From Yersinia alsatica (GTDB lineage Bacteria; Pseudomonadota; Gammaproteobacteria; Enterobacterales; Enterobacteriaceae), in contig NZ_CABHWW010000007.1 in assembly GCF_902170305.1 (NCBI RefSeq), positions 124,001 to 188,000 of the forward strand: a stretch of 64,000 nt of DNA, written 5' to 3'. Both the position numbers and the translations under genes were made by a program. Positions 1 to 64,000 of this stretch are shown here, piece after piece; the stretch's first letter is position 1, and each line of letters opens with the position of its first letter. The notes under the pieces were generated by a model that did no database searches, was not told the DNA's origin, and saw nothing but the letters and a program-made list of their open reading frames with translations.

Positions 1-428
1 CGACCGGGGCGATCCACTTTGGTACTAAAGAGTCGATGAAGGAAGTGGCTGCCGGCCGAGTGGCGGAGCTGAAAACCCGTGGCTTTGATAACGCTGGGTT
101 ATATGACCCGGCGGGTGTTGGCGGTACCCACGTGATGTATGTGCTGCATCATGCGGATAAACCTCAGCTTTATCATGGTTTGCCGGAGAACCCGACCATC
201 AGCCCGACAGTGACCTTCTGGAAAGGTATCTGGAAACCACTGGCGGCGGTTGGCTTTGCAGCCACCTTTGCCGCCAGTATCTTCCATTACGTTGGTGTCG
301 GCCCGAACCGGGTTGAAGAAGAAGAGGACGAAGAGCATAAGCCGGATGCCACACCTTCTGATACTGCGCCTAAGGAACCAGAGCAGACCACCGCTGAGCA
401 CTCAGACGACGGGGAGACGCGGAAATGA
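1..428 (+). CDS. fdoH: Formate dehydrogenase-O iron-sulfur (beta) subunit, C-terminal part
   Basis: Only the last ~140 residues are present; the frame is open from base 3 and has no start in the window. It begins [12 protein letters not shown], the tail of a ferredoxin-like domain, and contains [15 protein letters not shown]. One membrane helix follows (about [21 protein letters not shown]), then an acidic, proline-rich cytoplasmic tail. In the family this subunit passes electrons from the selenocysteine-containing FdoG to the cytochrome b subunit, anchored by this single helix. The stop overlaps the fdoI start (ATGA). The order H-I-fdhE matches the aerobic fdo operon rather than fdn, hence the symbol. 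The tail is longer and more charged than I recall for E. coli FdoH. Confidence 0.93.
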
Positions 429-1075
429 AAAAAGAAAAGCGGATCCAGCGCTACAGTGCGCCGGAGCGAATCAACCACTGGATAGTTGCCTTCTGTTTCA
501 TGCTGGCGGCTATCAGTGGTTTGGGGTTCTTCTTCCCGTCATTTAACTGGTTGATGAATATTTTTGGTACTCCCCAGCTAGCGCGCATCCTTCACCCCTT
601 CGCTGGGGTGATTATGTTCGCAGCCTTCCTGATCATGTTTTTCCGTTACTGGAAACATAACTTGATTAACAAGGAAGACCTGGAATGGGCTAAAAATATC
701 CACAAAATTGCCATGAATGAGGAAGTGGGCGACACTGGACGCTATAATTTTGGTCAGAAGTGCGTATTCTGGGCTGCTATTATCAGTCTGGTGCTGCTAC
801 TGGCCAGTGGCGTGGTGATTTGGCGGCCTTACTTTGCGCCTTCTTTCCCGATTCCGCTGATTCGCCTGGCACTGTTAGTGCACTCACTGGCGGCGGTGGG
901 ATTGATTATCGTGATTATGGTGCATATCTATGCCGCCCTATGGGTGAAAGGCACGATTACCGCGATGGTGGAAGGTTGGGTACCGGCAGCATGGGCTAAA
1001 AAGCACCATCCACGCTGGTATCGTGAGGTCAACGCCAAACGGCAGCTTCAGAAAAAACAGGAAGAGAAACCCTGA
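425..1075 (+). CDS. fdoI: Formate dehydrogenase-O cytochrome b556 (gamma) subunit
   Basis: 216 residues, normal for the family. Four hydrophobic segments are visible (about residues 17-38, 50-75, 112-134 and 150-175). Histidines near RINHW (residue ~18), LHPFAG (~57) and [23 protein letters not shown] (~153-170) fit the haem b ligands of this family. It anchors the FdoGHI complex in the inner membrane and hands electrons to quinone. The start overlaps the end of fdoH by 4 bp and the stop shares one base with the fdhE start (TGATG), so the three genes are translationally coupled. Confidence 0.95.
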
Positions 1076-2004
1076 TGAGTATTCGCATTGTTCCTAAAGA
1101 TCAATTAGGAAAACAGAGCGAAAAAGGTACAACGGCGGGGAATATCCCGCCGTTACTTTTCGCGAATTTAAAAAGCCTGTATACCCGGCGCACCGAACGT
1201 TTGCAGCAGTTAGCGCTGGATAACCCATTAGCTGACTATCTGGACTTTGCGGCTAAAATTACGCAAGCCCAGCAAAAAGCGCTGCATGACCATCCGCTGG
1301 TGCTGGATATGCAAGCCGAGTTGGCGCAATCCGCGGCGAGTGGTAAACCACCGCTGGATTTGAGTGTTTTTCCGCGTACTGAACATTGGCGCAAGCTACT
1401 GTCAGCGCTGATCGCCGAGCTACGCCCGGATGCTCCCGACCATATTCAGGCGGTATTGGATAATCTGGATAAAGCCTCGGTGCATGAGCTGGAACTGTAC
1501 GCCGATGCGCTGTTAAACCGCGAGTTTGCACAGATTGGCAGCGAAAAATCGCCATTTATCTGGGCCGCATTGTCACTGTATTGGGCACAAATGGCCAGCC
1601 AGATTCCTGGCAAAGCGCGTGCAGAGTATGGTGAACACCGTCAGTTCTGCCCGGTATGTGGCAGTATTCCGGTATCCAGTGTGGTACATATTGGCACCAA
1701 CAATGGTTTGCGCTATTTGCACTGTAACTTGTGTGAGAGTGAGTGGCATGTGGTGCGGATTAAATGCAGTAACTGCGAACAGACGCGAGATCTAAACTAC
1801 TGGTCATTGGACAGCGAGTTGGCGGCAGTGAAAGCCGAAAGCTGTGGTGATTGCGGCACTTACCTGAAAATTTTGTATCAGGAAAAAGACCCTCAAGTGG
1901 AAGCTGTCGCCGATGATTTGGCCTCGCTGATTCTCGATGCCAAGATGGAAGGCGAAGGTTTTGCCCGCAGCAGTATCAATCCGTTTTTGTTTCCCGGTGA
2001 GTAA
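1075..2004 (+). CDS. fdhE: FdhE, formate dehydrogenase maturation/redox chaperone
   Basis: 309 residues, the usual size. The C-terminal half carries the four-cysteine-pair signature: FCPVCGS (from about residue 191), [14 protein letters not shown] and SCGDCG. In E. coli FdhE these bind iron as a rubredoxin-like centre. FdhE is a cytoplasmic protein that interacts with the catalytic subunits of the respiratory formate dehydrogenases and is needed for their activity, but is not part of the final enzyme. It is the last gene of the fdo operon, with a 1-bp overlap after fdoI; selA follows after 56 bp. Confidence 0.95.
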
Positions 2005-2060
2005 TACTTAATGCTAGCGTCAATACTGTTTAATCCACCCGCAGAGTGACGAATATCTGA

Positions 2061-3452
2061 GTGACTATGAGCGCAGAATCACATTTGTTATACCGTCAGT
2101 TACCGGCAATTGATCGCCTGCTGCGTGAGCCTGAAATGGCACCATTGCTGGCAGAATATGGCTCTGTTCTATTGGCTGAAACTTTACGCCAGATGCAGTT
2201 AGAGGCCAGAGAGCATATTCGTCAATTTGATAGGTTGGCTGATTGGTGTATCGACTGGCCTGCTGCTCTACGTCACCGGTTAAGCCAACGTCAGCCCGCA
2301 TTAAAACCCGTCTTTAACCTGTCCGGTACCGTCCTGCATACCAATTTAGGCCGCGCGCTGTTGGCCGAATCTGCCATTTCCGCGGTGAATGACGCCATGC
2401 GCGGGGCCGTGACTCTGGAATATTCGCTGAGTGGCGCGCGTCGTGGTCATCGTGACCGGGCGGTCGCGGATTTACTCTGTGAATTGACCGGGGCTGAGGA
2501 TGCTTGCATCGTCAATAACAATGCTGCGGCAGTGTTCCTGATGTTAACCGTGATGGCGGCCGGGAAACAGGTGGTGGTTTCTCGTGGCGAATTGGTCGAG
2601 ATTGGCGGTGCTTTTCGCATTCCCGATGTGATGCGCCAGGCAGGCTGTGAATTAGTTGAAGTGGGGACCACCAACCGCACGCATCTGAAAGATTATCGTC
2701 AGGCTATCAATGAACATACCGGCCTGTTGATGAAGGTCCATACCAGCAATTACAGCATCGAAGGCTTTACTGCATCGGTTGCCGAGCAGCAACTGGCCAC
2801 GTTGGGGCGCGAGTTTGCCATCCCTACCGCCACCGATCTGGGAAGCGGTTCGCTTATCGATATGTCTAGCTATGGTTTACCTGCCGAGCCTATGCCGCAG
2901 CAATTGATTGTGGCGGGTGTCGATTTGGTCACTTTCTCGGGTGATAAGCTGCTGGGTGGCCCTCAGGCAGGGATAATTCTGGGTAAAAAACAGTGGATTG
3001 ACCAATTGCAGCAGCATCCACTCAAGCGGGTGTTGCGGGCCGATAAAATGACGCTGGCTGCGCTGGATGCGACTTTGCGCCTCTATCAGCAGCCAGACCG
3101 GTTGACCGAGCTATTACCGACCATGCGATTACTGACCCGCCCAGCAGAAGCTATCGCCGAGAGTGCCCAGCGGGTACGGGCTGCGTTGGCCGACCATTAT
3201 GCTCATTTTACCCTGGCAGTAGAGCCATGCTGGTCGCAGATTGGTAGCGGCTCGTTACCGGTAGATAGATTACCCAGTTGGGCGGTGACTTTTGCCCCCA
3301 AAGATGGCAGCGGCAGTGCTTTGGAAGCGCTAACCGAGCGCTGGCGCAGTTTGGCTAAACCTGTGATTGGCCGCGTCGCTGATGGGCGCTTATGGCTGGA
3401 TTTACGCTGTCTTGAGGATGAAGCAACCTTGCTCAGGGAATTGGCACCATGA
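2061..3452 (+). CDS. selA: L-seryl-tRNA(Sec) selenium transferase
   Basis: PLP enzyme that converts Ser-tRNA(Sec) to Sec-tRNA(Sec) with selenophosphate. 463 residues, as in E. coli. The N-terminal tRNA-binding part ([13 protein letters not shown]) is followed by the aminotransferase-like fold with [28 protein letters not shown] and [16 protein letters not shown]. The PLP lysine is in [15 protein letters not shown] (residue 296, equal to E. coli K295). The reading frame opens at GTG 2061; an ATG at 2067 is an equally possible start. The stop overlaps the selB start (ATGA). The gene supplies Sec-tRNA for FdoG, encoded just upstream of the window. Confidence 0.97.
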
Positions 3453-5350
3453 TTATTGCAACCGCGGGTCATGTTGACCACGGCAAAACCACACTTTTAC
3501 AGGCTATTACTGGCGTGAATGCCGATCGCCTACCCGAAGAAAAACAGCGCGGGATGACGATTGATCTGGGTTATGCCTATTGGCCGCAACCTGACGGCAC
3601 TATTATCGGGTTTATAGACGTGCCCGGTCATGAAAAGTTTTTAGCCAATATGCTTGCTGGCATAGGCGGTATCGACCATGCCCTGCTGGTGGTGGCCTGC
3701 GATGACGGCGTAATGGCACAAACCCGTGAGCATTTGGCCATTTTACGGTTGAGTGGGCATCCGACACTGACGGTCGCGCTAACCAAAGCCGATCGAGTTG
3801 ATGACGAGCGCATTAGCCAAGTGCGCCAGCAGGTGATGGCTGAAGTGGCGGCACAGGGCTGGCAAGCAGAGCAAGTGACGCTATTTGTTACCGCGGCGAC
3901 CACCTCTCTGGGTATCAGTGAATTACGCGAACATTTGGCGCACTGTTATTCGCCAGATGAAAATAACAGCCGGTTGCAACGGCGTTTTCGTCTGGCTATT
4001 GACCGCGCATTCAGTGTGAAAGGTGCCGGTCTAGTGGTGACTGGCACGGCATTGGCAGGCAAGGTCGCGGTGGGCGATACATTGTGGCTCACCGGTGGTG
4101 ATTGCCCGGTTCGAGTTCGTGGTATCCATGCCCAAAACCAAGATACTCAGCAGGCGCAAGCCGGTCAACGTATTGCCCTGAATATCAGCGGCGATATTAG
4201 CAAGCAACAGATTAATCGCGGGGACTGGCTCTTAGCGCAACAGCCGCCAGAGGCGCTAGATCGCGTGCTGGTTGTCGTTGATGCAGACGCGCCGATACAG
4301 CATTGGCAACCGCTGCATTTGCACCATGCGGCCAGCCATATCACCGGGCGTTTTTCGCTGCTCAGCAGCCCGCAACCCGCTGATGATAAACCTCAATTGA
4401 TATTGGCCGAGCTGTTACTGGATAACCCTCTTTGGCTGGCTGAGAATGATCGTTTAATCCTGCGGGATATTGCCGCGAAGAAGACCTTGGGCGGGGCGCG
4501 GGTCATTCATTTGGCGGTCCCTAAACGGGGCAAACGGCAGCCAGCATTCTTGACTTGGTTAACCGAGTTGGCGCAGGCAACCAGTGATCGTGAAGTCTTG
4601 GATTTGCATTTGACGCAAGGGCCGGTCTCGATACATAAGTTCAGTTGGGCGCGCCAGCTTAAAGACGCTGATACCGCCGCGTTGCTGGCGAGCACGAATA
4701 GCATTGTGGCCGGTGATATCGCGTTGTCACCCCCACATGCTCAGCAGGCGCAGCAGACACTATTACATGTTTTATGCTTATATCATCAGCAACATGGCGA
4801 TCAATTGGGGCTAGGCCGTGCACGTTTGCGGCGTATGGCATTGCCGACATTAGATGAGGGTTTGGTATTTCGCCTGATTGATAACTTGCTGGTGCAAGGG
4901 GCGCTAAAAAATACCCGTGGCTGGTTGCATCTACCGCAGCATGGGTTGGCATTTACCGAGCAGGAGCAGGAGTTATGGCAGCAAGTCGCTCCCTACTTTG
5001 TTGATTCTCCGTGGTGGGTACGTGATTTGGCCGTCACACTGCCAATAGATGAAGATGAGATGCGTAGCCTGCTACGAAAAGCGGCGCAACTGGGCCATAT
5101 CACCGCAATAGTTCCGGACCGCTACTATCTGAGTCAGTGTATTGAGCAGTTTGCTGATTTAGTTCGTGAGCTGGATGCCAGTCAAGGTAGCACCAGCGCC
5201 GCAGATTTTCGCGATCGGCTGGGCATTGGCCGCAAGCTGGCCATTCAGATTCTCGAATTCTTTGACCGCAGCGGATTTACCCGACGCCGGGGTAACGACC
5301 ACTTCTTGCGCGACCGAGGATTGTTTTCTCCTCCTCTGCCATCATCCTAA
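3449..5350 (+). CDS. selB: Selenocysteine-specific translation elongation factor SelB
   Basis: 633 residues. The N-terminal half is an EF-Tu-like GTPase: G1 GHVDHGKTT at residues 7-15, a T-rich switch I (RGMTIDLGY), G3 DVPGHE and G4 LTKAD. Domains II and III follow, then winged-helix domains in the last ~250 residues that in E. coli grip the SECIS hairpin of the mRNA. SelB brings Sec-tRNA(Sec) to in-frame UGA codons. It overlaps selA by 4 bp. The stop codon ends at 5350 and the first copy of the 30-bp palindrome array begins at 5351, so selB has no separate terminator. It is about 19 residues longer than the E. coli protein. Confidence 0.97.
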
Positions 5351-5546
5351 ACATCTCTTTAGATGTTTTATTCATTAAATACATCGAATTTAATGTAAAT
5401 TGAATCAAATACATAATATAAGATGTATTTAATCTCTGACACATACTTATTGATGTTTTTCGTGTTTTACACATCTTATCGTATGTTTTATCTCTCAATT
5501 ACATCTCTTTAGATGTGCTAGTCTTAGCGTACATCATAATTAATGT
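5351..5546. repeat. Seven-copy 30-bp-period palindrome array (probable HipB operators)
   Basis: Seven 16-bp imperfect palindromes, consensus ACATC-N6-GATGT, start at 5351, 5381, 5411, 5441, 5471, 5501 and 5531, an exact 30-bp period. Copies 1 and 6 are identical (ACATCTCTTTAGATGT). The others vary mainly in the 6-bp core and one half-site base. The 14-bp spacers are AT-rich and unrelated to one another. The array fills the selB-hipB gap and ends 12 bp before the hipB start. HipB-type antitoxins bind palindromes upstream of their own gene, so repression of hipBA is the natural reading. This is inferred from position and symmetry only. Confidence 0.85.
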
Positions 5547-5558
5547 CATGAGGGCCGA

Positions 5559-5873
5559 ATGAGAACACTCAATGATGTGGCGACACAGCTGAAAGAGATC
5601 CGCCAACAGAAAAAACTGAAACAATCAGATATGCGCTTAGTCAACGGCATGACGCAGCAGCAGGTTTCCAAATTTGAAAAAGGGGGGGATATTCAGCTCT
5701 CCACCTTTTTACGCATTTTGGCTGGTTTCGATCTGGAAATACTGTTAGTGACCAGAGAACAGGCACAGGAAATTCGCGCGGGCAGGATGACGACAAACAC
5801 AGTAATAGATGATGAAAACATCACAGCACAGAATGATCCCTGGCAAACAAAATATAAAAATCTGGAGGACTAG
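5559..5873 (+). CDS. hipB: HipB-type antitoxin/repressor
   Basis: 104-residue DNA-binding protein. An HTH_3 (Xre/Cro) fold covers about residues 10-65, with the recognition region MTQQQVSKFEKGGDIQLSTF. A polar C-terminal tail of ~35 residues (VIDDENITAQNDPW) is longer than the short flexible tail of E. coli HipB. In hip systems HipB binds the HipA kinase, keeps it inactive and represses the operon. It lies 12 bp after the palindrome array and 3 bp before hipA, preceded by ATGAGGGCCGA, which offers a short Shine-Dalgarno. Base composition here and in hipA is more AT-rich than selAB. Confidence 0.88.
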   Translation: MRTLNDVATQLKEIRQQKKLKQSDMRLVNGMTQQQVSKFEKGGDIQLSTFLRILAGFDLEILLVTREQAQEIRAGRMTTNTVIDDENITAQNDPWQTKYKNLED

Positions 5874-5876
5874 CTG

Positions 5877-7136
5877 ATGGCGCAGCAAGTTGAGCAAGTA
5901 GAGGGGCTGGCGCTTTATTTAGGTGATATCCGCATTGGCGTTTTGGTTCACTATACCGGTGGGCGCAATGCTTTATCGTTTGATCCTGATTATATCGCGA
6001 TGCCAGAAATACGGCGGCCAATTTTTACCTTAACTCAGCAAGTTGACCCAGATTATTTACGGAAAGTACAAATTAATAAGCAAAGATTACCACCAGTATT
6101 ATCTAATTTATTACCTGAAGGCGCGCTACGGAAGATGATGACAACACAGTTAAAAACTCATGAAGATAATGAGTTTCCGCTATTAGCGCGGGCTGGTGAG
6201 AATCTTGCTGGCGCTTTAGTTGCCCGCCCGCTGCTCAGAGGTAGTATTCCACAATGGGCACTGTCCGCTCACAATAAAATAGAAGCAGTACAGATAGATA
6301 TAAAAAATATAGCGGATAAATTTTCTTTGGCGGGTATACAGATGAAGTTTTCATCTCGTTATCAAGATGGGCGATACTTGATAACCACCGAAGTGGGTGA
6401 GGATGACTGGATTGTTAAAACACCGTCAACAGTGCATAAAAATGTTCCCGAAAATGAATACTCAGTGATGCGCCTGGCGCAAGCCATTGGCATTGAGATC
6501 CCCGAAATAAATTTGGTTTCACTAGACGAGATCGATAATTTACCTGATATCCAACTCCCCACAGGTGAGCATGCTTATCTTATCCGCCGTTTTGATCGTT
6601 CTGCAAAAGGAACAGGGCGAATACACACGGAGGATTTTGCACAAATTTTTAATTTGTATCCCAGCAAAAAATACGCAGATAAAAATTATGAACAAATTGC
6701 CGCTGTTTTATATAACGATGCTGGTGGTTTAGCCGATCTGCAACAAATGGCTCGTCGCCTATTAGGCAATATCTTATTAGCCAATGGGGATGCCCATTTG
6801 AAAAATTGGACGGTGACTTACCCTGATGGGCGTCATGCAAAGTTATCCCCTGCATATGACATTGTATGCACTAAAGTGTATATGACAAATGAGTCCGAAC
6901 TTGCATTGAGAATGGCAAAAGAGAAACAGTGGTATTTAATCAATTTTTCCACGTTCAAAAAATGGTGTGAGAGAATAGATGCGCCTTATCTGGCTATTAA
7001 GGCCCATTTAGATGATGCAATGGAAATTGCCCGTCAAACATGGCCTGATATGTTAGCCTTATTACCTATGAATGAAGCCCATAAAAAAATATTAAGGGCC
7101 CATTGGTTGCAACTACACACCGATTTTCGGCTGTAA
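5877..7136 (+). CDS. hipA: HipA-type serine/threonine kinase toxin
   Basis: 419 residues. The N-terminal HipA_N/couple domain covers ~1-110 and the HipA_C kinase fold follows. FSLAGIQMKFS contains Ser150, the same number as the autophosphorylated serine of E. coli HipA. NEYSVMRLA and RRFDR follow, then the catalytic NGDAHLKNW (Asp305) and the metal-binding LSPAYDIV (Asp328). All kinase motifs look intact, so the toxin is probably active. In E. coli HipA phosphorylates glutamyl-tRNA synthetase and causes growth arrest and persistence. The start follows a good site (CTGGAGGACTAGCTG). It forms an operon with hipB, three bases apart. Confidence 0.9.
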   Translation: MAQQVEQVEGLALYLGDIRIGVLVHYTGGRNALSFDPDYIAMPEIRRPIFTLTQQVDPDYLRKVQINKQRLPPVLSNLLPEGALRKMMTTQLKTHEDNEFPLLARAGENLAGALVARPLLRGSIPQWALSAHNKIEAVQIDIKNIADKFSLAGIQMKFSSRYQDGRYLITTEVGEDDWIVKTPSTVHKNVPENEYSVMRLAQAIGIEIPEINLVSLDEIDNLPDIQLPTGEHAYLIRRFDRSAKGTGRIHTEDFAQIFNLYPSKKYADKNYEQIAAVLYNDAGGLADLQQMARRLLGNILLANGDAHLKNWTVTYPDGRHAKLSPAYDIVCTKVYMTNESELALRMAKEKQWYLINFSTFKKWCERIDAPYLAIKAHLDDAMEIARQTWPDMLALLPMNEAHKKILRAHWLQLHTDFRL

Positions 7137-7143
7137 ATCATCT

Positions 7144-7184
7144 TTATTAAATGCTGAAGAAGAGATTCCTTCAGCATTTAATAA
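7144..7184. terminator. Bidirectional terminator between hipA and mdfA
   Basis: A perfect 16-bp inverted repeat (7144-7159 and 7169-7184, arm TTATTAAATGCTGAAG) with a 9-nt loop sits between the convergent ends of hipA and mdfA. The A/T ends of the arms give short T-runs in both directions. Confidence 0.75.
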
Positions 7185-7186
7185 CA

Positions 7187-8416
7187 TTACTCCACTGCTA
7201 TTGTCTCCGGCTGACGGCGGATAAATATCACCACCAAGCCCAGCCACAGCAAGCCGCTGATCAGATTAAACAGATTGAAGACGCCGCTATTGCCCCACAG
7301 GTAAGCCACTTTGGCAAATTCGATTCCTAGGGTGAAGACCATCATGCTGATCATCCCCATGGCGGCGGATACCGTCCCTTTACTGATATCACTGGAGAAC
7401 AGTGTCAGTCGTACCAAACCGGCGTTTGCCAGACCAATACCAAAGGCATAAAGGCTCAGCCCAGCGGTCATCCACAGATAGGCGTGGGATGAATAGAGTG
7501 TTGAGCCAGCGGCAACCATCAGGCCAATAATCATCGGGCCTGCGCCATAGCGGATAAGCTGCGGAACGCTGGTTTTGCCACTCAATTTTGCCAGTGTCAG
7601 ATTACCAATAATCAGTGCGCCGAAGATAGGAACCTGCAAGATACCGTATTCAACCGTCGAGAGCTGCTCACCACTAATCAGAATGACCGGAGATTGAGCA
7701 ATCCACGCCAGCAGGGGCAGGCTGGCAAAGCCCAATGCCAGCGAACCGCACAGGAAGCGGCGGTTAGCGAGCACCAGCTTATAGTCGTGCCACATTGCAC
7801 CGACTGACAGTTTCTCACCTTTGCGCGAGGCGGTTTCCGGCATAGCGCGCCACAAGCCAGCAAATGAAATGGCTCCCAGCACGGCAAATAGCACAAACAT
7901 AGTCTGCCACGGGGCCACATGAATCAGGGCAGCACCGGCCAATGGTCCAAGCAGTGGAGCAATGAGTGCCACGTTTGCCATCAGTGCGGTGATTTTAATA
8001 CAGACCGCTTCTTCAAATGATTCCTGAATGGTGGCGTAACCCACCGCGCCAATAAAGCACAAGCCAATGCCTTGCAGGAAACGCATGGCAATAAACTGTT
8101 CAATGGTATTGACCAGTAAAATAGCAAGACAGGTCACGACAAAGAATGCCACGCCAGCTAGCATCACCGGGCGTCGCCCACGACGGTCCGATAAGGGGCC
8201 AAGTAGCCATTGCAGGAACATACCGCCCGCTAGATAAGCGGTCATGGAAGTCGGAACCCACTCTACGCTGGCGTTAAAATCTGCCACCACCGCCAGCATA
8301 CCTGGCTGAATCATATCGTTGGCGATATAGGCGGCAAATTCGAACAATACCAAACACAGAGGAAATAAAAGCGCCCGTCGACCTAAACGCGTCGCGGGTG
8401 AAAATGAAGTTTGCAT
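7187..8416 (-). CDS. mdfA: MdfA multidrug/H+ antiporter (MFS)
   Basis: 409 residues with 12 predicted membrane helices, closely resembling E. coli MdfA (Cmr). Family landmarks seen: [17 protein letters not shown] in helix 1, with the membrane acidic residue Glu26 important for cation recognition; [24 protein letters not shown] in helix 2; and the MFS motif [15 protein letters not shown]. It exports cationic and neutral drugs such as chloramphenicol and contributes to alkali tolerance. It is a single gene convergent with hipA; its 5' side faces wecH. Confidence 0.95.
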
Positions 8417-8481
8417 AGATTAAGCTATTAATAGTAAACATAAAAAAATGAGACCGCTCAAGCAGGATGTACAATCAGAGC

Positions 8482-8613
8482 ATGTCGGGACGGCTATTTT
8501 GCCGTCAATATAACCGTATAGCAACAATTACCCATCGTCCTTGGCTCCGCCGGATTTATTGGCTGACTGGAATGCTAATGACTTTAGGTATTTACTTTGC
8601 GTATATATTCTAA
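8482..8613 (+). CDS. Candidate 43-residue small membrane protein
   Basis: An ATG-initiated frame in the mdfA-wecH gap encodes 43 residues. The N-terminal half is basic (MSGRLFCRQYNR, then HRPWLRRIYW) and is followed by one hydrophobic stretch, LTGMLMTLGIYFAYIF, running to the stop. This positive-inside, single-helix layout is typical of small inner-membrane proteins. The start is preceded only by a weak CAGAG. I do not recognise the family. It could be a chance frame in the divergent promoter region. Confidence 0.3.
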   Translation: MSGRLFCRQYNRIATITHRPWLRRIYWLTGMLMTLGIYFAYIF

Positions 8614-8704
8614 TTTACGTTATTGTTTGCCATCTTATTATTTGCATTCTAAATAGATAAGTCTTTTATGTCGGTAACAGTAAGACGGGTGATAGAGAGT
8701 ATGC

Positions 8705-9697
8705 ATGACCAATAAGATTGGCTGGATTGATAATCTGCGGGCTGTGGCCTGCATTATGGTGGTCATGATCCATGCCACCACCTATTACGTCACCAGCGGT
8801 GCGCAGGTGGGGGAAGCAAACTGGGACATTGCCAATCTGCTGAATTCGGCGTCTCGGGCATGTGTGCCACTGTTCTTTATGATCTCCGGCTATCTGTTTT
8901 TTGGTGAAAAAAGCGCGCAGCCAAAGCACTTTACCCGTATCGGGCTGTGTCTGTTGTTCTACAGCTTGGTGGCGTTGATTTATATTTCGACCCTGACCTC
9001 CATCAATGGTTGGGCTGCATTGATGAATATCATGCAAAAGCCGGTGTTTTATCATTTGTGGTTTTTCTACGCCATTATCGTGGTTTATTTGGTTTCCCCG
9101 CTGATTAACGTCAAGCCGGTATCGGGCCGTTATTTGGCCGTTATCATCCTGCTGTTGGCCGTGCTGGCTAATCCACAGGCCAGTAAATATTCGATTGGCG
9201 GCTTCCATTTACTGCCGATAAACCTCTATATCTATGGCGATACTTTCTATTATCTGCTGTATGCCCTGCTGGGGCGGGCAATTGGCATGCTGGAAACTCA
9301 AGGGCGGGCCATCAGTTGGGGGGCGGCATTGCTGTTTATCGTGAGTATCATATTGATTGCCATCTCGACGGAGAAACAGACACGAATCAATGGTAGCTTC
9401 GCCGATACTTTTTATATGTATTGCGGCCCGCTGGTCTTTGTTGCTGCCGTGTCACTGCTGGTGTGGTTTAAAAACTGCCTTAACCAGCCGATTGCCTGGT
9501 TGAGTTGGCTTGCCGGGCATTCACTGGCAATTTACGGTTTCCACGCGCTGATTATTCATTTTATCCGTACCCATCATTATGATTTTACTGCTTATCCGAT
9601 ACTGGATATTTTCTATGTCTTCGCCTTGGCTCTGATACTGAGCACGTTATTATCGATGGGGCTACAGTGCATTGACCGGCGGCGTTTGGTCAGTTAA
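8705..9697 (+). CDS. wecH: WecH-type O-acetyltransferase (enterobacterial common antigen)
   Basis: 330-residue Acyl_transf_3 integral membrane protein with about ten helices. It begins IGWIDNLRAVACIMVVMIHATT, holding the family histidine and arginine, then VPLFFMISGYLFF and HLWFFYAIIVVYLVSPLI. Near the end is HSLAIYGFHALIIHFIRTH. Similarity to E. coli WecH (YiaH), which O-acetylates GlcNAc residues of enterobacterial common antigen, runs over the whole length, including the C-terminal IDRRRLVS. Substrate is inferred from that similarity. It overlaps the convergent regulator by 8 bp at its 3' end. Confidence 0.88.
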   Translation: MTNKIGWIDNLRAVACIMVVMIHATTYYVTSGAQVGEANWDIANLLNSASRACVPLFFMISGYLFFGEKSAQPKHFTRIGLCLLFYSLVALIYISTLTSINGWAALMNIMQKPVFYHLWFFYAIIVVYLVSPLINVKPVSGRYLAVIILLLAVLANPQASKYSIGGFHLLPINLYIYGDTFYYLLYALLGRAIGMLETQGRAISWGAALLFIVSIILIAISTEKQTRINGSFADTFYMYCGPLVFVAAVSLLVWFKNCLNQPIAWLSWLAGHSLAIYGFHALIIHFIRTHHYDFTAYPILDIFYVFALALILSTLLSMGLQCIDRRRLVS

Positions 9698-10616
9698 TCA
9701 CGGCGAGCCCACGTTGTTGCGCGCGACGTAGCTGGCGTCCGGATGAAAATCCGGCTGCCAGCGCCGCTTTCTCCAGATTAAGCCCTTCCTGCAAACGGAC
9801 TTCAGCCACTGCCACCCGTAATTGCTCGTGAAACTCACGCACACTGATACCGACATGTTCGCGAAATAGTCGGGTCAAATGGCGGCTGCTGACATGTGCT
9901 TTTTGTGCAACCTGTAGCAGCGACCACTCCGCTTGCGGTTCTGCGGACATTACATCTTGGGCGCGATGAACTGCCGGATGAAGGTGATTGCGATAACGTA
10001 GCCAAGGTGAAAGCTGTGGGTCATCACCAGAGCGACGGAAGTAAACCACCATCTCTCGCGCCACCTCTAATGCAGTTTGTGGGCTGCAATAGCGGCTAAT
10101 CAGATGCAAAGACAGGTCAATACCCGCCGTAATTCCAGCACTGGTATACACCCCACGGTCTTCAACAAATATCCGGTTCTCTTTGGTTTGCGCGCGCGGT
10201 GCTTGTTGGCGCAACCGCTCCAAAACGTGGTGATGAGTAGTGCATTGATAACCATCGAGTAATCCGGCTTGGGCCGCCAGCAATGCGCCAGAACAAACAC
10301 AGACTAAGATGGTTTTTTGCTGCGCAATGGCGGCTTTCTGCTGCTGTAACCACTGACGGGCGATGGCTGCTGTTTCGGTCGCAAAGAAGTGGCGCGAATC
10401 ACTCACTCCCGGCACCACCAACAAGCTGCCTTCTGGCAAATTATCAGGCAGTGACTGTAACTGGCCCAACATCATCTCGGTGGAGGACATCACCTCGGGT
10501 AATGGGCTGATATAGGCAAGTTTAAATGACCCCGCCAGCCGTAAAGTTTCCGCCGGGCCAGTTAAATCCAGCGATAACACGCCGGGCAGCAAGAGAAAGT
10601 AGACATTTCGTTGCAT
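9690..10616 (-). CDS. GlxA-type transcriptional regulator (DJ-1/PfpI domain plus AraC HTH)
   Basis: 308 residues. The N-terminal ~180 residues form a DJ-1/PfpI-like domain (VYFLLLPGVLSLDLTGPAETLRLAG, and VCVCSGALLAAQAGLLDG with the nucleophile-elbow cysteine). The C-terminal ~100 residues are an AraC-type double helix-turn-helix (LQVAQKAHVSSRHLTRLFREH, LEKAALAAGFSSGRQLRRAQ). Such proteins usually activate a neighbouring catabolic gene in response to a small nitrogen compound. It starts 2 bp after the isochorismatase-like gene and probably shares its transcript. The exact ligand cannot be read from sequence. Its 3' end overlaps wecH by 8 bp. Confidence 0.87.
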   Translation of the reverse strand: MQRNVYFLLLPGVLSLDLTGPAETLRLAGSFKLAYISPLPEVMSSTEMMLGQLQSLPDNLPEGSLLVVPGVSDSRHFFATETAAIARQWLQQQKAAIAQQKTILVCVCSGALLAAQAGLLDGYQCTTHHHVLERLRQQAPRAQTKENRIFVEDRGVYTSAGITAGIDLSLHLISRYCSPQTALEVAREMVVYFRRSGDDPQLSPWLRYRNHLHPAVHRAQDVMSAEPQAEWSLLQVAQKAHVSSRHLTRLFREHVGISVREFHEQLRVAVAEVRLQEGLNLEKAALAAGFSSGRQLRRAQQRGLAVIN

Positions 10617-10618
10617 AA

Positions 10619-11647
10619 TTAATCCACAGTTACCGTCAGAGTGCGGTTCATATAAGCCGGAATATCCGGAGCATGCTGTAGCAAAGTATCAACAAAAGCA
10701 TCGCGCTCAAAGGCGATTACCTGCAAATCCCACACACAGAAAGATTCATCTCGTGCCGCGCGCCAAACTCCCTGTTCCTGTACCCAGACTTTCACCCGCA
10801 ATTCATTTTCATTATCCCACCACCCGACAATCAAGTAATTCAGTGTCTTACCTTGATGCTCGATCACCAACCCTACCCCGGGGCGATTTACCGTTTCAGC
10901 TTCATTAGGTAACCACTGCCTAACGAGTTGATAAGCCGGGGTGTAATCGGGAGCTGCCCCTTGAGCCTGCGAATAACGAATAACATAGCGTTTCAACTGC
11001 CAACGGCTCAGGTTTTTGATACCGCTGGGCGTGATGGCTCGAGGTAAATAAGGTTGTGGTTGCCAGCTGAGGTTTTTTTCAGCGGCGGTGACGGGCGGTT
11101 GTGAATCCAATGCATCCAGAGCTTGTGCCACAGTTTTGATGGCGGCAAAACGCTCAACCAGCACGGTTTCAGTGCGCAGCTTGAGTTCCGCACTGCTGAG
11201 TAGCACGCCATTGGGTTGGGTCATCGGGAAGGTGAGTGTCGCCTCGGTGACAAATGTTACCTGATAACCCAGATCTGACGCCACGCGAGCGGTGGTTTCG
11301 CAGCATTGCTCCGTGCGCATCCCGGCAATAATCAGGTGATTGATGTGCCGCTCCTTGAGCCATTGATCCAGCCCCGAGTCAGTCAGTGCATTATGCACCC
11401 GCTTTTGCACGGTAACATCCGCTTGATGGGAAACCAGCGACATAGGTTTAACATAGCCAGAAGCCAGTGAAAACGGCCCTTCAGCGGCCACATGGAAGAC
11501 ATCCACCAGAGCCACGCCCCGCTGCTTGCAGCCCGTTATTAGCTGGTTTAATGCCGCAGAAAATGCCGGTAAATCTTGCGGCTGCCAAAAATCTTTATGC
11601 TCGAACGATTGTTGGACATCAATAATCAGTAATGCGCTGTTAGTCAT
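10619..11647 (-). CDS. Isochorismatase-family hydrolase with extra C-terminal domain
   Basis: 342 residues from the ATG at 11647, chosen because GGAGGG lies six bases upstream and the family motif follows at once (ALLIIDVQ). A 13-residue longer frame exists. Residues ~1-180 are a complete cysteine-hydrolase domain with the expected triad: Asp in LLIIDVQQSF, Lys in TVQKRVHNAL and Cys in GMRTEQCCETTARVA. Residues ~195-342 (SGIKNLSRWQLKRYVI, then GWWDNENELRVKVWVQ and CVWDLQVIAFERDAF) form a second domain I cannot assign. Members hydrolyse isochorismate, nicotinamide, N-carbamoyl amides and similar compounds; the substrate here is unknown. The GlxA-type regulator gene follows directly. Confidence 0.85.
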   Translation of the reverse strand: MTNSALLIIDVQQSFEHKDFWQPQDLPAFSAALNQLITGCKQRGVALVDVFHVAAEGPFSLASGYVKPMSLVSHQADVTVQKRVHNALTDSGLDQWLKERHINHLIIAGMRTEQCCETTARVASDLGYQVTFVTEATLTFPMTQPNGVLLSSAELKLRTETVLVERFAAIKTVAQALDALDSQPPVTAAEKNLSWQPQPYLPRAITPSGIKNLSRWQLKRYVIRYSQAQGAAPDYTPAYQLVRQWLPNEAETVNRPGVGLVIEHQGKTLNYLIVGWWDNENELRVKVWVQEQGVWRAARDESFCVWDLQVIAFERDAFVDTLLQHAPDIPAYMNRTLTVTVD

Positions 11648-11759
11648 TTCCGGCCCTCCGTTGTATGGGTAGAGGGCCATCATCACCGCGTTTTACGTTA
11701 AGTGGAATGCCAAATCCGGCCATCATAGGGAACAAAAGAGACCAGATCAGCGTGGTGAT

Positions 11760-13211
11760 TTACATTAAGGGCAATAATTGCTGATAAAGCTGTTTAAAGG
11801 TGCCGCGACGAGCAGCGTAATACTCATGCTGTTGAGCATCAGGATAATGGGTCTGTTCCAGCGGCAGTGCGGGCAGTAAATCTGCCAATGGAATATCCGG
11901 ATTCAGAGCAATTTGTGCCAATCGAGCCGCACCCAGTGCTGGGCCGACATCCCCTCCGGTGCGATACTCCAGTGTTTGGCCGCTGATATCCGCCAACATT
12001 TGCCGCCAATAGGGGCTGCGTGCGCCACCGCCAATCAATGTGACCGATTTAGGCTGCAACCCGCTGGCATGCAGGGCATCCATCCCGTCGGCTAATGCGA
12101 ATCCCACTCCTTCCAGCACCGCACGCGCTAAATCTGCCTGACCATGTTGGTGAGTAAAGCCCCAGAAAGCCCCTTTAGCATTTGGGTTATTGTGAGGCGT
12201 GCGCTCGCCAGAGAGATAGGGCAGGAACCACACCGGCGTGTCTGCTGGTGGCGTATTTTCCACGGTTTTAATGAGTGCGGGAACACTCTCGGCTCCGGTG
12301 AGTTGGCAAGCCCAATCAAGACAGGATGCGGCGCTCAGCATGACGGACATCAGGTGCCAGGTATTCGGTAATGCATGGCAAAAACTGTGAACTGCACTGG
12401 CGGGATTGCTAAGGAAGCCGTCACTGACCGCAAAATAGACACCGGAAGTGCCCAGCGATAACATCGCTTGCCCGGTTTGATACAGACCAACGCCGATGGC
12501 CCCGGCAGCATTATCACCACCGCCTGCCACTACCGGCACTGGTTTTATTCCCCAGCGGCTTGCAATATCAGCGCTGACATGGCCGGTGATTTGGCTGCCT
12601 TCGAACAGGGCTGGCATGTGCTGGCGATTCAAACCACAGGCCGCCAACATTTCATCACTCCAGTCACGTTTGGCGACATCCAGCCACATTGTTCCGGCGG
12701 CATCTGACATATCAGAGGCGAAATCACCACTGATAAGAAAACGAAGATAATCTTTTGGTAACAGCACCTTATCGACCCGACTGAAAATATCTGGTTCATG
12801 TTCTGCCACCCATTTCAGTTTCGGCGCGGTAAAGCCCGGCATCATCAAGTTACCGGTAATCTGACGTGACTGCGGCACTGCTTGTTCCAGCGCCAGACAC
12901 TGGGAGTAACTGCGGCCATCATTCCATAAAATGGCTGGACGTAGCACTTGACGCTGATTGTCCAGTAAGGTCGCGCCGTGCATCTGCCCGGTCAACCCAA
13001 GGGCTTTGACCTGCTGTAAATCATGTTTTGCGGCAAGGGCTTGCATGGCTTGATCAGTTGCCTGCCACCAATCGGCAGGGTTTTGTTCTGACCATAAAGG
13101 ATGTGGACGAGAGACGGATAACGCAGCACCTTGGCTGGCAATCACTTGCCCGTTTTCAGCCAGCAGAATAGCTTTAACGCCGGAGGTGCCCAGATCGATG
13201 CCAATGTACAT
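11760..13211 (-). CDS. xylB: Xylulokinase
   Basis: 483 residues, FGGY kinase family. The first subdomain starts MYIGIDLGTSGVKAILL. The substrate region LTGQMHGATLLD and WNDGRS follow. The catalytic aspartate is in VAGGGDNAAGAIGVG (residue ~233), and the second nucleotide-binding half has TLIGGGARSPYWRQMLADI. It phosphorylates D-xylulose to xylulose 5-phosphate. It follows xylA on the minus strand across a 181-bp gap that contains a dispersed repeat; the pair is transcribed away from xylFGH. Confidence 0.97.
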   Translation of the reverse strand: MYIGIDLGTSGVKAILLAENGQVIASQGAALSVSRPHPLWSEQNPADWWQATDQAMQALAAKHDLQQVKALGLTGQMHGATLLDNQRQVLRPAILWNDGRSYSQCLALEQAVPQSRQITGNLMMPGFTAPKLKWVAEHEPDIFSRVDKVLLPKDYLRFLISGDFASDMSDAAGTMWLDVAKRDWSDEMLAACGLNRQHMPALFEGSQITGHVSADIASRWGIKPVPVVAGGGDNAAGAIGVGLYQTGQAMLSLGTSGVYFAVSDGFLSNPASAVHSFCHALPNTWHLMSVMLSAASCLDWACQLTGAESVPALIKTVENTPPADTPVWFLPYLSGERTPHNNPNAKGAFWGFTHQHGQADLARAVLEGVGFALADGMDALHASGLQPKSVTLIGGGARSPYWRQMLADISGQTLEYRTGGDVGPALGAARLAQIALNPDIPLADLLPALPLEQTHYPDAQQHEYYAARRGTFKQLYQQLLPLM

Positions 13212-13232
13212 ATGTTTTCCTTAATATATAGG

Positions 13233-13348
13233 CTATCTCACTTGCCATTTTGAGCCTGAGCAGTGCTCGGAATCCTCACGTACTACGTGTACGCTCCGGC
13301 TCCTGTGCGCTGTCCAGGCCCAAACTGCCTGCGCCAATTACGCCTATT
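13233..13348. repeat. Dispersed repeat, copy A (xylA-xylB gap)
   Basis: About 115 bp sharing blocks in the same order with the reverse complement of 49322-49435: CTTGCCATTTTGA, GCAGTGCTC, TCACGTACT-CGTGTACGCTCC and GCGCTGTCCA. By eye about 75% identity over the whole length. The core around CACGTACTACGTGTACG is partly palindromic. Two copies in unrelated intergenic gaps indicate a non-coding interspersed element; yersiniae are known to carry several such short families, but I cannot name this one with certainty. It lies inside the presumed xylAB transcript. Confidence 0.7.
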
Positions 13349-13392
13349 AACTATTTGGGAATATCTAAACCTCTATCTATTCGCTGGGTCTA

Positions 13393-14712
13393 TCAGCCGA
13401 AGATATAGCGATTCACCAGATTTTCCAGTTGCTCTTGATGCCCACTCTGGTGCTGCGGGTTCAGGTTATGTTGGCCGGCATAGCGCGCCAAATCTTCCAG
13501 CGACATTTTGCCTTTCAGGATCTGCTGACCCAGTTCAGTATTCCAACCGGCATAGCGTTTGGCGACGCGTTGATCCAATTGACCATCTTCAATCATTTTG
13601 GCCGCAATTTTCAGGGCTAACGCCATGGTGTCCATCGCCCCGATATGGCCATAAAACAGGTCATATTTGTCGGTGCTTTGGCGGCGTACTTTGGCATCAA
13701 AATTCAGGCCACCGGTGGTAAAACCGCCCGCTTTAAGAATCTCAAACATCACCAGCGCATTCTCTTCCACACTGTTCGGGAACTGGTCAGTATCCCAACC
13801 GAGTTGCGGATCTCCGCGGTTTGCATCTACCGAGCCAAAAATGCCTAAAGCAATGGCGCTAGCAATTTCATGATGGAATGAGTGGCCAGCCAGAGTGGCA
13901 TGGTTGGCTTCAATATTCACTTTAATCTCTTTTTCCAGCCCAAACTGCTTGAGGAAGCCATAAACAGTCGCAACATCATAATCATATTGATGCTTAGTCG
14001 GTTCTTGTGGTTTTGGCTCAATAAGTAAGGTGCCCTGGAAACCGGTTTTGTGTTTATGCTCGACGACCATCTGCATAAAGCGGCCAATTTGCTCGCGCTC
14101 TTGGCGTAAATCAGTGTTTAACAGTGTCTCGTAGCCCTCACGTCCGCCCCATAACACATAGTTTTCGCCGCCAAGTTTTTGGGTGGCATTCATGGCAGTG
14201 AAGACTTGAGTCGCCGCCCAGCTAAAGACTTCTGGGTCTGGATTGGTTGCAGCTCCGGCCCCGTAGCGCGGATGAGTGAAGCAGTTGGCAGTACCCCATA
14301 ACAGTTTTACGCCGCTGCTCTCTTGTTTCTCGGCCAATACATCGGTCATTACTGCGAAGTTATTCAGATATTCTTTAAGAGATGCCCCTTCTGGAGAAAC
14401 ATCGATATCGTGGAAGCAGTAATAAGGCACATTCAGTTTGTGGAAGAACTCAAAAGCGACATCAGCTTTACGTTTCGCCAAGGTGATTGCATCACCCGGT
14501 TGTTGCCATGGGCGGTTAAAGGCATTGCTACCGAACATATCGGCACCGGCCCAGCAGAATGTGTGCCAGTAACAAGCGGCGAAGCGCAGATGGTCAGCCA
14601 TCCGCTTACCAAGGATAATTTCATCCGGATTGTAGTGATGAAATGCCAGCGGATTATCGCTCTGGCTGCCTTCGTAACGCACTTGTTCTAATTCATCAAA
14701 ATAAGATTGCAT
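13393..14712 (-). CDS. xylA: Xylose isomerase
   Basis: 439 residues from the ATG at 14712. This start matches E. coli XylA (MQ.YFD.L..VRYEG) and has AAGGAGT seven bases upstream; a 23-residue longer frame is ignored. TIM-barrel motifs: [13 protein letters not shown] with the catalytic His/Asp pair, [36 protein letters not shown] and [20 protein letters not shown] supplying metal ligands. It converts D-xylose to D-xylulose in the cytoplasm. First gene of xylAB, divergent from xylF with a shared 378-bp control region. Confidence 0.97.
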
Positions 14713-14824
14713 GCAATACTCCTTGGAAGCTGGCCCGCATCGCCGGGCTGGTGAGCTTTTATCTTCGGAGTTGTTGGCCATTCTCTCAATTACGTTATTT
14801 CACACTTAAATTCAGAGAATTATT

Positions 14825-14846
14825 AATTGTGGCGTAGATCTCATAA
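14825..14846. promoter_or_regulatory. Candidate CRP site in the xylA-xylF control region
   Basis: AATTGTGGCGTAGATCTCATAA matches the 22-bp CRP consensus at about 14 positions, including TGTG and the central TAGATC. It lies ~112 bp upstream of xylA and ~245 bp upstream of xylF in the 14713-15090 gap. Both xyl operons are CRP-dependent in E. coli. XylR sites are expected nearby, but I could not place them with confidence; an imperfect dyad ATGATCGTTATCAT is at 14934-14947. Confidence 0.4.
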
Positions 14847-15090
14847 ATAACCGATTAATTATAGAAACACCTTAATATTCATTGCGCTGATAACATCTCT
14901 GGCTGGAATTATGTATTTTGTAGGAAAGAAAACATGATCGTTATCATAAAATTAACATTAAACCAAAAAACATAATTGGTGGATAAAAATCTGTAATTGC
15001 CGATGGACAAATAAGCGTCAACAATCCCTATTGCAGTTGATGTTTACCGTTTCTCTTACCCTGCTTGCACAATAAGAAAGGTACCGAAAG

Positions 15091-16086
15091 ATGAAATTTA
15101 AGAACATTTTACTCTCCGCTTGCGCCGCACTGGTAATGATTAGCCAGCCCGGATTCAGTAAAGAAATTAAAATCGGTATGGCGATAGACGACCTCCGTCT
15201 TGAACGCTGGCAGAAAGACCGCGATATTTTTGTTAACAAAGCTGAGTCACTCGGTGCTAAAGTATTTGTCCAATCAGCAAATGGCAATGAAGAAACTCAA
15301 ATGTCGCAAATTGAAAATATGATTAATCGCGGCGTTGATGTGTTGGTTATTATTCCCTACAACGGACAAGTATTAAGTAATGTTATTGCTGAAGCAAAAC
15401 GAGAAGGGATAAAAGTTTTAGCTTATGACCGCATGATAAATAATGCTGATATTGATTTTTATATCTCCTTCGATAATGAAAAAGTCGGTGAATTACAAGC
15501 TAAAAGTTTGGTTGAAAGAGTGCCACAGGGTAATTATTTCCTGATGGGTGGCTCCCCGGTCGATAACAACGCCAAATTGTTCCGTCAGGGGCAAATGAAT
15601 GTCCTTAATCCTTTGATAAAAGACGGGAAAATAAAGATTGTGGGCGACCAGTGGGTTGATGCCTGGTTACCGGAAAATGCGTTAAAAATCATGGAGAATG
15701 CGTTAACAGCGAACAATAACAATATTGATGCTGTTGTCGCCTCTAATGATGCCACTGCAGGGGGGGCTATTCAGGCATTGGCAGCACAAGGGTTGGCCGG
15801 CAAAGTGGCTATCTCCGGGCAGGATGCTGATTTGGCAGCAATAAAACGTATTGTTGCTGGCACCCAAACCATGACGGTATATAAGCCAATCAGTAAATTA
15901 GCGAATGATGCTGCAGAAATTGCCGTGACCTTAGGTAAAGGCGAACAACCGCAATCAAACAGCAAATTAAATAATGGTATTAAGGATGTTCCCGCTTATT
16001 TATTAACGCCAATTTCTGTGGATAAAAACAATATCGATAGTACAGTTATTGCTGATGGGTTCCACAAAAAATCAGATATTAATTAA
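15091..16086 (+). CDS. xylF: D-xylose ABC transporter periplasmic binding protein
   Basis: 331 residues. A signal peptide (MKFKNILLSACAALVMISQ, cleavage near FSKE) precedes the mature protein starting KEIKIGMAIDDLRLERWQKD. Peripla_BP_4 fold. AYDRMINNADIDFYISFDN, VASNDATAGGAIQAL and ISGQDADLAAIKRI are very close to E. coli XylF. Captures D-xylose in the periplasm for XylGH. First gene of xylFGH, transcribed divergently from xylA, preceded by AGAAAGGTACCGAAAG. Confidence 0.97.
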   Translation: MKFKNILLSACAALVMISQPGFSKEIKIGMAIDDLRLERWQKDRDIFVNKAESLGAKVFVQSANGNEETQMSQIENMINRGVDVLVIIPYNGQVLSNVIAEAKREGIKVLAYDRMINNADIDFYISFDNEKVGELQAKSLVERVPQGNYFLMGGSPVDNNAKLFRQGQMNVLNPLIKDGKIKIVGDQWVDAWLPENALKIMENALTANNNNIDAVVASNDATAGGAIQALAAQGLAGKVAISGQDADLAAIKRIVAGTQTMTVYKPISKLANDAAEIAVTLGKGEQPQSNSKLNNGIKDVPAYLLTPISVDKNNIDSTVIADGFHKKSDIN

Positions 16087-16135
16087 TTTACTGCCGGGGT
16101 TTTATCTGGCTTATTAAATTAACTGTTATTTCATA

Positions 16136-16197
16136 TATGCCAAAGTGCTTGAGGTTGTGGCTAACACTTTACAGCCTCAAGTACGAAGGTTATATGG
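16136..16197. repeat. Miniature palindromic element between xylF and xylG
   Basis: An imperfect palindrome of ~62 bp. Inner arms CTTGAGGTTGT and ACAGCCTCAAG pair with one G-U, and outer arms near ATATGCC and GGTTATAT also pair loosely. The form (ATA-CC, CTTGAGG, CCTCAAG, GG-TAT) resembles short palindromic repeats scattered in enterobacterial intergenic regions. In the transcript it would fold into a hairpin just before the xylG ribosome-binding site. Confidence 0.5.
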
Positions 16198-16204
16198 GGG
16201 AATT

Positions 16205-17737
16205 ATGCCCTACCTGCTAGAAATGAAAGAAATAACCAAGCAATTCGGCGTTGTTAAAGCTGTCGATAATATCAGCCTGACACTTGAGGCTGGACAAGTA
16301 TTATCTTTGTGCGGGGAAAACGGTTCTGGAAAATCCACACTAATGAAAGTGTTATGTGGTATTTACCCTATAGGCTCCTTTCAAGGGGAAATAATTTTTG
16401 CAGGTGAAACGCTTCAGGCCAAAAATATTCGTGATACAGAGCAAAAAGGCATTGCCATAATTCATCAGGAATTGGCATTAGTGAAGCAAATGTCAGTGTT
16501 AGAAAATATGTTCCTCGGCTCCGAATGGGGGCGTTTCGGCATTATGGACTACGATGCCATGTATTTGCGCTGCCAGCGGATGCTGGCACAGGTAAAACTG
16601 GTGGTAGACCCTCACACGCCGGTGGGTGAGTTGGGGTTAGGGCAGCAGCAATTGGTTGAAATCGCGAAAGCGCTAAACAAACAAGTGCGGCTGTTGGTGC
16701 TGGATGAGCCAACGGCTTCTCTCACTGAGAGCGAAACCGCTATTTTGCTGGATATTATTCGTGACCTACGTAATCACGGTATTGCCTGCATCTATATTTC
16801 GCACAAGCTAAATGAAGTGAAAGCTATATCGGACCATATCTGTGTGATTCGCGATGGTCGCCATATTGGTACGCGCCCGGCGGCAACCATGAGTGAGGAT
16901 GACATCATCGCCATGATGGTGGGGCGCGAACTAAAAGAGCTCTATCCCCACGAAGCTCATCATATTGGTGAAGAAATTCTCCGTGTAGAAAATCTCTGCG
17001 CCTGGCACCCGGTAAATCGCCATATCCGCCGAGTGGATGAGGTCTCTTTCTCCTTGAAACGCGGCGAGATCCTTGGCGTTGCCGGACTGGTGGGTTCTGG
17101 CCGGACAGAAACAGTGCAATGCTTGTTTGGTGTTTACCCAGGCCGCTGGCAGGGGGATATTCTTATTGATGGTCAGGCGGTAACCATCACTAATTGTCAG
17201 CAGGCCATGAAACTGGGCATTGCGATGGTGCCGGAAGATCGCAAAAAAGATGGCATCGTGCCGGTTATGGGGGTGGGAGCCAATATCACACTGGCTGCAT
17301 TAGATGATTTTACCGGTGCTTTTAGCATGCTGGATGACGCTAAAGAGCAATTAACTATCGTGCAGTCCCTCGCCCGCTTAAAAGTGAAAACGTCCTCTTC
17401 GGAACTGGCAATTGCTCGCCTGAGTGGGGGCAATCAGCAAAAAGCGATTCTTGCCAAATGCTTACTGTTGAACCCACGAATTTTGATTCTCGATGAACCG
17501 ACTCGCGGCATCGACATCGGTGCAAAATATGAAATTTATAAGCTTATCAATCAATTGGTCCAGCAGGGGATAGCGGTTATTGTGATTTCCTCTGAATTGC
17601 CGGAGGTATTGGGATTAAGTGATCGTGTGCTGGTCATGCATCAAGGGCGCATTAAAGCTGATCTCATTAACCATAACCTGACTCAAGAAAAGGTCATGGA
17701 AGCCGCACTCAGGAGTGAAACCCATGTCGCAAGCTAA
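16205..17737 (+). CDS. xylG: D-xylose ABC transporter ATP-binding protein
   Basis: 510 residues from the ATG at 16205, which follows GGGGGAATT and gives [15 protein letters not shown] as in E. coli XylG; a 20-residue longer frame runs through the palindromic element and is not used. Two fused ABC domains: Walker [10 protein letters not shown], signature LGLGQQQ and Walker [11 protein letters not shown] in the first; the second has GLVGSGRTE, the signature LSGGNQQKA and Walker [10 protein letters not shown]. Typical of sugar importers of the CUT2 class. Powers uptake through XylH. Overlaps xylH by 14 bp. Confidence 0.97.
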
Positions 17738-18908
17738 TCAAACTGAAGCAAACACACCAGAAAATGGCAATAAAAAGCCATTATTTCGGCTAAAATCGCT
17801 TAATTTACAGGTTTTTGTCATGCTGGCGGCCATTGCCGTTATTATGCTTTTTTTCACTTTTACCACCGAAGGGGCGTATCTCAGCGCCAGAAATATCTCG
17901 AATTTACTGCGGCAAACCGCCATTACTGGCATTTTGGCTGTGGGGATGGTTTTCGTCATTATTTCGGCAGAAATTGATTTGTCGGTTGGCTCAATGATGG
18001 GGTTGTTGGGCGGTATCGCGGCAATTTTTGACGTGTGGCTCGGCTGGCCATTGCCGCTCACTATCGTGGTGACATTGGGATTGGGCCTGCTGCTCGGCGC
18101 TTGGAACGGGTGGTGGGTTGCTTATCGCAAAGTGCCCTCGTTTATTGTCACACTTGCTGGGATGCTCGCTTTTCGCGGCATCTTGATTGGTATCACCAAC
18201 GGCACCACGGTGTCACCAACCAGTAGTGCCATGTCACAAATTGGTCAAAGTTATCTGCCGAATGGACTCGGATTTGGTATTGGTGCCATTGGTCTGATGC
18301 TGTTTGTTGCCTGGCAGTGGCGTCGGCGCAGTCACCGCATCCGGTTGGGCCTACCCGTAGCGGCTCCACAGGGGGATGTGACCCGCCAATCTATTACCGC
18401 GGTTATTGTTCTTGGTGCCATCTATTTATTGAATGATTATCGTGGTGTTCCTACTCCGGTATTAATTCTTACGGCATTGATGCTGGCTGGGATATTTATG
18501 GCGACCCGCACCGCATTTGGCCGTCGGATCTATGCCATTGGTGGCAATATTGATGCTGCCCGCTTGTCTGGGGTGAACGTTGAACGCACTAAATTAGCGG
18601 TATTTGCGATTAACGGCCTGATGGTCGCCATGGCAGGCTTGATTCTCAGCTCACGTCTGGGGGCGGGTTCACCTTCTGCGGGAAACATTGCCGAACTGGA
18701 TGCTATTGCCGCCTGTGTTATTGGCGGCACCAGTCTTGCCGGTGGGATAGGCAGCGTTGCCGGGGCAGTCATGGGGGCATTTATCATGGCTTCTCTCGAC
18801 AATGGGATGAGCATGCTAGATGTGCCGACTTTCTGGCAGTACATTGTCAAAGGTGCCATTTTACTGTTGGCTGTGTGGATGGATTCCGCCACAAAACGCC
18901 GGGTGTAA
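17724..18908 (+). CDS. xylH: D-xylose ABC transporter permease
   Basis: 394 residues from the ATG at 17724 (MSQANQ), which aligns with the E. coli start; it lies inside the end of xylG. BPD_transp_2 family with ~10 helices. [58 protein letters not shown] and [22 protein letters not shown] are characteristic. Forms the inner-membrane channel of the XylFGH importer. Followed by a hairpin and then xylR. Confidence 0.97.
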
Positions 18909-18922
18909 CCCCATCCCACGGC

Positions 18923-18956
18923 AAAGAGATCAATGCGATATTGCATTGATCTCTTT
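18923..18956 (+). terminator. Hairpin between xylH and xylR
   Basis: A perfect 14-bp inverted repeat (AAAGAGATCAATGC, loop of six, GCATTGATCTCTTT) starts 15 bp after the xylH stop. The end CTCTTTACTACTC is a weak U-tract, so it may attenuate rather than stop transcription into xylR, or protect the upstream message. Confidence 0.6.
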
Positions 18957-18998
18957 ACTACTCAATTCCTCTATTCCACTCATTTCAGGAGCTATTCC

Positions 18999-20192
18999 AT
19001 GTTTGAGAAACGCTACCGGATAACCTTGCTATTTAATGCTAACAAAGTGTACGACCGGCAAGTGGTGGAAGGTGTCGGCGAGTATCTGCAAGCATCACAA
19101 TGTGATTGGGATATCTTTATTGAAGAGGATTTTCGTTGCCGCATTGATAATATCAAGGATTGGTTAGGTGATGGTGTCATTGCAGATTTTGATGATCGGC
19201 AGATAGAGCAATTGTTGGCGAATGTTGATGTCCCGATTGTTGGTGTGGGAGGCTCTTACCATCAAGCAGAAGATTATCCGCCAGTAGATTATATTGCGAC
19301 TGACAATGCGGCTTTGGTAGAGGCTGCTTTTATGCATTTGAAAGAGAAGGGATTAAACCGTTTTGCCTTCTACGGATTACCTGCCAGCAGTGATAAGCGC
19401 TGGGCACAGGAGCGGGAATATGCTTTTCGACAATTAGTGGCAGCGGAGCAATATCAGGGCGTGGTTTATCAGGGGATGGCGACGGCGCCCGCTAATTGGC
19501 AATACACGCAAAACCGGTTGTCAGATTGGGTGCAGACGTTGCCACATCAGACGGGCATTATTGCTGTCACTGATGCTAGAGCGCGCCATTTATTACAAGT
19601 GTGTGAGCATTTGGATATTGCAGTGCCAGAGAAATTGAGTGTCATTGGCATTGATAATGAAGAGTTAACCCGCTATTTATCGCGAGTGGCGCTGTCGTCG
19701 GTAGTGCAAGGCACTCGGCAGATGGGATATCGGGCAGCCAAGATGCTGCATCAACGCCTTAACCAGCGCCAGAAACAGCAAGAATCCCCGCCATTGCAGC
19801 GCATTTTGGTACCACCCGTTAAAGTGATGGCGAGGCGCTCCACTGATTTCCGCTCATTACGTGATCCGGCAGTGATTCAGGCCATGCATTATATTCGTCA
19901 TCATGCTTGTAAGGGGATTAAAGTCGAGCAGGTGCTGGATGCCGTGGGAATGTCGCGATCAAATTTGGAAAAGCGCTTTAAAGATGACATTGGGCAGACT
20001 ATTCATGGTGTTATTCATGAAGAAAAACTCGATCGGGCGCGCAATTTACTGTCGGCGACATCATTGCCTATCAATGAAATCTCGCAAATGTGTGGCTATC
20101 CATCACTGCAATATTTCTATTCGGTATTCAAAAAAGGCTATTCGATTACCCCGAAAGAACACCGTGATAAATATGGCGAAGTCAGCTATTAG
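18999..20192 (+). CDS. xylR: Xylose operon regulator XylR
   Basis: 397 residues from the ATG at 18999 (MFEKRYRITLLFNANKVYDR), preceded by CAGGAG; a 22-residue longer frame passes through the hairpin and is rejected. The N-terminal ~270 residues are a LacI/periplasmic-binding-like sugar domain (GVGGSYH, GIIAVTDARARHLLQV, VIGIDNEELTRYL). The C-terminal ~100 are an AraC helix-turn-helix (VEQVLDAVGMSRSNLEKRFK, INEISQMCGYPSLQYFYSVF). Activates xylAB and xylFGH when xylose is bound. 90 bp after xylH. Confidence 0.97.
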   Translation: MFEKRYRITLLFNANKVYDRQVVEGVGEYLQASQCDWDIFIEEDFRCRIDNIKDWLGDGVIADFDDRQIEQLLANVDVPIVGVGGSYHQAEDYPPVDYIATDNAALVEAAFMHLKEKGLNRFAFYGLPASSDKRWAQEREYAFRQLVAAEQYQGVVYQGMATAPANWQYTQNRLSDWVQTLPHQTGIIAVTDARARHLLQVCEHLDIAVPEKLSVIGIDNEELTRYLSRVALSSVVQGTRQMGYRAAKMLHQRLNQRQKQQESPPLQRILVPPVKVMARRSTDFRSLRDPAVIQAMHYIRHHACKGIKVEQVLDAVGMSRSNLEKRFKDDIGQTIHGVIHEEKLDRARNLLSATSLPINEISQMCGYPSLQYFYSVFKKGYSITPKEHRDKYGEVSY

Positions 20193-20289
20193 CCATTTCC
20201 GTGCCGATGATGATAATTTTACCCGTCGTCTGGTCGGGTGATTTATTCATGATACTTATCTAATGGATAGCACCATACAATAAACACGC

Positions 20290-20295
20290 TATAAT
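20290..20295 (+). promoter_or_regulatory. Probable selC -10 element
   Basis: A perfect TATAAT lies 24 bp upstream of mature tRNA-Sec, followed by a C-rich discriminator (seven Cs). No good -35 hexamer is evident at the usual spacing. GC-rich discriminators are typical of stable RNA promoters under stringent control. Confidence 0.5.
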
Positions 20296-20319
20296 CCCCC
20301 CCTTACCATCTTTCCTTAT

Positions 20320-20414
20320 GGAAGATCATCGTCCCCGGTGGGGCGGCTGGACTTCAAATCCAGATGGGGCCGCCAGCGGTCCTTGGCAGGTTCAACTCCT
20401 GTGATCTTCCGCCA
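20320..20414 (+). tRNA. selC: tRNA-Sec (anticodon TCA)
   Basis: 95 nt including the encoded CCA, nearly identical to E. coli selC. The acceptor stem pairs GGAAGATC with GATCTTCC. The anticodon arm is CTGGACTTCAAATCCAG with anticodon TCA. The long variable arm (GGGGCCGCC...GGTCC) and the GGTTCAACTCC T-arm are present. It reads UGA as selenocysteine together with SelA and SelB from the same window. The 3' end of selC is a well-known integration site for genomic islands; here it is followed by mqsRA and a gene-poor stretch. Confidence 0.98.
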
Positions 20415-20448
20415 AAGGTTGTCTCCCATGTTCTCTCGTAATCAAAAA

Positions 20449-20847
20449 CTACCTAATTTCATTCAATAGTTCAGGGTGTTTATCAAGGACTTGTAATAGT
20501 TTTATTGTTGATGGATGTGGCAATGCCTTGCCCTTTTCGTAACGTGAAAATGCATTAACTCCACCGCCAAAAATCTCACTAGCTTCTCGCTGATTTAAGC
20601 CCAACTTCTTTCTGACCTGAACAATATATTCAGGTTTAATTGATTCTGTATTGACCATTTTTCGCAAAAGCATCGTTTTTGCTGCATAGGCATCGGACTC
20701 TGCTTCGGTCATAACAGTTTCACCACATGCCGGGCAATGTTGTCCTATCACGTTATCGACGATGAATTTACGCCCTTTATAAGTAAAGGGAACGTCACGC
20801 GCTTCGTGGATTAATTCTGCACCACCACAAACTGGACATTTCATCAT
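20449..20847 (-). CDS. mqsA: MqsA antitoxin
   Basis: 132 residues (131 from the second ATG, which corresponds to the E. coli start MKCPVC). The N-terminal zinc domain has CPVCGG and CPACGE. The C-terminal Xre-type helix-turn-helix contains LNQREASEIFGGGVNAFSRYEKG and ends KLLQVLDKHPELLNEIR, almost identical to E. coli MqsA. It neutralises MqsR and represses the operon. The first ATG overlaps the mqsR stop by one base (TAATG); AAGGAG lies just upstream. Points back towards selC. Confidence 0.95.
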   Translation of the reverse strand: MMKCPVCGGAELIHEARDVPFTYKGRKFIVDNVIGQHCPACGETVMTEAESDAYAAKTMLLRKMVNTESIKPEYIVQVRKKLGLNQREASEIFGGGVNAFSRYEKGKALPHPSTIKLLQVLDKHPELLNEIR

Positions 20848-21143
20848 TAAAGCTCCTTAAACGAGACAATCAAAACATCATCGATAATCGTGATTTTTAA
20901 ATAAACACGACCACAGGAAAGCATAGGTCGGTACACATCCTGCCAAATGGTATGATCTTGATGTGTAGTCATACTTTTATAAAAATCAGTGCTAGTCAGT
21001 TGGCAAACTACATCACACATATCACTAAAACTTAGTCCCAACTCCTCGGCCCCATCTCTGGCAGTTCGAGTCGATTTAACATTCCCTTTCGATACCAATT
21101 CTTTTACTTTCAGTAAACGAGTATGCGGAGTCCGTTTCTCCAT
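20847..21143 (-). CDS. mqsR: MqsR toxin (mRNA interferase)
   Basis: 98 residues from the ATG at 21143, giving MEKRTPHTRLLKVKELV as in E. coli; an 11-residue longer frame is possible. RelE-like fold with DFYKSMTTHQDHTIWQDVYRP and the C-terminal LKITIIDDVLIVSFKEL conserved. It cuts mRNA, mainly at GCU in E. coli. The gene order toxin-first, antitoxin-second is the known mqsRA arrangement. Two MqsA-type operators lie 39-83 bp upstream. No sign of truncation. Confidence 0.95.
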   Translation of the reverse strand: MEKRTPHTRLLKVKELVSKGNVKSTRTARDGAEELGLSFSDMCDVVCQLTSTDFYKSMTTHQDHTIWQDVYRPMLSCGRVYLKITIIDDVLIVSFKEL

Positions 21144-21181
21144 TTCATTGCCATCCTTGAGCAAATCCCACCCCACAAATA

Positions 21182-21226
21182 TAACCTAGTAGGTTATTTG
21201 TAGCAATTAATTAACCTATTAGGTTG
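21182..21226. promoter_or_regulatory. Two MqsA-type operators upstream of mqsRA
   Basis: Palindrome TAACCTAGTAGGTTA at 21182-21196 and TAACCTATTAGGTTG at 21212-21226, with centres 30 bp apart. They match the AACCT-N3-AGGTT sites bound by MqsA in front of E. coli mqsRA. Autorepression is expected. Confidence 0.85.
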
Positions 21227-22243
21227 ATTTATGGGTTTGATTTAGCAATTACTAATTAGGCATAGTTGTTGACGTTATCCATGTTTCACCCACAAACGCG
21301 GCCTCTCTCGCATTAACTATCAAGATCTCAACGAGCCTCTAGAAACTGCGGCATAACCGCCAAAATACAAAAAGGCATCGTGGGATACCTTTAAAGATTA
21401 AGAATCACGCCACCTCACGTCACTTAAGCATTTAACGTACCAATCTCTTGATAGATAACAGGATAGATATACTCATTGTTAATCTTATCTATGATCTTTT
21501 GTCAAAACGCTTCCGTACCACTCTTCTCAAAACCCATAGTTTTCATGGGAAAATTTTTTTGCTTCCATAAAACAGTGCGGCAAGGTCTTTGTGTATTTTT
21601 TGTCCTAAAGCCGATGATGGAAGTTATTTTAAATCAATAAATCGCTATAAATTTTGCAATAGTACTGATAATAAAGACATGTGCTTAAAAACAGTATTGA
21701 CATCTCATCTATAACACGTAGATTGGAATTCAACACCGGTGCAATTAGTAGCAAACTTTTATTTAGCCGGTGTCCATGTAGCAGATTTAAATAATGCGAT
21801 AAAGGTCACGAAATATTTTTTTATGTGAGATTCGCTATGAGTTTTCCTATAATTGACTCATGCGATGATGCTTTAAGGTCACGCAGTAAATCTTCATAAT
21901 CGCATTTTGTGGACGATACGCGATGAGTTAAGGCTTTGTTGTTAATAGTAATGTTCGCGATTTGTGTACATCAGTATGAGATCGAGAATATCGCGACGAA
22001 AGTAAAGCCACGTAACAAAGAGTATATATCGCGAGGGTGGTGTACTAATTTAGCTAGCGTTATCAAAAACATGGCTAAATTAAATTAGACTGGGAATGTT
22101 ACCATTCAGTTAATATATTGGAGGGCATAGTTAGTTACCAACGAAAATATTCCTGTAAATCATGTACATCTTTATAAACAGTACGAAAGTCAGTATCACG
22201 TTATTAAGTTGATTAATGTTTAATTTTAAATGTGTAGTACCTT
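21227..22243. other. Gene-poor AT-rich stretch downstream of selC-mqsRA
   Basis: About 1 kb with no convincing intact gene on either strand. A minus-strand frame at about 21424-21499 reads QKIIDKINNEYIYPVIYQ..., ends in a stop, and is preceded by another frame containing MKTMGFEKSGTEAF, suggesting a decayed gene with a frameshift. The motif TCGCGA recurs three times in 21957-22036. No copy of the selC 3' end, no tRNA fragment and no transposase are recognisable. Likely the remnant of material inserted after selC. Confidence 0.4.
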
Positions 22244-22279
22244 AAAAGCCCTGACTAAATCTAGTCGGGGCTTTTATCA
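22244..22279 (+). terminator. Strong hairpin terminator with no gene in front of it
   Basis: AAAAGCCCTGACTA, a 4-nt loop, then TAGTCGGGGCTTTT: a 14-bp stem with one G-U, followed by ATCATTTT. It closes the gene-poor stretch 58 bp before the GNAT gene. With no reading frame upstream it could end a small RNA or be left from a lost gene. Confidence 0.65.
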
Positions 22280-22336
22280 TTTTGGGGCCAGCTATTATTT
22301 ACAATGGAGTTATAGCGAATAAAAACAGGAGGATGT

Positions 22337-22810
22337 ATGCAAGCCAGGTTAGCGTCACCTGATGAAGCAGAGCAGCTTTGGTGGGTGAGAAATCAAGCCA
22401 TTAGGCATGGGTGTAGAGATGTTTATGATGGCAAAACATTGGCGGCATGGACCCCGGATTTGATGCCTGAAGGATACCGGCAAGCGGTGGCGAATAATCC
22501 ATTCTTCGTGGTTGATGATCCAAACAGCCAAGTTCCTGTTGCGACGGGGTTTCTGGATTTATCGTCAGGTAGTGTGGAGGCTATTTTCACCTTACCGGAA
22601 TTTGAAGGTCGGGGTATGGCTACTCTGATTCTGGATGCTATCAAGCATGAAGCCAGAGTGCGGGGCTTCACAACACTGTTGCTTGCTTCAACACCTAATG
22701 CCTCTGCATTTTATGAAAAGAATGGTTTTACACTAATCAGTGAAAGCTTTTATCCATCGCAGTTAGCACAAACCAACCTTAGATGCATGGATATGACTTG
22801 TCGTTTATAG
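22337..22810 (+). CDS. GNAT-family N-acetyltransferase
   Basis: 157 residues, a single GNAT domain. Acetyl-CoA-binding motif A is visible as EAIFTLPEFEGRGMATLILDAIKHEARVRG, with the RGMAT turn at about residues 92-96, and motif B as ASTPNASAFYEKNGFTL. The substrate is unknown. It resembles the small stand-alone acetyltransferases often found in accessory regions. A good AGGAGG lies upstream of the ATG. Monocistronic, convergent with the sugar permease across a hairpin. Confidence 0.85.
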   Translation: MQARLASPDEAEQLWWVRNQAIRHGCRDVYDGKTLAAWTPDLMPEGYRQAVANNPFFVVDDPNSQVPVATGFLDLSSGSVEAIFTLPEFEGRGMATLILDAIKHEARVRGFTTLLLASTPNASAFYEKNGFTLISESFYPSQLAQTNLRCMDMTCRL

Positions 22811-22859
22811 GTATTGGACTGGCTTTATTCCTATCATAAGTCATTTATAAAATGTTGAA

Positions 22860-22891
22860 GCCACCAAGCAGGCATGAATTCTGTTGGTGGC
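22860..22891. terminator. Hairpin between GNAT gene and sugar permease
   Basis: Inverted repeat GCCACCAA...TTGGTGGC, extended by CAG/CTG across a bulge, between two convergent genes. No clear T-run on either side, so termination strength is uncertain. Confidence 0.45.
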
Positions 22892-22937
22892 ATGGGGACT
22901 GAATAGAATACTCAGCTACAAACTATGAATATTCTCG

Positions 22938-24278
22938 CTATGGCGTTGGATTTAAGGGCATCGCTTTAAGCTGGCTGATGCTTTGTGCATGCAGTTTTGT
23001 CCAAAATATTCCATACAATCCAATAATAACGAAGCACCCTAGTGGCATGATAAATCCTAGCGCCATTGAATAGGCATCCGCAATGCCACCCATGAGCATC
23101 GGCATCACGGCTCCACCCACAATCGACATAACAATATAGGACGAGGCTTTTTTCGTTTGCTCACCTAGCCCAAAAATACCCAGGGCAAAGATGGTCGGGA
23201 ACATAATGGACATGAAATAGAAACTAAGAATCAGTGATGTTACTGCCAACCAGCCTTCAGCAAACATAATGATAACCATCAATACACAGTCAATTGCGGC
23301 AAAGATCCACAGCAGTTTGTGAGCTGAAATCTTGCTCAATAGCAGACCGCCAGTGAATCGTCCGATCATAAATAACCCAAAGCCACCAAATGCCAATAAC
23401 TGTGAGGCACCTCGTTCAGTGAATTTCCAACCATCAGGTGATTGCCAGCTCCAGCTATCGGGTAAAAATGCTGCGACAACTTGGCTAAATAGAGGGGAGT
23501 GGTCGACAACATAGTTGATAAAGAAGCTAAATACACCGGTTTGCCCTGCCACATATAAGAACTGGGCAACAATGGCTAACACAAAATGGGGGCGCTGCCA
23601 TAAAGAAGGGGTGTTCTGGGTATATCCCTCTTGCGGAATATCCGATTCGGGGGTGATATCTGGAATTTTTGTGAAGAAAAAAACCAGTGCCAGTATGGCG
23701 ACTGCCAAACCAATGCCCATATATGGAATGAATAGAGCATCATTACTGGTATTTACATCGCCGGTGGCCGATAAAATAAAGTGTCCGCCGATCAGTGGGC
23801 CAAATATCAAGCCAATACCGGTACAGGATTGCGATAAGTTCAGACGTGCCGCACCCTGTTCAGGTGAACCCATCACAGTAGCAAAAGGATTAGCAATCGT
23901 CTCAATGCAGGTTAGGCCGGTTGCCAGAATAAATAGCCCGACCAAAAACGCCCAATATTCCCCGATGCTGGCAGCAGAAATAAACCAGAATGCTCCCAGT
24001 GCGATTAATGCTAACCCAATAAAAATACCGCCTTTATATCCATAACGTCGAGCCAGTATCCCCGCGGGGATTGCCATGACGAAATAACCGATATAGTTAG
24101 CAAATTGTACTAATGCAGAGCCAGCTTTAGAAACCTGCAAGGTATTTTGAAAATGTTTATTCAGAATATCAATTAACCCGGTACTGAAACCTAATACTAA
24201 AAAAAGACAGGTAAGAAGAAAGAATGTAAACCCGTGGTTTTTTCCATCAGGCGTGGTGAACATATTTTTTATGCTCAT
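22938..24278 (-). CDS. FucP-like MFS sugar permease
   Basis: 446 residues with 12 predicted helices. It belongs to the fucose/galactose/glucose H+ symporter group: FLVLGFSTGLIDILNKHFQ in helix 1, FANYIGYFVMAIPAGILARRYGYKGGI (motif A region) and GLTCIETIANPFATVMG with the family glutamate in helix 4. It takes up a sugar or related compound by proton symport. Last gene of an operon with the PfkB kinase and AllA-like gene, separated from the kinase by 86 bp holding a long hairpin. Substrate not deducible. Confidence 0.85.
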   Translation of the reverse strand: MSIKNMFTTPDGKNHGFTFFLLTCLFLVLGFSTGLIDILNKHFQNTLQVSKAGSALVQFANYIGYFVMAIPAGILARRYGYKGGIFIGLALIALGAFWFISAASIGEYWAFLVGLFILATGLTCIETIANPFATVMGSPEQGAARLNLSQSCTGIGLIFGPLIGGHFILSATGDVNTSNDALFIPYMGIGLAVAILALVFFFTKIPDITPESDIPQEGYTQNTPSLWQRPHFVLAIVAQFLYVAGQTGVFSFFINYVVDHSPLFSQVVAAFLPDSWSWQSPDGWKFTERGASQLLAFGGFGLFMIGRFTGGLLLSKISAHKLLWIFAAIDCVLMVIIMFAEGWLAVTSLILSFYFMSIMFPTIFALGIFGLGEQTKKASSYIVMSIVGGAVMPMLMGGIADAYSMALGFIMPLGCFVIIGLYGIFWTKLHAQSISQLKAMPLNPTP

Positions 24279-24304
24279 AATATTACCCCATGATTTTTTG
24301 TTTT

Positions 24305-24349
24305 CAGATAAAAGTGGCCCTACCCATGGAAGGGCATATCTTTTATCTG
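24305..24349 (-). promoter_or_regulatory. Intercistronic hairpin before the sugar permease gene
   Basis: Outer arms CAGATAAAAG and CTTTTATCTG (24305-24314 and 24340-24349) with inner arms GCCCT and AGGGC form one long stem in the kinase-permease gap. It could set the ratio of permease to kinase expression by partial termination or mRNA processing. Confidence 0.5.
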
Positions 24350-24364
24350 TAAGAGGGTGAATAA

Positions 24365-25276
24365 TTACATCAATTTATTTATTTCATCTGCTGTTGGCGG
24401 ATTTGCTCCTTTATTACAACAGTTTAATGCCGCTGCGATACTGCCGGTTTTCAGTGCCCGTAATAGCATACTGTCATTCAGTTTCGCCAAGGTTTTGCCT
24501 TCAATCCCCTCCACCAGAACTGACAATAGTCCTGCAGTAAATGTATCGCCAGCCCCAATGGTATCAGCCACTTCCACTGGTGTGACGGGTTGGTATTGCT
24601 TCGACTGTGGGGTATAAACCCAAGCACCATCACTGCCACTGGTAATGGCCACCATCAAAATGCCTTGTGCAAACATTCGAGCGACAAAATGCTCAACGGT
24701 TTCATCGGGAGCTAGCCATTGAAGGTCAGACAGACTGAGGCGTAATAATTGTATTTTCCGGGTGATGCGATTAAATCGGTCAAGATAAGCCTGGCGTTCA
24801 GGAATTAAACTTGAGCGAATGTTAGGATCAAAGGAAATAAAACCATCAAGTCGTGTTAAATAATGTTCCCATGTTGTTCCACAGGGTTCTTGCATCAAAG
24901 AAATAGACCCGAAATGATGTAATTTTGCATCAATTGGTGCGGGGAGATCTTCTGGTTGAATAATAACATCTGCGGCCTGACGGGAATAAAATGCATATTC
25001 GGGTTCAGTCTCCGGATGAGTTAATACAAATGCCAATGTTGAAGGTGCTGGGCTACGGCTAATGGTGGTGGTGCCCACATGATTGAGCTGTAAATGCTGC
25101 AATAGCATATTGCCGAACATATCGGTACTGAGTTGCGTGCAATAATCTACCTGTGAGCCCAGGCGACCAAGTGCAATAGCCACGTTATAGGGTGAGCCGC
25201 CGGGGTGAGGAATAAAAGCATGACCGTCATGAGTAAAGTCGATCAAACTCTCGCCATAACAAATAATCCGTTTCAT
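24365..25276 (-). CDS. PfkB-family sugar kinase (fructokinase-like)
   Basis: 303 residues, ribokinase fold. Motifs: CYGESLIDF at the start, the first PfkB signature GGSPYNVAIALGRLGSQV, and the second signature DTIGAGDTFTAGLL with the catalytic aspartate near residue 245. Closest in feel to bacterial fructokinases. It presumably phosphorylates the sugar imported by the adjacent permease. The start overlaps the AllA-like gene by 4 bp, implying coupled translation. Confidence 0.88.
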   Translation of the reverse strand: MKRIICYGESLIDFTHDGHAFIPHPGGSPYNVAIALGRLGSQVDYCTQLSTDMFGNMLLQHLQLNHVGTTTISRSPAPSTLAFVLTHPETEPEYAFYSRQAADVIIQPEDLPAPIDAKLHHFGSISLMQEPCGTTWEHYLTRLDGFISFDPNIRSSLIPERQAYLDRFNRITRKIQLLRLSLSDLQWLAPDETVEHFVARMFAQGILMVAITSGSDGAWVYTPQSKQYQPVTPVEVADTIGAGDTFTAGLLSVLVEGIEGKTLAKLNDSMLLRALKTGSIAAALNCCNKGANPPTADEINKLM

Positions 25277-25776
25277 TTTCGCTCCTGATATTCCGGTTGG
25301 CTAATAGGATACGGACCGAGATCAACGACTTCGATATCTGGCCCCGAATCTTTACCTGACAGCAGCATATAGGTTGCTGGTTGTCCTAATGCAAAGGGAG
25401 CGAAATGCCAAGTATCACGGTAAAGAATTAATCCAAACGATCCATCCATATAAACTGCGACCAGTTTTTGCGGATCAAGCTCACCGGGAGCGCCAAGTAC
25501 CATCACACTGTCTCCCTTTAAGGGGATAAAAGCTTCTTCCATTAAGCGATGCCGCTCTATTTGCTCCATTAATAACGGACGTGGATAACAAATCAGGTAG
25601 CTGGCGACCGGATGCTCATTGAAATCATTGGCATCACAAATGTTGTGATAACAATCGATATCGCCTCTTGCCAATGTGGGAGAGGTTGTGGGTTGACCGA
25701 CCCAACGGGCAAAGGGGGCAAGGTTCTCCGCAGTTGGCTCAATTAATGGGATGGTATGTAAGGCTATAGTCATCAT
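25273..25776 (-). CDS. Ureidoglycolate lyase (AllA)-family protein in a sugar operon
   Basis: 167 residues with the AllA core: IERHRLMEEAFIPLKGDSVMVLGAPGE followed by LILYRDTWHFAPFALG, which matches the conserved RH..EAFIP and Y.R..WH segments of ureidoglycolate lyases. In AllA these form a cupin-like barrel acting on ureidoglycolate. No purine or allantoin gene is nearby; its neighbours are a LacI regulator, a PfkB kinase and a sugar permease. It may act on a different hydroxy-acid or open-chain sugar. Two adjacent ATGs exist; AGAGGATAA precedes the first. Confidence 0.75.
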   Translation of the reverse strand: MMTIALHTIPLIEPTAENLAPFARWVGQPTTSPTLARGDIDCYHNICDANDFNEHPVASYLICYPRPLLMEQIERHRLMEEAFIPLKGDSVMVLGAPGELDPQKLVAVYMDGSFGLILYRDTWHFAPFALGQPATYMLLSGKDSGPDIEVVDLGPYPISQPEYQERK

Positions 25777-25829
25777 TTATCCTCTAATAATTCCCTGGTA
25801 TTGGTTTAAAAAAACAAAAAAAGCTGGCC

Positions 25830-26831
25830 TCAATAAGGCCGTGCTGTTGATGCGCGTACAATGAGTTGTGGATCAAAACGTTCTGAAACAGCAGCTCCGC
25901 TGATATTGCCTCGTAGGCGTTCTATTAATAACTCAGCTGCATGTTTCCCCATGTCATATACCGGCTGGCGAATTGTTGTGAGTGGGCATGGGAAGAAGCT
26001 GGCCCAATCCGGATCGTCAAAGGCGACCACTGAGACTTCATCAGGCATTCTGATATTGCGCTGATAAATGGCATGCACTACACCCGCGGCGATATCGTTA
26101 TTTGCTGCAATAATTGCCGTTGGGCGCTGGGCGGCGGGTTTGGACATCAACAGATGAGTTTGTTCGCAGGCATCGGCAAACAGTGATGTTGTTGCTGGAA
26201 TTTCAATCACATCGGTATTGGCCTGTTCGGGACAAGATTGGCGAAAACCCGCCAAACGTTCAGCAAAAGTGATGGTCTGTGTGCTACCACCAATATAAGC
26301 AATACGGGAATGCTGTAAGTCCAGCAGGTGACGGGCTGCCATATTCACCCCGAGGATATTATTCAGCAATACAGTATCGCTACCGGCATGGCCTGAAATT
26401 CGGTCTATTTCTACCACCGGAATATTGGTAAAACGCTGTAAGTTATCGCGTGTGTTATGTGTTGGAGTGATTATTAGGCCTTGTAGCATATGGCTACGCA
26501 GCTGTGTCATCAGTTGCTCTTCACGTAGCGAGTCTTCATCAGTACTGCCGACAATCAGGGTATAACCTGCTTTATAAGCAACGTCCTGTACCGCTTTCAC
26601 AATGGTAGCGTGGAAAGTGTTGAGAATATCGGACACCACCAAACCAATGACTTGTGAGCCGCCTTGGCGAAGATTACGGGCAAAGATATTGGCTTCATAG
26701 CCCAGTTCATCGATGGCTTTCATCACGCGTTCACGCGTTGCCGCCGCGACCTTCTCGGGCCGGGTCAAGGTGCGTGACACGGTTGAGGCAGAAAGACCTG
26801 TTTTCTTCGCAATATCAATTATATTGGCCAT
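25830..26831 (-). CDS. LacI-family transcriptional regulator of the sugar operon
   Basis: 333 residues. The HTH at residues 1-50 reads MANIIDIAKKTGLSASTVSRTL, then a hinge helix (GYEANIFARNLRQGGSQVIGLVV) and a Peripla_BP ligand domain. It is first in the operon, 53 bp before the AllA-like gene. Two copies of ATGACAACGTTTGCAT lie upstream at 26843 and 26930, so it most likely represses its own transcript and the whole operon. The effector is unknown. Confidence 0.92.
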   Translation of the reverse strand: MANIIDIAKKTGLSASTVSRTLTRPEKVAAATRERVMKAIDELGYEANIFARNLRQGGSQVIGLVVSDILNTFHATIVKAVQDVAYKAGYTLIVGSTDEDSLREEQLMTQLRSHMLQGLIITPTHNTRDNLQRFTNIPVVEIDRISGHAGSDTVLLNNILGVNMAARHLLDLQHSRIAYIGGSTQTITFAERLAGFRQSCPEQANTDVIEIPATTSLFADACEQTHLLMSKPAAQRPTAIIAANNDIAAGVVHAIYQRNIRMPDEVSVVAFDDPDWASFFPCPLTTIRQPVYDMGKHAAELLIERLRGNISGAAVSERFDPQLIVRASTARPY

Positions 26832-26842
26832 GCATCACCTTA

Positions 26843-26858
26843 ATGACAACGTTTGCAT
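26843..26858. promoter_or_regulatory. LacI-type operator 1 of the sugar operon
   Basis: ATGACAACGTTTGCAT, 11 bp upstream of the regulator ATG. The central AACGTT is symmetric, as in LacI/GalR operators. An identical copy is 87 bp further upstream. Confidence 0.7.
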
Positions 26859-26929
26859 AAATGATTAAAAAAATAATCTCATACAAAACAAATTAATAGA
26901 TATAAACACTAAGGCTGTCACAGAGAATA

Positions 26930-26945
26930 ATGACAACGTTTGCAT
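26930..26945. promoter_or_regulatory. LacI-type operator 2 of the sugar operon
   Basis: Second identical copy of ATGACAACGTTTGCAT. The 87-bp separation would allow looping between the two sites. The rest of the 26832-27231 gap shows no gene on either strand. Confidence 0.7.
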
Positions 26946-27231
26946 TTAATAATGTCCAAATAATAGTTCAGGTGAGTAAATAATAATCAGCAGTGGATCA
27001 CATTTCGCTATGAAGATAGGTATGGAGTTGGGGCTATGTGAGGTAGTGAATTGCAGCGTCAGCTAAAAATGAGCACTATAAAGTTTCGAACTATTTGATT
27101 ACATTGCCGATATCGTCATAACGAATGCAGTTCATTAGCACTGGCTTAGTTGCTAATAACTTGGCTATAGCGAACTGACTTTAGAAGCAAAACCGTGCTG
27201 TTCTGAAGACCCGACTGGCAGGAGTAACCCT

Positions 27232-27576
27232 ATGATCGCAGTCATCTTTGAAGTAGAACCCGCAGAGGGTGAATACAATGCATATTTAGACTACGCCGCA
27301 GCATTAAAACCCTTGTTAGAACAAATGGATGGCTTTATTTCGGTGGAGCGTTTTCAAAGTTTGAGCCACCCACAAAAATTACTGTCGCTGTCATTCTGGC
27401 GTGATGAAGATGCGGTTAAGCAATGGCGAAATATTGAACAGCATCGAATGGCTCAAGAGGCTGGGCGTGATGGCGTCTTCGCCGGTTATCGTCTGCGGGT
27501 TGCGACGGTAGTGCGGGACTATGGTTTAACGGAACGAGAGCAGGCGCCCGTTGATAGCCAGGCTCATCACAAATAA
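27232..27576 (+). CDS. ABM (antibiotic biosynthesis monooxygenase)-superfamily protein
   Basis: 114 residues with the dimeric ferredoxin-like ABM fold: MIAVIFEVEPAEGEYNAYLDY, MDGFISVERFQSL, LSLSFWRDEDAVKQWRNIEQHRMAQEAGRDGVFAGYRLRVA. The W.dEdAv..WR...H pattern is the hallmark. Such small enzymes or binding proteins oxidise or sense aromatic or reactive compounds; the role here is unknown. Monocistronic, preceded by CAGGAGTAACCCT. Confidence 0.82.
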   Translation: MIAVIFEVEPAEGEYNAYLDYAAALKPLLEQMDGFISVERFQSLSHPQKLLSLSFWRDEDAVKQWRNIEQHRMAQEAGRDGVFAGYRLRVATVVRDYGLTEREQAPVDSQAHHK

Positions 27577-27924
27577 ATAGGTTGGCAGGGGTTACTAGGG
27601 CAAACCGCAACTCTAATCGACCCTTTCTGCTATCTCTTTGCTACTGACCTTCTTAAGTTAAGTGGCAAATATCCCTCAATTGTCACGCGAGGCATCCCGC
27701 ATTTTTGGTGATGTAATGTAAAATTCGTGTGAAATATATGTGACTTCGTGCGCAAAAACAAACCAATTTTATGCTGCTTTGGTTGCTGAAATCATGTCAA
27801 AAATCCTCCCGCTTGGCCTTAATATAGAATGGGGTTTTATATAACTAACTAATTTTAAAGAAAATTACTGTCTCTGTTTTTTTGAGGCATTGCGAGCGTT
27901 CATCATTTTTTTGCTGCTTGATTG

Positions 27925-27942
27925 TACTTGTCTATACGAGTA
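27925..27942. promoter_or_regulatory. HutC-type operator upstream of hutU
   Basis: TACTTGTCTATACGAGTA is a near-perfect palindrome whose core TTGTCTATAC resembles the operators bound by HutC repressors (relieved by urocanate). It lies ~68-85 bp before the hutU start. The remainder of 27577-28009 has no gene. Confidence 0.65.
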
Positions 27943-28009
27943 TATGTTAATAAATACTCAAGCTAAGTAATGTCGTCGATACCTGAAAAACTGGTTGAAG
28001 GAAATTGCC

Positions 28010-29698
28010 GTGACTGCCCAAAACAGATTCCGTGATAATGAGATTCGAGCCTCGCGTGGCACAAAACTTACTGCCAAAAGTTGGCTGACTGAAGCTCCGC
28101 TACGTATGTTGATGAATAATCTTGATCCTGAAGTCGCTGAGAATCCCAAAGAATTAGTGGTTTACGGCGGTATTGGCCGTGCCGCCCGCAACTGGGAATG
28201 TTATGACAAGATTGTGGAAAGTCTGACGCATCTGAATGATGACGAGACTTTGCTGATCCAGTCAGGCAAGCCGGTGGGAGTATTTAAAACTCACAGTAAT
28301 GCACCTAGAGTATTGATTGCTAACTCGAATCTGGTGCCTCATTGGGCTAATTGGGAACATTTTAACGAATTAGATGCTAAAGGGCTGGCTATGTATGGCC
28401 AGATGACGGCGGGCAGTTGGATCTATATCGGCAGCCAAGGCATTGTGCAGGGCACCTATGAAACTTTCGTGGAAGCCGGTCGACAGCACTTTGGCGGTAG
28501 TCTAAAAGGGCGCTGGGTATTGACGGCAGGATTGGGTGGCATGGGGGGAGCACAGCCGCTGGCAGCAACCTTGGCTGGCGCTTGTTCTCTCAATATTGAG
28601 TGCCAGCAGAGTCGCATCGATTTTCGCCTGAAAACTCGTTATGTTGATGAACAAGCCATTGATCTGGATGACGCATTAGCTCGAATCAAAAAATACACCG
28701 CGGCGGGTGATGCTGTTTCTATCGCCTTGTGTGGCAATGCGGCCGAGATTTTACCTGAACTGGTACGCCGCGGGGTTCGCCCGGACATGGTGACCGACCA
28801 AACCAGTGCTCATGATCCACTAAATGGTTATTTACCAAAAGGCTGGAGCTGGGAAGAGTATCGTCAACGTGCTGAAAGTGAGCCAGCGCTAGTGGTTAAC
28901 GCAGCGAAAACCTCTATGGCTGAACATGTTGAAGCGATGCTGGCCTTTCACAATATGGGCATCCCGACCTTTGATTACGGCAATAATATCCGCCAAATGG
29001 CACAAGATATGGGCGTGACCCATGCTTTTGATTTCCCTGGTTTTGTTCCTGCTTACATTCGCCCACTCTTCTGCCGTGGCATTGGTCCATTCCGCTGGGT
29101 CGCACTCTCTGGTAGCCCGGATGACATTTATAAAACGGATGCTAAGGTTAAAGAACTTATCCCTGATGATGAGCACTTGCATCACTGGTTAGATATGGCG
29201 CGTGAGCGTATTAGCTTCCAAGGGCTACCGGCTCGTATTTGCTGGGTCGGTTTAGGTCAGCGCGCTAAATTAGGCTTGGCCTTCAATGAGATGGTACGTA
29301 CCGGTGAATTATCGGCTCCGATTGTGATTGGTCGTGATCATCTGGACTCTGGCTCAGTGGCCAGCCCTAACCGTGAAACCGAAGCGATGCAGGATGGCTC
29401 TGATGCCGTCTCTGACTGGCCGCTGCTTAACGCATTACTAAATACTGCCAGTGGTGCAACTTGGGTGTCACTGCATCATGGTGGCGGTGTGGGGATGGGC
29501 TTCTCACAACATTCAGGCATGGTGGTGGTATGTGATGGCAGTGACGAGGCCGCAGAACGTATCGCCCGAGTATTACATAACGATCCGGCGACTGGCGTGA
29601 TGCGCCATGCTGACGCGGGTTATGACATCGCTATTCATTGCGCACAAGAGCAGGGGTTGAACCTGCCAATGGTTGCCGCGACTCAAGGTAAAAAATAA
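28010..29698 (+). CDS. hutU: Urocanate hydratase
   Basis: 562 residues from a GTG at 28010, chosen because AAGGAA sits five bases upstream and the product then begins (M)[13 protein letters not shown] like other HutU proteins; the frame itself extends to a TTG at 27995. NAD-dependent enzyme of histidine breakdown, converting urocanate to imidazolone propionate. Conserved [53 protein letters not shown] (NAD loop), [12 protein letters not shown] with the histidine/aspartate pair, and [15 protein letters not shown]. The stop overlaps the hutH ATG by one base. Confidence 0.97.
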
Positions 29699-31242
29699 TG
29701 AAAACAACCCTCGAAACCATGACCCTGCGCCCCGGCCAGATGACTCTGGCTGACTTGCGGCATATTTATCAACATCCAGTTCATATCACTCTGGATGAAA
29801 ATGCTTATGCGGCTATTCAACAAAGTGTGGATTGTGTGCAGGCCATATTGGCAGAGAAGCGCACAGCTTATGGTATCAATACCGGCTTTGGCCTACTGGC
29901 ATCGACCCGTATTGCGACCGAAGATTTAGAAAACCTGCAACGCTCAATTGTTCTGTCCCATGCGGCAGGTGTTGGCGAACCAAATGATGATGCTATTGTG
30001 CGCTTGATTATGGTGTTAAAAATCAATAGCCTGGCTCGTGGTTTCTCCGGCATTCGTCTAGAGGTTATTCAAGCATTAATCACCTTGGTTAATGCACAAG
30101 TTTACCCGCATATCCCACTAAAAGGCTCAGTGGGGGCTTCTGGTGATCTGGCTCCGCTGGCTCACATGAGCTTGTTATTGCTCGGTGAAGGTAAAGCTCG
30201 TTATCAAGGGGAGTGGCTGGATGCCCGCGCCGCATTGGCTAAAGCGGGCTTGCAACCTCTGACTCTCGCGGCAAAAGAGGGGCTGGCACTGCTTAATGGC
30301 ACACAGGTTTCTACCGCTTATGCACTGCGCGGCTTATTTGAAGCAGAAGATCTGTATGCTGCGGCCTCGGTCTTTGGCAGCTTGACGGTGGAAGCGGCAT
30401 TAGGCTCTCGCAGCCCATTTGATGCGCGTATTCATGCAGTGAGAGGCCAGCGTGGGCAAATTGATGCCGCGAGCACTTATCGTCATTTACTTGGCGAGCG
30501 GAGCGAAGTCTCTGAATCTCATCGAAATTGTGACAAAGTGCAAGATCCATATTCTCTGCGTTGCCAACCACAGGTCATGGGTGCCTGCCTGACCCAAATG
30601 CGTCAGGCAGCAGAAGTGCTGGCAATTGAGTCAAACGCAGTGTCAGATAACCCATTGGTGTTTGCGGAGCAAGGCGACGTGTTATCTGGTGGTAACTTCC
30701 ATGCAGAGCCGGTGGCTATGGCGGCGGACAATCTGGCACTGGCATTGGCGGAAATTGGCTCGTTATCCGAGCGGCGTATTTCGCTATTGATGGATAAACA
30801 TATGTCGCAGTTACCGCCATTCTTGGTGGAAAACGGCGGTGTAAACTCTGGCTTTATGATTGCTCAGGTCACGGCCGCGGCCCTCACTAGTGAGAACAAA
30901 GGGCTGGCGTTCCCTTCGAGTGTCGATAGCATCCCAACCTCAGCCAATCAGGAAGATCATGTTTCTATGGCTCCACGAGCAGGTAAACGCTTATGGGAGA
31001 TGGCTGAGAACGTGCGCGGTATTTTGGCTGTCGAGTGGCTGGCGGCGTGTCAGGGGCTGGATTTGCGTAAAGGCTTGAAAACATCAGATGCGCTGGAACC
31101 CGCGCGCCACTTGTTACGTAAGCATGTTGCCTACTACGAAAAAGATCGTTTCTTTGCCCCCGATATTGAAGCTGCAAGTCAACTTATTGCTCAGCATCAT
31201 ATGAATGAATTGATGCCTCCGCATCTACTACCAAGTCTTTAA
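29698..31242 (+). CDS. hutH: Histidine ammonia-lyase
   Basis: 514 residues. The MIO prosthetic group forms from Ala147-Ser148-Gly149 in [23 protein letters not shown]. Other family motifs: [11 protein letters not shown] near residue 59, [23 protein letters not shown] and [17 protein letters not shown]. Deaminates L-histidine to urocanate. One-base overlap with hutU; the order hutU-hutH is the usual one. hutI, hutG and hutC are not in the window. Confidence 0.97.
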
Positions 31243-31282
31243 TAACTAATCGAATAATAAGCAGTCATTATATTGACCTATA

Positions 31283-31307
31283 GGTGATCCCGGTAACCGG
31301 GATCACC
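31283..31307 (+). promoter_or_regulatory. Hairpin between hutH and the permease gene
   Basis: Perfect 11-bp inverted repeat GGTGATCCCGG, TAA loop, CCGGGATCACC, 41 bp after hutH. It lacks a T-tract, so it is more likely a message-stabilising or attenuating hairpin than a full terminator. Confidence 0.55.
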
Positions 31308-31355
31308 CTCTCTGAACCCCTGCCTGAAAGGGCACAAATCTTGCGAGAATGTACC

Positions 31356-32753
31356 ATGAAGAATGATTCATCCACGCTGAAACGCGGCCTTAGTGCCCGG
31401 CATATCCGGTTCATGGCGTTAGGTTCCGCTATTGGTACCGGCTTATTTTATGGTTCTGCCGAGGCAATTCGTCTGGCAGGGCCGGCAGTATTACTGGCTT
31501 ACCTGATTGGTGGCGCTGCAGTGTTTATGGTGATGCGAGCACTGGGCGAAATGGCCGTACATGATCCGGTTGCAGGCTCTTTCGGTCACTATGCCAGCCG
31601 CTATCTGGGGCCACTGGCCGGTTTTCTGACCGGTTGGACGTATACCTTTGAGATGATTATTGTGGCGCTGGCCGATGTCACGGCGTTTGGGATTTATATG
31701 GGCCTGTGGTTCCCTGATGCCCCGCAATGGGTTTGGGTTTTGAGCATTATTTTCTTTATTGGTGCGCTAAACCTCTGTTCAGTCAAAGTTTTTGGTGAGA
31801 TGGAGTTTTGGTTATCTCTGCTAAAAGTGACCGCGATTATCGCCATGATTGCAGCAGGGCTGGGGATTATGATGTTTGGCTTTGGTGCGGGTCATGAGAG
31901 TACCGGGGTCAGCAATTTATGGTCTCATCAAGGGTTTATGCCCAATGGAATTTCGGGCGTGATTGCTTCATTTGCCGTAGTGATGTTTGCTTTTGGCGGT
32001 ATTGAAATTATTGGGGTAACCGCCAGTGAGGCGAAGAATCCAGAGAAAGTATTGCCCCGCGCTATCAATACTGTTCCGGTACGCATTCTGTTGTTCTATG
32101 TTTTGACTCTATTTGTTCTGATGGCCATCTATCCATGGAATAGTATTGGGCAAAATGGCAGTCCTTTTGTGGAAATTTTCAGTAGCTTGGGTATTAGCTC
32201 CGCAGCCAATATTCTGAATCTAGTGGTGATCACTGCGGCTATTTCAGCGATCAACAGCGACATCTATGGTGCGGGCCGTATGATGTATGGCATGGCACAG
32301 GAAGGATTAGCACCTAAGTGCTTTAGCCGCCTGACGCGCAATGGTGTGCCATGGATGACTATTTTGGTGATGGCAATTGCGCTGTTATGTGGCGTGGTGT
32401 TGAACTATCTGATTCCGAAAAATGTATTCCTGATTATTGCTTCAATTGCGACTTTTGCGACGGTCTGGGTGTGGTTAATGATTCTGATATCACAGGTGGC
32501 GATGCGCCGCTCGATGAGCAAAGAAAATGTTGCCCGTCTGGCCTTCCCTGTTCCCTTCTGGCCAGCAGCACCGATTCTGACCATTATCTTTATGGTATTT
32601 ATTATTGCGGTTCTGGGGTATTTCCCTGACACCCGAATTGCCATGTATGTCGGCCTGGCTTGGGTGGCATTAATGACACTTGCCTGGTGGATTTGGTTGC
32701 GCAAAGCGCCACCACGTATCATTCAAGAACCGGTAGAAAGTCGCGAAGCGTAG
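31356..32753 (+). CDS. ProY/HutT-type amino acid permease (probably histidine)
   Basis: 465 residues from the ATG at 31356 ([38 protein letters not shown]), the start expected for the AAT/ProY group; a 24-residue longer frame crosses the hairpin. Twelve predicted helices. The [13 protein letters not shown] substrate loop and [25 protein letters not shown] are diagnostic of the amino acid-polyamine-organocation AAT subfamily. Closest remembered relative is E. coli ProY. The position after hutUH suggests histidine uptake; that is inference from context. Confidence 0.85.
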
Positions 32754-32769
32754 CCGCGATAACACTGTT

Positions 32770-32800
32770 TCGGGCCACAATCATAGGGTGAGTGGCCCGA
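32770..32800. terminator. Terminator between the permease and the DUF1003 gene
   Basis: TCGGGCCAC and GTGGCCCGA form a 9-bp stem with a 13-nt loop between convergent genes; TCTATTTTC follows on the plus strand. Confidence 0.6.
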
Positions 32801-32807
32801 TCTATTT

Positions 32808-33365
32808 TCAGACATGCGGCGGAGTGGGGGGATTGAGCACCAATTTCTGATGTAACTCCAGTGCCATGCTCTCAAGGCGAGTTGTTAATTGGTTAGTCAG
32901 GGCCGTTAATTCGGTATTCTGCCGCAGTAATTCCAACATTACCTCCGTATTTTGTGCCGCTATTTTTTGGCGTTCTTCATTGGCGATGGCCAGCGCTTCA
33001 CGGTGTTGTGCATCGGCGTCGGCGTTGGCTTTATCACGCTCGGCTTGACGAGTCTGTGCCAGTAAAATGAGTGGGGCAGCATAGGCCGCCTGCAAGCTGA
33101 AAGCTAAATTCAGCAAAATAAAGGGATAAACGTCAAACTTGACGACGCCAATTACATTCAGGCCAATCCATACCACCACAATTAATGTCTGTGCGCCGAG
33201 AAAAACCGGTGTGCCAAAAAAGCGTGCGAAAGCTTCAGCTTTTAGGGCAAACCAGCCATTACCGAAAGGGTTAGATAAATGCTCATGTGGGCGATGGAAA
33301 CGAAAGTAATCTACTTTCCGCTGGCGGATTGGCTGCTGTTCGGTCACCGATTCAGTCGTTTTCAT
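32808..33365 (-). CDS. DUF1003 inner-membrane protein
   Basis: 185 residues from the ATG at 33365 (MKTTESVTEQQPIRQRKVD); a 6-residue longer frame exists. The core RFFGTPVFLGAQTLIVVVWIGLNVIGVVKFDVYPFILLNLAFSLQAAYAAPLILLAQTRQAERDK is the DUF1003 signature with two membrane helices. A long, charged, probably coiled-coil C-terminus follows (~residues 115-175). Function unknown. Convergent with the permease and divergent from the hydrolase. Confidence 0.85.
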   Translation of the reverse strand: MKTTESVTEQQPIRQRKVDYFRFHRPHEHLSNPFGNGWFALKAEAFARFFGTPVFLGAQTLIVVVWIGLNVIGVVKFDVYPFILLNLAFSLQAAYAAPLILLAQTRQAERDKANADADAQHREALAIANEERQKIAAQNTEVMLELLRQNTELTALTNQLTTRLESMALELHQKLVLNPPTPPHV

Positions 33366-33634
33366 AGTTGGCAATCCTGGCAAGTGAGCGGTTTTGATAT
33401 GAAATTACCGCAATAAAGCTAAACAAGGTTATTTAATACTATAGTGAAATGAGATGAATAACGGGAAATTAAGCTGTTTAAGACGGTTTCTTTGACAGTA
33501 ATAACTACATACTAATTTTATTAATAGCGCACTATATACCAAGATAATGTTTTGCGTTTAAAGTAGCGGCGTAGATAGAGGGTGATAAACTGACCTCAAT
33601 TGTGAAAAATTATATAGATACGGAGTAACGGCCC

Positions 33635-35098
33635 ATGCCTGCCATAGCCATTAAGCGGTGGATTAAACGGATTGTTCTGGTTTTGGTGGTAATGTCCGTT
33701 ACCATACTGGCAATACGAATTTACGATACACAACGAGGCCCGAAGCTTGAGCTTTGGCATACGTTTGTTCCTCACGATATGCGCGCCGCTGAAATTGATA
33801 AAGCCAATTGGGCGGATTACATCAAAGCCGAAAATAATCTTTTTGATGAAGTTCGGATTAATGTTACCGAGAAATTGGAACCAAGAACCCAGGTTCCATT
33901 AAATCGTTATTATTCTGGTAGCGCGATTTATCCACCTCATTTTAAAAATGATTGGAACCGTTCTTATATTCTGCAACCCGAAGGTAAACCTAAAGGTGCG
34001 GTCGTATTACTGCATGGCTTAACTGATACCCCTTACAGCTTGCGCCATATTGCAGAGAACTATCGTCAACGTGGCTATGTTGCCGTGGGTATTCGTTTGC
34101 CTGCTCATGGCACTGTGCCAGCGGGCCTGACCGATGTTGAGTGGCAAGATTGGCTCGCGGCAACACGGCTGGCAGTTCGTGAAGCTAAAGCATTGAGTGG
34201 CCCAGATTTACCACTGCATGTTGTTGGTTTTTCTAATGGCGGCGCGTTGGCAATGAAATACACGTTGGACTCAATGGATGATCCAACACTGGCAAAACCC
34301 GCGCGGGTCATATTGATATCTCCAATGATTGGCGTAACAAGCTTTGCGCGTTTTGCAGGTATTGCCGGTTGGCCAGCTATTTTCCCTGCCTTTGCCAAAG
34401 CGGCTTGGCTGGGGATAGTGCCAGAGTTTAATCCTTTCAAATACAACTCATTCCCGGTTAATGCTGCTCGTCAGTCGTATTTACTGACCTCTGTGTTGCA
34501 ACAGCAAATTGCGCGCGATGCCAGAAACAATAAGATGGAAGAGTTACCGCCAATCCTGACCTTCCAGTCATTAATGGACTCGACGGTTAGTACTCGAGCA
34601 GTAGTGACCGCGCTTTATAACCACTTGCCGAAAAATGGCAGCGAAGTGGTGCTGTTCGACTTGAACCGTGCGGCTAGCTTCGGCCCGTTATTGAGAACTT
34701 CTTCTTATACTGCTTTGGCGCGCTTGTTACCGCCACCACCACGTAATTACAGTGCCACGGTGATCACCAACGTTTCGCCGCAAAGTAATGAAACTGTAGC
34801 GCTGACTACTCTGGCGGGTCAGACTAACGAGACGTCCGTGCCGACTGGGCTGATTTATCCACCAGATATCTTCTCGTTATCTCATGTGGCATTGCCATTC
34901 CCAATGAGTGATTCGTTATATGGTCGTTATCCCGATCCACGTGACCAATACGGTATCAGCTTGGGGACGTTTGCTGCTCGTGGTGAGCGTGCAGTTCTGG
35001 TGGTTGGATTAGATTCACTGATGCGAATTTCATCAAACCCATTCTATCCGTATATGTTGCAGCGCATAGACGACAAGATAGATACACCGGCTAAATAA
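33635..35098 (+). CDS. Membrane-anchored alpha/beta-hydrolase
   Basis: 487 residues. An uncleaved N-terminal helix (about residues 10-30, IKRIVLVLVVMSVTILAIRIY) anchors a large domain outside the cytoplasm. Hydrolase motifs: VVLLHGLTDTPYS (oxyanion region, ~residue 125), PAHGTVPAGL and the nucleophile elbow VVGFSNGGALA (Ser ~203); a late SLSHVALPF could supply the histidine. Annotated in relatives only as hydrolase or lysophospholipase-like. Monocistronic with its own terminator. Substrate unknown. Confidence 0.8.
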   Translation: MPAIAIKRWIKRIVLVLVVMSVTILAIRIYDTQRGPKLELWHTFVPHDMRAAEIDKANWADYIKAENNLFDEVRINVTEKLEPRTQVPLNRYYSGSAIYPPHFKNDWNRSYILQPEGKPKGAVVLLHGLTDTPYSLRHIAENYRQRGYVAVGIRLPAHGTVPAGLTDVEWQDWLAATRLAVREAKALSGPDLPLHVVGFSNGGALAMKYTLDSMDDPTLAKPARVILISPMIGVTSFARFAGIAGWPAIFPAFAKAAWLGIVPEFNPFKYNSFPVNAARQSYLLTSVLQQQIARDARNNKMEELPPILTFQSLMDSTVSTRAVVTALYNHLPKNGSEVVLFDLNRAASFGPLLRTSSYTALARLLPPPPRNYSATVITNVSPQSNETVALTTLAGQTNETSVPTGLIYPPDIFSLSHVALPFPMSDSLYGRYPDPRDQYGISLGTFAARGERAVLVVGLDSLMRISSNPFYPYMLQRIDDKIDTPAK

Positions 35099-35109
35099 GA
35101 TTGCTTCTG

Positions 35110-35134
35110 AAGCCCCCAAATTGGGGGCTTTTTT
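35110..35134 (+). terminator. Rho-independent terminator of the hydrolase gene
   Basis: AAGCCCCCAA and TTGGGGGCTT form a 10-bp GC-rich stem with a 1-nt apparent loop (opening to a larger one), followed by TTTTTAT, 12 bp after the stop. Confidence 0.85.
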
Positions 35135-35237
35135 ATAGCCCGCATTTCATGATTAGCCGTTCATAAAAAACACGCTTGCTATTATATCGTGCGCTATCTA
35201 TATTGAGTGTATTGATCCACCACGCAGTGAGTTTCAG

Positions 35238-35672
35238 GTGAAAAATCCGTTATTGCTGGACCAGCAGATGTGCTTTGCCCTGTATTCAGCCAATCTGGCC
35301 TTGCATAAGGTTTACCGTAAGTTGCTGAATCAGTTGGGCCTAACCTATCCGCAATATCTGGTCATGTTGGTGTTATGGGAAGGGGATGAATTAACGGTTT
35401 CTGATATTGGTCAGCGGTTGTTTCTGGATTCCGCTACATTGACGCCCTTGCTGAAACGTATGGAAAGTGCTGGTTTATTAATTCGCTCACGCGCCATGGA
35501 TGATGAACGTCAGGTCATCATTCGTCTGACTGAGCAGGGCAGAAACTTACGTGAACAGGCGCAGTCAATTCCTGCAGCAATTATGTGTGCAAGCGAGTGC
35601 GATGTTGATCAGTTAGTTGATATTAAACAGCAACTTGAATCCTTACGTGGCAAGCTGCTACAGCACGGCTAA
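35238..35672 (+). CDS. ohrR: OhrR-type MarR-family peroxide-sensing repressor
   Basis: 144 residues, starting at GTG 35238. Winged-helix MarR fold with [45 protein letters not shown]. Cys12 in [11 protein letters not shown] is the N-terminal reactive cysteine whose oxidation by organic peroxides releases OhrR from DNA. A second cysteine pair region, MCASECDVD, is near residue 115. It represses ohr, 234 bp downstream, which fits the OhrR/Ohr pairing. Confidence 0.9.
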
Positions 35673-35791
35673 ATATTATTGATTAGTTGAATGATGTCGC
35701 TGGGTTGGATAGAAACAACCGTTACCAACTGAGATGCATTACTTGGCCTGCAGAGGCTAAGTATGGGATATGTTCTACACTTATTAGTATG

Positions 35792-35840
35792 CAACTAATT
35801 AAGTAGTGTGCGATTTAATCGCAAGTTATTTAACTAGTTG
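35792..35840. promoter_or_regulatory. 49-bp nested dyad upstream of ohr (OhrR operator candidate)
   Basis: The perfect 15-bp palindrome TGCGATTTAATCGCA (35809-35823) is centred at 35816, and flanking arms CAACTAATTAAG and TTAACTAGTTG pair about the same centre. It sits 67-115 bp before ohr, where an OhrR operator is expected. Half-sites with TTAACTAG/CAACTA also resemble TA-rich MarR sites. Confidence 0.6.
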
Positions 35841-35906
35841 TATCATAAGCCTATACCCCGATATGCAGGGTATATTCATATTTAATGACCCTTAAAGGAA
35901 AGCACT

Positions 35907-36332
35907 ATGTCTATTGAAAAAGTCGTATACCGTGCCAAAGCTAAAGCCACTGGTGGCCGCGACGGTCGGGCAACATCCTCTGATGGCGTGCTGGATGTGA
36001 AATTGGGTGTTCCTAAAGAAATGGGGGGCGCAGGTGGTGCGGTGACTAACCCAGAACAGCTGTTTGCTGCCGGTTACTCTGCTTGCTTCCTCGGGGCACT
36101 GAAGTTTGTTGCATCAAAAGAAAAGATAAAAGTACCTGATGATGCCAGTATTGAAGGTACCGTCGGTATCGGGGCGATCCCAACAGGTTTTGGCATTGAA
36201 GTTCAGTTGGATATCAGTTTGCCGGGAATTGAACGCAGCGTAGCAGAAGATTTAGTGAAGAAAGCACATGTTGTCTGCCCATACTCTAATGCCACACGTG
36301 GCAATATCGACGTCACTCTGAATATCAAGTAA
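35907..36332 (+). CDS. ohr: Organic hydroperoxide resistance protein Ohr
   Basis: 141 residues, OsmC/Ohr family. The two reactive cysteines are in [16 protein letters not shown] (Cys ~61) and [16 protein letters not shown] (Cys ~125), and the catalytic arginine is in [14 protein letters not shown]. It reduces organic hydroperoxides with thiol electrons from the lipoyl system. A strong AAGGAAAG precedes the ATG. Controlled by the adjacent OhrR. Confidence 0.96.
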
Positions 36333-36603
36333 CTCAATAATTCGCCTCAGAATCTCATGAGAATTATCTTGTGGGGTTCTGAGTGTTACGTGATTCTCTT
36401 ACATTTTCTTATCCCCTGTTTTCAAACAAATAGACGAATATATACTCCTCGTATTAAGCGCTGGCTCGCGGATTTGTTCACTAAGAATGATTAAGATAAT
36501 TCTTGTAATTAAAATCAATAGCACGCTTATCTTTTCTGCACTGAACCTGAGGAGGGGTTCACTGTCTGATTGATTCAAGCCACAAATAGTGTCTTTGGAG
36601 ACC

Positions 36604-38304
36604 TTGCGTTATATGGACAGAGTTAAATCTTTATCGCAGCAAAGCATCTCTTTGTTGTTGGCAGTTTATATTGGTATTTTCCTGAATATTTCTGTCTTTT
36701 ATCGTCGTTTTGACACCTTTAGCCAAGGTATTCAAGGCATAAAAGTCGTGTCAGCTATCACTGAAGTGATAGCCATTATTCTGTTTACCTTCTTTGTCAT
36801 GCGGGTTATCTCCCTTGGTGGGCGGTGGTTTTACCGCGTGGTTGCCACCCTGCTGGTATTAATTTCAGTCGCCGCCAGTTATTACATGACTTTTTTCAAT
36901 GTCGTGATTGGTTATGGCATCGTTATTTCCGTATTGACCACGGATACCGACCTTTCTAAAGAGGTCATTGGCCTCCATTTTGTCATTTGGATGGCGCTGG
37001 TCAGCGCATTGCCTCTACTGCTTATCTGGAAAAATACCCTGCACTTAACTTTGTTGGAGCAATTGCGCACGCCGGGCCAACGTATTAAACCGGTCTTATT
37101 GATGCTGATTACCGTCGCCTTGGTTTGGTTGCCTATTCGCTATCTGGATAAAGTGCAGCATGCTGATGAACAGCTAAAAACGGTAGATTTACCCAGCTAT
37201 GGTGGTGTGGTTGCTCACTCCTACTTACCTTCTAACTGGTTGGCAGCATTGGGTTTATACGTTTATACCCAGTACGATGAGCAGTATGACGCGGCAACTT
37301 TGTACAACCCCGCGGAGCATCACACTTATGTTGCACCTGCTGGTATTGATGACACTTATGTTGTGTTTATCATTGGTGAAACAACTCGCTGGGACCATAT
37401 GGGCTTGCTGGGATATCCACGAGATACCACCCCTCGTCTCAGTAAAGAAAAGAATTTAGTCGCTTTTCGTGGCACATCCTGTGACACCTCGACCAAACTT
37501 TCACTGCGCTGTATGTTTGTGCGGGAGGGCGGCACAGAAGATAACCCTCAGCGCACGCTGAAAGAGCAAAATGTGTTCGCGGTGATGAAGTCGCTGGGCT
37601 TCACCTCCGAGTTGTTCGCGATGCAGAGCGAGATGTGGTTCTACAATAATGCAAATACCGATAACTATTCATTCCGAGAATTGATCGCTTCCGAGAAGCG
37701 CAATGATGATAAGCCGGTAGATGACATGTTGCTGGTGGATGAGTTGAAAGAGTCACTGGCGCGTTATCCTGCGGGCAAGCATCTGGTGGTGCTCCACACC
37801 AAAGGCTCCCATTATCTTTATTCTCAGCGCTATCCCCGCAGCTATGCCCGCTATCAACCGGAATGTATGGGCGTAGATGATTTTTGCAGCAAACAGCAGT
37901 TGGTTAATGCTTTTGATAACAGCGTGTTATATACCGATTCATTTATCGCTAATGTGATTGACCAAATGCGAGATAAAAAAGCCTTAGTGTTCTATGCCGC
38001 CGACCATGGCGAATCTATTGACGATAACTCTCACTTCCACGGCACCCCACGAGAAATGGCACCACCGGAGCAGTTTAGAGTGCCATTGATGGTCTGGGCA
38101 TCAGATAAATTTCTGGCACAACCGGAGCACCTCACTGCTTTCGAACAGCTCCAGGCAGAGCAGCGGGTCGGCAAAACTCACCGTCAGGTTGAACTGTTTG
38201 ACTCAATTCTGGGTTGCTTAGGTTATACCTCACCGGATGGTGGAATTAATGCAGAGAATAACTGGTGCCGCGCACCTGACCGGCAGGCTCAGCCTGCAAT
38301 ATAG
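36604..38304 (+). CDS. eptB: Phosphoethanolamine transferase EptB-like
   Basis: About 566 residues. The start is uncertain: the frame opens at GTG 36589, TTG 36604 gives (M)RYMDRVKSLSQQ in line with E. coli EptB, and the first ATG is 36613. Five N-terminal helices carry DUF1705, followed by a periplasmic sulfatase-like domain. VVFIIGETTRWDHMG holds a zinc ligand, SCDTSTKLSLRCMFVR the nucleophilic threonine (~297), and FYAADHGES and HFHGTPRE further metal ligands. In E. coli EptB adds phosphoethanolamine to the outer Kdo of LPS core. GGAG lies at 36597-36600. Confidence 0.9.
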   Translation: MRYMDRVKSLSQQSISLLLAVYIGIFLNISVFYRRFDTFSQGIQGIKVVSAITEVIAIILFTFFVMRVISLGGRWFYRVVATLLVLISVAASYYMTFFNVVIGYGIVISVLTTDTDLSKEVIGLHFVIWMALVSALPLLLIWKNTLHLTLLEQLRTPGQRIKPVLLMLITVALVWLPIRYLDKVQHADEQLKTVDLPSYGGVVAHSYLPSNWLAALGLYVYTQYDEQYDAATLYNPAEHHTYVAPAGIDDTYVVFIIGETTRWDHMGLLGYPRDTTPRLSKEKNLVAFRGTSCDTSTKLSLRCMFVREGGTEDNPQRTLKEQNVFAVMKSLGFTSELFAMQSEMWFYNNANTDNYSFRELIASEKRNDDKPVDDMLLVDELKESLARYPAGKHLVVLHTKGSHYLYSQRYPRSYARYQPECMGVDDFCSKQQLVNAFDNSVLYTDSFIANVIDQMRDKKALVFYAADHGESIDDNSHFHGTPREMAPPEQFRVPLMVWASDKFLAQPEHLTAFEQLQAEQRVGKTHRQVELFDSILGCLGYTSPDGGINAENNWCRAPDRQAQPAI

Positions 38305-38416
38305 CCAATTGATGTAGGTAACATCTGATATGGCGTAAACCTTGATACCAATTCACATCGCAATTATAAGGTTGCGGTATACTTCAGCTCATATCCCTTC
38401 CCGGCTGGAGTCTGCC

Positions 38417-39007
38417 ATGACCTACCGTGTTGCCTTTATTGATGATCATGACATTGTGCGCTCCGGTTTTGCCCAGCTTCTCTCTCTGGAAGATGATATT
38501 CAGGTGGTAGGAGAATTCAGCTCGGCAAAACAGGCGCGTGCCGGATTACCGGGCTTGCAGGCGAATATCTGTATTTGTGATATTTCTATGCCTGATGAAA
38601 GTGGCTTGGATTTATTGAAAGATCTCCCGTCGGGAATGGGCGTCATTATGTTGTCGATGCATGATAGCCCGGCTTTAGTCGAAATGGCTTTAGAGCGCGG
38701 TGCGCGTGGCTTTCTCACCAAACGTTGTAAACCGGAAGATTTGGTTTCTGCCGTCCGAACCGTGGGCAGTGGAGGGGTGTATCTGATGCCCGAAATTGCA
38801 CAAAAACTCGCCCGTATTGCAGTCGATCCCTTGACCCGCCGTGAGCGTGAGGTCGCCATATTATTGGCGCAAGGTAGAGAAGTGCGCGAAATTGCCGAGT
38901 TACTTGGGCTATCCCCCAAAACCGTCCATGTCCATCGCGCTAACTTATTTGCCAAGCTCGGTGTTAATAACAATGTTGAACTGGCGAAGCAGGTGCTGAA
39001 TCTATGA
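38417..39007 (+). CDS. uhpA: Response regulator UhpA
   Basis: 196 residues from the ATG at 38417, preceded by GGAGTCTGCC; a 25-residue longer frame is rejected. Receiver domain with the phosphorylated Asp55 in [17 protein letters not shown] and the T/S-K pair in [11 protein letters not shown] and FLTKRC. The LuxR-type output domain has [39 protein letters not shown]. Activates uhpT in response to external hexose phosphate through UhpBC. The stop overlaps uhpB. Confidence 0.95.
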
Positions 39008-40515
39008 TGCAGCGGTTGGTCATGGTGTTGGCACTGTTCTTTATCTATACCACTGCAGCTTTTTGTTTATGGTCAGTCGGCACCCAGCTTGTTGACCGCC
39101 CTTTACAGGCATTGCTGTTGTTCCCCTTTGGCTTGCGTATTGGGATTTTATTGCAAAGCCCGCGTCAGTACTGGCCGGGAATTCTGCTCGGGGATGCCTT
39201 GCTATGGTGGTTGCTGACTGACCAGTTTGGCTATGTAGATCTGCTGTGGTGCGCTATTCCACTGCTATTGGCGACGACGTTGCTGGCCTTTTTTGCCTCC
39301 CCTTGGTTATTACGCCATCAGAAAAATCAGAACGAATGGCAATGGCCCTTAATGCAAGGTGCAGTGATTGTTGGGGCGGTATTGATACAGGCTTTGGGAT
39401 GGCAAATTGCCAGTGGTCAAGGGGCAATGGCCTTATTACTGGGGTTAGTCGGTGGCTTCACCATTGCGCCGACGTGCTTGTTATTGTGGCACTATCTGGC
39501 ACGCCAGATTTGGCTACCTTTAGAGCCGGGGCTGATTCATAAGCCTATTAATCTGCGTTTGCACCATATCATGTGGTATCTGTTGCTCTTTGCCTTGAGT
39601 ATCTGGCTACAGAATCAAGTCACTGAATCAGATTTATACCTGTTTGCCCCATTCTGTTTGGCGATACCTATTGTTTTCATGGCTTATCGTTATGGTTGGC
39701 AGGGGGCATCTGTCGCAACATTACTGAATGGCGTGGTGTTATTAATCAATACTCCTTTGCAATTAGATTCTCACCGCGACCTGCTGTTATCACTGCTGGC
39801 ACAAAGCCTGACGGGGTTATTACTGGGAGCGGGAATTCAGCGGCAGCGGGAGCTGAACCAGCAATTGCAAATACGGCTGAATGAAAATCGCGAGCTAGCC
39901 AAAGCATTGGTGGTAGCAGAGGAACACGCCCGGTGTGATGTGGCGCGTGAACTGCATGATGAGGTCGGGCAGACGGTGACGGTTATCCGCACTCAGGCCA
40001 GTGTTATTAAGCGCTTAACTACACAGCAGCCGGTGCTGACCAGCGCCGAAATGATCGAAACACAGGCATTGCGGGTCTATGACGGTGTCCATGATGTATT
40101 AGCTAAATTATGGCCAGCGGCATTAAATAACTTACCGCTGTCGGCGGCCATTGCGGCACTAATGCGTGAGCTTATTCCGCAAGATCAATCTGTTGTCGGT
40201 GTGCTGCACTGGCAGCTTGATGATAATCCTATCGATGAAACACTCAAAATTACGCTATACCGGATTTGTCAGGAAGGGGTGACCAATGCCTATCGGCATG
40301 GTGCCGCCAGCCGGATTGAGATTAATGCGAGGCAGGATAGCCAGCAGATATATCTGACGATTCGGGATAATGGAAAAGGTATAGATTTGGCTACACTAAC
40401 GCCGGGTTATGGGCTACGTGGCATGCAATCGCGGGTGAGCGCGCTGGGGGGAAGTTTTAACTTGAGTGTGGATCAGGGCACTTGTTTAAATGTGATCCTA
40501 CCCACAGTTTCCTAA
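39004..40515 (+). CDS. uhpB: Sensor histidine kinase UhpB
   Basis: 503 residues. The N-terminal ~280 residues form an eight-helix MASE1-type membrane domain. The HisKA_3 motif [23 protein letters not shown] carries His318. The HATPase domain has [28 protein letters not shown] and [16 protein letters not shown]. It phosphorylates UhpA when UhpC senses glucose 6-phosphate. Overlaps uhpA by 4 bp. Confidence 0.95.
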
Positions 40516-40627
40516 CCCATTGATGGAAACTAAGAAATATTCTCGTATGCAGCGGGAATTTCCCTAATTAGTTTCGCGCGCGTGCGCAGCATGATGACTG
40601 CACTTGTAAAATATTCTGAGGTTCAAC

Positions 40628-41965
40628 ATGTGGTCTTTCCTCAAAAGTCGCGATAGCGAAGTGGTGGTAACGAATCAAGAGCAGATTGATTCGTCCTATA
40701 AATATTGGCGCATTCAATTAATGTGGACGATGTATATCGGCTACGCGGCTTTTTATTTCACTCGCAAAAGCTTTAACTTCATTATGCCAGCCATGCTCAG
40801 CGACTTGGGCCTGACGATGTCAGATGTTGGGATTTTAGGTACATTGTTTTATATCACTTATGGGTGTTCAAAATTTATTTCGGGGATGATTAGCGACCGC
40901 TCAAATCCCCGTTATTTTATGGGCATTGGCCTGGTCATGACCGGGGTTATCAATATCCTGTTTGGTATGAGTTCCTCACTGTTAGTGTTCGGTAGCTTGT
41001 GGATTATCAATGCTTTCTTTCAGGGCTGGGGCTGGCCGCCATGTTCCAAAATACTCACCAGTTGGTATTCTCGCTCAGAACGCGGTAGCTGGTGGGCGAT
41101 CTGGAATACGTCGCATAATTTTGGTGGCGCATTGATTCCATTGTTAGTTGGTTTTATTTCTCTGCACTTTAGCTGGCGTTACGGCATGATTATCCCCGGT
41201 ATTATTGGTGTGGTCATTGGTTTGCTGATGTGTTGGCGTCTGCGAGACAAGCCCAGCACCATGGGGCTGCCAAGTGTGGGTAAGTGGCGCAATGATGCCA
41301 TGGAACTGGTGCAGGAGTCTGAAGGTCAGGGGCTATCGAACAAAGAGATTGTGAAGCGCTATGTGTTAACCAATAAATATATCTGGTTGCTGGCAGTGTC
41401 CTATGTGCTGGTTTATATCGTTCGCACGGCAATTAATGACTGGGGCAATCTCTATCTGACTCAAGAGAAAGGCTATTCATTAATGACCGCTAACTCTGCC
41501 ATTTCATTATTTGAAGTGGGTGGGTTTATCGGCTCTCTGGTCGCGGGTTGGGGGTCAGATAAATGGTTCCGTGGTAATCGTGGCCCAATGAATCTGATAT
41601 TCGCCATCGGTATTTTCCTTTCTGTCGCATCACTGTGGGTGATGCCCGGTATCAGCTATGTGTTGCAGGCGGGATGTTTCTTTGCCATTGGGTTCTTTAT
41701 TTTTGGCCCTCAGATGCTGATTGGTATGGCTGCCGCAGAATGTTCGCATAAGGATGCAGCTGGGGCTGCGACGGGCTTTGTTGGGTTATTTGCTTACTTG
41801 GGTGCCGCGCTTTCGGGTTATCCGATTGCCCGTGTGATGGAGGTTTGGCACTGGAATGGTTTCTTTGTGGTGATTTCAGTTGCTGCTTGTTTATCTGCCT
41901 TCTTCTTACTGCCATTCCTGCGGGCGCAATCACCTCAACTAAAAACCGCCGAAGCTCAGGTATAG
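40628..41965 (+). CDS. uhpC: Hexose phosphate sensor/transporter-like protein UhpC
   Basis: 445 residues, MFS organophosphate:Pi antiporter family with 12 helices, closely similar to E. coli UhpC. YWRIQLMWTMYIGYAAFYFTRKSFNF, ISGMISDRSNPRYFMGIGL, NAFFQGWGWPPCSKILTSWYSRSERGSWWAIWNTSHNFGG and MLIGMAAAECSHKDAAGAATGF are all present. It acts as a receptor that activates UhpB rather than as the main transporter. 112 bp after uhpB. uhpT, which follows uhpC in E. coli, is absent here. Confidence 0.93.
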   Translation: MWSFLKSRDSEVVVTNQEQIDSSYKYWRIQLMWTMYIGYAAFYFTRKSFNFIMPAMLSDLGLTMSDVGILGTLFYITYGCSKFISGMISDRSNPRYFMGIGLVMTGVINILFGMSSSLLVFGSLWIINAFFQGWGWPPCSKILTSWYSRSERGSWWAIWNTSHNFGGALIPLLVGFISLHFSWRYGMIIPGIIGVVIGLLMCWRLRDKPSTMGLPSVGKWRNDAMELVQESEGQGLSNKEIVKRYVLTNKYIWLLAVSYVLVYIVRTAINDWGNLYLTQEKGYSLMTANSAISLFEVGGFIGSLVAGWGSDKWFRGNRGPMNLIFAIGIFLSVASLWVMPGISYVLQAGCFFAIGFFIFGPQMLIGMAAAECSHKDAAGAATGFVGLFAYLGAALSGYPIARVMEVWHWNGFFVVISVAACLSAFFLLPFLRAQSPQLKTAEAQV

Positions 41966-41998
41966 CCTGAGTGATTCAGTTTTAACCGCGGGTGATGC

Positions 41999-42030
41999 TT
42001 TTAACAACAGTCGCCAGCGGGTTGTTAAAA
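41999..42030 (+). terminator. Hairpin after uhpC
   Basis: TTTTAACAAC and GTTGTTAAAA make a 10-bp stem with a 12-nt loop between uhpC and tRNA-Pro. A smaller CTCAGG/CCTGAG hairpin overlaps the uhpC stop. The T-run is poor. Confidence 0.45.
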
Positions 42031-42075
42031 AGTGATTGACGGCCCAAATGTGTAGCAGTAAGATGCGGCCCAATT

Positions 42076-42152
42076 CGGCGAGTAGCGCAGCTTGGTAGCG
42101 CAACTGGTTTGGGACCAGTGGGTCGGAGGTTCGAATCCTCTCTCGCCGACCA
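42076..42152 (+). tRNA. tRNA-Pro (anticodon TGG)
   Basis: 77 nt with encoded CCA. Acceptor stem CGGCGAG/CTCGCCG, anticodon arm CTGGTTTGGGACCAG with TGG, T-arm GGAGGTTCGAATCCTC. As far as I recall it is the same as E. coli proM. It reads CCN, chiefly CCA/CCG. The accessory two-partner secretion locus begins 310 bp downstream, so this tRNA is a possible integration point. Confidence 0.98.
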
Positions 42153-42160
42153 AATTTAAG

Positions 42161-42190
42161 AACCCTGACGGAAACGTCAGGGTTTTTTTG
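42161..42190 (+). terminator. Terminator of tRNA-Pro
   Basis: AACCCTGACG, GAAA loop, CGTCAGGGTT followed by TTTTTG: a stable 10-bp stem with tetraloop and U-run, 8 bp after the tRNA. Confidence 0.9.
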
Positions 42191-42461
42191 TGTTTTTTTC
42201 TTAATTAACTCAGATAGCGTTTAATCTAACCTCATTTTTTCTCAATCCTCACTGCTATAAACCCTCTTTGTTTTCACAATGATCTCTTTTTATCTTATAT
42301 ATATTACTAATTTTAAAACCTATATTTATCATTCTTATAATATATTTTATATACTTTGCTGTATTGACTTTGTTTTATAAAAAACCGCTAATTAATCGTC
42401 GTTTTTAATCGACAATATAAACAATATTATAAGCGAACCAATTAATATATAAGGTGATTAT
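42191..42461. other. AT-rich leader of the two-partner secretion locus
   Basis: 271 bp of very AT-rich sequence with no gene. It contains several TATAAT/TATATA-like stretches and a good Shine-Dalgarno (AAGGTGATT) before the first tpsA-like gene. Such composition fits H-NS-silenced foreign DNA; no specific operator could be assigned. Confidence 0.4.
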
Positions 42462-43460
42462 ATGAATTCAATTCATGAAAACAATAAAATAAAGCTATCA
42501 GTCTTGCCTCTTTCTATATCCCTTTCACTTTGTGGTATTTCTGCTTCTGTATCAGCTGGTGTTATTGCCGATAAAGAAGCACCAAGTCATCAACAAGCTG
42601 ATATAAAAAATACGACCGTTCACTTTGATTGTCGTACGCCTGGCGGTTGTGGAAGTACAACAGTTGTTAATATTCAATTACCAGATGACAATGGTTTATC
42701 ACATAATAAATATACTAAATTTAATACCCATGGTTTTTTTGACGAAATCATTCTGAATAATAAATTGTCTAGTGAAGAAAATGGCAATCCACATTTAAAA
42801 GGAGTTCCTGCTAAAGTTATTTTAAATGAGGTAAATTCTTATAAAAAAAGTCAATTAAATGGAATAGTGAGTATTGCCGGACAGGATGCTCATGTAATTA
42901 TTGCTAATCCAGCGGGTATTGATTGTAATGGGTGTTTAAGTACCAGCATAACTAATGCGACTTTAACCACGGGTAACCCATTATTTAATAATGGAAAGCT
43001 TGAAGGTTTCAACGTTATGAGCGGTGGTATCAATATTCATGGATTTAGTAAAAGAGATGCTCCTCTATATTTAAAAATGTACTCCTATGATCTAAAAGCA
43101 AGTGGTAACTTTTATGCCGATGGGATTGATATACTGGCCGGCGGCCATCAAATAAAAGTAGACTCAGATGGGAATCCGAGTGGGTTTAAGAAAATATCTG
43201 AACGTTTGGATAATGCGAATAAATACACAGCTATTGATATTAGTGATGTTGGGGGAATGTATGCTAAGAGGATACGTATTATTTCTGATGCTAATGTGAT
43301 AAAGAATCCGAATATGAAAGTGGCAAATGGTCAGCTATATATCGGTGCTAAAGGTGATATCTATAATTCTGGTGAAAAGATGACAATAAAAGATAAAGAT
43401 ATACATCGTAGTGGTTATGACACTGTGTATGTTGAGAATATAAAGGTTAAATATAATTAA
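42462..43460 (+). CDS. Short TpsA-like exoprotein (TPS/haemagglutination activity domain only)
   Basis: 332 residues. Signal peptide to about residue 32 (LPLSISLSLCGISASVSA). The rest is essentially one TPS secretion domain: VIADKEAPSHQQ, VVNIQLPDDNGLSHNKYTKFN (NGLSHN at 77), AKVILNEVNSY, and NPAGIDCNGC at ~149 with the CxxC seen in haemolysin-type TpsA. Only ~120 residues follow, with no long beta-helix repeats or toxin tip; usual TpsA proteins exceed 1000 residues. Two extra cysteines lie in FDCRTPGGCG. Followed by tpsB. Codon use is strongly AT-rich. A complete small gene rather than an obvious truncation, since it ends cleanly and has a full signal peptide. Confidence 0.8.
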   Translation: MNSIHENNKIKLSVLPLSISLSLCGISASVSAGVIADKEAPSHQQADIKNTTVHFDCRTPGGCGSTTVVNIQLPDDNGLSHNKYTKFNTHGFFDEIILNNKLSSEENGNPHLKGVPAKVILNEVNSYKKSQLNGIVSIAGQDAHVIIANPAGIDCNGCLSTSITNATLTTGNPLFNNGKLEGFNVMSGGINIHGFSKRDAPLYLKMYSYDLKASGNFYADGIDILAGGHQIKVDSDGNPSGFKKISERLDNANKYTAIDISDVGGMYAKRIRIISDANVIKNPNMKVANGQLYIGAKGDIYNSGEKMTIKDKDIHRSGYDTVYVENIKVKYN

Positions 43461-43602
43461 GACGATGTTATATAAATTAGCGGGAATTAAGTTCTAATAG
43501 AAAGAAATTTATAGTAAATAAGCCGTAATTATTTTAATAAAAACAGTTGGCTATATCTGTGGCTAACTGTTTTCAAAATTTAATTGAAATGGAGTTTATG
43601 GC

Positions 43603-45315
43603 ATGAAGCTGCTAGCAGTAAGTGAGGGTGTTTCACGTGGCTATAATAAAAAATGGATAACAGCAATCTTATTGTCTTTACGGACTTTTATATTTTTTTT
43701 CCCCTTAATCACTTATGCCGATGTCAATTCAACTCAAGCAGTTATTTTAGAACAACAGCAGCGAGAGTTAAAAAATAGCCTCACGCCGCCATTATCACAT
43801 ACTCAAATGAAGAGTGAATCAGCGACACTGGACGGTGTTATCTCTTCAGATGAAATATCCTGTTTGGTTATTGACCGCGTCGAGCTGCTTAATATGAGTG
43901 CCTTTCCCAATGCAGCCCGGTTAGCGCAATGGGCAAAACAAGCTCAGGGACACTGCTTAGGTGAGAAAGGGCTATCAGCATTGCAGAATAATCTTCAGTG
44001 GCAACTGGTGGATGACGGCTATATCACTTCACAGGTAACTTTCACGGAAGACAGCTATGCCGATGGGGTACTGTCTCTGACTTTAATTCCTGGTCGAGTG
44101 AATGGCATTGAGCATCATGAAAATAGTGATAGTTATGCACAGCTCAATACATTATTCCCGAGCAAGGCCGGTGGCTTGGCAAATTTGCGCGATATTGAAC
44201 AAGGGCTGGAGAATCTGCAGCGCCTGCCGTCGGTAGATGCCACTATGGAAATTCAATTAAATCAGGAGGATTTAACTAGCCAGATTGTGGTGAATCGGCA
44301 ACAGTCCCGTTTCTGGCGTATCAATACTTTTCTTGATAATGCGGGCTATGATGCCGTCGGTCGTTATCGTGCTGGAGCGACGTTATTTCTGGATAATCCC
44401 TTATCGTTAAGTGACTTGGTTTATCTGTCTGCTAGCCGGGAGTTGGACAATCATCATGATAAGGGGAGTGGTTACCTTTCGCTACATTACTCCGTCCCCT
44501 TTGGGAATTGGTTGTGGAGTATTACGGGTAGTCAGGGGACTTACTATCAAACATTACTGATAGCCGATACTGCCTTTGAATATCGTACATACTGGCAATC
44601 CCTGGATATACAAATTCAACGGCTGTTAATGCGAGGCCATAACTATAAAACGGTGGGCTACACTGGCGCATTAATTCGTAAATCCAATCGTTTTTTTGCT
44701 GATATTGAACTGGAAATTCAGCGACAGGATACTGTCGATTGGCAACTCGGTTTTCGACATCTTCACTATACCCACTGGGCCACGATAACTGGGGGGATTA
44801 ATTATCAGCAAGGCACTCAATGGTTTGGCTCCGGCTCTTCGGCAGGCACAACCGCATTCCAGGCAACTAGGCTGGTTAATGTCACCGCGGCGCTGGACAT
44901 CCCTTTTATGCTGGGTGAACAGCGATTTCATTTTCAACCTGAATTTAGCCATCAATACTCACGGTCCAATCTTAAGATGCAGGACCAATTCTCTATTGGA
45001 GGGCGTAATTCAGTACGCGGCTTCTCGACCGGCAATGTGCTAACCGGTTCTCAAGGGTGGTTTTTGAAAAATGACCTTGTATGGGTAAATCAACATATTG
45101 GTAGCCAGCTCTATATGGGGATGGATTATGGTCAAGTGAGTGAAAAAGGGGAGCAATTCTTACTTGGTGACACTTTAGTTGGTGCTGTTGCAGGTATTCG
45201 CGGTGGCTATCATCGATTTGGTTATGATTTGAATGTTGGCATTCCGCTCTATAAACCGGCTAATTTTCAAACTGATGCCTTAGTTTTGGGTTTTATGATT
45301 AATTGGCAATACTAG
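43603..45315 (+). CDS. TpsB outer-membrane transporter (ShlB/FhaC family)
   Basis: 570 residues. Signal region to about residue 40 (ITAILLSLRTFIFFFPLITYA). A helix-like QQQRELKN segment, then a POTRA_2 domain (CLVIDRVELLNMSAF to LIPGRVNGIEH, ~85-170) and a ShlB-type beta-barrel. The essential loop-6 VRGF motif is at 471-474 in SIGGRNSVRGFSTGNVL. The C-terminus ends in aromatic residues (GFMINWQY), as in outer-membrane barrels. It exports TpsA partners from periplasm to surface. It lies between two tpsA-like genes, 142 bp after the first and 137 bp before the second. Confidence 0.92.
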   Translation: MKLLAVSEGVSRGYNKKWITAILLSLRTFIFFFPLITYADVNSTQAVILEQQQRELKNSLTPPLSHTQMKSESATLDGVISSDEISCLVIDRVELLNMSAFPNAARLAQWAKQAQGHCLGEKGLSALQNNLQWQLVDDGYITSQVTFTEDSYADGVLSLTLIPGRVNGIEHHENSDSYAQLNTLFPSKAGGLANLRDIEQGLENLQRLPSVDATMEIQLNQEDLTSQIVVNRQQSRFWRINTFLDNAGYDAVGRYRAGATLFLDNPLSLSDLVYLSASRELDNHHDKGSGYLSLHYSVPFGNWLWSITGSQGTYYQTLLIADTAFEYRTYWQSLDIQIQRLLMRGHNYKTVGYTGALIRKSNRFFADIELEIQRQDTVDWQLGFRHLHYTHWATITGGINYQQGTQWFGSGSSAGTTAFQATRLVNVTAALDIPFMLGEQRFHFQPEFSHQYSRSNLKMQDQFSIGGRNSVRGFSTGNVLTGSQGWFLKNDLVWVNQHIGSQLYMGMDYGQVSEKGEQFLLGDTLVGAVAGIRGGYHRFGYDLNVGIPLYKPANFQTDALVLGFMINWQY

Positions 45316-45452
45316 CTAATGATCCTTATATAAGTAGGGCATATCATAATTAATATATATACTTTGTATTTTTAAGCTTGTGGTCATTGGCTGATTATTT
45401 GAGTATGTAACTCACTACAATTATATTTTTATAAAAGCAGTGAGGTAAAATA

Positions 45453-46868
45453 ATGGGCATATACTGCTATGTAGTAGAAAAATATAAAATTTTCATTCAT
45501 AAATTATTCTTGATTATTTACTGTCTATTAGCAACCATGAGCTTTTACTCATTTGCCAATATTATTGCCGACACTCAAGCACCCAAAGATCAGCAACCAG
45601 AAATACATCATTATATTGAGAATAAAAAATTATGTATGACTCAAAATGCTCATTGTCAGGGGGCTATATTTACGACTATAAATATAGTAACACCAAATGA
45701 ACAAGGGATTTCACATAATAAGTACGATGAACTCAGTTTGACGTTTGGTCCAGGGCATAATAAATTATTTTTTAATAACCAGAAAATTGATGCTCCTGGC
45801 TTTGTTGGTAACCCTAATTTAGTCGATAAAACAGCAAAGGTTATTTTAAATGAAGTAACATCAAATAAGCCAAGTCTGTTGCATGGAGATTTGGCCGTTA
45901 TTGGTTCTCAAGCCCATGTTATTATTGCTAACCCATCAGGGATTTATTGCAATAACTGTCAATTTAGTAATATGGGCCATGTCACTCTTACTACCGGGGT
46001 GCCTGTATTTAATTCTGATATTTTAATGGGTTATGATATTCAGCAAGGCGCGGTGAGTATTGGCCGAAATGGGCTAAAACACCATGATGGCTCAGATACC
46101 TTTCTCAATTTATTTTCTACTTCACTCACTGTGGAAGGAGAAGTCAGAGCGGAGGATATCTTGGCGGTGATAGGGAAAAGCCATATTAGTTTTACTGATA
46201 TTGGTGAAAAATTTGATATTAAACCGAGAGATAATTGCCCTTATAATAGTGCTAATGTTGCCATTGATGTGACTAAGTTGGGCGGGATGTATACTAATAA
46301 AATATTCCTTTATGCCAATAGTGGTGGTGTCCAGAATAAAGGAATGATAGATGCTAAAACGGTGGCTAATTTAGTTTCAACATCATTTATTAAAAATAGC
46401 AGTGGTAGGATATACGCCCCTAAGTTAAAACTCAGAAGTGTAGGCGATATTGATAATATAGATGGGAAGATTAAAAGTGAGCGGCACGGCTTGGACTATC
46501 AGGCTAATGAGAAGTTCGGTATTAGGATTTCAGGGCGGAATGTTAATAACCGAGCTGGGAGCATCTATGCTAACAGTGGATACACGTCGATTAAAGCTAA
46601 GGGGTTTTTTAATAATTGGGATGGTGTCATTAAATCAAATGCGCTTTCTGGGCCTGCTGACATCAGAATAAAGGCTAAAATAATAACCAACGATTATGGC
46701 CAAATAGTGACATCTCAGAATATACAGATTGATGCCTCTGAGTTAAGAAATAATAAAGGTAGGATTATCAGCGCGTTTAAAAACGTGGATCTGGGTTATA
46801 AAACACTAATCAGCGAGGAGGGGATTATACACGCAGGTATTGAAGTCAATCGAACGATTAAGCCCTAA
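45453..46868 (+). CDS. Second short TpsA-like exoprotein
   Basis: 471 residues, paralogous to the protein at 42462. Signal sequence to about residue 36 (FLIIYCLLATMSFYSFA). TPS domain: NIIADTQAPKDQQ, INIVTPNEQGISHNKYDEL, AKVILNEVTSNK and NPSGIYCNNC at ~160. The last ~170 residues begin a beta-helix of the haemagglutinin type (NVNNRAGSIYANSG, NNKGRIISAF) and stop early. The Cys pair LCMTQNAHC mirrors the one in the first protein. It is probably secreted by the same TpsB. Either a naturally short exoprotein or one shortened at the 3' end; the downstream sequence looks scrambled. Confidence 0.8.
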   Translation: MGIYCYVVEKYKIFIHKLFLIIYCLLATMSFYSFANIIADTQAPKDQQPEIHHYIENKKLCMTQNAHCQGAIFTTINIVTPNEQGISHNKYDELSLTFGPGHNKLFFNNQKIDAPGFVGNPNLVDKTAKVILNEVTSNKPSLLHGDLAVIGSQAHVIIANPSGIYCNNCQFSNMGHVTLTTGVPVFNSDILMGYDIQQGAVSIGRNGLKHHDGSDTFLNLFSTSLTVEGEVRAEDILAVIGKSHISFTDIGEKFDIKPRDNCPYNSANVAIDVTKLGGMYTNKIFLYANSGGVQNKGMIDAKTVANLVSTSFIKNSSGRIYAPKLKLRSVGDIDNIDGKIKSERHGLDYQANEKFGIRISGRNVNNRAGSIYANSGYTSIKAKGFFNNWDGVIKSNALSGPADIRIKAKIITNDYGQIVTSQNIQIDASELRNNKGRIISAFKNVDLGYKTLISEEGIIHAGIEVNRTIKP

Positions 46869-47576
46869 GCCATCAATGTAGCCATCCTCATGCTCAATGC
46901 TGCAATTCGGTGTTGCCATTGCGACGCCATTGTCTTGGCAATGTCGGTAAACCTTACCGCTTCTATTACCAGGTAAAATGCCATGCACTGGTTTGGGGCG
47001 CCAATATTGTGCGTCGGGTCGGTGTGTTATAGCGGCTGTTGGCTATAATCTATTGCCGAGTGAATATTTCGCTTTTTTAGCAGCACGCAGGATGTGCGTG
47101 ATTCCGGTTGTATGTGACAACATTCACGTCACTTATCGGCTGCGGCAACAGCATTTCCATCTATTTTCTGTCGATATTACAAAAAAATCTGAACAGATAG
47201 ACATCAATTCGCAACAAAGTTTTTTTGTTTGTCAGTGGATGTTGCAACTGCTTTATTTAATCTAGCCAGTTAATCCCTCTAGTTAATTGCTAATAGCATA
47301 AATTTTAATGCTGATAATGTTAACAAGAAGTTTTTTTTATGTTTGCATGCTGTTTCTCATTGTCTTGATAAATCCTTTCAGACCGTATTGACGTTGCCAT
47401 CAACTGTTGCCAAATTGGTACCCTCAGGGGTAGTAATCGAGAGCAGTTTGGCTGATTCCACTCATTCAAAATTGTCGTCGCGATAGCATTTATCCGGCAT
47501 CTCAATCCCGCATCCCTGCTATTAATGGGCAAAAACGGCACAGTCCGCGGACTAAAAAATTATAGGGCCTGGCCGT
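46869..47576. other. Intergenic stretch between the TPS locus and dppA, with possible IS remnant
   Basis: About 700 bp without a convincing complete gene. On the minus strand at about 46860-46960 a frame reads VYRHCQDNGVAMATPNCS then IEHEDGYIDG, which resembles the Y..C...G....N..I.HENG.IE segment of IS21-type transposases; no flanking parts are recognisable. The 95-codon plus-strand frame at 46978 shows no protein-like features. The part nearer dppA presumably holds its promoter and leader. Confidence 0.35.
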
Positions 47577-47579
47577 ACA

Positions 47580-47587
47580 CACAACAC
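47580..47587 (+). promoter_or_regulatory. GcvB small-RNA target motif in the dppA leader
   Basis: CACAACAC matches the CACAACAY motif recognised by the G/U-rich R1 region of GcvB, and lies 26-33 bases before the dppA start inside a longer CA-rich run. dppA is a known GcvB target in E. coli and Salmonella. Confidence 0.6.
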
Positions 47588-47612
47588 ACATCACCATAAT
47601 GGAGCACAAGCG

Positions 47613-49220
47613 ATGACGATTTCCTTGGGAAAAACAGGGATACTGAAATTCGGTATTGGGCTGATTGCACTGACTGTCGCGGCCAGTGTACAAGCGAAAA
47701 CATTGGTTTATTGTTCTGAGGGTTCTCCGGAAGGTTTCAACCCGCAGCTTTTCACCTCTGGCACGACATATGATGCAAGCTCGGTACCTATCTACAACCG
47801 TCTGGTTGAATTCAAACTCGGGACGACCGAAATTGAACCCGGTCTGGCTGAGAAATGGGAAATCAGTGAAGACGGCAAAACCTACACTTTCCATCTGCGT
47901 AAAGGTGTGAAGTGGCAAGATAATAAAGACTTCAAACCCACCCGCGATTTCAATGCTGATGACGTGATCTACTCCTTCATGCGTCAGAAAGATGATAAAC
48001 ATCCGTACCATAAAGTGTCTGGCGGCAGCTATGAATACTTCCAGGGTATGGGTATGGGTGATTTGATCACCAATATTGTTAAAGTTGACGATAATACTGT
48101 TCGCTTCGAGCTGGCTCGTCCAGAGTCGCCATTCCTGGCTGACTTGGCGATGGACTTCGCGTCAATTCTGTCTGCTGAATATGCTGACGGCATGCTGAAA
48201 GCCGGCACGCCAGAAAAAGTCGATTTGAACCCAATCGGCACTGGCCCGTTCCAGTTACAGCAATATCAAAAAGATTCTCGCATCCTGTACAAAGCCTTTG
48301 ATGGCTACTGGGGCACCAAACCGAAAATTGATCGTCTGGTCTTCTCGATTACACCAGATGCCTCTGTTCGTTATGCGAAATTGCAGAAAAATGAATGTCA
48401 GGTTATGCCATACCCTAACCCGGCTGACATTGCTCGCATGAAAGAAGACAAAACCATCAGCCTGATGGAGCAACCGGGCCTGAACGTCGGTTACCTCTCC
48501 TTCAACGTTGAGAAAAAACCACTGGATAACGTGAAAGTTCGCCAAGCGTTGACCATGGCAGTTAATAAACAAGCCATTATCGATGCGGTTTATCAGGGCG
48601 CGGGCCAAGCGGCCAAGAACCTGATCCCACCAACTATGTGGGGCTACAACGATGAGGTGAAAGATTACCCATATGATCCGGCTAAAGCGAAAGAGTTGCT
48701 GAAAGAAGCGGGTCTGCCAGATGGTTTCGCCATCGACCTGTGGGCTATGCCAGTTCAACGCCCTTATAACCCAAATGCTCGTCGTATGGCTGAAATGATC
48801 CAGTCTGACTGGGCGAAAGTTGGCGTGAAAGCCAAAATCGTGACTTACGAGTGGGGCGAGTACCTCAAACGTGCTAAAGACGGCGAACATGAAACTGTGA
48901 TGATGGGGTGGACCGGGGACAATGGGGACCCAGACAACTTCTTCGCCACTCTGTTCAGCTGTGATGCCGCCAAACAAGGCTCCAACTACTCCCGCTGGTG
49001 TTATAAGCCGTTTGAAGACGTGATCCAGCCAGCGCGTGCTGAGTCTGACCACGACAAACGTGTCGCTCTTTACAAACAAGCTCAGGTTGTCATGCATGAT
49101 CAAGCGCCAGCGCTGATTATTGCTCACTCAACCGTGTACGAGCCAGTGCGTAAAGAAGTGAAAGGTTATGTTGTTGATCCGTTGGGTAAACACCATTTCG
49201 AGAACGTGTCCCTGGATTAA
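47613..49220 (+). CDS. dppA: Dipeptide-binding periplasmic protein DppA
   Basis: 535 residues, SBP_bac_5 family. Signal peptide to about residue 29 (ILKFGIGLIALTVAASVQA). The mature protein starts KTLVYCSEGSPEGFNPQLFTSGTTYDASS, the typical DppA opening. The C-terminus ends GYVVDPLGKHHFENVSLD. Binds dipeptides (and haem in E. coli) for DppBCDF and takes part in peptide chemotaxis with Tap. Long leader with a GcvB site; followed by a hairpin and a 286-bp gap, consistent with higher expression of dppA than of the rest. Confidence 0.97.
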   Translation: MTISLGKTGILKFGIGLIALTVAASVQAKTLVYCSEGSPEGFNPQLFTSGTTYDASSVPIYNRLVEFKLGTTEIEPGLAEKWEISEDGKTYTFHLRKGVKWQDNKDFKPTRDFNADDVIYSFMRQKDDKHPYHKVSGGSYEYFQGMGMGDLITNIVKVDDNTVRFELARPESPFLADLAMDFASILSAEYADGMLKAGTPEKVDLNPIGTGPFQLQQYQKDSRILYKAFDGYWGTKPKIDRLVFSITPDASVRYAKLQKNECQVMPYPNPADIARMKEDKTISLMEQPGLNVGYLSFNVEKKPLDNVKVRQALTMAVNKQAIIDAVYQGAGQAAKNLIPPTMWGYNDEVKDYPYDPAKAKELLKEAGLPDGFAIDLWAMPVQRPYNPNARRMAEMIQSDWAKVGVKAKIVTYEWGEYLKRAKDGEHETVMMGWTGDNGDPDNFFATLFSCDAAKQGSNYSRWCYKPFEDVIQPARAESDHDKRVALYKQAQVVMHDQAPALIIAHSTVYEPVRKEVKGYVVDPLGKHHFENVSLD

Positions 49221-49239
49221 TTTTAATCTAGAAAGTAGA

Positions 49240-49278
49240 GCCGGTGGGCGTGCATAGCATGTGCACCGGCTTCTTCAT
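49240..49278 (+). terminator. Hairpin after dppA (partial terminator)
   Basis: GCCGGTG and CACCGGC, extended by an inner pairing around GTGCA/TGCAC, then TTCTTCATTT. It begins 19 bp after the dppA stop. Likely reduces read-through into dppBCDF, as expected for binding-protein genes. Confidence 0.7.
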
Positions 49279-49321
49279 TTAGGTTAAGACAGATACAGAT
49301 GTGAGCCATATAACCTCGCCC

Positions 49322-49435
49322 AATGAGTGTCATTGCCGCAGAAATTTTGAGCATGGACAGCGCGCAAACACTGGAGCGTACACGCAGTACGTGACGGTGG
49401 TGAGCACTGCCCTAGGTCAAAATGGCAAGTAAAAT
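49322..49435. repeat. Dispersed repeat, copy B (dppA-dppB gap)
   Basis: In reverse orientation it matches 13233-13348 block by block, with the core GGAGCGTACACGCAGTACGT. By eye ~75% identical over ~114 bp. Like copy A it lies between two genes of one operon and would be transcribed with them. Confidence 0.7.
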
Positions 49436-49506
49436 AACTTATTGGGAGGTTTAATAAGCTTGGTTGCCCACGAGCAGCTCGGCATTCTACACAGAGAGTT
49501 CGGGAT

Positions 49507-50526
49507 ATGTTGCAGTTCATACTCCGACGTTTGGGGTTAGTTATCCCAACGTTTATCGGCATTACTTTGCTGACCTTTGCTTTTGTTCATATGATCCCGG
49601 GCGACCCGGTGACCATCATGGCTGGGGAACGCGGTATCTCCGCTGAGCGCCATGCTCAAATCATGGCGGAAATGGGGCTAGACAAGCCTCTCTACCAACA
49701 ATACTTCCATTATGTGAATGGCGTATTACATGGTGACCTCGGCATTTCGCTGAAAAGCCGTATTGCTGTCTGGGAAGAGTTTGTTCCCCGCTTTAAAGCG
49801 ACACTGGAACTGGGGATCTGCGCGATGCTGTTTGCTATCGCGGTGGGTATTCCTGTCGGGGTGTTGGCGGCAGTCAAACGCGGTTCAATATTCGATCACA
49901 CCGCCGTTGGGATCTCCCTGACCGGTTACTCGATGCCTATCTTCTGGTGGGGCATCATGTTGATCATGCTGGTTTCGGTGCAATGGAACCTCACCCCGGT
50001 TTCGGGGCGGGTTAGCGATACTGTGTTCCTTGATGACAGTCTGCCGCTGACCGGTTTTATGCTGATTGACACCCTTATCTGGGGTGAACCCGGCGACTTT
50101 AAAGACGCCGTAATGCATATGATTTTGCCCGCCATTGTATTAGGTACCATCCCCCTCGCCGTTATCGTGCGCATGACCCGCTCCTCAATGTTGGAAGTAT
50201 TGGGTGAAGACTATATCCGTACGGCGCGTGCCAAAGGCCTAAGCCGGATGCGCGTGATTGTGGTCCATGCCCTGCGCAATGCTTTATTGCCGGTAGTCAC
50301 GGTGATTGGCTTACAGGTCGGTACCATGCTGGCAGGTGCCATTCTGACGGAAACCATCTTCTCCTGGCCGGGATTAGGCCGCTGGTTGATGGATGCATTG
50401 CAACGTCGAGATTACCCGGTGGTACAGGGTGGGGTATTGCTGGTCGCGATCATGATTATTTTAGTTAACTTGCTGGTAGATGTGCTCTATGGCGTAGTTA
50501 ACCCGCGTATTCGTCACAAGAAATAA
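49507..50526 (+). CDS. dppB: Dipeptide ABC transporter permease DppB
   Basis: 339 residues, six helices. Nearly collinear with E. coli DppB from MLQFILRRLGLVIPTFIGITLLTFAFVHMIPGDP to VVNPRIRHKK. The EAA loop EDYIRTARAKGLSRMRVIVVHALRN contacts the ATPase. Inner-membrane half of the dipeptide channel with DppC. The Shine-Dalgarno is weak (CGGGAT). Confidence 0.97.
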   Translation: MLQFILRRLGLVIPTFIGITLLTFAFVHMIPGDPVTIMAGERGISAERHAQIMAEMGLDKPLYQQYFHYVNGVLHGDLGISLKSRIAVWEEFVPRFKATLELGICAMLFAIAVGIPVGVLAAVKRGSIFDHTAVGISLTGYSMPIFWWGIMLIMLVSVQWNLTPVSGRVSDTVFLDDSLPLTGFMLIDTLIWGEPGDFKDAVMHMILPAIVLGTIPLAVIVRMTRSSMLEVLGEDYIRTARAKGLSRMRVIVVHALRNALLPVVTVIGLQVGTMLAGAILTETIFSWPGLGRWLMDALQRRDYPVVQGGVLLVAIMIILVNLLVDVLYGVVNPRIRHKK

Positions 50527-50536
50527 GGGGCGCAAA

Positions 50537-51439
50537 ATGTCTCAACTTACTGAGTCGACAGTAAAAAGTGCGCCGAAGCCGATGACTCCTTTGCAGGAGT
50601 TTTGGCACTATTTCAAGCGCAATAAAGGGGCTGTTATCGGCCTGTTTTACATCATTCTTATGCTGCTGATTGCCGCAGGCGCAACCTGGATTGCCCCGCA
50701 CGGCCCGGCAGAGCAATTCCGTGATGCATTATTAAAACCGCCGGTCTGGGAAGAGGGTGGTAGCTGGAAGTTTATTCTCGGTACTGATGATGTGGGCCGC
50801 GATGTCTTGTCCCGCCTGATGTATGGCGCTCGCCTCTCGCTGTTGGTTGGCTGTCTGGTAGTAGTGCTGTCGCTGGTCATGGGCGTCATTTTCGGCTTAT
50901 TGGCCGGTTATTTTGGCGGTATCGTCGATGCCATCATTATGCGTGTTGTCGATATCATGCTGGCACTGCCAAGCTTGCTGCTGGCATTAGTCTTGGTGGC
51001 GGTGTTCGGGCCTTCGATTGTGAATGCCTCTTTGGCGCTAACCTTTGTTGCTTTGCCGCACTATGTGCGGTTGACACGGGCCGCGGTGCTGGTTGAGGTC
51101 AATCGTGACTATGTGACGGCCTCCAGAGTAGCTGGCGCGGGTTCGATGCGTCAGATGTTTATCAATATTTTGCCAAACTGCCTTGCACCATTAATCGTGC
51201 AGGCTTCTCTCGGCTTCTCTAACGCCATTCTGGATATGGCGGCTCTTGGCTTCCTCGGTATGGGTGCACAACCGCCAACACCAGAATGGGGCACCATGCT
51301 CTCTGATGTGTTGCAGTTCGCACAAAGCGCCTGGTGGGTCGTGACCTTCCCCGGTGTGGCGATTCTGCTGACGGTTCTGGCGTTTAACCTGATGGGGGAC
51401 GGCCTGCGTGATGCTCTCGACCCCAAACTCAAGCAGTAA
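50537..51439 (+). CDS. dppC: Dipeptide ABC transporter permease DppC
   Basis: 300 residues. N-terminal OppC_N segment PLQEFWHYFKRNKGAVIGLFYIILMLLIA, the LGTDDVGRDVLSRLMYGARLSLLVG family motif and the EAA loop RDYVTASRVAGAGSMRQMFINILPN. Pairs with DppB in the membrane. 10 bp after dppB, 15 bp before dppD. Confidence 0.97.
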   Translation: MSQLTESTVKSAPKPMTPLQEFWHYFKRNKGAVIGLFYIILMLLIAAGATWIAPHGPAEQFRDALLKPPVWEEGGSWKFILGTDDVGRDVLSRLMYGARLSLLVGCLVVVLSLVMGVIFGLLAGYFGGIVDAIIMRVVDIMLALPSLLLALVLVAVFGPSIVNASLALTFVALPHYVRLTRAAVLVEVNRDYVTASRVAGAGSMRQMFINILPNCLAPLIVQASLGFSNAILDMAALGFLGMGAQPPTPEWGTMLSDVLQFAQSAWWVVTFPGVAILLTVLAFNLMGDGLRDALDPKLKQ

Positions 51440-51454
51440 CAGAGGTAGAGAGAG

Positions 51455-52435
51455 ATGGCACTTTTAAATGTAGACAAATTGTCGGTGCACTTCGGTGACG
51501 AAGGCGCGCCGTTCAAAGCAGTAGATCGTATCAGTTACAGTATTGATCAAGGTCAGGTGGTTGGGATCGTCGGTGAATCCGGCTCCGGTAAATCAGTCAG
51601 CTCACTGGCAATCATGGGGCTGATTGATTACCCCGGCAAAGTGATGGCCGATAAGCTGGAGTTTAATGGCCGCGACCTGACGAAGATTTCGGAAAAAGAG
51701 CGGCGTCAGCTGGTGGGTTCGGAAGTCGCGATGATTTTCCAAGACCCGATGACCAGTCTTAACCCGTGTTACACCGTCGGCTTCCAGATCATGGAAGCGC
51801 TGAAGGTGCATCAGGGGGGCAACCGCAAAACCCGTCATCAGCGAGCAGTCGATTTGCTGACACTGGTGGGGATCCCTGATCCGGCCTCACGGCTGGATGT
51901 GTACCCGCACCAACTGTCCGGCGGGATGAGCCAGCGCGTGATGATTGCGATGGCCATTGCCTGTCGGCCTAAGTTGCTGATTGCCGATGAACCGACGACG
52001 GCTCTGGATGTGACTATTCAGGCGCAGATTATTGAATTGCTGCTGGAATTACAGCAGCGAGAAAATATGGCGCTATTGCTGATTACCCATGACTTGGCAC
52101 TGGTTGCCGAGGCGGCTCATCATATTATTGTGATGTATGCCGGTCAGGTGGTCGAAACCGGCAAGTCATCCGAAATTTTCCGTGCGCCACGTCATCCCTA
52201 CACCCAGGCATTATTGCGGGCGCTACCGGAGTTTGCCCAGGATAAAGCGCGGTTGGCATCATTACCGGGTGTGGTTCCGGGCAAATATGACCGGCCTGAA
52301 GGTTGTCTGCTTAATCCACGTTGCCCGTATGCTAATGATCGTTGCCGCCGTGAAGAACCCGAATTACTGGGGCCGGCGGGGCGTCAGGTTAAATGCCATA
52401 CACCGCTCGATGATGCGGGGAGGCCGACCTTATGA
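51455..52435 (+). CDS. dppD: Dipeptide ABC transporter ATPase DppD
   Basis: 326 residues. Walker [12 protein letters not shown] (~38), Q-loop [12 protein letters not shown], signature LSGGMSQRV, Walker [13 protein letters not shown] and the oligopeptide C-terminal extension with the cysteines [14 protein letters not shown] that bind an iron-sulfur cluster in related Opp/Dpp ATPases. Stop overlaps dppF by 4 bp. Confidence 0.97.
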
Positions 52436-53454
52436 GCCAATCAACTGAAATGAAAAATGAATCACAGGCATCAAAGCCTCTGTTGCAAGCCATTGATTTA
52501 AAAAAATATTATCCGGTCAAAAAAGGGTTCTTTGCGCCGGAGCGCTTGGTTAAGGCGCTGGATGGGGTTTCGTTCACCTTGGAACGGGGCAAAACATTGG
52601 CGGTAGTTGGGGAGTCTGGCTGTGGTAAATCCACACTGGGCCGTCTACTGACCATGATAGAAATTCCGACCGGCGGCGAGCTTTACTACCAAGGTCAGGA
52701 TTTACTCAAGCCAGATGAAAGTGCTGAAAAGCTACGGCGTCAGAAAATCCAGATTGTGTTCCAGAACCCGTATGGTTCTTTGAACCCGCGTAAGAAAGTG
52801 GGACAGATTCTGGAAGAGCCGCTGCAAATCAATACCCAGCTCAATCGCCAAGAACGTCGCGAAAAAACATTGGCGATGATGGCAAAGGTTGGTCTGAAAA
52901 CTGAGCACTATGATCGCTATCCGCATATGTTCTCGGGCGGGCAACGCCAGCGAATCGCCATTGCCCGGGGTTTGATGTTGAATCCTGATGTGGTGATTGC
53001 CGATGAGCCGGTTTCTGCACTGGATGTGTCAGTGCGGGCGCAGGTATTGAACTTGATGATGGATTTACAGCAGGAGTTGGGGCTGTCGTATGTCTTTATC
53101 TCCCATGACCTGTCTGTGGTGGAACATATTGCTGACGAAGTGATGGTGATGTATTTGGGGCGTTGTGTTGAGAAAGGCAGCAAAGAGGCCATTTTTAATA
53201 ACCCACGCCACCCTTATACTCAGGCGCTGTTATCGGCGACACCACGGCTGAATCCAGATATGCGTCGTGAGCGTATTAAATTGACGGGTGAGTTACCCAG
53301 CCCAATGAGCCCACCGCCAGGTTGTGCCTTTAATGCGCGTTGCCGCCGAGCATTCGGGACTTGTACTCAGCTGCAACCGCAACTAAAGCAGTACGGTGAC
53401 CAAATGGTAGCCTGTTTTGCTGTTGATCAGGATGAAGCAGAGAAAAGTAGCTAA
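52432..53454 (+). CDS. dppF: Dipeptide ABC transporter ATPase DppF
   Basis: 340 residues. Walker [14 protein letters not shown]-loop [12 protein letters not shown], signature FSGGQRQRI, Walker [13 protein letters not shown] and the C-terminal [15 protein letters not shown] cysteine motif. Second ATPase of the transporter, forming a heterodimer with DppD. Last gene of the operon, followed by a strong terminator. Confidence 0.97.
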
Positions 53455-53499
53455 GGCCACCACCACATACTGCCAGACAGTGTGGCCATATCGATAATA

Positions 53500-53527
53500 A
53501 AAACGCCGGAAATCCGGCGTTTTTTTA
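53500..53527 (+). terminator. Rho-independent terminator of dppABCDF
   Basis: AACGCCGGA, AA loop region, TCCGGCGTT followed by TTTTTA, 46 bp after dppF. Confidence 0.92.
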
Positions 53528-53802
53528 TAAAGAAATAAAAATACTGCCATTCAGGTTATAAAAAAATTCAGTCAAATAGTTGCCTGTAAATATATTTATT
53601 TGTCATGTAAATAAATAATTACGGAATAATAAATTAAGCGGTCATCGGTAGGTGAAATAATGCCGTAGACTATATCTATGATTAAATCTGTAAGATTTGG
53701 CTTAGAATGAAATTGATCGCATTTTCGGCTAAATAAAATGGCATTTTATTCTTAGCTGCTACCCATATTATCTTGCTTGATTCATTTCTTATTCAAGAGT
53801 GA
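53528..53802. other. AT-rich gap between dpp and bcs loci
   Basis: About 275 bp with no gene visible on either strand. Separates the convergent dppF and bcsG ends. A few runs such as TAAATAAAATGGCATTTTATT are locally self-complementary, without a T-tract. Confidence 0.5.
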
Positions 53803-53832
53803 ATAAAAAGGGTGCAATAAATGCACCCTTAG
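53803..53832 (-). terminator. Terminator of bcsEFG
   Basis: Read on the minus strand: AAGGGTGCA, TTTAT loop, TGCACCCTT followed by TTTATTC, 32 bp after the bcsG stop. Confidence 0.85.
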
Positions 53833-53864
53833 AAAAGCCAATTACGCCATAAATAAACTGATAT

Positions 53865-55529
53865 TTATTGTGGGTAAGGTACCCAGTCACCGCCATTAAG
53901 CCGAATATAGGGTTTACCCTGATATTGCATCACAATGGCATTATCATTTTCTGATACTACCGCAGTTTCTGGCAGCCCTTGTGTCAGCGTTTGCCAATCA
54001 ATGCTCGGGGCGGTGAAGACCTTGCCATCAACCATCCGCGACACTAATTCAGAGATTGCCAGATAGCTGCTTGGTGCACTAACCACTACTGGGCTGGCAG
54101 GCTGTGGAGCCTTCATCCCAATCAGTTTAATCCCCACAGGAATGTGAGTGATGCTAGGGCTTGGGATATCCCGCAGACCAGACATCTGCATTTTATCGCC
54201 AACCAAGGCGGCACCATGCTCAGGCACCACGACGACCATCACTTTCCGACCTGATTGCTCCAGCTCATTAAGGAAAGTATCCAGTTGGTCAAATAGAGTT
54301 TGGGCGCGAGTACGATAATCAGCCGTTTTGTTGGTGCCGACGAAACGGTTGCCATCATGTAATGGAATGATATTCATAAAGGTTGCGCTGCGGGCATCGC
54401 CCCCTTTCTTTTGCTGTTCCAGCCAGCGGTTAAGCAGCTCCAGATCATTGTAAATCGGCTCACCATCAAAGGAGGCCAATTGGTTACTGATACCCTTCTG
54501 CGACATCAGTGGCGCCCGCATATTGCCGTCATCCTGAATGTTTTGCAGATAGCTGGCAAAGACACCGGAGTGATCCATCATCAACTGGGAGGTGAAACCT
54601 AGTTTTGCTAAGTTATCAAACAGATAGCATTGTTGGTCTTGTGGCTGATACAGATCTTTGTGAGATGACTGGCCGCAACTGGCGCGCAGCAAGCGGATAG
54701 AGGCTGGGCCACTGTAGGCGGTGGCGGAGTTAAAATTCTTAAACAGAATATCGAACTGTTTCCACAACGGATGTTTATCCAACTGAGTCGCTTCAATATC
54801 TGACCATGAGAGTGAGCAGATATTAATAACTAATAAGTCAAAAGGTTGCGCGTCGCCTGGCAGTGATGCCGGGAAGGTCGTGTGACGCGTTTTCTCTTGC
54901 TCATAAAATGCATTCAGATAAGCCGTTAAATTGGCATCTGTTGGCGGACCACTGGCAACGACCGGGCTGCTACCGGAGGCGGCTTGCCCTGTGTCGGCTG
55001 TCGTCGAGGTTGCTGGTGCGGAGGTTGTCGCGGTTTCAGCGGCAGGTGTCAGTGAAAACGCCGGCCCGGCAATGCTAACTATATTCAGCCAAATCATGGC
55101 CGCCACGATAAAAACAGTGACTCGAATCCACTGTGAGATAAACAGGTAGCCGACCAGAATGACAAAGGCGGCACCGATCATCGACCAGTTAATAAAACGG
55201 TTAAATAATTCAATTAGATAGCTAAGACTAAAGCCAGTCACCTGTGAGCCTTGGCTCATAATGCTGTTGATGCCCGGTAGCCAAGTATCGTGATAGAGCA
55301 GGCCGATACCAATAGGGACCGCAATCCAGTGACGCCAGCGATGGACTCTATACGCTGGGATCGGGAATAGCAGGAAGGCCAGAAACACCAGATTAGCCAA
55401 TGGATGGAAGTTAAGATAACCAAACCACAATAGGGCAAACTTTAGCAGGAAATAGTAGTTCCACGCGCCCAGACCGCGCCAATAGCGCCATGGGCTCTGC
55501 GACTCTTGCTGTTTATTTTTTGCGTTCAT
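53865..55529 (-). CDS. bcsG: BcsG, cellulose phosphoethanolamine transferase
   Basis: 554 residues. Four or five N-terminal helices (~20-160), a low-complexity A/S/T-rich linker (~170-200) and a periplasmic alkaline-phosphatase-like domain. Zinc-site and catalytic elements match E. coli BcsG: Cys in VINICSLSW, nucleophile Ser277 in YSGPASIRLLRASCGQ, His in IIPLHDGNR and Glu-His in VVPEHGAA. It decorates cellulose with phosphoethanolamine. Last gene of bcsEFG; its presence predicts modified cellulose. Confidence 0.95.
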   Translation of the reverse strand: MNAKNKQQESQSPWRYWRGLGAWNYYFLLKFALLWFGYLNFHPLANLVFLAFLLFPIPAYRVHRWRHWIAVPIGIGLLYHDTWLPGINSIMSQGSQVTGFSLSYLIELFNRFINWSMIGAAFVILVGYLFISQWIRVTVFIVAAMIWLNIVSIAGPAFSLTPAAETATTSAPATSTTADTGQAASGSSPVVASGPPTDANLTAYLNAFYEQEKTRHTTFPASLPGDAQPFDLLVINICSLSWSDIEATQLDKHPLWKQFDILFKNFNSATAYSGPASIRLLRASCGQSSHKDLYQPQDQQCYLFDNLAKLGFTSQLMMDHSGVFASYLQNIQDDGNMRAPLMSQKGISNQLASFDGEPIYNDLELLNRWLEQQKKGGDARSATFMNIIPLHDGNRFVGTNKTADYRTRAQTLFDQLDTFLNELEQSGRKVMVVVVPEHGAALVGDKMQMSGLRDIPSPSITHIPVGIKLIGMKAPQPASPVVVSAPSSYLAISELVSRMVDGKVFTAPSIDWQTLTQGLPETAVVSENDNAIVMQYQGKPYIRLNGGDWVPYPQ

Positions 55530-55531
55530 GG

Positions 55532-55720
55532 TTATTTCTTAGTCTGTGAAGAGGAGCCATCACGCAACCAGATCCCTTCTGATTTTAAATAGCGCGCGGA
55601 TAAGAATAAATGTTGTTTTTTCTCCCACCATTGCGGGAATCGGCGGCACGCCATATAACCGAGCGGGAAAAAAATCACCGCACCGAGCAACAGGATTTGC
55701 CAAATATCGTTGAGATTCAT
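55532..55720 (-). CDS. bcsF: BcsF, small inner-membrane cellulose synthesis protein
   Basis: 62 residues with one N-terminal helix (DIWQILLLGAVIFFPLGYMAC) and a basic, aromatic cytoplasmic tail (RRFPQWWEKKQHLFLSARYLKSEGIWL). In E. coli BcsF recruits BcsE to the membrane and works with BcsG. The start overlaps the bcsE stop by 4 bp; 2 bp before bcsG. Confidence 0.93.
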   Translation of the reverse strand: MNLNDIWQILLLGAVIFFPLGYMACRRFPQWWEKKQHLFLSARYLKSEGIWLRDGSSSQTKK

Positions 55721-57273
55721 TGAGCATTCTCCTTGTGATGACCGGTAGCCAGTGTCAGTGGCACGGGAATACGTTGGATGACTTCAGATTGCTCAGGCCG
55801 GCTTGTTTCATGGGTATAGGCTTTCTTATCACCAGTGGCCGACTGGCTATTGGGAGAGTTCATCCGGTTCATTTCAGAGATAATTTCCTGATCTTGATAC
55901 CACACCAGCCGGTTGCTGAATGCTTCGGCCACCGGTAAGCGGAAAATATGGCTCAGTGCGGTATCCAAGTCATTGACTCGGCAAGTAGACAGGAACAAAA
56001 CCAGACGATTATCAACCACCGTCACCACATCACCATAGCGGCGCAAATGGCACAGTGTCAGCGCCTGACGCGCCTGTAGCCCAGGAACGGCCCGCAATGC
56101 TACCAATACGCCCTTGCCATTTTCTGGCAGCAAGGTGTTGTTCATCAGTTGTAAGACCGACTGACTGAACTCCACGGACGGCAGATAGCCTTTAAGCTGT
56201 AGCGGGCGCAATGCCTCCAATAACGCATTGATATCTTCAGGAACATGGCGTGAGAACCGCTGTCCCTGAATGCCCTCCAACATGGTCAGAAAACGTGATA
56301 GCGGCGCAACGTGAGGCACAATCAAATTGGCTCCACAGGCCAGCAATAAGCGCTCATCGCTGTAACGTAGGCTGGCGTTCATCTCACGCACGACAATCTT
56401 TACAGCATTACCCCGCTGGCGGCGTATGTTATGGATTTGATGAGCCATTTCGTCAATGTGTTCGCTTTGGTTCAAGGCGAAAATCACCGTCGCGGCGTGG
56501 GCACTCATGGCCCGTTGAGATAGCGCTGCATTGCTCTCGAACAATTGCCAGTTGGTGGACAGCGGTGGCGCGCCTTCCAGAATGCTGGTTTCAGCTAGAT
56601 ACAGATGTTCATCATTACGTGATTGTGGCAGCGCTTGCTGGACTTCATCCGCCATGCTCCAGCCTTGTTCGTCGGCTTCCAGCAAGACCAGTTGATTGGC
56701 CGTCACCCCTTTTTCAGTACTCCACCAAGAAACCACATACTGCGCATTATCCTGCTGCCATTGTAGGCTCGCCAAACCTTGCAGATAGCGGTGCTGGCTG
56801 ACCAGCTGATTCTTGATTTTATTGATGCCCGCGCTGTGGCACAGCACGAGTAACGTGCAGTTCTGGGCATCCAACCATTGCTGGATATGCCGCAGCCATT
56901 GCTGCATCTCTTCACTGGTAAATGTTTGCCACAAACTCGCGGGCGCAAACAGGATGAAAAGCCGCTGCTGTGGGCGTAGCGCACGCATTAAATCATTGGT
57001 CAAATACTGTAAGGCTTTTTTTTGCGCCGGTAATGTAAACAGTGGTAATTTTTGAGGGCCAGAATGATCGATGTTCGTTAATAGTTTTTCGGGTTTTAGC
57101 CCTGAGCAAATCAAAGCTGCACGGGTATTTTCAGACTGGCTACGAATAAGTTGCTGACAAAATAAATTGGCATCAATTTGACGTTCAATATTGACCCAAT
57201 AGAATCCAGGAGCCTGCATTACGGCTAATTCATCCCAGATTTTTCGGACACCTAATGAGAAAGATCGTGACAT
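55717..57273 (-). CDS. bcsE: BcsE, c-di-GMP-binding cellulose synthesis regulator
   Basis: About 518 residues from the ATG at 57273 (MSRSFSLGVRKIWDEL, aligned with E. coli FSIGI..LWDEL); a frame opening at 57351 adds 26 residues and cannot be excluded. Order: degenerate receiver-like domain, NTPase-like domain (LEGAPPLSTNWQLF, IRRQRGNAVKIVVRE, DERLLLACGANLIVP) and a degenerate GGDEF domain with the c-di-GMP-binding RxGD motif seen as LRRYGDVVTV. Increases cellulose output by binding BcsF and the BcsRQ complex. First gene of bcsEFG, divergent from bcsR. Confidence 0.93.
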   Translation of the reverse strand: MSRSFSLGVRKIWDELAVMQAPGFYWVNIERQIDANLFCQQLIRSQSENTRAALICSGLKPEKLLTNIDHSGPQKLPLFTLPAQKKALQYLTNDLMRALRPQQRLFILFAPASLWQTFTSEEMQQWLRHIQQWLDAQNCTLLVLCHSAGINKIKNQLVSQHRYLQGLASLQWQQDNAQYVVSWWSTEKGVTANQLVLLEADEQGWSMADEVQQALPQSRNDEHLYLAETSILEGAPPLSTNWQLFESNAALSQRAMSAHAATVIFALNQSEHIDEMAHQIHNIRRQRGNAVKIVVREMNASLRYSDERLLLACGANLIVPHVAPLSRFLTMLEGIQGQRFSRHVPEDINALLEALRPLQLKGYLPSVEFSQSVLQLMNNTLLPENGKGVLVALRAVPGLQARQALTLCHLRRYGDVVTVVDNRLVLFLSTCRVNDLDTALSHIFRLPVAEAFSNRLVWYQDQEIISEMNRMNSPNSQSATGDKKAYTHETSRPEQSEVIQRIPVPLTLATGHHKENAQ

Positions 57274-57469
57274 AGATTCTTTATCTGCTTTCGTTAAAGT
57301 GCTATTGGGCCAATCGCTGGATAAATTCAAAGAACAATTGTAACATTGCAATAAGTATTAACCAATGTCCTGACCTTGATATTAATCTAAGACTCGTCTT
57401 ACTGGGGCAAAGTATACTCCTATCCTTGTTATACTTAATTACCATAGCCTATTTTCTGAAGGCGGATAA

Positions 57470-57661
57470 ATGCAGACTATAATAAATCGATTTCATGAGA
57501 AAACTTCACTTGAGGCTCAGGATGATCTACTAGCATTAAGTCAGGCTTTTTCGTTACCCACATTAAGTTATATCGATATTGTCCGTCAGGAACGATTAAC
57601 ACAAATGATGGCGCGCTGGCCATTGCTAGCCGAACTGGCACAATCTACCCGGAGTAAATAG
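57470..57661 (+). CDS. bcsR: BcsR, cellulose biosynthesis regulatory protein
   Basis: 63 residues. The C-terminal part LLALSQAFSLPTLSYIDIVRQERLTQMMARWPLLAELAQ corresponds to E. coli BcsR (YhjR). BcsR forms a complex with BcsQ that binds BcsE and is required for cellulose synthase assembly. GAAGGCGGATAA lies upstream of the ATG. 3 bp before bcsQ. The 196-bp gap to bcsE holds the divergent promoters, with a TTATACT -10-like element near 57430. Confidence 0.92.
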   Translation: MQTIINRFHEKTSLEAQDDLLALSQAFSLPTLSYIDIVRQERLTQMMARWPLLAELAQSTRSK

Positions 57662-57664
57662 TTT

Positions 57665-58402
57665 ATGCCGGTACTGGCGTTACAAGGAGTAAGAGGCGGC
57701 ATTGGTACCACATCGGTTACCGCCGCTCTTGCTTGGGCGTTACAGCAACTGGATGAGTCCGTTCTGGTTATTGATTTTTCACCGGACAATTTACTGCGAT
57801 TGCATTTTAACATGCATTTCGAGCAATCCCGTGGTTGGGCTAAAGCTGAGATTAACGGCGAAGGCTGGCAGCAAGGAGCGATGCGCTATACCGAAAAGCT
57901 GGATTTCTTGCCGTTCGGCCAATTAACTCGCACGGAAAATGAACAGCTCGGCACATTGTTACAGCAACAGCCGCATCAGTGGCAGAATAATCTGTCCGAG
58001 TTACAGGCTAGCAATAACTACAGCTGGATTTTATTGGATATTCCAGCCGGTGATAGCGAGTTAACTCGTCAGGCCTTGGCGCTGGCTGATCTGGTGCTCA
58101 TTCTGATTCATGCCGATGCCAGTTGTCACCTTCGTCTGCATCAGCAAGATTTACCTGCTGGGTGCCATTTCCTACTTAACCAATTCTCTGCCGGCAGTCG
58201 TTTACAGCAGGATTTGCATCAGCTTTGGCTACAAAGTCTTGGTAGCTTATTACCAACATTTATTCATCGTGATGAAGCGATGGCGGAAGCATTGGCAGCC
58301 AAACAGCCTTTGGGTGAATACAGTGCGCAAAGTCTGGCCGCTGAAGAGGTCATGACGCTGGCGAATTGGTGCCTGATTAATGCTGCGGAAAGTAGCCTAT
58401 GA
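57665..58402 (+). CDS. bcsQ: BcsQ, MinD/ParA-like cellulose synthesis ATPase
   Basis: 245 residues (YhjQ family). It begins MPVLALQGVRGGIGTTSVTAALAWALQ: a deviant Walker A in which the MinD lysines are replaced (RGGIGTT), as in E. coli BcsQ. Also VIDFSPDNLLRLHF and VLILIHADASCHLRLHQQ. Localises the cellulose apparatus at the pole and forms a complex with BcsR and BcsE. The stop overlaps bcsA by 4 bp. The reading frame is full length with no premature stop, unlike the bcsQ allele of E. coli K-12. Confidence 0.95.
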   Translation: MPVLALQGVRGGIGTTSVTAALAWALQQLDESVLVIDFSPDNLLRLHFNMHFEQSRGWAKAEINGEGWQQGAMRYTEKLDFLPFGQLTRTENEQLGTLLQQQPHQWQNNLSELQASNNYSWILLDIPAGDSELTRQALALADLVLILIHADASCHLRLHQQDLPAGCHFLLNQFSAGSRLQQDLHQLWLQSLGSLLPTFIHRDEAMAEALAAKQPLGEYSAQSLAAEEVMTLANWCLINAAESSL

Positions 58403-61026
58403 ATCGCCTGATGCGGATGTTATTCCTCACCCCGGTTTATCAGGGGATGCGCCGCCGCTATCATCAATATATGCAGCAAGGCTGCACAGTATTCACTGCG
58501 TTCCTGACCACCGTGGCTGTTCCATTGTGTTGGGTATTTTTGCGCCTTGAATCTCCCAGTTGGCAGAGTGTGATACAACACCGCACTTACTGGTTCCCGC
58601 AGATTTCACCTCATCGCCCACGTCTGGGTGATAGTTTGCGCTATCTGCTGCAAGGAATTTGGTTATTATTAACCCGTCCCGCCTCAGTTCATGAGAAGCG
58701 GCGTCGGCCTGCTGCGGCTAGCAAAGGTTGGGTCAAAAACAAAAGACAGGGTTACATCAGCTGGTTGGGGAGTGTCCCTGAGCGTTTTGAGCTGCAGCGG
58801 ATAGAGCAATCGGTCGCGACGCGGCTAAGCCAACTCTCAAGGCGAACCCGCCGTATCTTATTTATTATTTTGGGTATATTCACCGGCATCTTGGCTTTGC
58901 TGTGTATTTCGCAGCCGTTCGGCATGGTCGCACAGTTTGTCTTTGTTCTGCTGCTTTGGGCTATTGCCATGGTGGTGCGGCGTGTGCCGGGCCGTTTGCC
59001 GACTCTGATGCTGATTGTGCTGTCATTGACGGTTTCCTGCCGCTACCTGTGGTGGCGTTATACCGAAACCCTTAACTGGGATGATCCGGTCAGTTTAGTG
59101 TGCGGTTTATTGCTGCTGTTAGCCGAAACTTATGCTTGGGTCGTGCTGGTGTTGGGGTATTTCCAGACTATCTGGCCGCTCAATCGTCAGCCGGTCCCTA
59201 TGCCGGATGATATGAATAGCTGGCCCACCATTGATTTGATGGTTCCGACATACAACGAAGATCTCGGCGTGGTGAAACCGACGATTTATGCTGCTCTGGG
59301 GATTGATTGGCCGAAAGACAAAATCAATATCTATATTTTGGATGACGGTAACCGGCCAGCGTTTAAAGCGTTCGCTGCCGAAGTGGGGGTGCACTACATT
59401 GCCCGGCCGACTCATGAACACGCCAAAGCGGGTAATATCAATAATGCCCTGAAGCAGGCTAGCGGTGAGTTTGTTGCTATCTTTGACTGCGACCATGTGC
59501 CGACGCGCTCTTTCCTGCAATTAACCGTTGGCTGGTTCTTTAAAGATAAAAAGCTGGGCATGATTCAAACGCCACACCACTTTTTCTCCCCCGACCCTTT
59601 TGAGCGCAATTTAGGGCGTTTTCGTCAAACACCAAATGAAGGCACGCTGTTCTATGGTTTGGTGCAAGACGGGAATGATATGTGGGATGCCACTTTCTTC
59701 TGCGGCTCCTGTGCGGTTCTGCGCCGCAGCGCTTTAGATGAAGTGGGTGGGATTGCAGTAGAAACGGTCACGGAAGATGCCCATACCTCATTGCGGCTGC
59801 ATCGCAAAGGCTACACATCCGCATATATCCGCATTCCGCAGGCTGCAGGGTTGGCAACCGAGAGTTTGTCTGCCCACATTGGGCAACGTATTCGCTGGGC
59901 GCGGGGCATGGTGCAAATCTTCCGGCTGGATAACCCCCTGCTTGGCAAAGGGCTGAAATTGGTCCAGCGCTTATGTTATGCCAATGCCATGCTGCACTTC
60001 TTATCCGGTATTCCGCGGCTGATCTTCCTGACTGCGCCGTTGGCTTTCCTGCTGTTGCATGCATACATTATTTTTGCCCCCGCACTGGCGATTGCGCTCT
60101 ATGTTTTACCCCATATGATCCACGCCAGCCTGACCAACTCCCGCCTGCAAGGGAAATACCGCCATTCGTTCTGGAGTGAAATCTATGAAACGGTGCTGGC
60201 TTGGTATATCGCCCGCCCAACCACCGTGGCGCTGCTTAACCCACATAAAGGGACGTTTAATGTCACGTCCAAAGGTGGTTTGGTTGAAGAGCAGCATGTG
60301 GATTGGGTGATTACCCGCCCGTATATGACGCTGGTGCTGCTTAATCTGGCAGGTCTGATTGCCGGTTTATGGCGCTTGGGCAATGGCCCGAGTACTGAAA
60401 TCATGACGGTGGTTATCAGCCTGGTGTGGGTTATCTACAATATGACGATTTTAGGCGGCGCGGTGGCGGTGGCGGTTGAAGCTAAGCAAGTGCGTCAGTC
60501 ACATCGAGTAGAAATTGCCATGCCTGCTGCCGTAGCACGTGCTGATGGGCACTTATTCTCTTGTACCTTGCGCGACTATTCTGATGGCGGGGTGGGGATT
60601 GAGATGCGCGAAGCCGGGTTATTGAAAGATGGCGAAGCGGTGCAATTGCTACTGAAACGAGGGGCGCAAGAGTATACCTTCCCCTGCGAAGTCACCCGTG
60701 CTTTCGGTAGCAAAGTCGGGATGCGGATGCATCAGCTGACAGTGGCGCAACATATTGATTTTATACAGTGTACCTTTGCCCGCGCTGATACGTGGGCGCT
60801 ATGGCAGGATAGCTTCCCGGAAGATAAACCGATTGAGAGCTTGCGCGATGTGCTGGCGCTCGGCTTTAGAGGTTATGTCCGTATGGCCAGCTATGCACCA
60901 CCGGTAATTCGAAATGCATTGGTAGGATTTACCTCCCTGATTGCCTGGATTGCATCATTTGTACCCCATGGCGTGGATAAAAATCAGGCTCCGAGTAGCC
61001 AGGGCCAGACAGTGGCTCAACATTGA
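58399..61026 (+). CDS. bcsA: Cellulose synthase catalytic subunit BcsA
   Basis: 875 residues. Family 2 glycosyltransferase between membrane helices: DDG at ~314, DCD at ~363-365, TED (Asp460) and QRIRW at ~496-500. The C-terminal PilZ domain has R699-x3-R703 (RQSHR) and DYSDGGVG (D-x-S-x2-G), both needed for c-di-GMP activation. Polymerises UDP-glucose to cellulose and passes it through the membrane to BcsB. Overlaps bcsQ; bcsB follows in 7 bp. Confidence 0.98.
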   Translation: MNRLMRMLFLTPVYQGMRRRYHQYMQQGCTVFTAFLTTVAVPLCWVFLRLESPSWQSVIQHRTYWFPQISPHRPRLGDSLRYLLQGIWLLLTRPASVHEKRRRPAAASKGWVKNKRQGYISWLGSVPERFELQRIEQSVATRLSQLSRRTRRILFIILGIFTGILALLCISQPFGMVAQFVFVLLLWAIAMVVRRVPGRLPTLMLIVLSLTVSCRYLWWRYTETLNWDDPVSLVCGLLLLLAETYAWVVLVLGYFQTIWPLNRQPVPMPDDMNSWPTIDLMVPTYNEDLGVVKPTIYAALGIDWPKDKINIYILDDGNRPAFKAFAAEVGVHYIARPTHEHAKAGNINNALKQASGEFVAIFDCDHVPTRSFLQLTVGWFFKDKKLGMIQTPHHFFSPDPFERNLGRFRQTPNEGTLFYGLVQDGNDMWDATFFCGSCAVLRRSALDEVGGIAVETVTEDAHTSLRLHRKGYTSAYIRIPQAAGLATESLSAHIGQRIRWARGMVQIFRLDNPLLGKGLKLVQRLCYANAMLHFLSGIPRLIFLTAPLAFLLLHAYIIFAPALAIALYVLPHMIHASLTNSRLQGKYRHSFWSEIYETVLAWYIARPTTVALLNPHKGTFNVTSKGGLVEEQHVDWVITRPYMTLVLLNLAGLIAGLWRLGNGPSTEIMTVVISLVWVIYNMTILGGAVAVAVEAKQVRQSHRVEIAMPAAVARADGHLFSCTLRDYSDGGVGIEMREAGLLKDGEAVQLLLKRGAQEYTFPCEVTRAFGSKVGMRMHQLTVAQHIDFIQCTFARADTWALWQDSFPEDKPIESLRDVLALGFRGYVRMASYAPPVIRNALVGFTSLIAWIASFVPHGVDKNQAPSSQGQTVAQH

Positions 61027-61033
61027 TGATGAT

Positions 61034-63340
61034 ATGATGACGAGAAAAATAACCTGGTTTACCGCACTGGCTTTGGGATTGACGCCATTCACCCATGCAC
61101 AAACGCCGGCCACACCGTCGCCTCAATCGGCGCTTTCAACTCTTGGCTCAGATCCAACGGCAGAGTTGGCACCTGTTGCTCCGGCGGCACTTGCCAATGT
61201 GCCGGTTCGCGATGTGGCCTACACCTTTGCAAAAATTGCCCCGCCGCCGGGGACATTCTCATTGCGCGGCACCAACCCGGAAGGGGTGATTGAGTTCGGC
61301 GTGCGCAGTGATGAAGTGGTCACCGATGCGATGTTGAATCTGGAGTTCACCCCATCACCTTCGCTGATCCCGGTAGAGTCGCAGGTAAAAGTCTTCCTTA
61401 ATGATGAACTGATGGGCGTCACGGCCATCACCCAAGAGCAACTGGGTAAGCCGACTAAAATCCAGATACCGATTGATGCGCGCTATATCAGTGATTTTAA
61501 CCGGTTGCGATTAGTGTTTGTCGGCCATTATCAAAATATTTGTGAGAATCCGGCCAGCAATACGCTGTGGTTGGATATCAGTAAGTCCAGTTCATTGGAT
61601 TTACGTTATCAATCCCTGGCCGTCAAAAATGATTTATCCCATTTCCCTGAACCATTCTTGGATACCAGAGATACTCGTCCGCTAACATTGCCGGTGGTTT
61701 TTGCCGCCTCGCCTGATGTGTCGCAACAGCGCGCCGCCTCTATTTTGGCGTCATGGTTTGGTGATAAAGCGCAATGGCGTGGGCAGAATTTCCCGGTTTT
61801 GTATAACCAGCTCCCCACTCAGCATGCTGTGGTGTTCGCGACCAATGCGCAGCGCCCTGATTTTCTAAAAGATTATCCGCCGGTTAAAGCACCGACAGTC
61901 GAGATAATCAGTCACCCGGATAACCCGTATGTGAAGCTGTTGCTGATTCTGGGTCGCGATGATAACGATTTGATTACGGCGGCACAGGGGATCGCGCAAG
62001 GCAACATCTTGTTCCGTGGGCAGAATGTGACTGTGGATAAGGTGGATCAACTGGCTCCGCGCCTGCCTTATGATGCCCCGAACTGGGTGCGAACCGATCG
62101 CCCGATGACATTTGCCGAGTTGCAGCAATATCCGGATCAACTGCAAACCACGGGGTTGTTACCGCCGCCAATTTCATTATCCATGAATTTACCGCCGGAC
62201 CTGTTCCTGATCCGCAGCGCCGGTATCGATATGCGCTTGAAATATCGCTATACCTCAACGCGCCTGATGGATGGTTCTCGCTTAAGTATCAGCCTGAATA
62301 ATCAGTTTGTGCAGGACTACCCACTGTCGCCTAATACTCCGGACGACAGTAAAATCCTGCGGCTGCCGTTGCTGCAAGGCTTACAAGATGCGGCGAAGCG
62401 GCTAACCATTCCGGCATTAAAATTGGGAGCGACTAACCAACTCCGCTTTGATTTTGATTACAGCACCTTGCTGGCGAGCGGCGCAGAAGGACGGTGTGAA
62501 ACCTACTCTAGCGCACCGAACCACGCGGTGATTGATGGTAATTCGACTATCGACTTCTCCGGCTACCGCCACTTTATGGAAATGCCTGATTTGCGGGCGT
62601 TTGCCAATGCCGGTTTCCCGTTTAGCCGCATGGCCGACCTCTCCGAAACACTGGTGTTGGTGCCACCAAAACCGGCTCCGTCACAACTGACCACATTGTT
62701 AAATACGGTGGGGAATATCGGGGCACAGGTAGGGTATCCGGCTGTGGGTATCAATATCACTGATGATTGGTCACAGGCGAAAGACCAAGATGTCGACGTG
62801 CTGATTATCGGCACCATCCCGCCGGAGTTGCGCAATGACCAGAAGATTAACTTGCTGGTGGATCAAACGCAGAGCTGGGTAAAAATGCCCAACCGGCAGA
62901 CAGGGTTGCCAGACATGATGTCACCTGCGTCAGACTGGGTTGCCGACAGCAAGGCGACAGTGAGCTCTGAAGGGGCGATGTCGGCCATTATCGGCGTGCA
63001 GTCACCTAACTTCCCGCAACGCAGCATTGTGGCGCTATTGGCTGATAGCCCTCGTGGCTATAACTTGCTGAATGATGCCTTGCTGGATACCGGTAAACGT
63101 GAGGCCGTATTTGGCTCGGTTGCGGTTATTCGTGAGTCGGGCGTCAATAGTTTGCGTGTTGGCGATACCTATAATGTCGGTCATTTACCATGGTGGGAGC
63201 GCGTTTGGCACGCCTTATCTACCCATCCGGTACTGCTGGCTGGTGTGGCGGTGTTGGTGGTCGTTGTGGCTGCAATGATGGCCTGGCGCTTGTTACGCTT
63301 GATCAGTCGTCGTCGGCTATCCCCTGATGAGAGAGATTAA
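61034..63340 (+). CDS. bcsB: Cellulose synthase periplasmic subunit BcsB
   Basis: 768 residues from the ATG at 61034 (or 61037); the frame itself opens inside bcsA. Signal peptide RKITWFTALALGLTPFTHA. Two repeats of carbohydrate-binding and flavodoxin-like domains, including GTNPEGVIEFGVRSDEVV and DMRLKYRYTSTRLMDGSRL, and a C-terminal anchor helix (VLLAGVAVLVVVVAAMMAW) required to activate BcsA. Guides cellulose through the periplasm. Confidence 0.96.
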   Translation: MMTRKITWFTALALGLTPFTHAQTPATPSPQSALSTLGSDPTAELAPVAPAALANVPVRDVAYTFAKIAPPPGTFSLRGTNPEGVIEFGVRSDEVVTDAMLNLEFTPSPSLIPVESQVKVFLNDELMGVTAITQEQLGKPTKIQIPIDARYISDFNRLRLVFVGHYQNICENPASNTLWLDISKSSSLDLRYQSLAVKNDLSHFPEPFLDTRDTRPLTLPVVFAASPDVSQQRAASILASWFGDKAQWRGQNFPVLYNQLPTQHAVVFATNAQRPDFLKDYPPVKAPTVEIISHPDNPYVKLLLILGRDDNDLITAAQGIAQGNILFRGQNVTVDKVDQLAPRLPYDAPNWVRTDRPMTFAELQQYPDQLQTTGLLPPPISLSMNLPPDLFLIRSAGIDMRLKYRYTSTRLMDGSRLSISLNNQFVQDYPLSPNTPDDSKILRLPLLQGLQDAAKRLTIPALKLGATNQLRFDFDYSTLLASGAEGRCETYSSAPNHAVIDGNSTIDFSGYRHFMEMPDLRAFANAGFPFSRMADLSETLVLVPPKPAPSQLTTLLNTVGNIGAQVGYPAVGINITDDWSQAKDQDVDVLIIGTIPPELRNDQKINLLVDQTQSWVKMPNRQTGLPDMMSPASDWVADSKATVSSEGAMSAIIGVQSPNFPQRSIVALLADSPRGYNLLNDALLDTGKREAVFGSVAVIRESGVNSLRVGDTYNVGHLPWWERVWHALSTHPVLLAGVAVLVVVVAAMMAWRLLRLISRRRLSPDERD

Positions 63341-63345
63341 TTTTG

Positions 63346-64000
63346 ATGGTCGTGATGGTTAAACGACTGGTATGCACCCTGCTGTTGCTGGCCAGTTTTG
63401 CTTCGATGGCTGCCTGTGATTGGCCTGAGTGGCAGCAGTTTAAACAATACTATATCAGTGATGGTGGGCGGGTTATCGACCCCAGCAGCCCAAGGCAGAT
63501 AACCACTTCCGAGGGGCAGAGTTATGGGTTGTTCTTTGCGCTGGTGGCTGATGATCGAGAGACATTCGAGCGTTTACTCAGTTGGACTGAGAATAACCTG
63601 TCGGCGGGCGATTTAACTGCTCGCCTGCCTGCATGGTTATGGGGGCAACACCAGCAGCATAATTGGGGCATTCTGGACCCAAATTCGGCTTCTGATGCCG
63701 ATTTATGGATTGCTTACAACTTACTGGAAGCGGGACGCTTATGGGATGTGCGCCGCTACCAGACCATGGGCACCTTGCTGTTACAGCGCATCGCCAAGGA
63801 AGAAGTGGTCGATATTCCAGGGCTGGGTAAGATGCTATTGCCGGGCAAAATTGGTTTTAGTGATGACGATCGCTGGCGGCTCAATCCCAGTTATTTGCCG
63901 CCCCAGTTGTTGGCGCGTTTTTCTTCTTTGACCGGGCCATGGAAAGAGATGATTAAAGTCAATCAGCGGTTATGGCTGGAAACAGCACCGCATGGTTTCA
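63346..64000 (+). CDS. bcsZ: BcsZ, periplasmic endo-1,4-beta-glucanase (start only)
   Basis: The first 218 codons, cut by the window end. Signal peptide MVVMVKRLVCTLLLLASFASMA; a second ATG at 63355 would also serve. GH8 family: SEGQSYGLFFALVADD contains the general-acid glutamate and DPNSASDADLWIAYNLLEAGRLW the aspartate motif. Trims nascent cellulose in the periplasm. Starts 5 bp after bcsB. bcsC would be expected next, outside the window. Confidence 0.95.
   Translation, partial: MVVMVKRLVCTLLLLASFASMAACDWPEWQQFKQYYISDGGRVIDPSSPRQITTSEGQSYGLFFALVADDRETFERLLSWTENNLSAGDLTARLPAWLWGQHQQHNWGILDPNSASDADLWIAYNLLEAGRLWDVRRYQTMGTLLLQRIAKEEVVDIPGLGKMLLPGKIGFSDDDRWRLNPSYLPPQLLARFSSLTGPWKEMIKVNQRLWLETAPHGF

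What the first reader, a model, noticed from the sequence alone, without database searches (positions are those of the whole stretch)
5351..5546. Seven palindromic operators at an exact 30-bp period in front of hipBA
Seven copies of ACATC-N6-GATGT start at 5351 + 30n (n = 0 to 6), with no drift, filling the whole selB-hipB gap from the base after the selB stop. As I recall, E. coli hipBA has four operators, unevenly spaced and with a different sequence (TATCC-N8-GGATA). Thirty bp is close to three helical turns, so seven dimers would line one face of DNA. This suggests a cooperative HipB filament or strongly graded derepression. The unrelated 14-bp spacers with conserved phase argue for selection on spacing.
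Basis: partly seen in the sequence, partly recalled or inferred. Interest (0 to 1): 0.78.

Follow-up and report, generated by a model that had tools for sequence, protein, structure and literature searches.

The report
Phased operator array before hipBA
Seven evenly spaced palindromes sit in front of a toxin-antitoxin gene pair, and relatives in other bacteria mostly keep the same 30-base spacing while the letters of the sites change, which suggests that repressor proteins line up along the DNA at a fixed interval.

Summary
In detail: seven palindromes at 5351+30n fill the selB-hipB gap, two perfect and five with one mismatch; 5,000 shuffles of the gap never gave more than two. The best reading is a HipB operator array. 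In 54 non-redundant regions upstream of hipB from one HipBA branch of Gammaproteobacteria, a test assuming a 5-N6-5 palindrome but no letters found 67 similar pairs at lag 30, in 30 of 54 loci; 100 shuffles never exceeded three at any lag. Half-sites change (ACATC, ACAAC, GCAAC, GAAAC) while 74 of 108 consecutive spacings are 30 and 15 are 29. The window holds the longest in-register run of the 54, seven sites. Two corrections: E. coli hipBA has its own 28-bp unit (28, 39, 28), seen again in 5 of 6 relatives; and at 10.5 bp per turn 30-bp steps do not share one DNA face. Evenly spaced HipB operators are in print for Legionella HipBST and noted for Caulobacter, so this is a new variant of a known kind. 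HipB binding, cooperativity and any filament are inferred, not shown.

The parts
3449..5350 (+). selB, upstream neighbour; its stop codon is directly before the first palindrome
   Evidence: ORF; SelB Pfam domains
5351..5366 (.). palindrome 1, ACATCTCTTTAGATGT, no mismatch
5381..5396 (.). palindrome 2, one mismatch
5411..5426 (.). palindrome 3, one mismatch
5441..5456 (.). palindrome 4, one mismatch
5471..5486 (.). palindrome 5, one mismatch
5501..5516 (.). palindrome 6, no mismatch, same 16 letters as palindrome 1; in many relatives the second site from hipB carries a TAATAT core, here it does not
5531..5546 (.). palindrome 7, one mismatch, nearest to hipB
5505..5530 (+). region where the hipBA promoter -10 is likely to lie (inferred by position from relatives; the consensus scan found no + strand promoter here)
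   Evidence: by-eye reading of the aligned Yersinia arrays printed; negative scan
5559..5873 (+). hipB, 104 aa, HTH_3 protein, presumed repressor and antitoxin
   Evidence: ORF; Pfam HTH_3 E 3.1e-06; phmmer to E. coli HipB E 5.9e-04
5877..7136 (+). hipA, 419 aa, HipA-type kinase toxin
   Evidence: ORF; HipA_C E 4.8e-47 and Couple_hipA E 3.4e-14

Best explanation
The seven palindromes are operators of HipB, the antitoxin encoded directly downstream. A HipB dimer (alone or with HipA) reads each ACATC-N6-GATGT site, and neighbouring dimers are set at a fixed 30-bp interval by contacts between the bound complexes, so that occupancy is cooperative and hipBA transcription is shut off by a run of adjacent complexes over the promoter, which most likely lies across the last two sites. 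Loss of HipB thins the run and releases the promoter. Shown here: the sites, their register, the conservation of register with changing letters across the clade, the link of the array to hipB rather than to the upstream gene. Inferred: that HipB binds, that binding is cooperative, that HipA takes part, where the promoter lies in the window.
For: Register and clustering beyond chance. Clade-wide: 67 similar palindrome pairs at lag 30 in 30 of 54 non-redundant loci, next lag 60 with 38 pairs, then 29 with 8; 100 shuffles never above 3 at any lag. With five half-site types and at most one mismatch: 162 sites against 11.4 in shuffles; 74 of 108 spacings up to 80 bp are 30, 15 are 29; shuffles gave at most one 30. 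Letters differ by group: ACATC in Yersinia, ACAAC in the Vibrio/Photobacterium/Shewanella/Morganella set, GCAAC or GAAAC in a third set. In four relatives checked the upstream gene region encodes other families (GNAT, Asp-Al_Ex permease, ERCC4, FGGY kinase) and not SelB, so the array follows hipB. In the six Yersinia genomes with hipB, the one whose hipB is broken and lacks a hipA match has no site left. Spacing is held though spacers drift: in the window half-sites are 0.89 identical between repeats, spacers 0.36 against 0.34 expected; in nine four-site arrays half-sites 0.97, spacers 0.45 against 0.31 expected (these nine were chosen for 30-30-30 spacing, so only the drift, not the register, is a result there). 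E. coli HipB binds four operators cooperatively and bends DNA 70 degrees (passages of PMC3920265); the HipA N-terminal subdomain takes part in dimerization during DNA binding (passage of PMC6581861).
Against: No binding data. 14 of 54 loci show no in-register pair of sites at one mismatch (4 with no site, 10 with runs of one): e.g. L031, L036, L054 none, L053, L056, L057 and L065 one. Some of these have arrays with other letters (L040, L041 at 30). 29-bp, 40, 49-51 and 32-bp steps exist, one of 29 in the intact Yersinia relative L003, so exact 30 is not obligatory. In L002 six sites at 30 remain although only end pieces of hipA match, so HipA is not needed for the array to persist, or the loss is recent. 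The motif does not follow the recognition helix by a clean code: L032 has V like Yersinia but ACAAC sites. No sigma-70-like promoter was found on the + strand in the window.
Confidence: 0.85

Rival explanations
1. HipB binds each site independently; the even spacing is an inherited trace of tandem duplication of a 30-bp unit and has no mechanical role.
For: Copy number differs between relatives in near-whole units: 7, 6, 5, 2 in Yersinia, 3 to 6 elsewhere. Palindromes 1 and 6 share all 16 letters.
Against: Spacers and cores within the window array are at chance identity while length is kept; across the clade spacers have drifted to 0.45 identity in nine arrays and 30 remains the commonest step. 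E. coli-type hipBA keeps a different constant, 28.
Confidence: 0.12
2. The sites bind another regulator, not HipB (for example a regulator of the selA-selB operon or a terminator-like or RNA element at the end of selB).
For: The array touches the selB stop codon; no binding data exist.
Against: The array is found before hipB with other upstream genes; no tandem pair elsewhere in the genome; no terminator-like site in 5200-5700, no Rfam match.
Confidence: 0.04
3. The spacing is set by the promoter, not by protein contacts: in relatives the right half of one operator supplies a -35 (TTGxxx) and the core of the next a -10 (TAATAT) exactly 17 bp away, which needs a 30-bp step between those two sites.
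For: TAATAT-like cores in 45 of 162 sites against 8.5 expected from composition, 25 of 45 in the second site from hipB; in 26 of 26 such pairs at 30 bp the hexamer 17 bp upstream begins with TTG.
Against: Partly circular: TTG is part of the half-sites GTTGT and GTTGC, so the 17 bp follows from motif plus step. It explains one step, not the further upstream ones. The window has neither: GATGT lacks TTG and none of its seven cores is TAATAT-like.
Confidence: 0.25

Closest known systems
E. coli K-12 hipBA operators
   Same: Four palindromic HipB operators before hipB, bound cooperatively (passage of PMC3920265); a fixed unit of 28 bp between paired sites, repeated in relatives.
   Different: TATCC-N8-GGATA instead of ACATC-N6-GATGT; steps 28, 39, 28 instead of six times 30; HipB and HipA only distantly alike (HipA 22% identity; HipB E 5.9e-04).
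Legionella HipBST operators (PMC10653801, passages seen)
   Same: Three operators, evenly spaced in nearly all species, HipB binding shown by gel shift in that paper.
   Different: 53-bp gaps between operators, six-base repeats, three-gene system, no cooperativity claimed.
Caulobacter hipBA1 and hipBA2 promoters (PMC7029023, passage seen)
   Same: [quoted passage not shown] coli higher-order complex.
   Different: Their figure S8 was not available here, so copy number and interval could not be compared.
YefM-YoeB paired palindromes (PMC3920265, passage seen)
   Same: Toxin-antitoxin repressor whose cooperative binding depends on the spacing of palindromes.
   Different: Two palindromes 12 bp apart, unrelated repressor fold.

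Membership tests
HipBA type II toxin-antitoxin module | HipA-type kinase with HipA_C and N-terminal Couple_hipA domains | tested here: met
   HipA_C 160.8 bits against cut-off 30.5, Couple_hipA 53.6 against 22.5
HipBA type II toxin-antitoxin module | Kinase residues conserved with E. coli HipA | tested here: met
   In the six-sequence alignment with E. coli HipA, S150, K181, E194, D305, N310 and D328 (window numbering) are invariant; their roles are recalled, not from a call
HipBA type II toxin-antitoxin module | Small HTH antitoxin gene directly upstream | tested here: met
   hipB ends 5873, hipA starts 5877; HTH_3
E. coli-type HipB (NCBIfam NF007271 equivalog) | Score above the curated cut-off | tested here: not met
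   30.1 bits against cut-off 79
E. coli-type hipBA operators | TATCC-N8-GGATA sites | tested here: not met
   Window sites are ACATC-N6-GATGT; E. coli sites confirmed as TATCC-N8-GGATA
HipB autoregulatory operator array | HipB binds the sites and represses the operon | not testable with these tools
   Needs binding and reporter experiments
HipBST three-gene system | Separate HipS and HipT genes | tested here: not met
   Single 419-aa HipA with both domains

The most novel reading that the evidence does not exclude
HipB-HipA of this branch assembles on DNA as a regular nucleoprotein superhelix with a lattice constant of 30 bp that is kept while the base sequence it reads is free to change; in relatives the promoter is written into the lattice (-35 in one operator, -10 in the next), and array length, up to seven here, sets the threshold for toxin release. 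With the 70-degree bend reported for E. coli HipB, a 30-bp step would give about 4.2 sites per left-handed turn, that is more than one and a half turns for the window array.
Probability: 0.3. Interest if true: 0.7.

Novelty: new variant of a known kind. Interest (0 to 1): 0.5.

Why it matters
It turns a vague statement, that HipBA forms higher-order complexes on its promoter, into a measurable constant: 30 bp in this branch, 28 bp in the E. coli branch. Natural arrays of two to seven sites, with different half-sites but the same step, are ready substrates for asking whether neighbouring HipBA complexes touch, whether HipA bridges them, and whether site number tunes the threshold for release of a persistence toxin.

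Tried and rejected
Considered and rejected: a simple tandem repeat (Tandem Repeats Finder found none at score 30; spacers at chance identity); an RNA element or terminator; a wider regulon in the own genome: four perfect single sites lie outside the array against two for the reversed-pattern control, no tandem pair outside it, so no evidence for one. No relative of HipB in the phage collection at E 1e-5. A clean code linking the HipB recognition helix to the half-site was looked for by eye and not found. A promoter could not be assigned in the window.

Rows dropped before counts: from the 64 upstream regions, 10 were dropped as near-duplicates by shared 10-mers (L005, L024, L026, L028, L029, L042, L060, L072, L075, L076). 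Left out before that: L009, L011, L015 (HipA about 34-39% identical, other branch), L039 (hipB beyond the contig end), L079 (no hipB frame found), L006 and L014 (decayed, no sites), L013, L049 and L058 (same loci as L005, L005 and L001), and L008, L010, L012, L016 (weak HipB matches, not examined for arrays). Of 220 plasmid records with a HipA match 8 were fetched. The genome-contig scan used two short peptide patterns and returned 32 loci, so the survey is a sample of the branch, not a census; loci share ancestry and are not independent.

A first form of the E. coli-type scan stopped with an error after one locus and was rerun in full. Papers asked for and not held: PMC4150777 and PMC7502270; what is said of the E. 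coli HipBA-promoter structure comes from other papers' passages. Of the supplementary figure in PMC7029023 nothing was seen.

Full report
What is there. Seven 16-bp palindromes start at 5351, 5381, 5411, 5441, 5471, 5501 and 5531. They begin one base after the selB stop at 5350 and end 12 bases before the hipB start at 5559. Two are perfect ACATC-N6-GATGT, five have one mismatch. Shuffles of the gap that keep dinucleotides gave a mean of 0.017 sites and never more than two in 5,000 trials. hipB encodes a 104-aa HTH_3 protein with a weak but clear likeness to E. coli HipB; hipA encodes a 419-aa HipA kinase in which the residues invariant with E. coli HipA include S150, K181, E194, D305, N310 and D328.

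Same genus. Six of 25 same-genus genomes, the window's own included, have a HipB match at E up to 1e-17, in all six behind selB. Arrays: window 7; L002 6 at exact 30; L003 5, steps 29, 30, 30, 30; L004 2 at 30; L005 5 plus a damaged one, steps 30, 30, 30, 48; L014 none. State of the genes: window and L003 have full hipB and hipA; L002 has an open hipB but only end pieces of hipA match; L004 has a TAG inside hipB and a gapped hipA; L005/L013 has hipB in two frames and a gapped hipA; L006/L014 has hipB in two frames and no hipA match in the stretch held. Thus the array goes with hipB and is gone where the locus is most decayed, although it outlives hipA in L002.

The branch. A HipA alignment found 32 relatives in named genomes, whole-genome searches added 13 besides the own among 369 genomes of the class and 8 besides the own among 394 of the order, and 8 plasmid loci were fetched. 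Upstream regions of hipB were cut for 64 loci and 54 remained after removing near-duplicates. A test that assumes a 5-N6-5 palindrome but no letters counted pairs of similar palindromes at every lag from 12 to 79: 67 at lag 30 (30 of 54 loci), 38 at 60, 8 at 29, few elsewhere; 100 shuffles gave at most three at any lag. With five half-site types and at most one mismatch there are 162 sites against 11.4 in shuffles, and of 108 consecutive spacings up to 80 bp, 74 are 30 and 15 are 29, the rest being 26, 31, 32, 40-41, 49-51 and 59-60. With two mismatches allowed the picture is noisier but the same: 79 at 30, 19 at 29. 37 of 54 loci have at least one step of exactly 30; the window has the longest run in register (7 sites); the next are 5 in L027 and 5 in L002, the latter 6 if its most distal, more divergent site is counted. 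At two mismatches L027 also counts seven sites, but not all in register.

Letters change, the step does not. Yersinia uses ACATC, the Vibrio, Photobacterium, Grimontia, Moritella, Shewanella, Morganella and Chimaeribacter loci ACAAC, a third set GCAAC or GAAAC, one locus GAAGC. Within the window array spacers are 0.36 identical between repeats against 0.34 expected, half-sites 0.89. In nine arrays chosen for three steps of 30, half-sites are 0.97 and spacers 0.45 identical between loci (0.31 expected). Length is thus kept while sequence drifts. That is the argument for selection on spacing; it is inference, since no neutral indel rate was measured. Results against: 14 of 54 loci have no in-register pair at one mismatch, and 29-bp and longer steps occur.

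Comparison branch. E. coli K-12 has TATCC-N8-GGATA at -134, -106, -67 and -39 from hipB, steps 28, 39, 28. Six HipB relatives of the E. coli type (of 197 genomes searched) give 28, 39, 28; 28, 37, 28; 28, 28; 55; 28; and 28 with other letters. So 5 of 6 share a step of 28. A fixed step seems to be a property of each HipB branch: this is the point most worth following.

Geometry. At 10.5 bp per turn a 30-bp step leaves the next dimer 51 degrees behind, so seven dimers would wind around the DNA rather than line one face; alignment would need 10.0 bp per turn. With the 70-degree bend reported for E. coli HipB (passage of PMC3920265) a simple bent-rod estimate gives about 4.2 sites per superhelical turn. 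The mixed steps of 30, 40-41 and 49-51 in the third set fit a rule of whole turns near 10 bp. All this is estimate.

Promoter. In relatives TAATAT-like cores occur in 45 of 162 sites (8.5 expected), most often in the second site from hipB (25 of 45). In 26 of 26 pairs at 30 bp with such a core, TTG stands 17 bp upstream, inside the previous operator. Part of this follows from the motif itself, so it is a suggestion: the promoter is written into two neighbouring operators. It does not hold for the window, whose half-sites lack TTG and whose cores are not TAATAT-like; by position its promoter should lie across palindromes 6 and 7, but the scan found none on the + strand.

How it likely works. 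HipB dimers, alone or with HipA, occupy the palindromes; contacts between neighbours favour a 30-bp step; the last two sites cover the promoter and the others stabilise the assembly. Precedent: E. coli HipB binds four operators cooperatively with HipA as co-repressor (passage of PMC3920265); [quoted passage not shown] Legionella HipB binds three evenly spaced operators (passages of PMC10653801); Caulobacter hipBA1 and hipBA2 have inverted repeats at intervals that the authors call consistent with the E. coli complex (passage of PMC7029023). My searches of the held library listed no paper that by its title or abstract start describes this array or a 30-bp HipB step; most listed papers were not opened, and two central papers are not held.

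Verdict. Real, strongly non-random, conserved across a branch, and best filed as a new variant of a known kind: HipB operator arrays. The step constant per branch and the seven-site array are the new points.

Noticed in passing
L002, L004, L005/L013, L006/L014: hipBA behind selB is in different stages of decay in four of the six Yersinia genomes that have hipB; in L002 hipB stays open with six operators although only end pieces of hipA match.
   Followed up: partly
G000:C23:230498-230704 (L015): A second HipBA-like pair of another branch in the own genome (HipB 25% identical, HipA about 33%); its upstream palindromes showed no 30-bp register.
   Followed up: partly
window 7144-7184: Perfect 16-nt inverted repeat with 9 nt between the arms just after the hipA stop, likely a terminator between hipA and the convergent gene.
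   Followed up: no
L040, L042, L046, L047, L052, L068, L069, L077: In the third set the most distal site is 40-41 or 49-50 bp from the next one and the proximal sites are 29-30 apart, as if whole helical turns of about 10 bp were allowed.
   Followed up: partly
L085 upstream of hipB: A HipB of the E. coli type with other palindrome letters (TACGC-N4-GCGTR) but again a 28-bp step.
   Followed up: no
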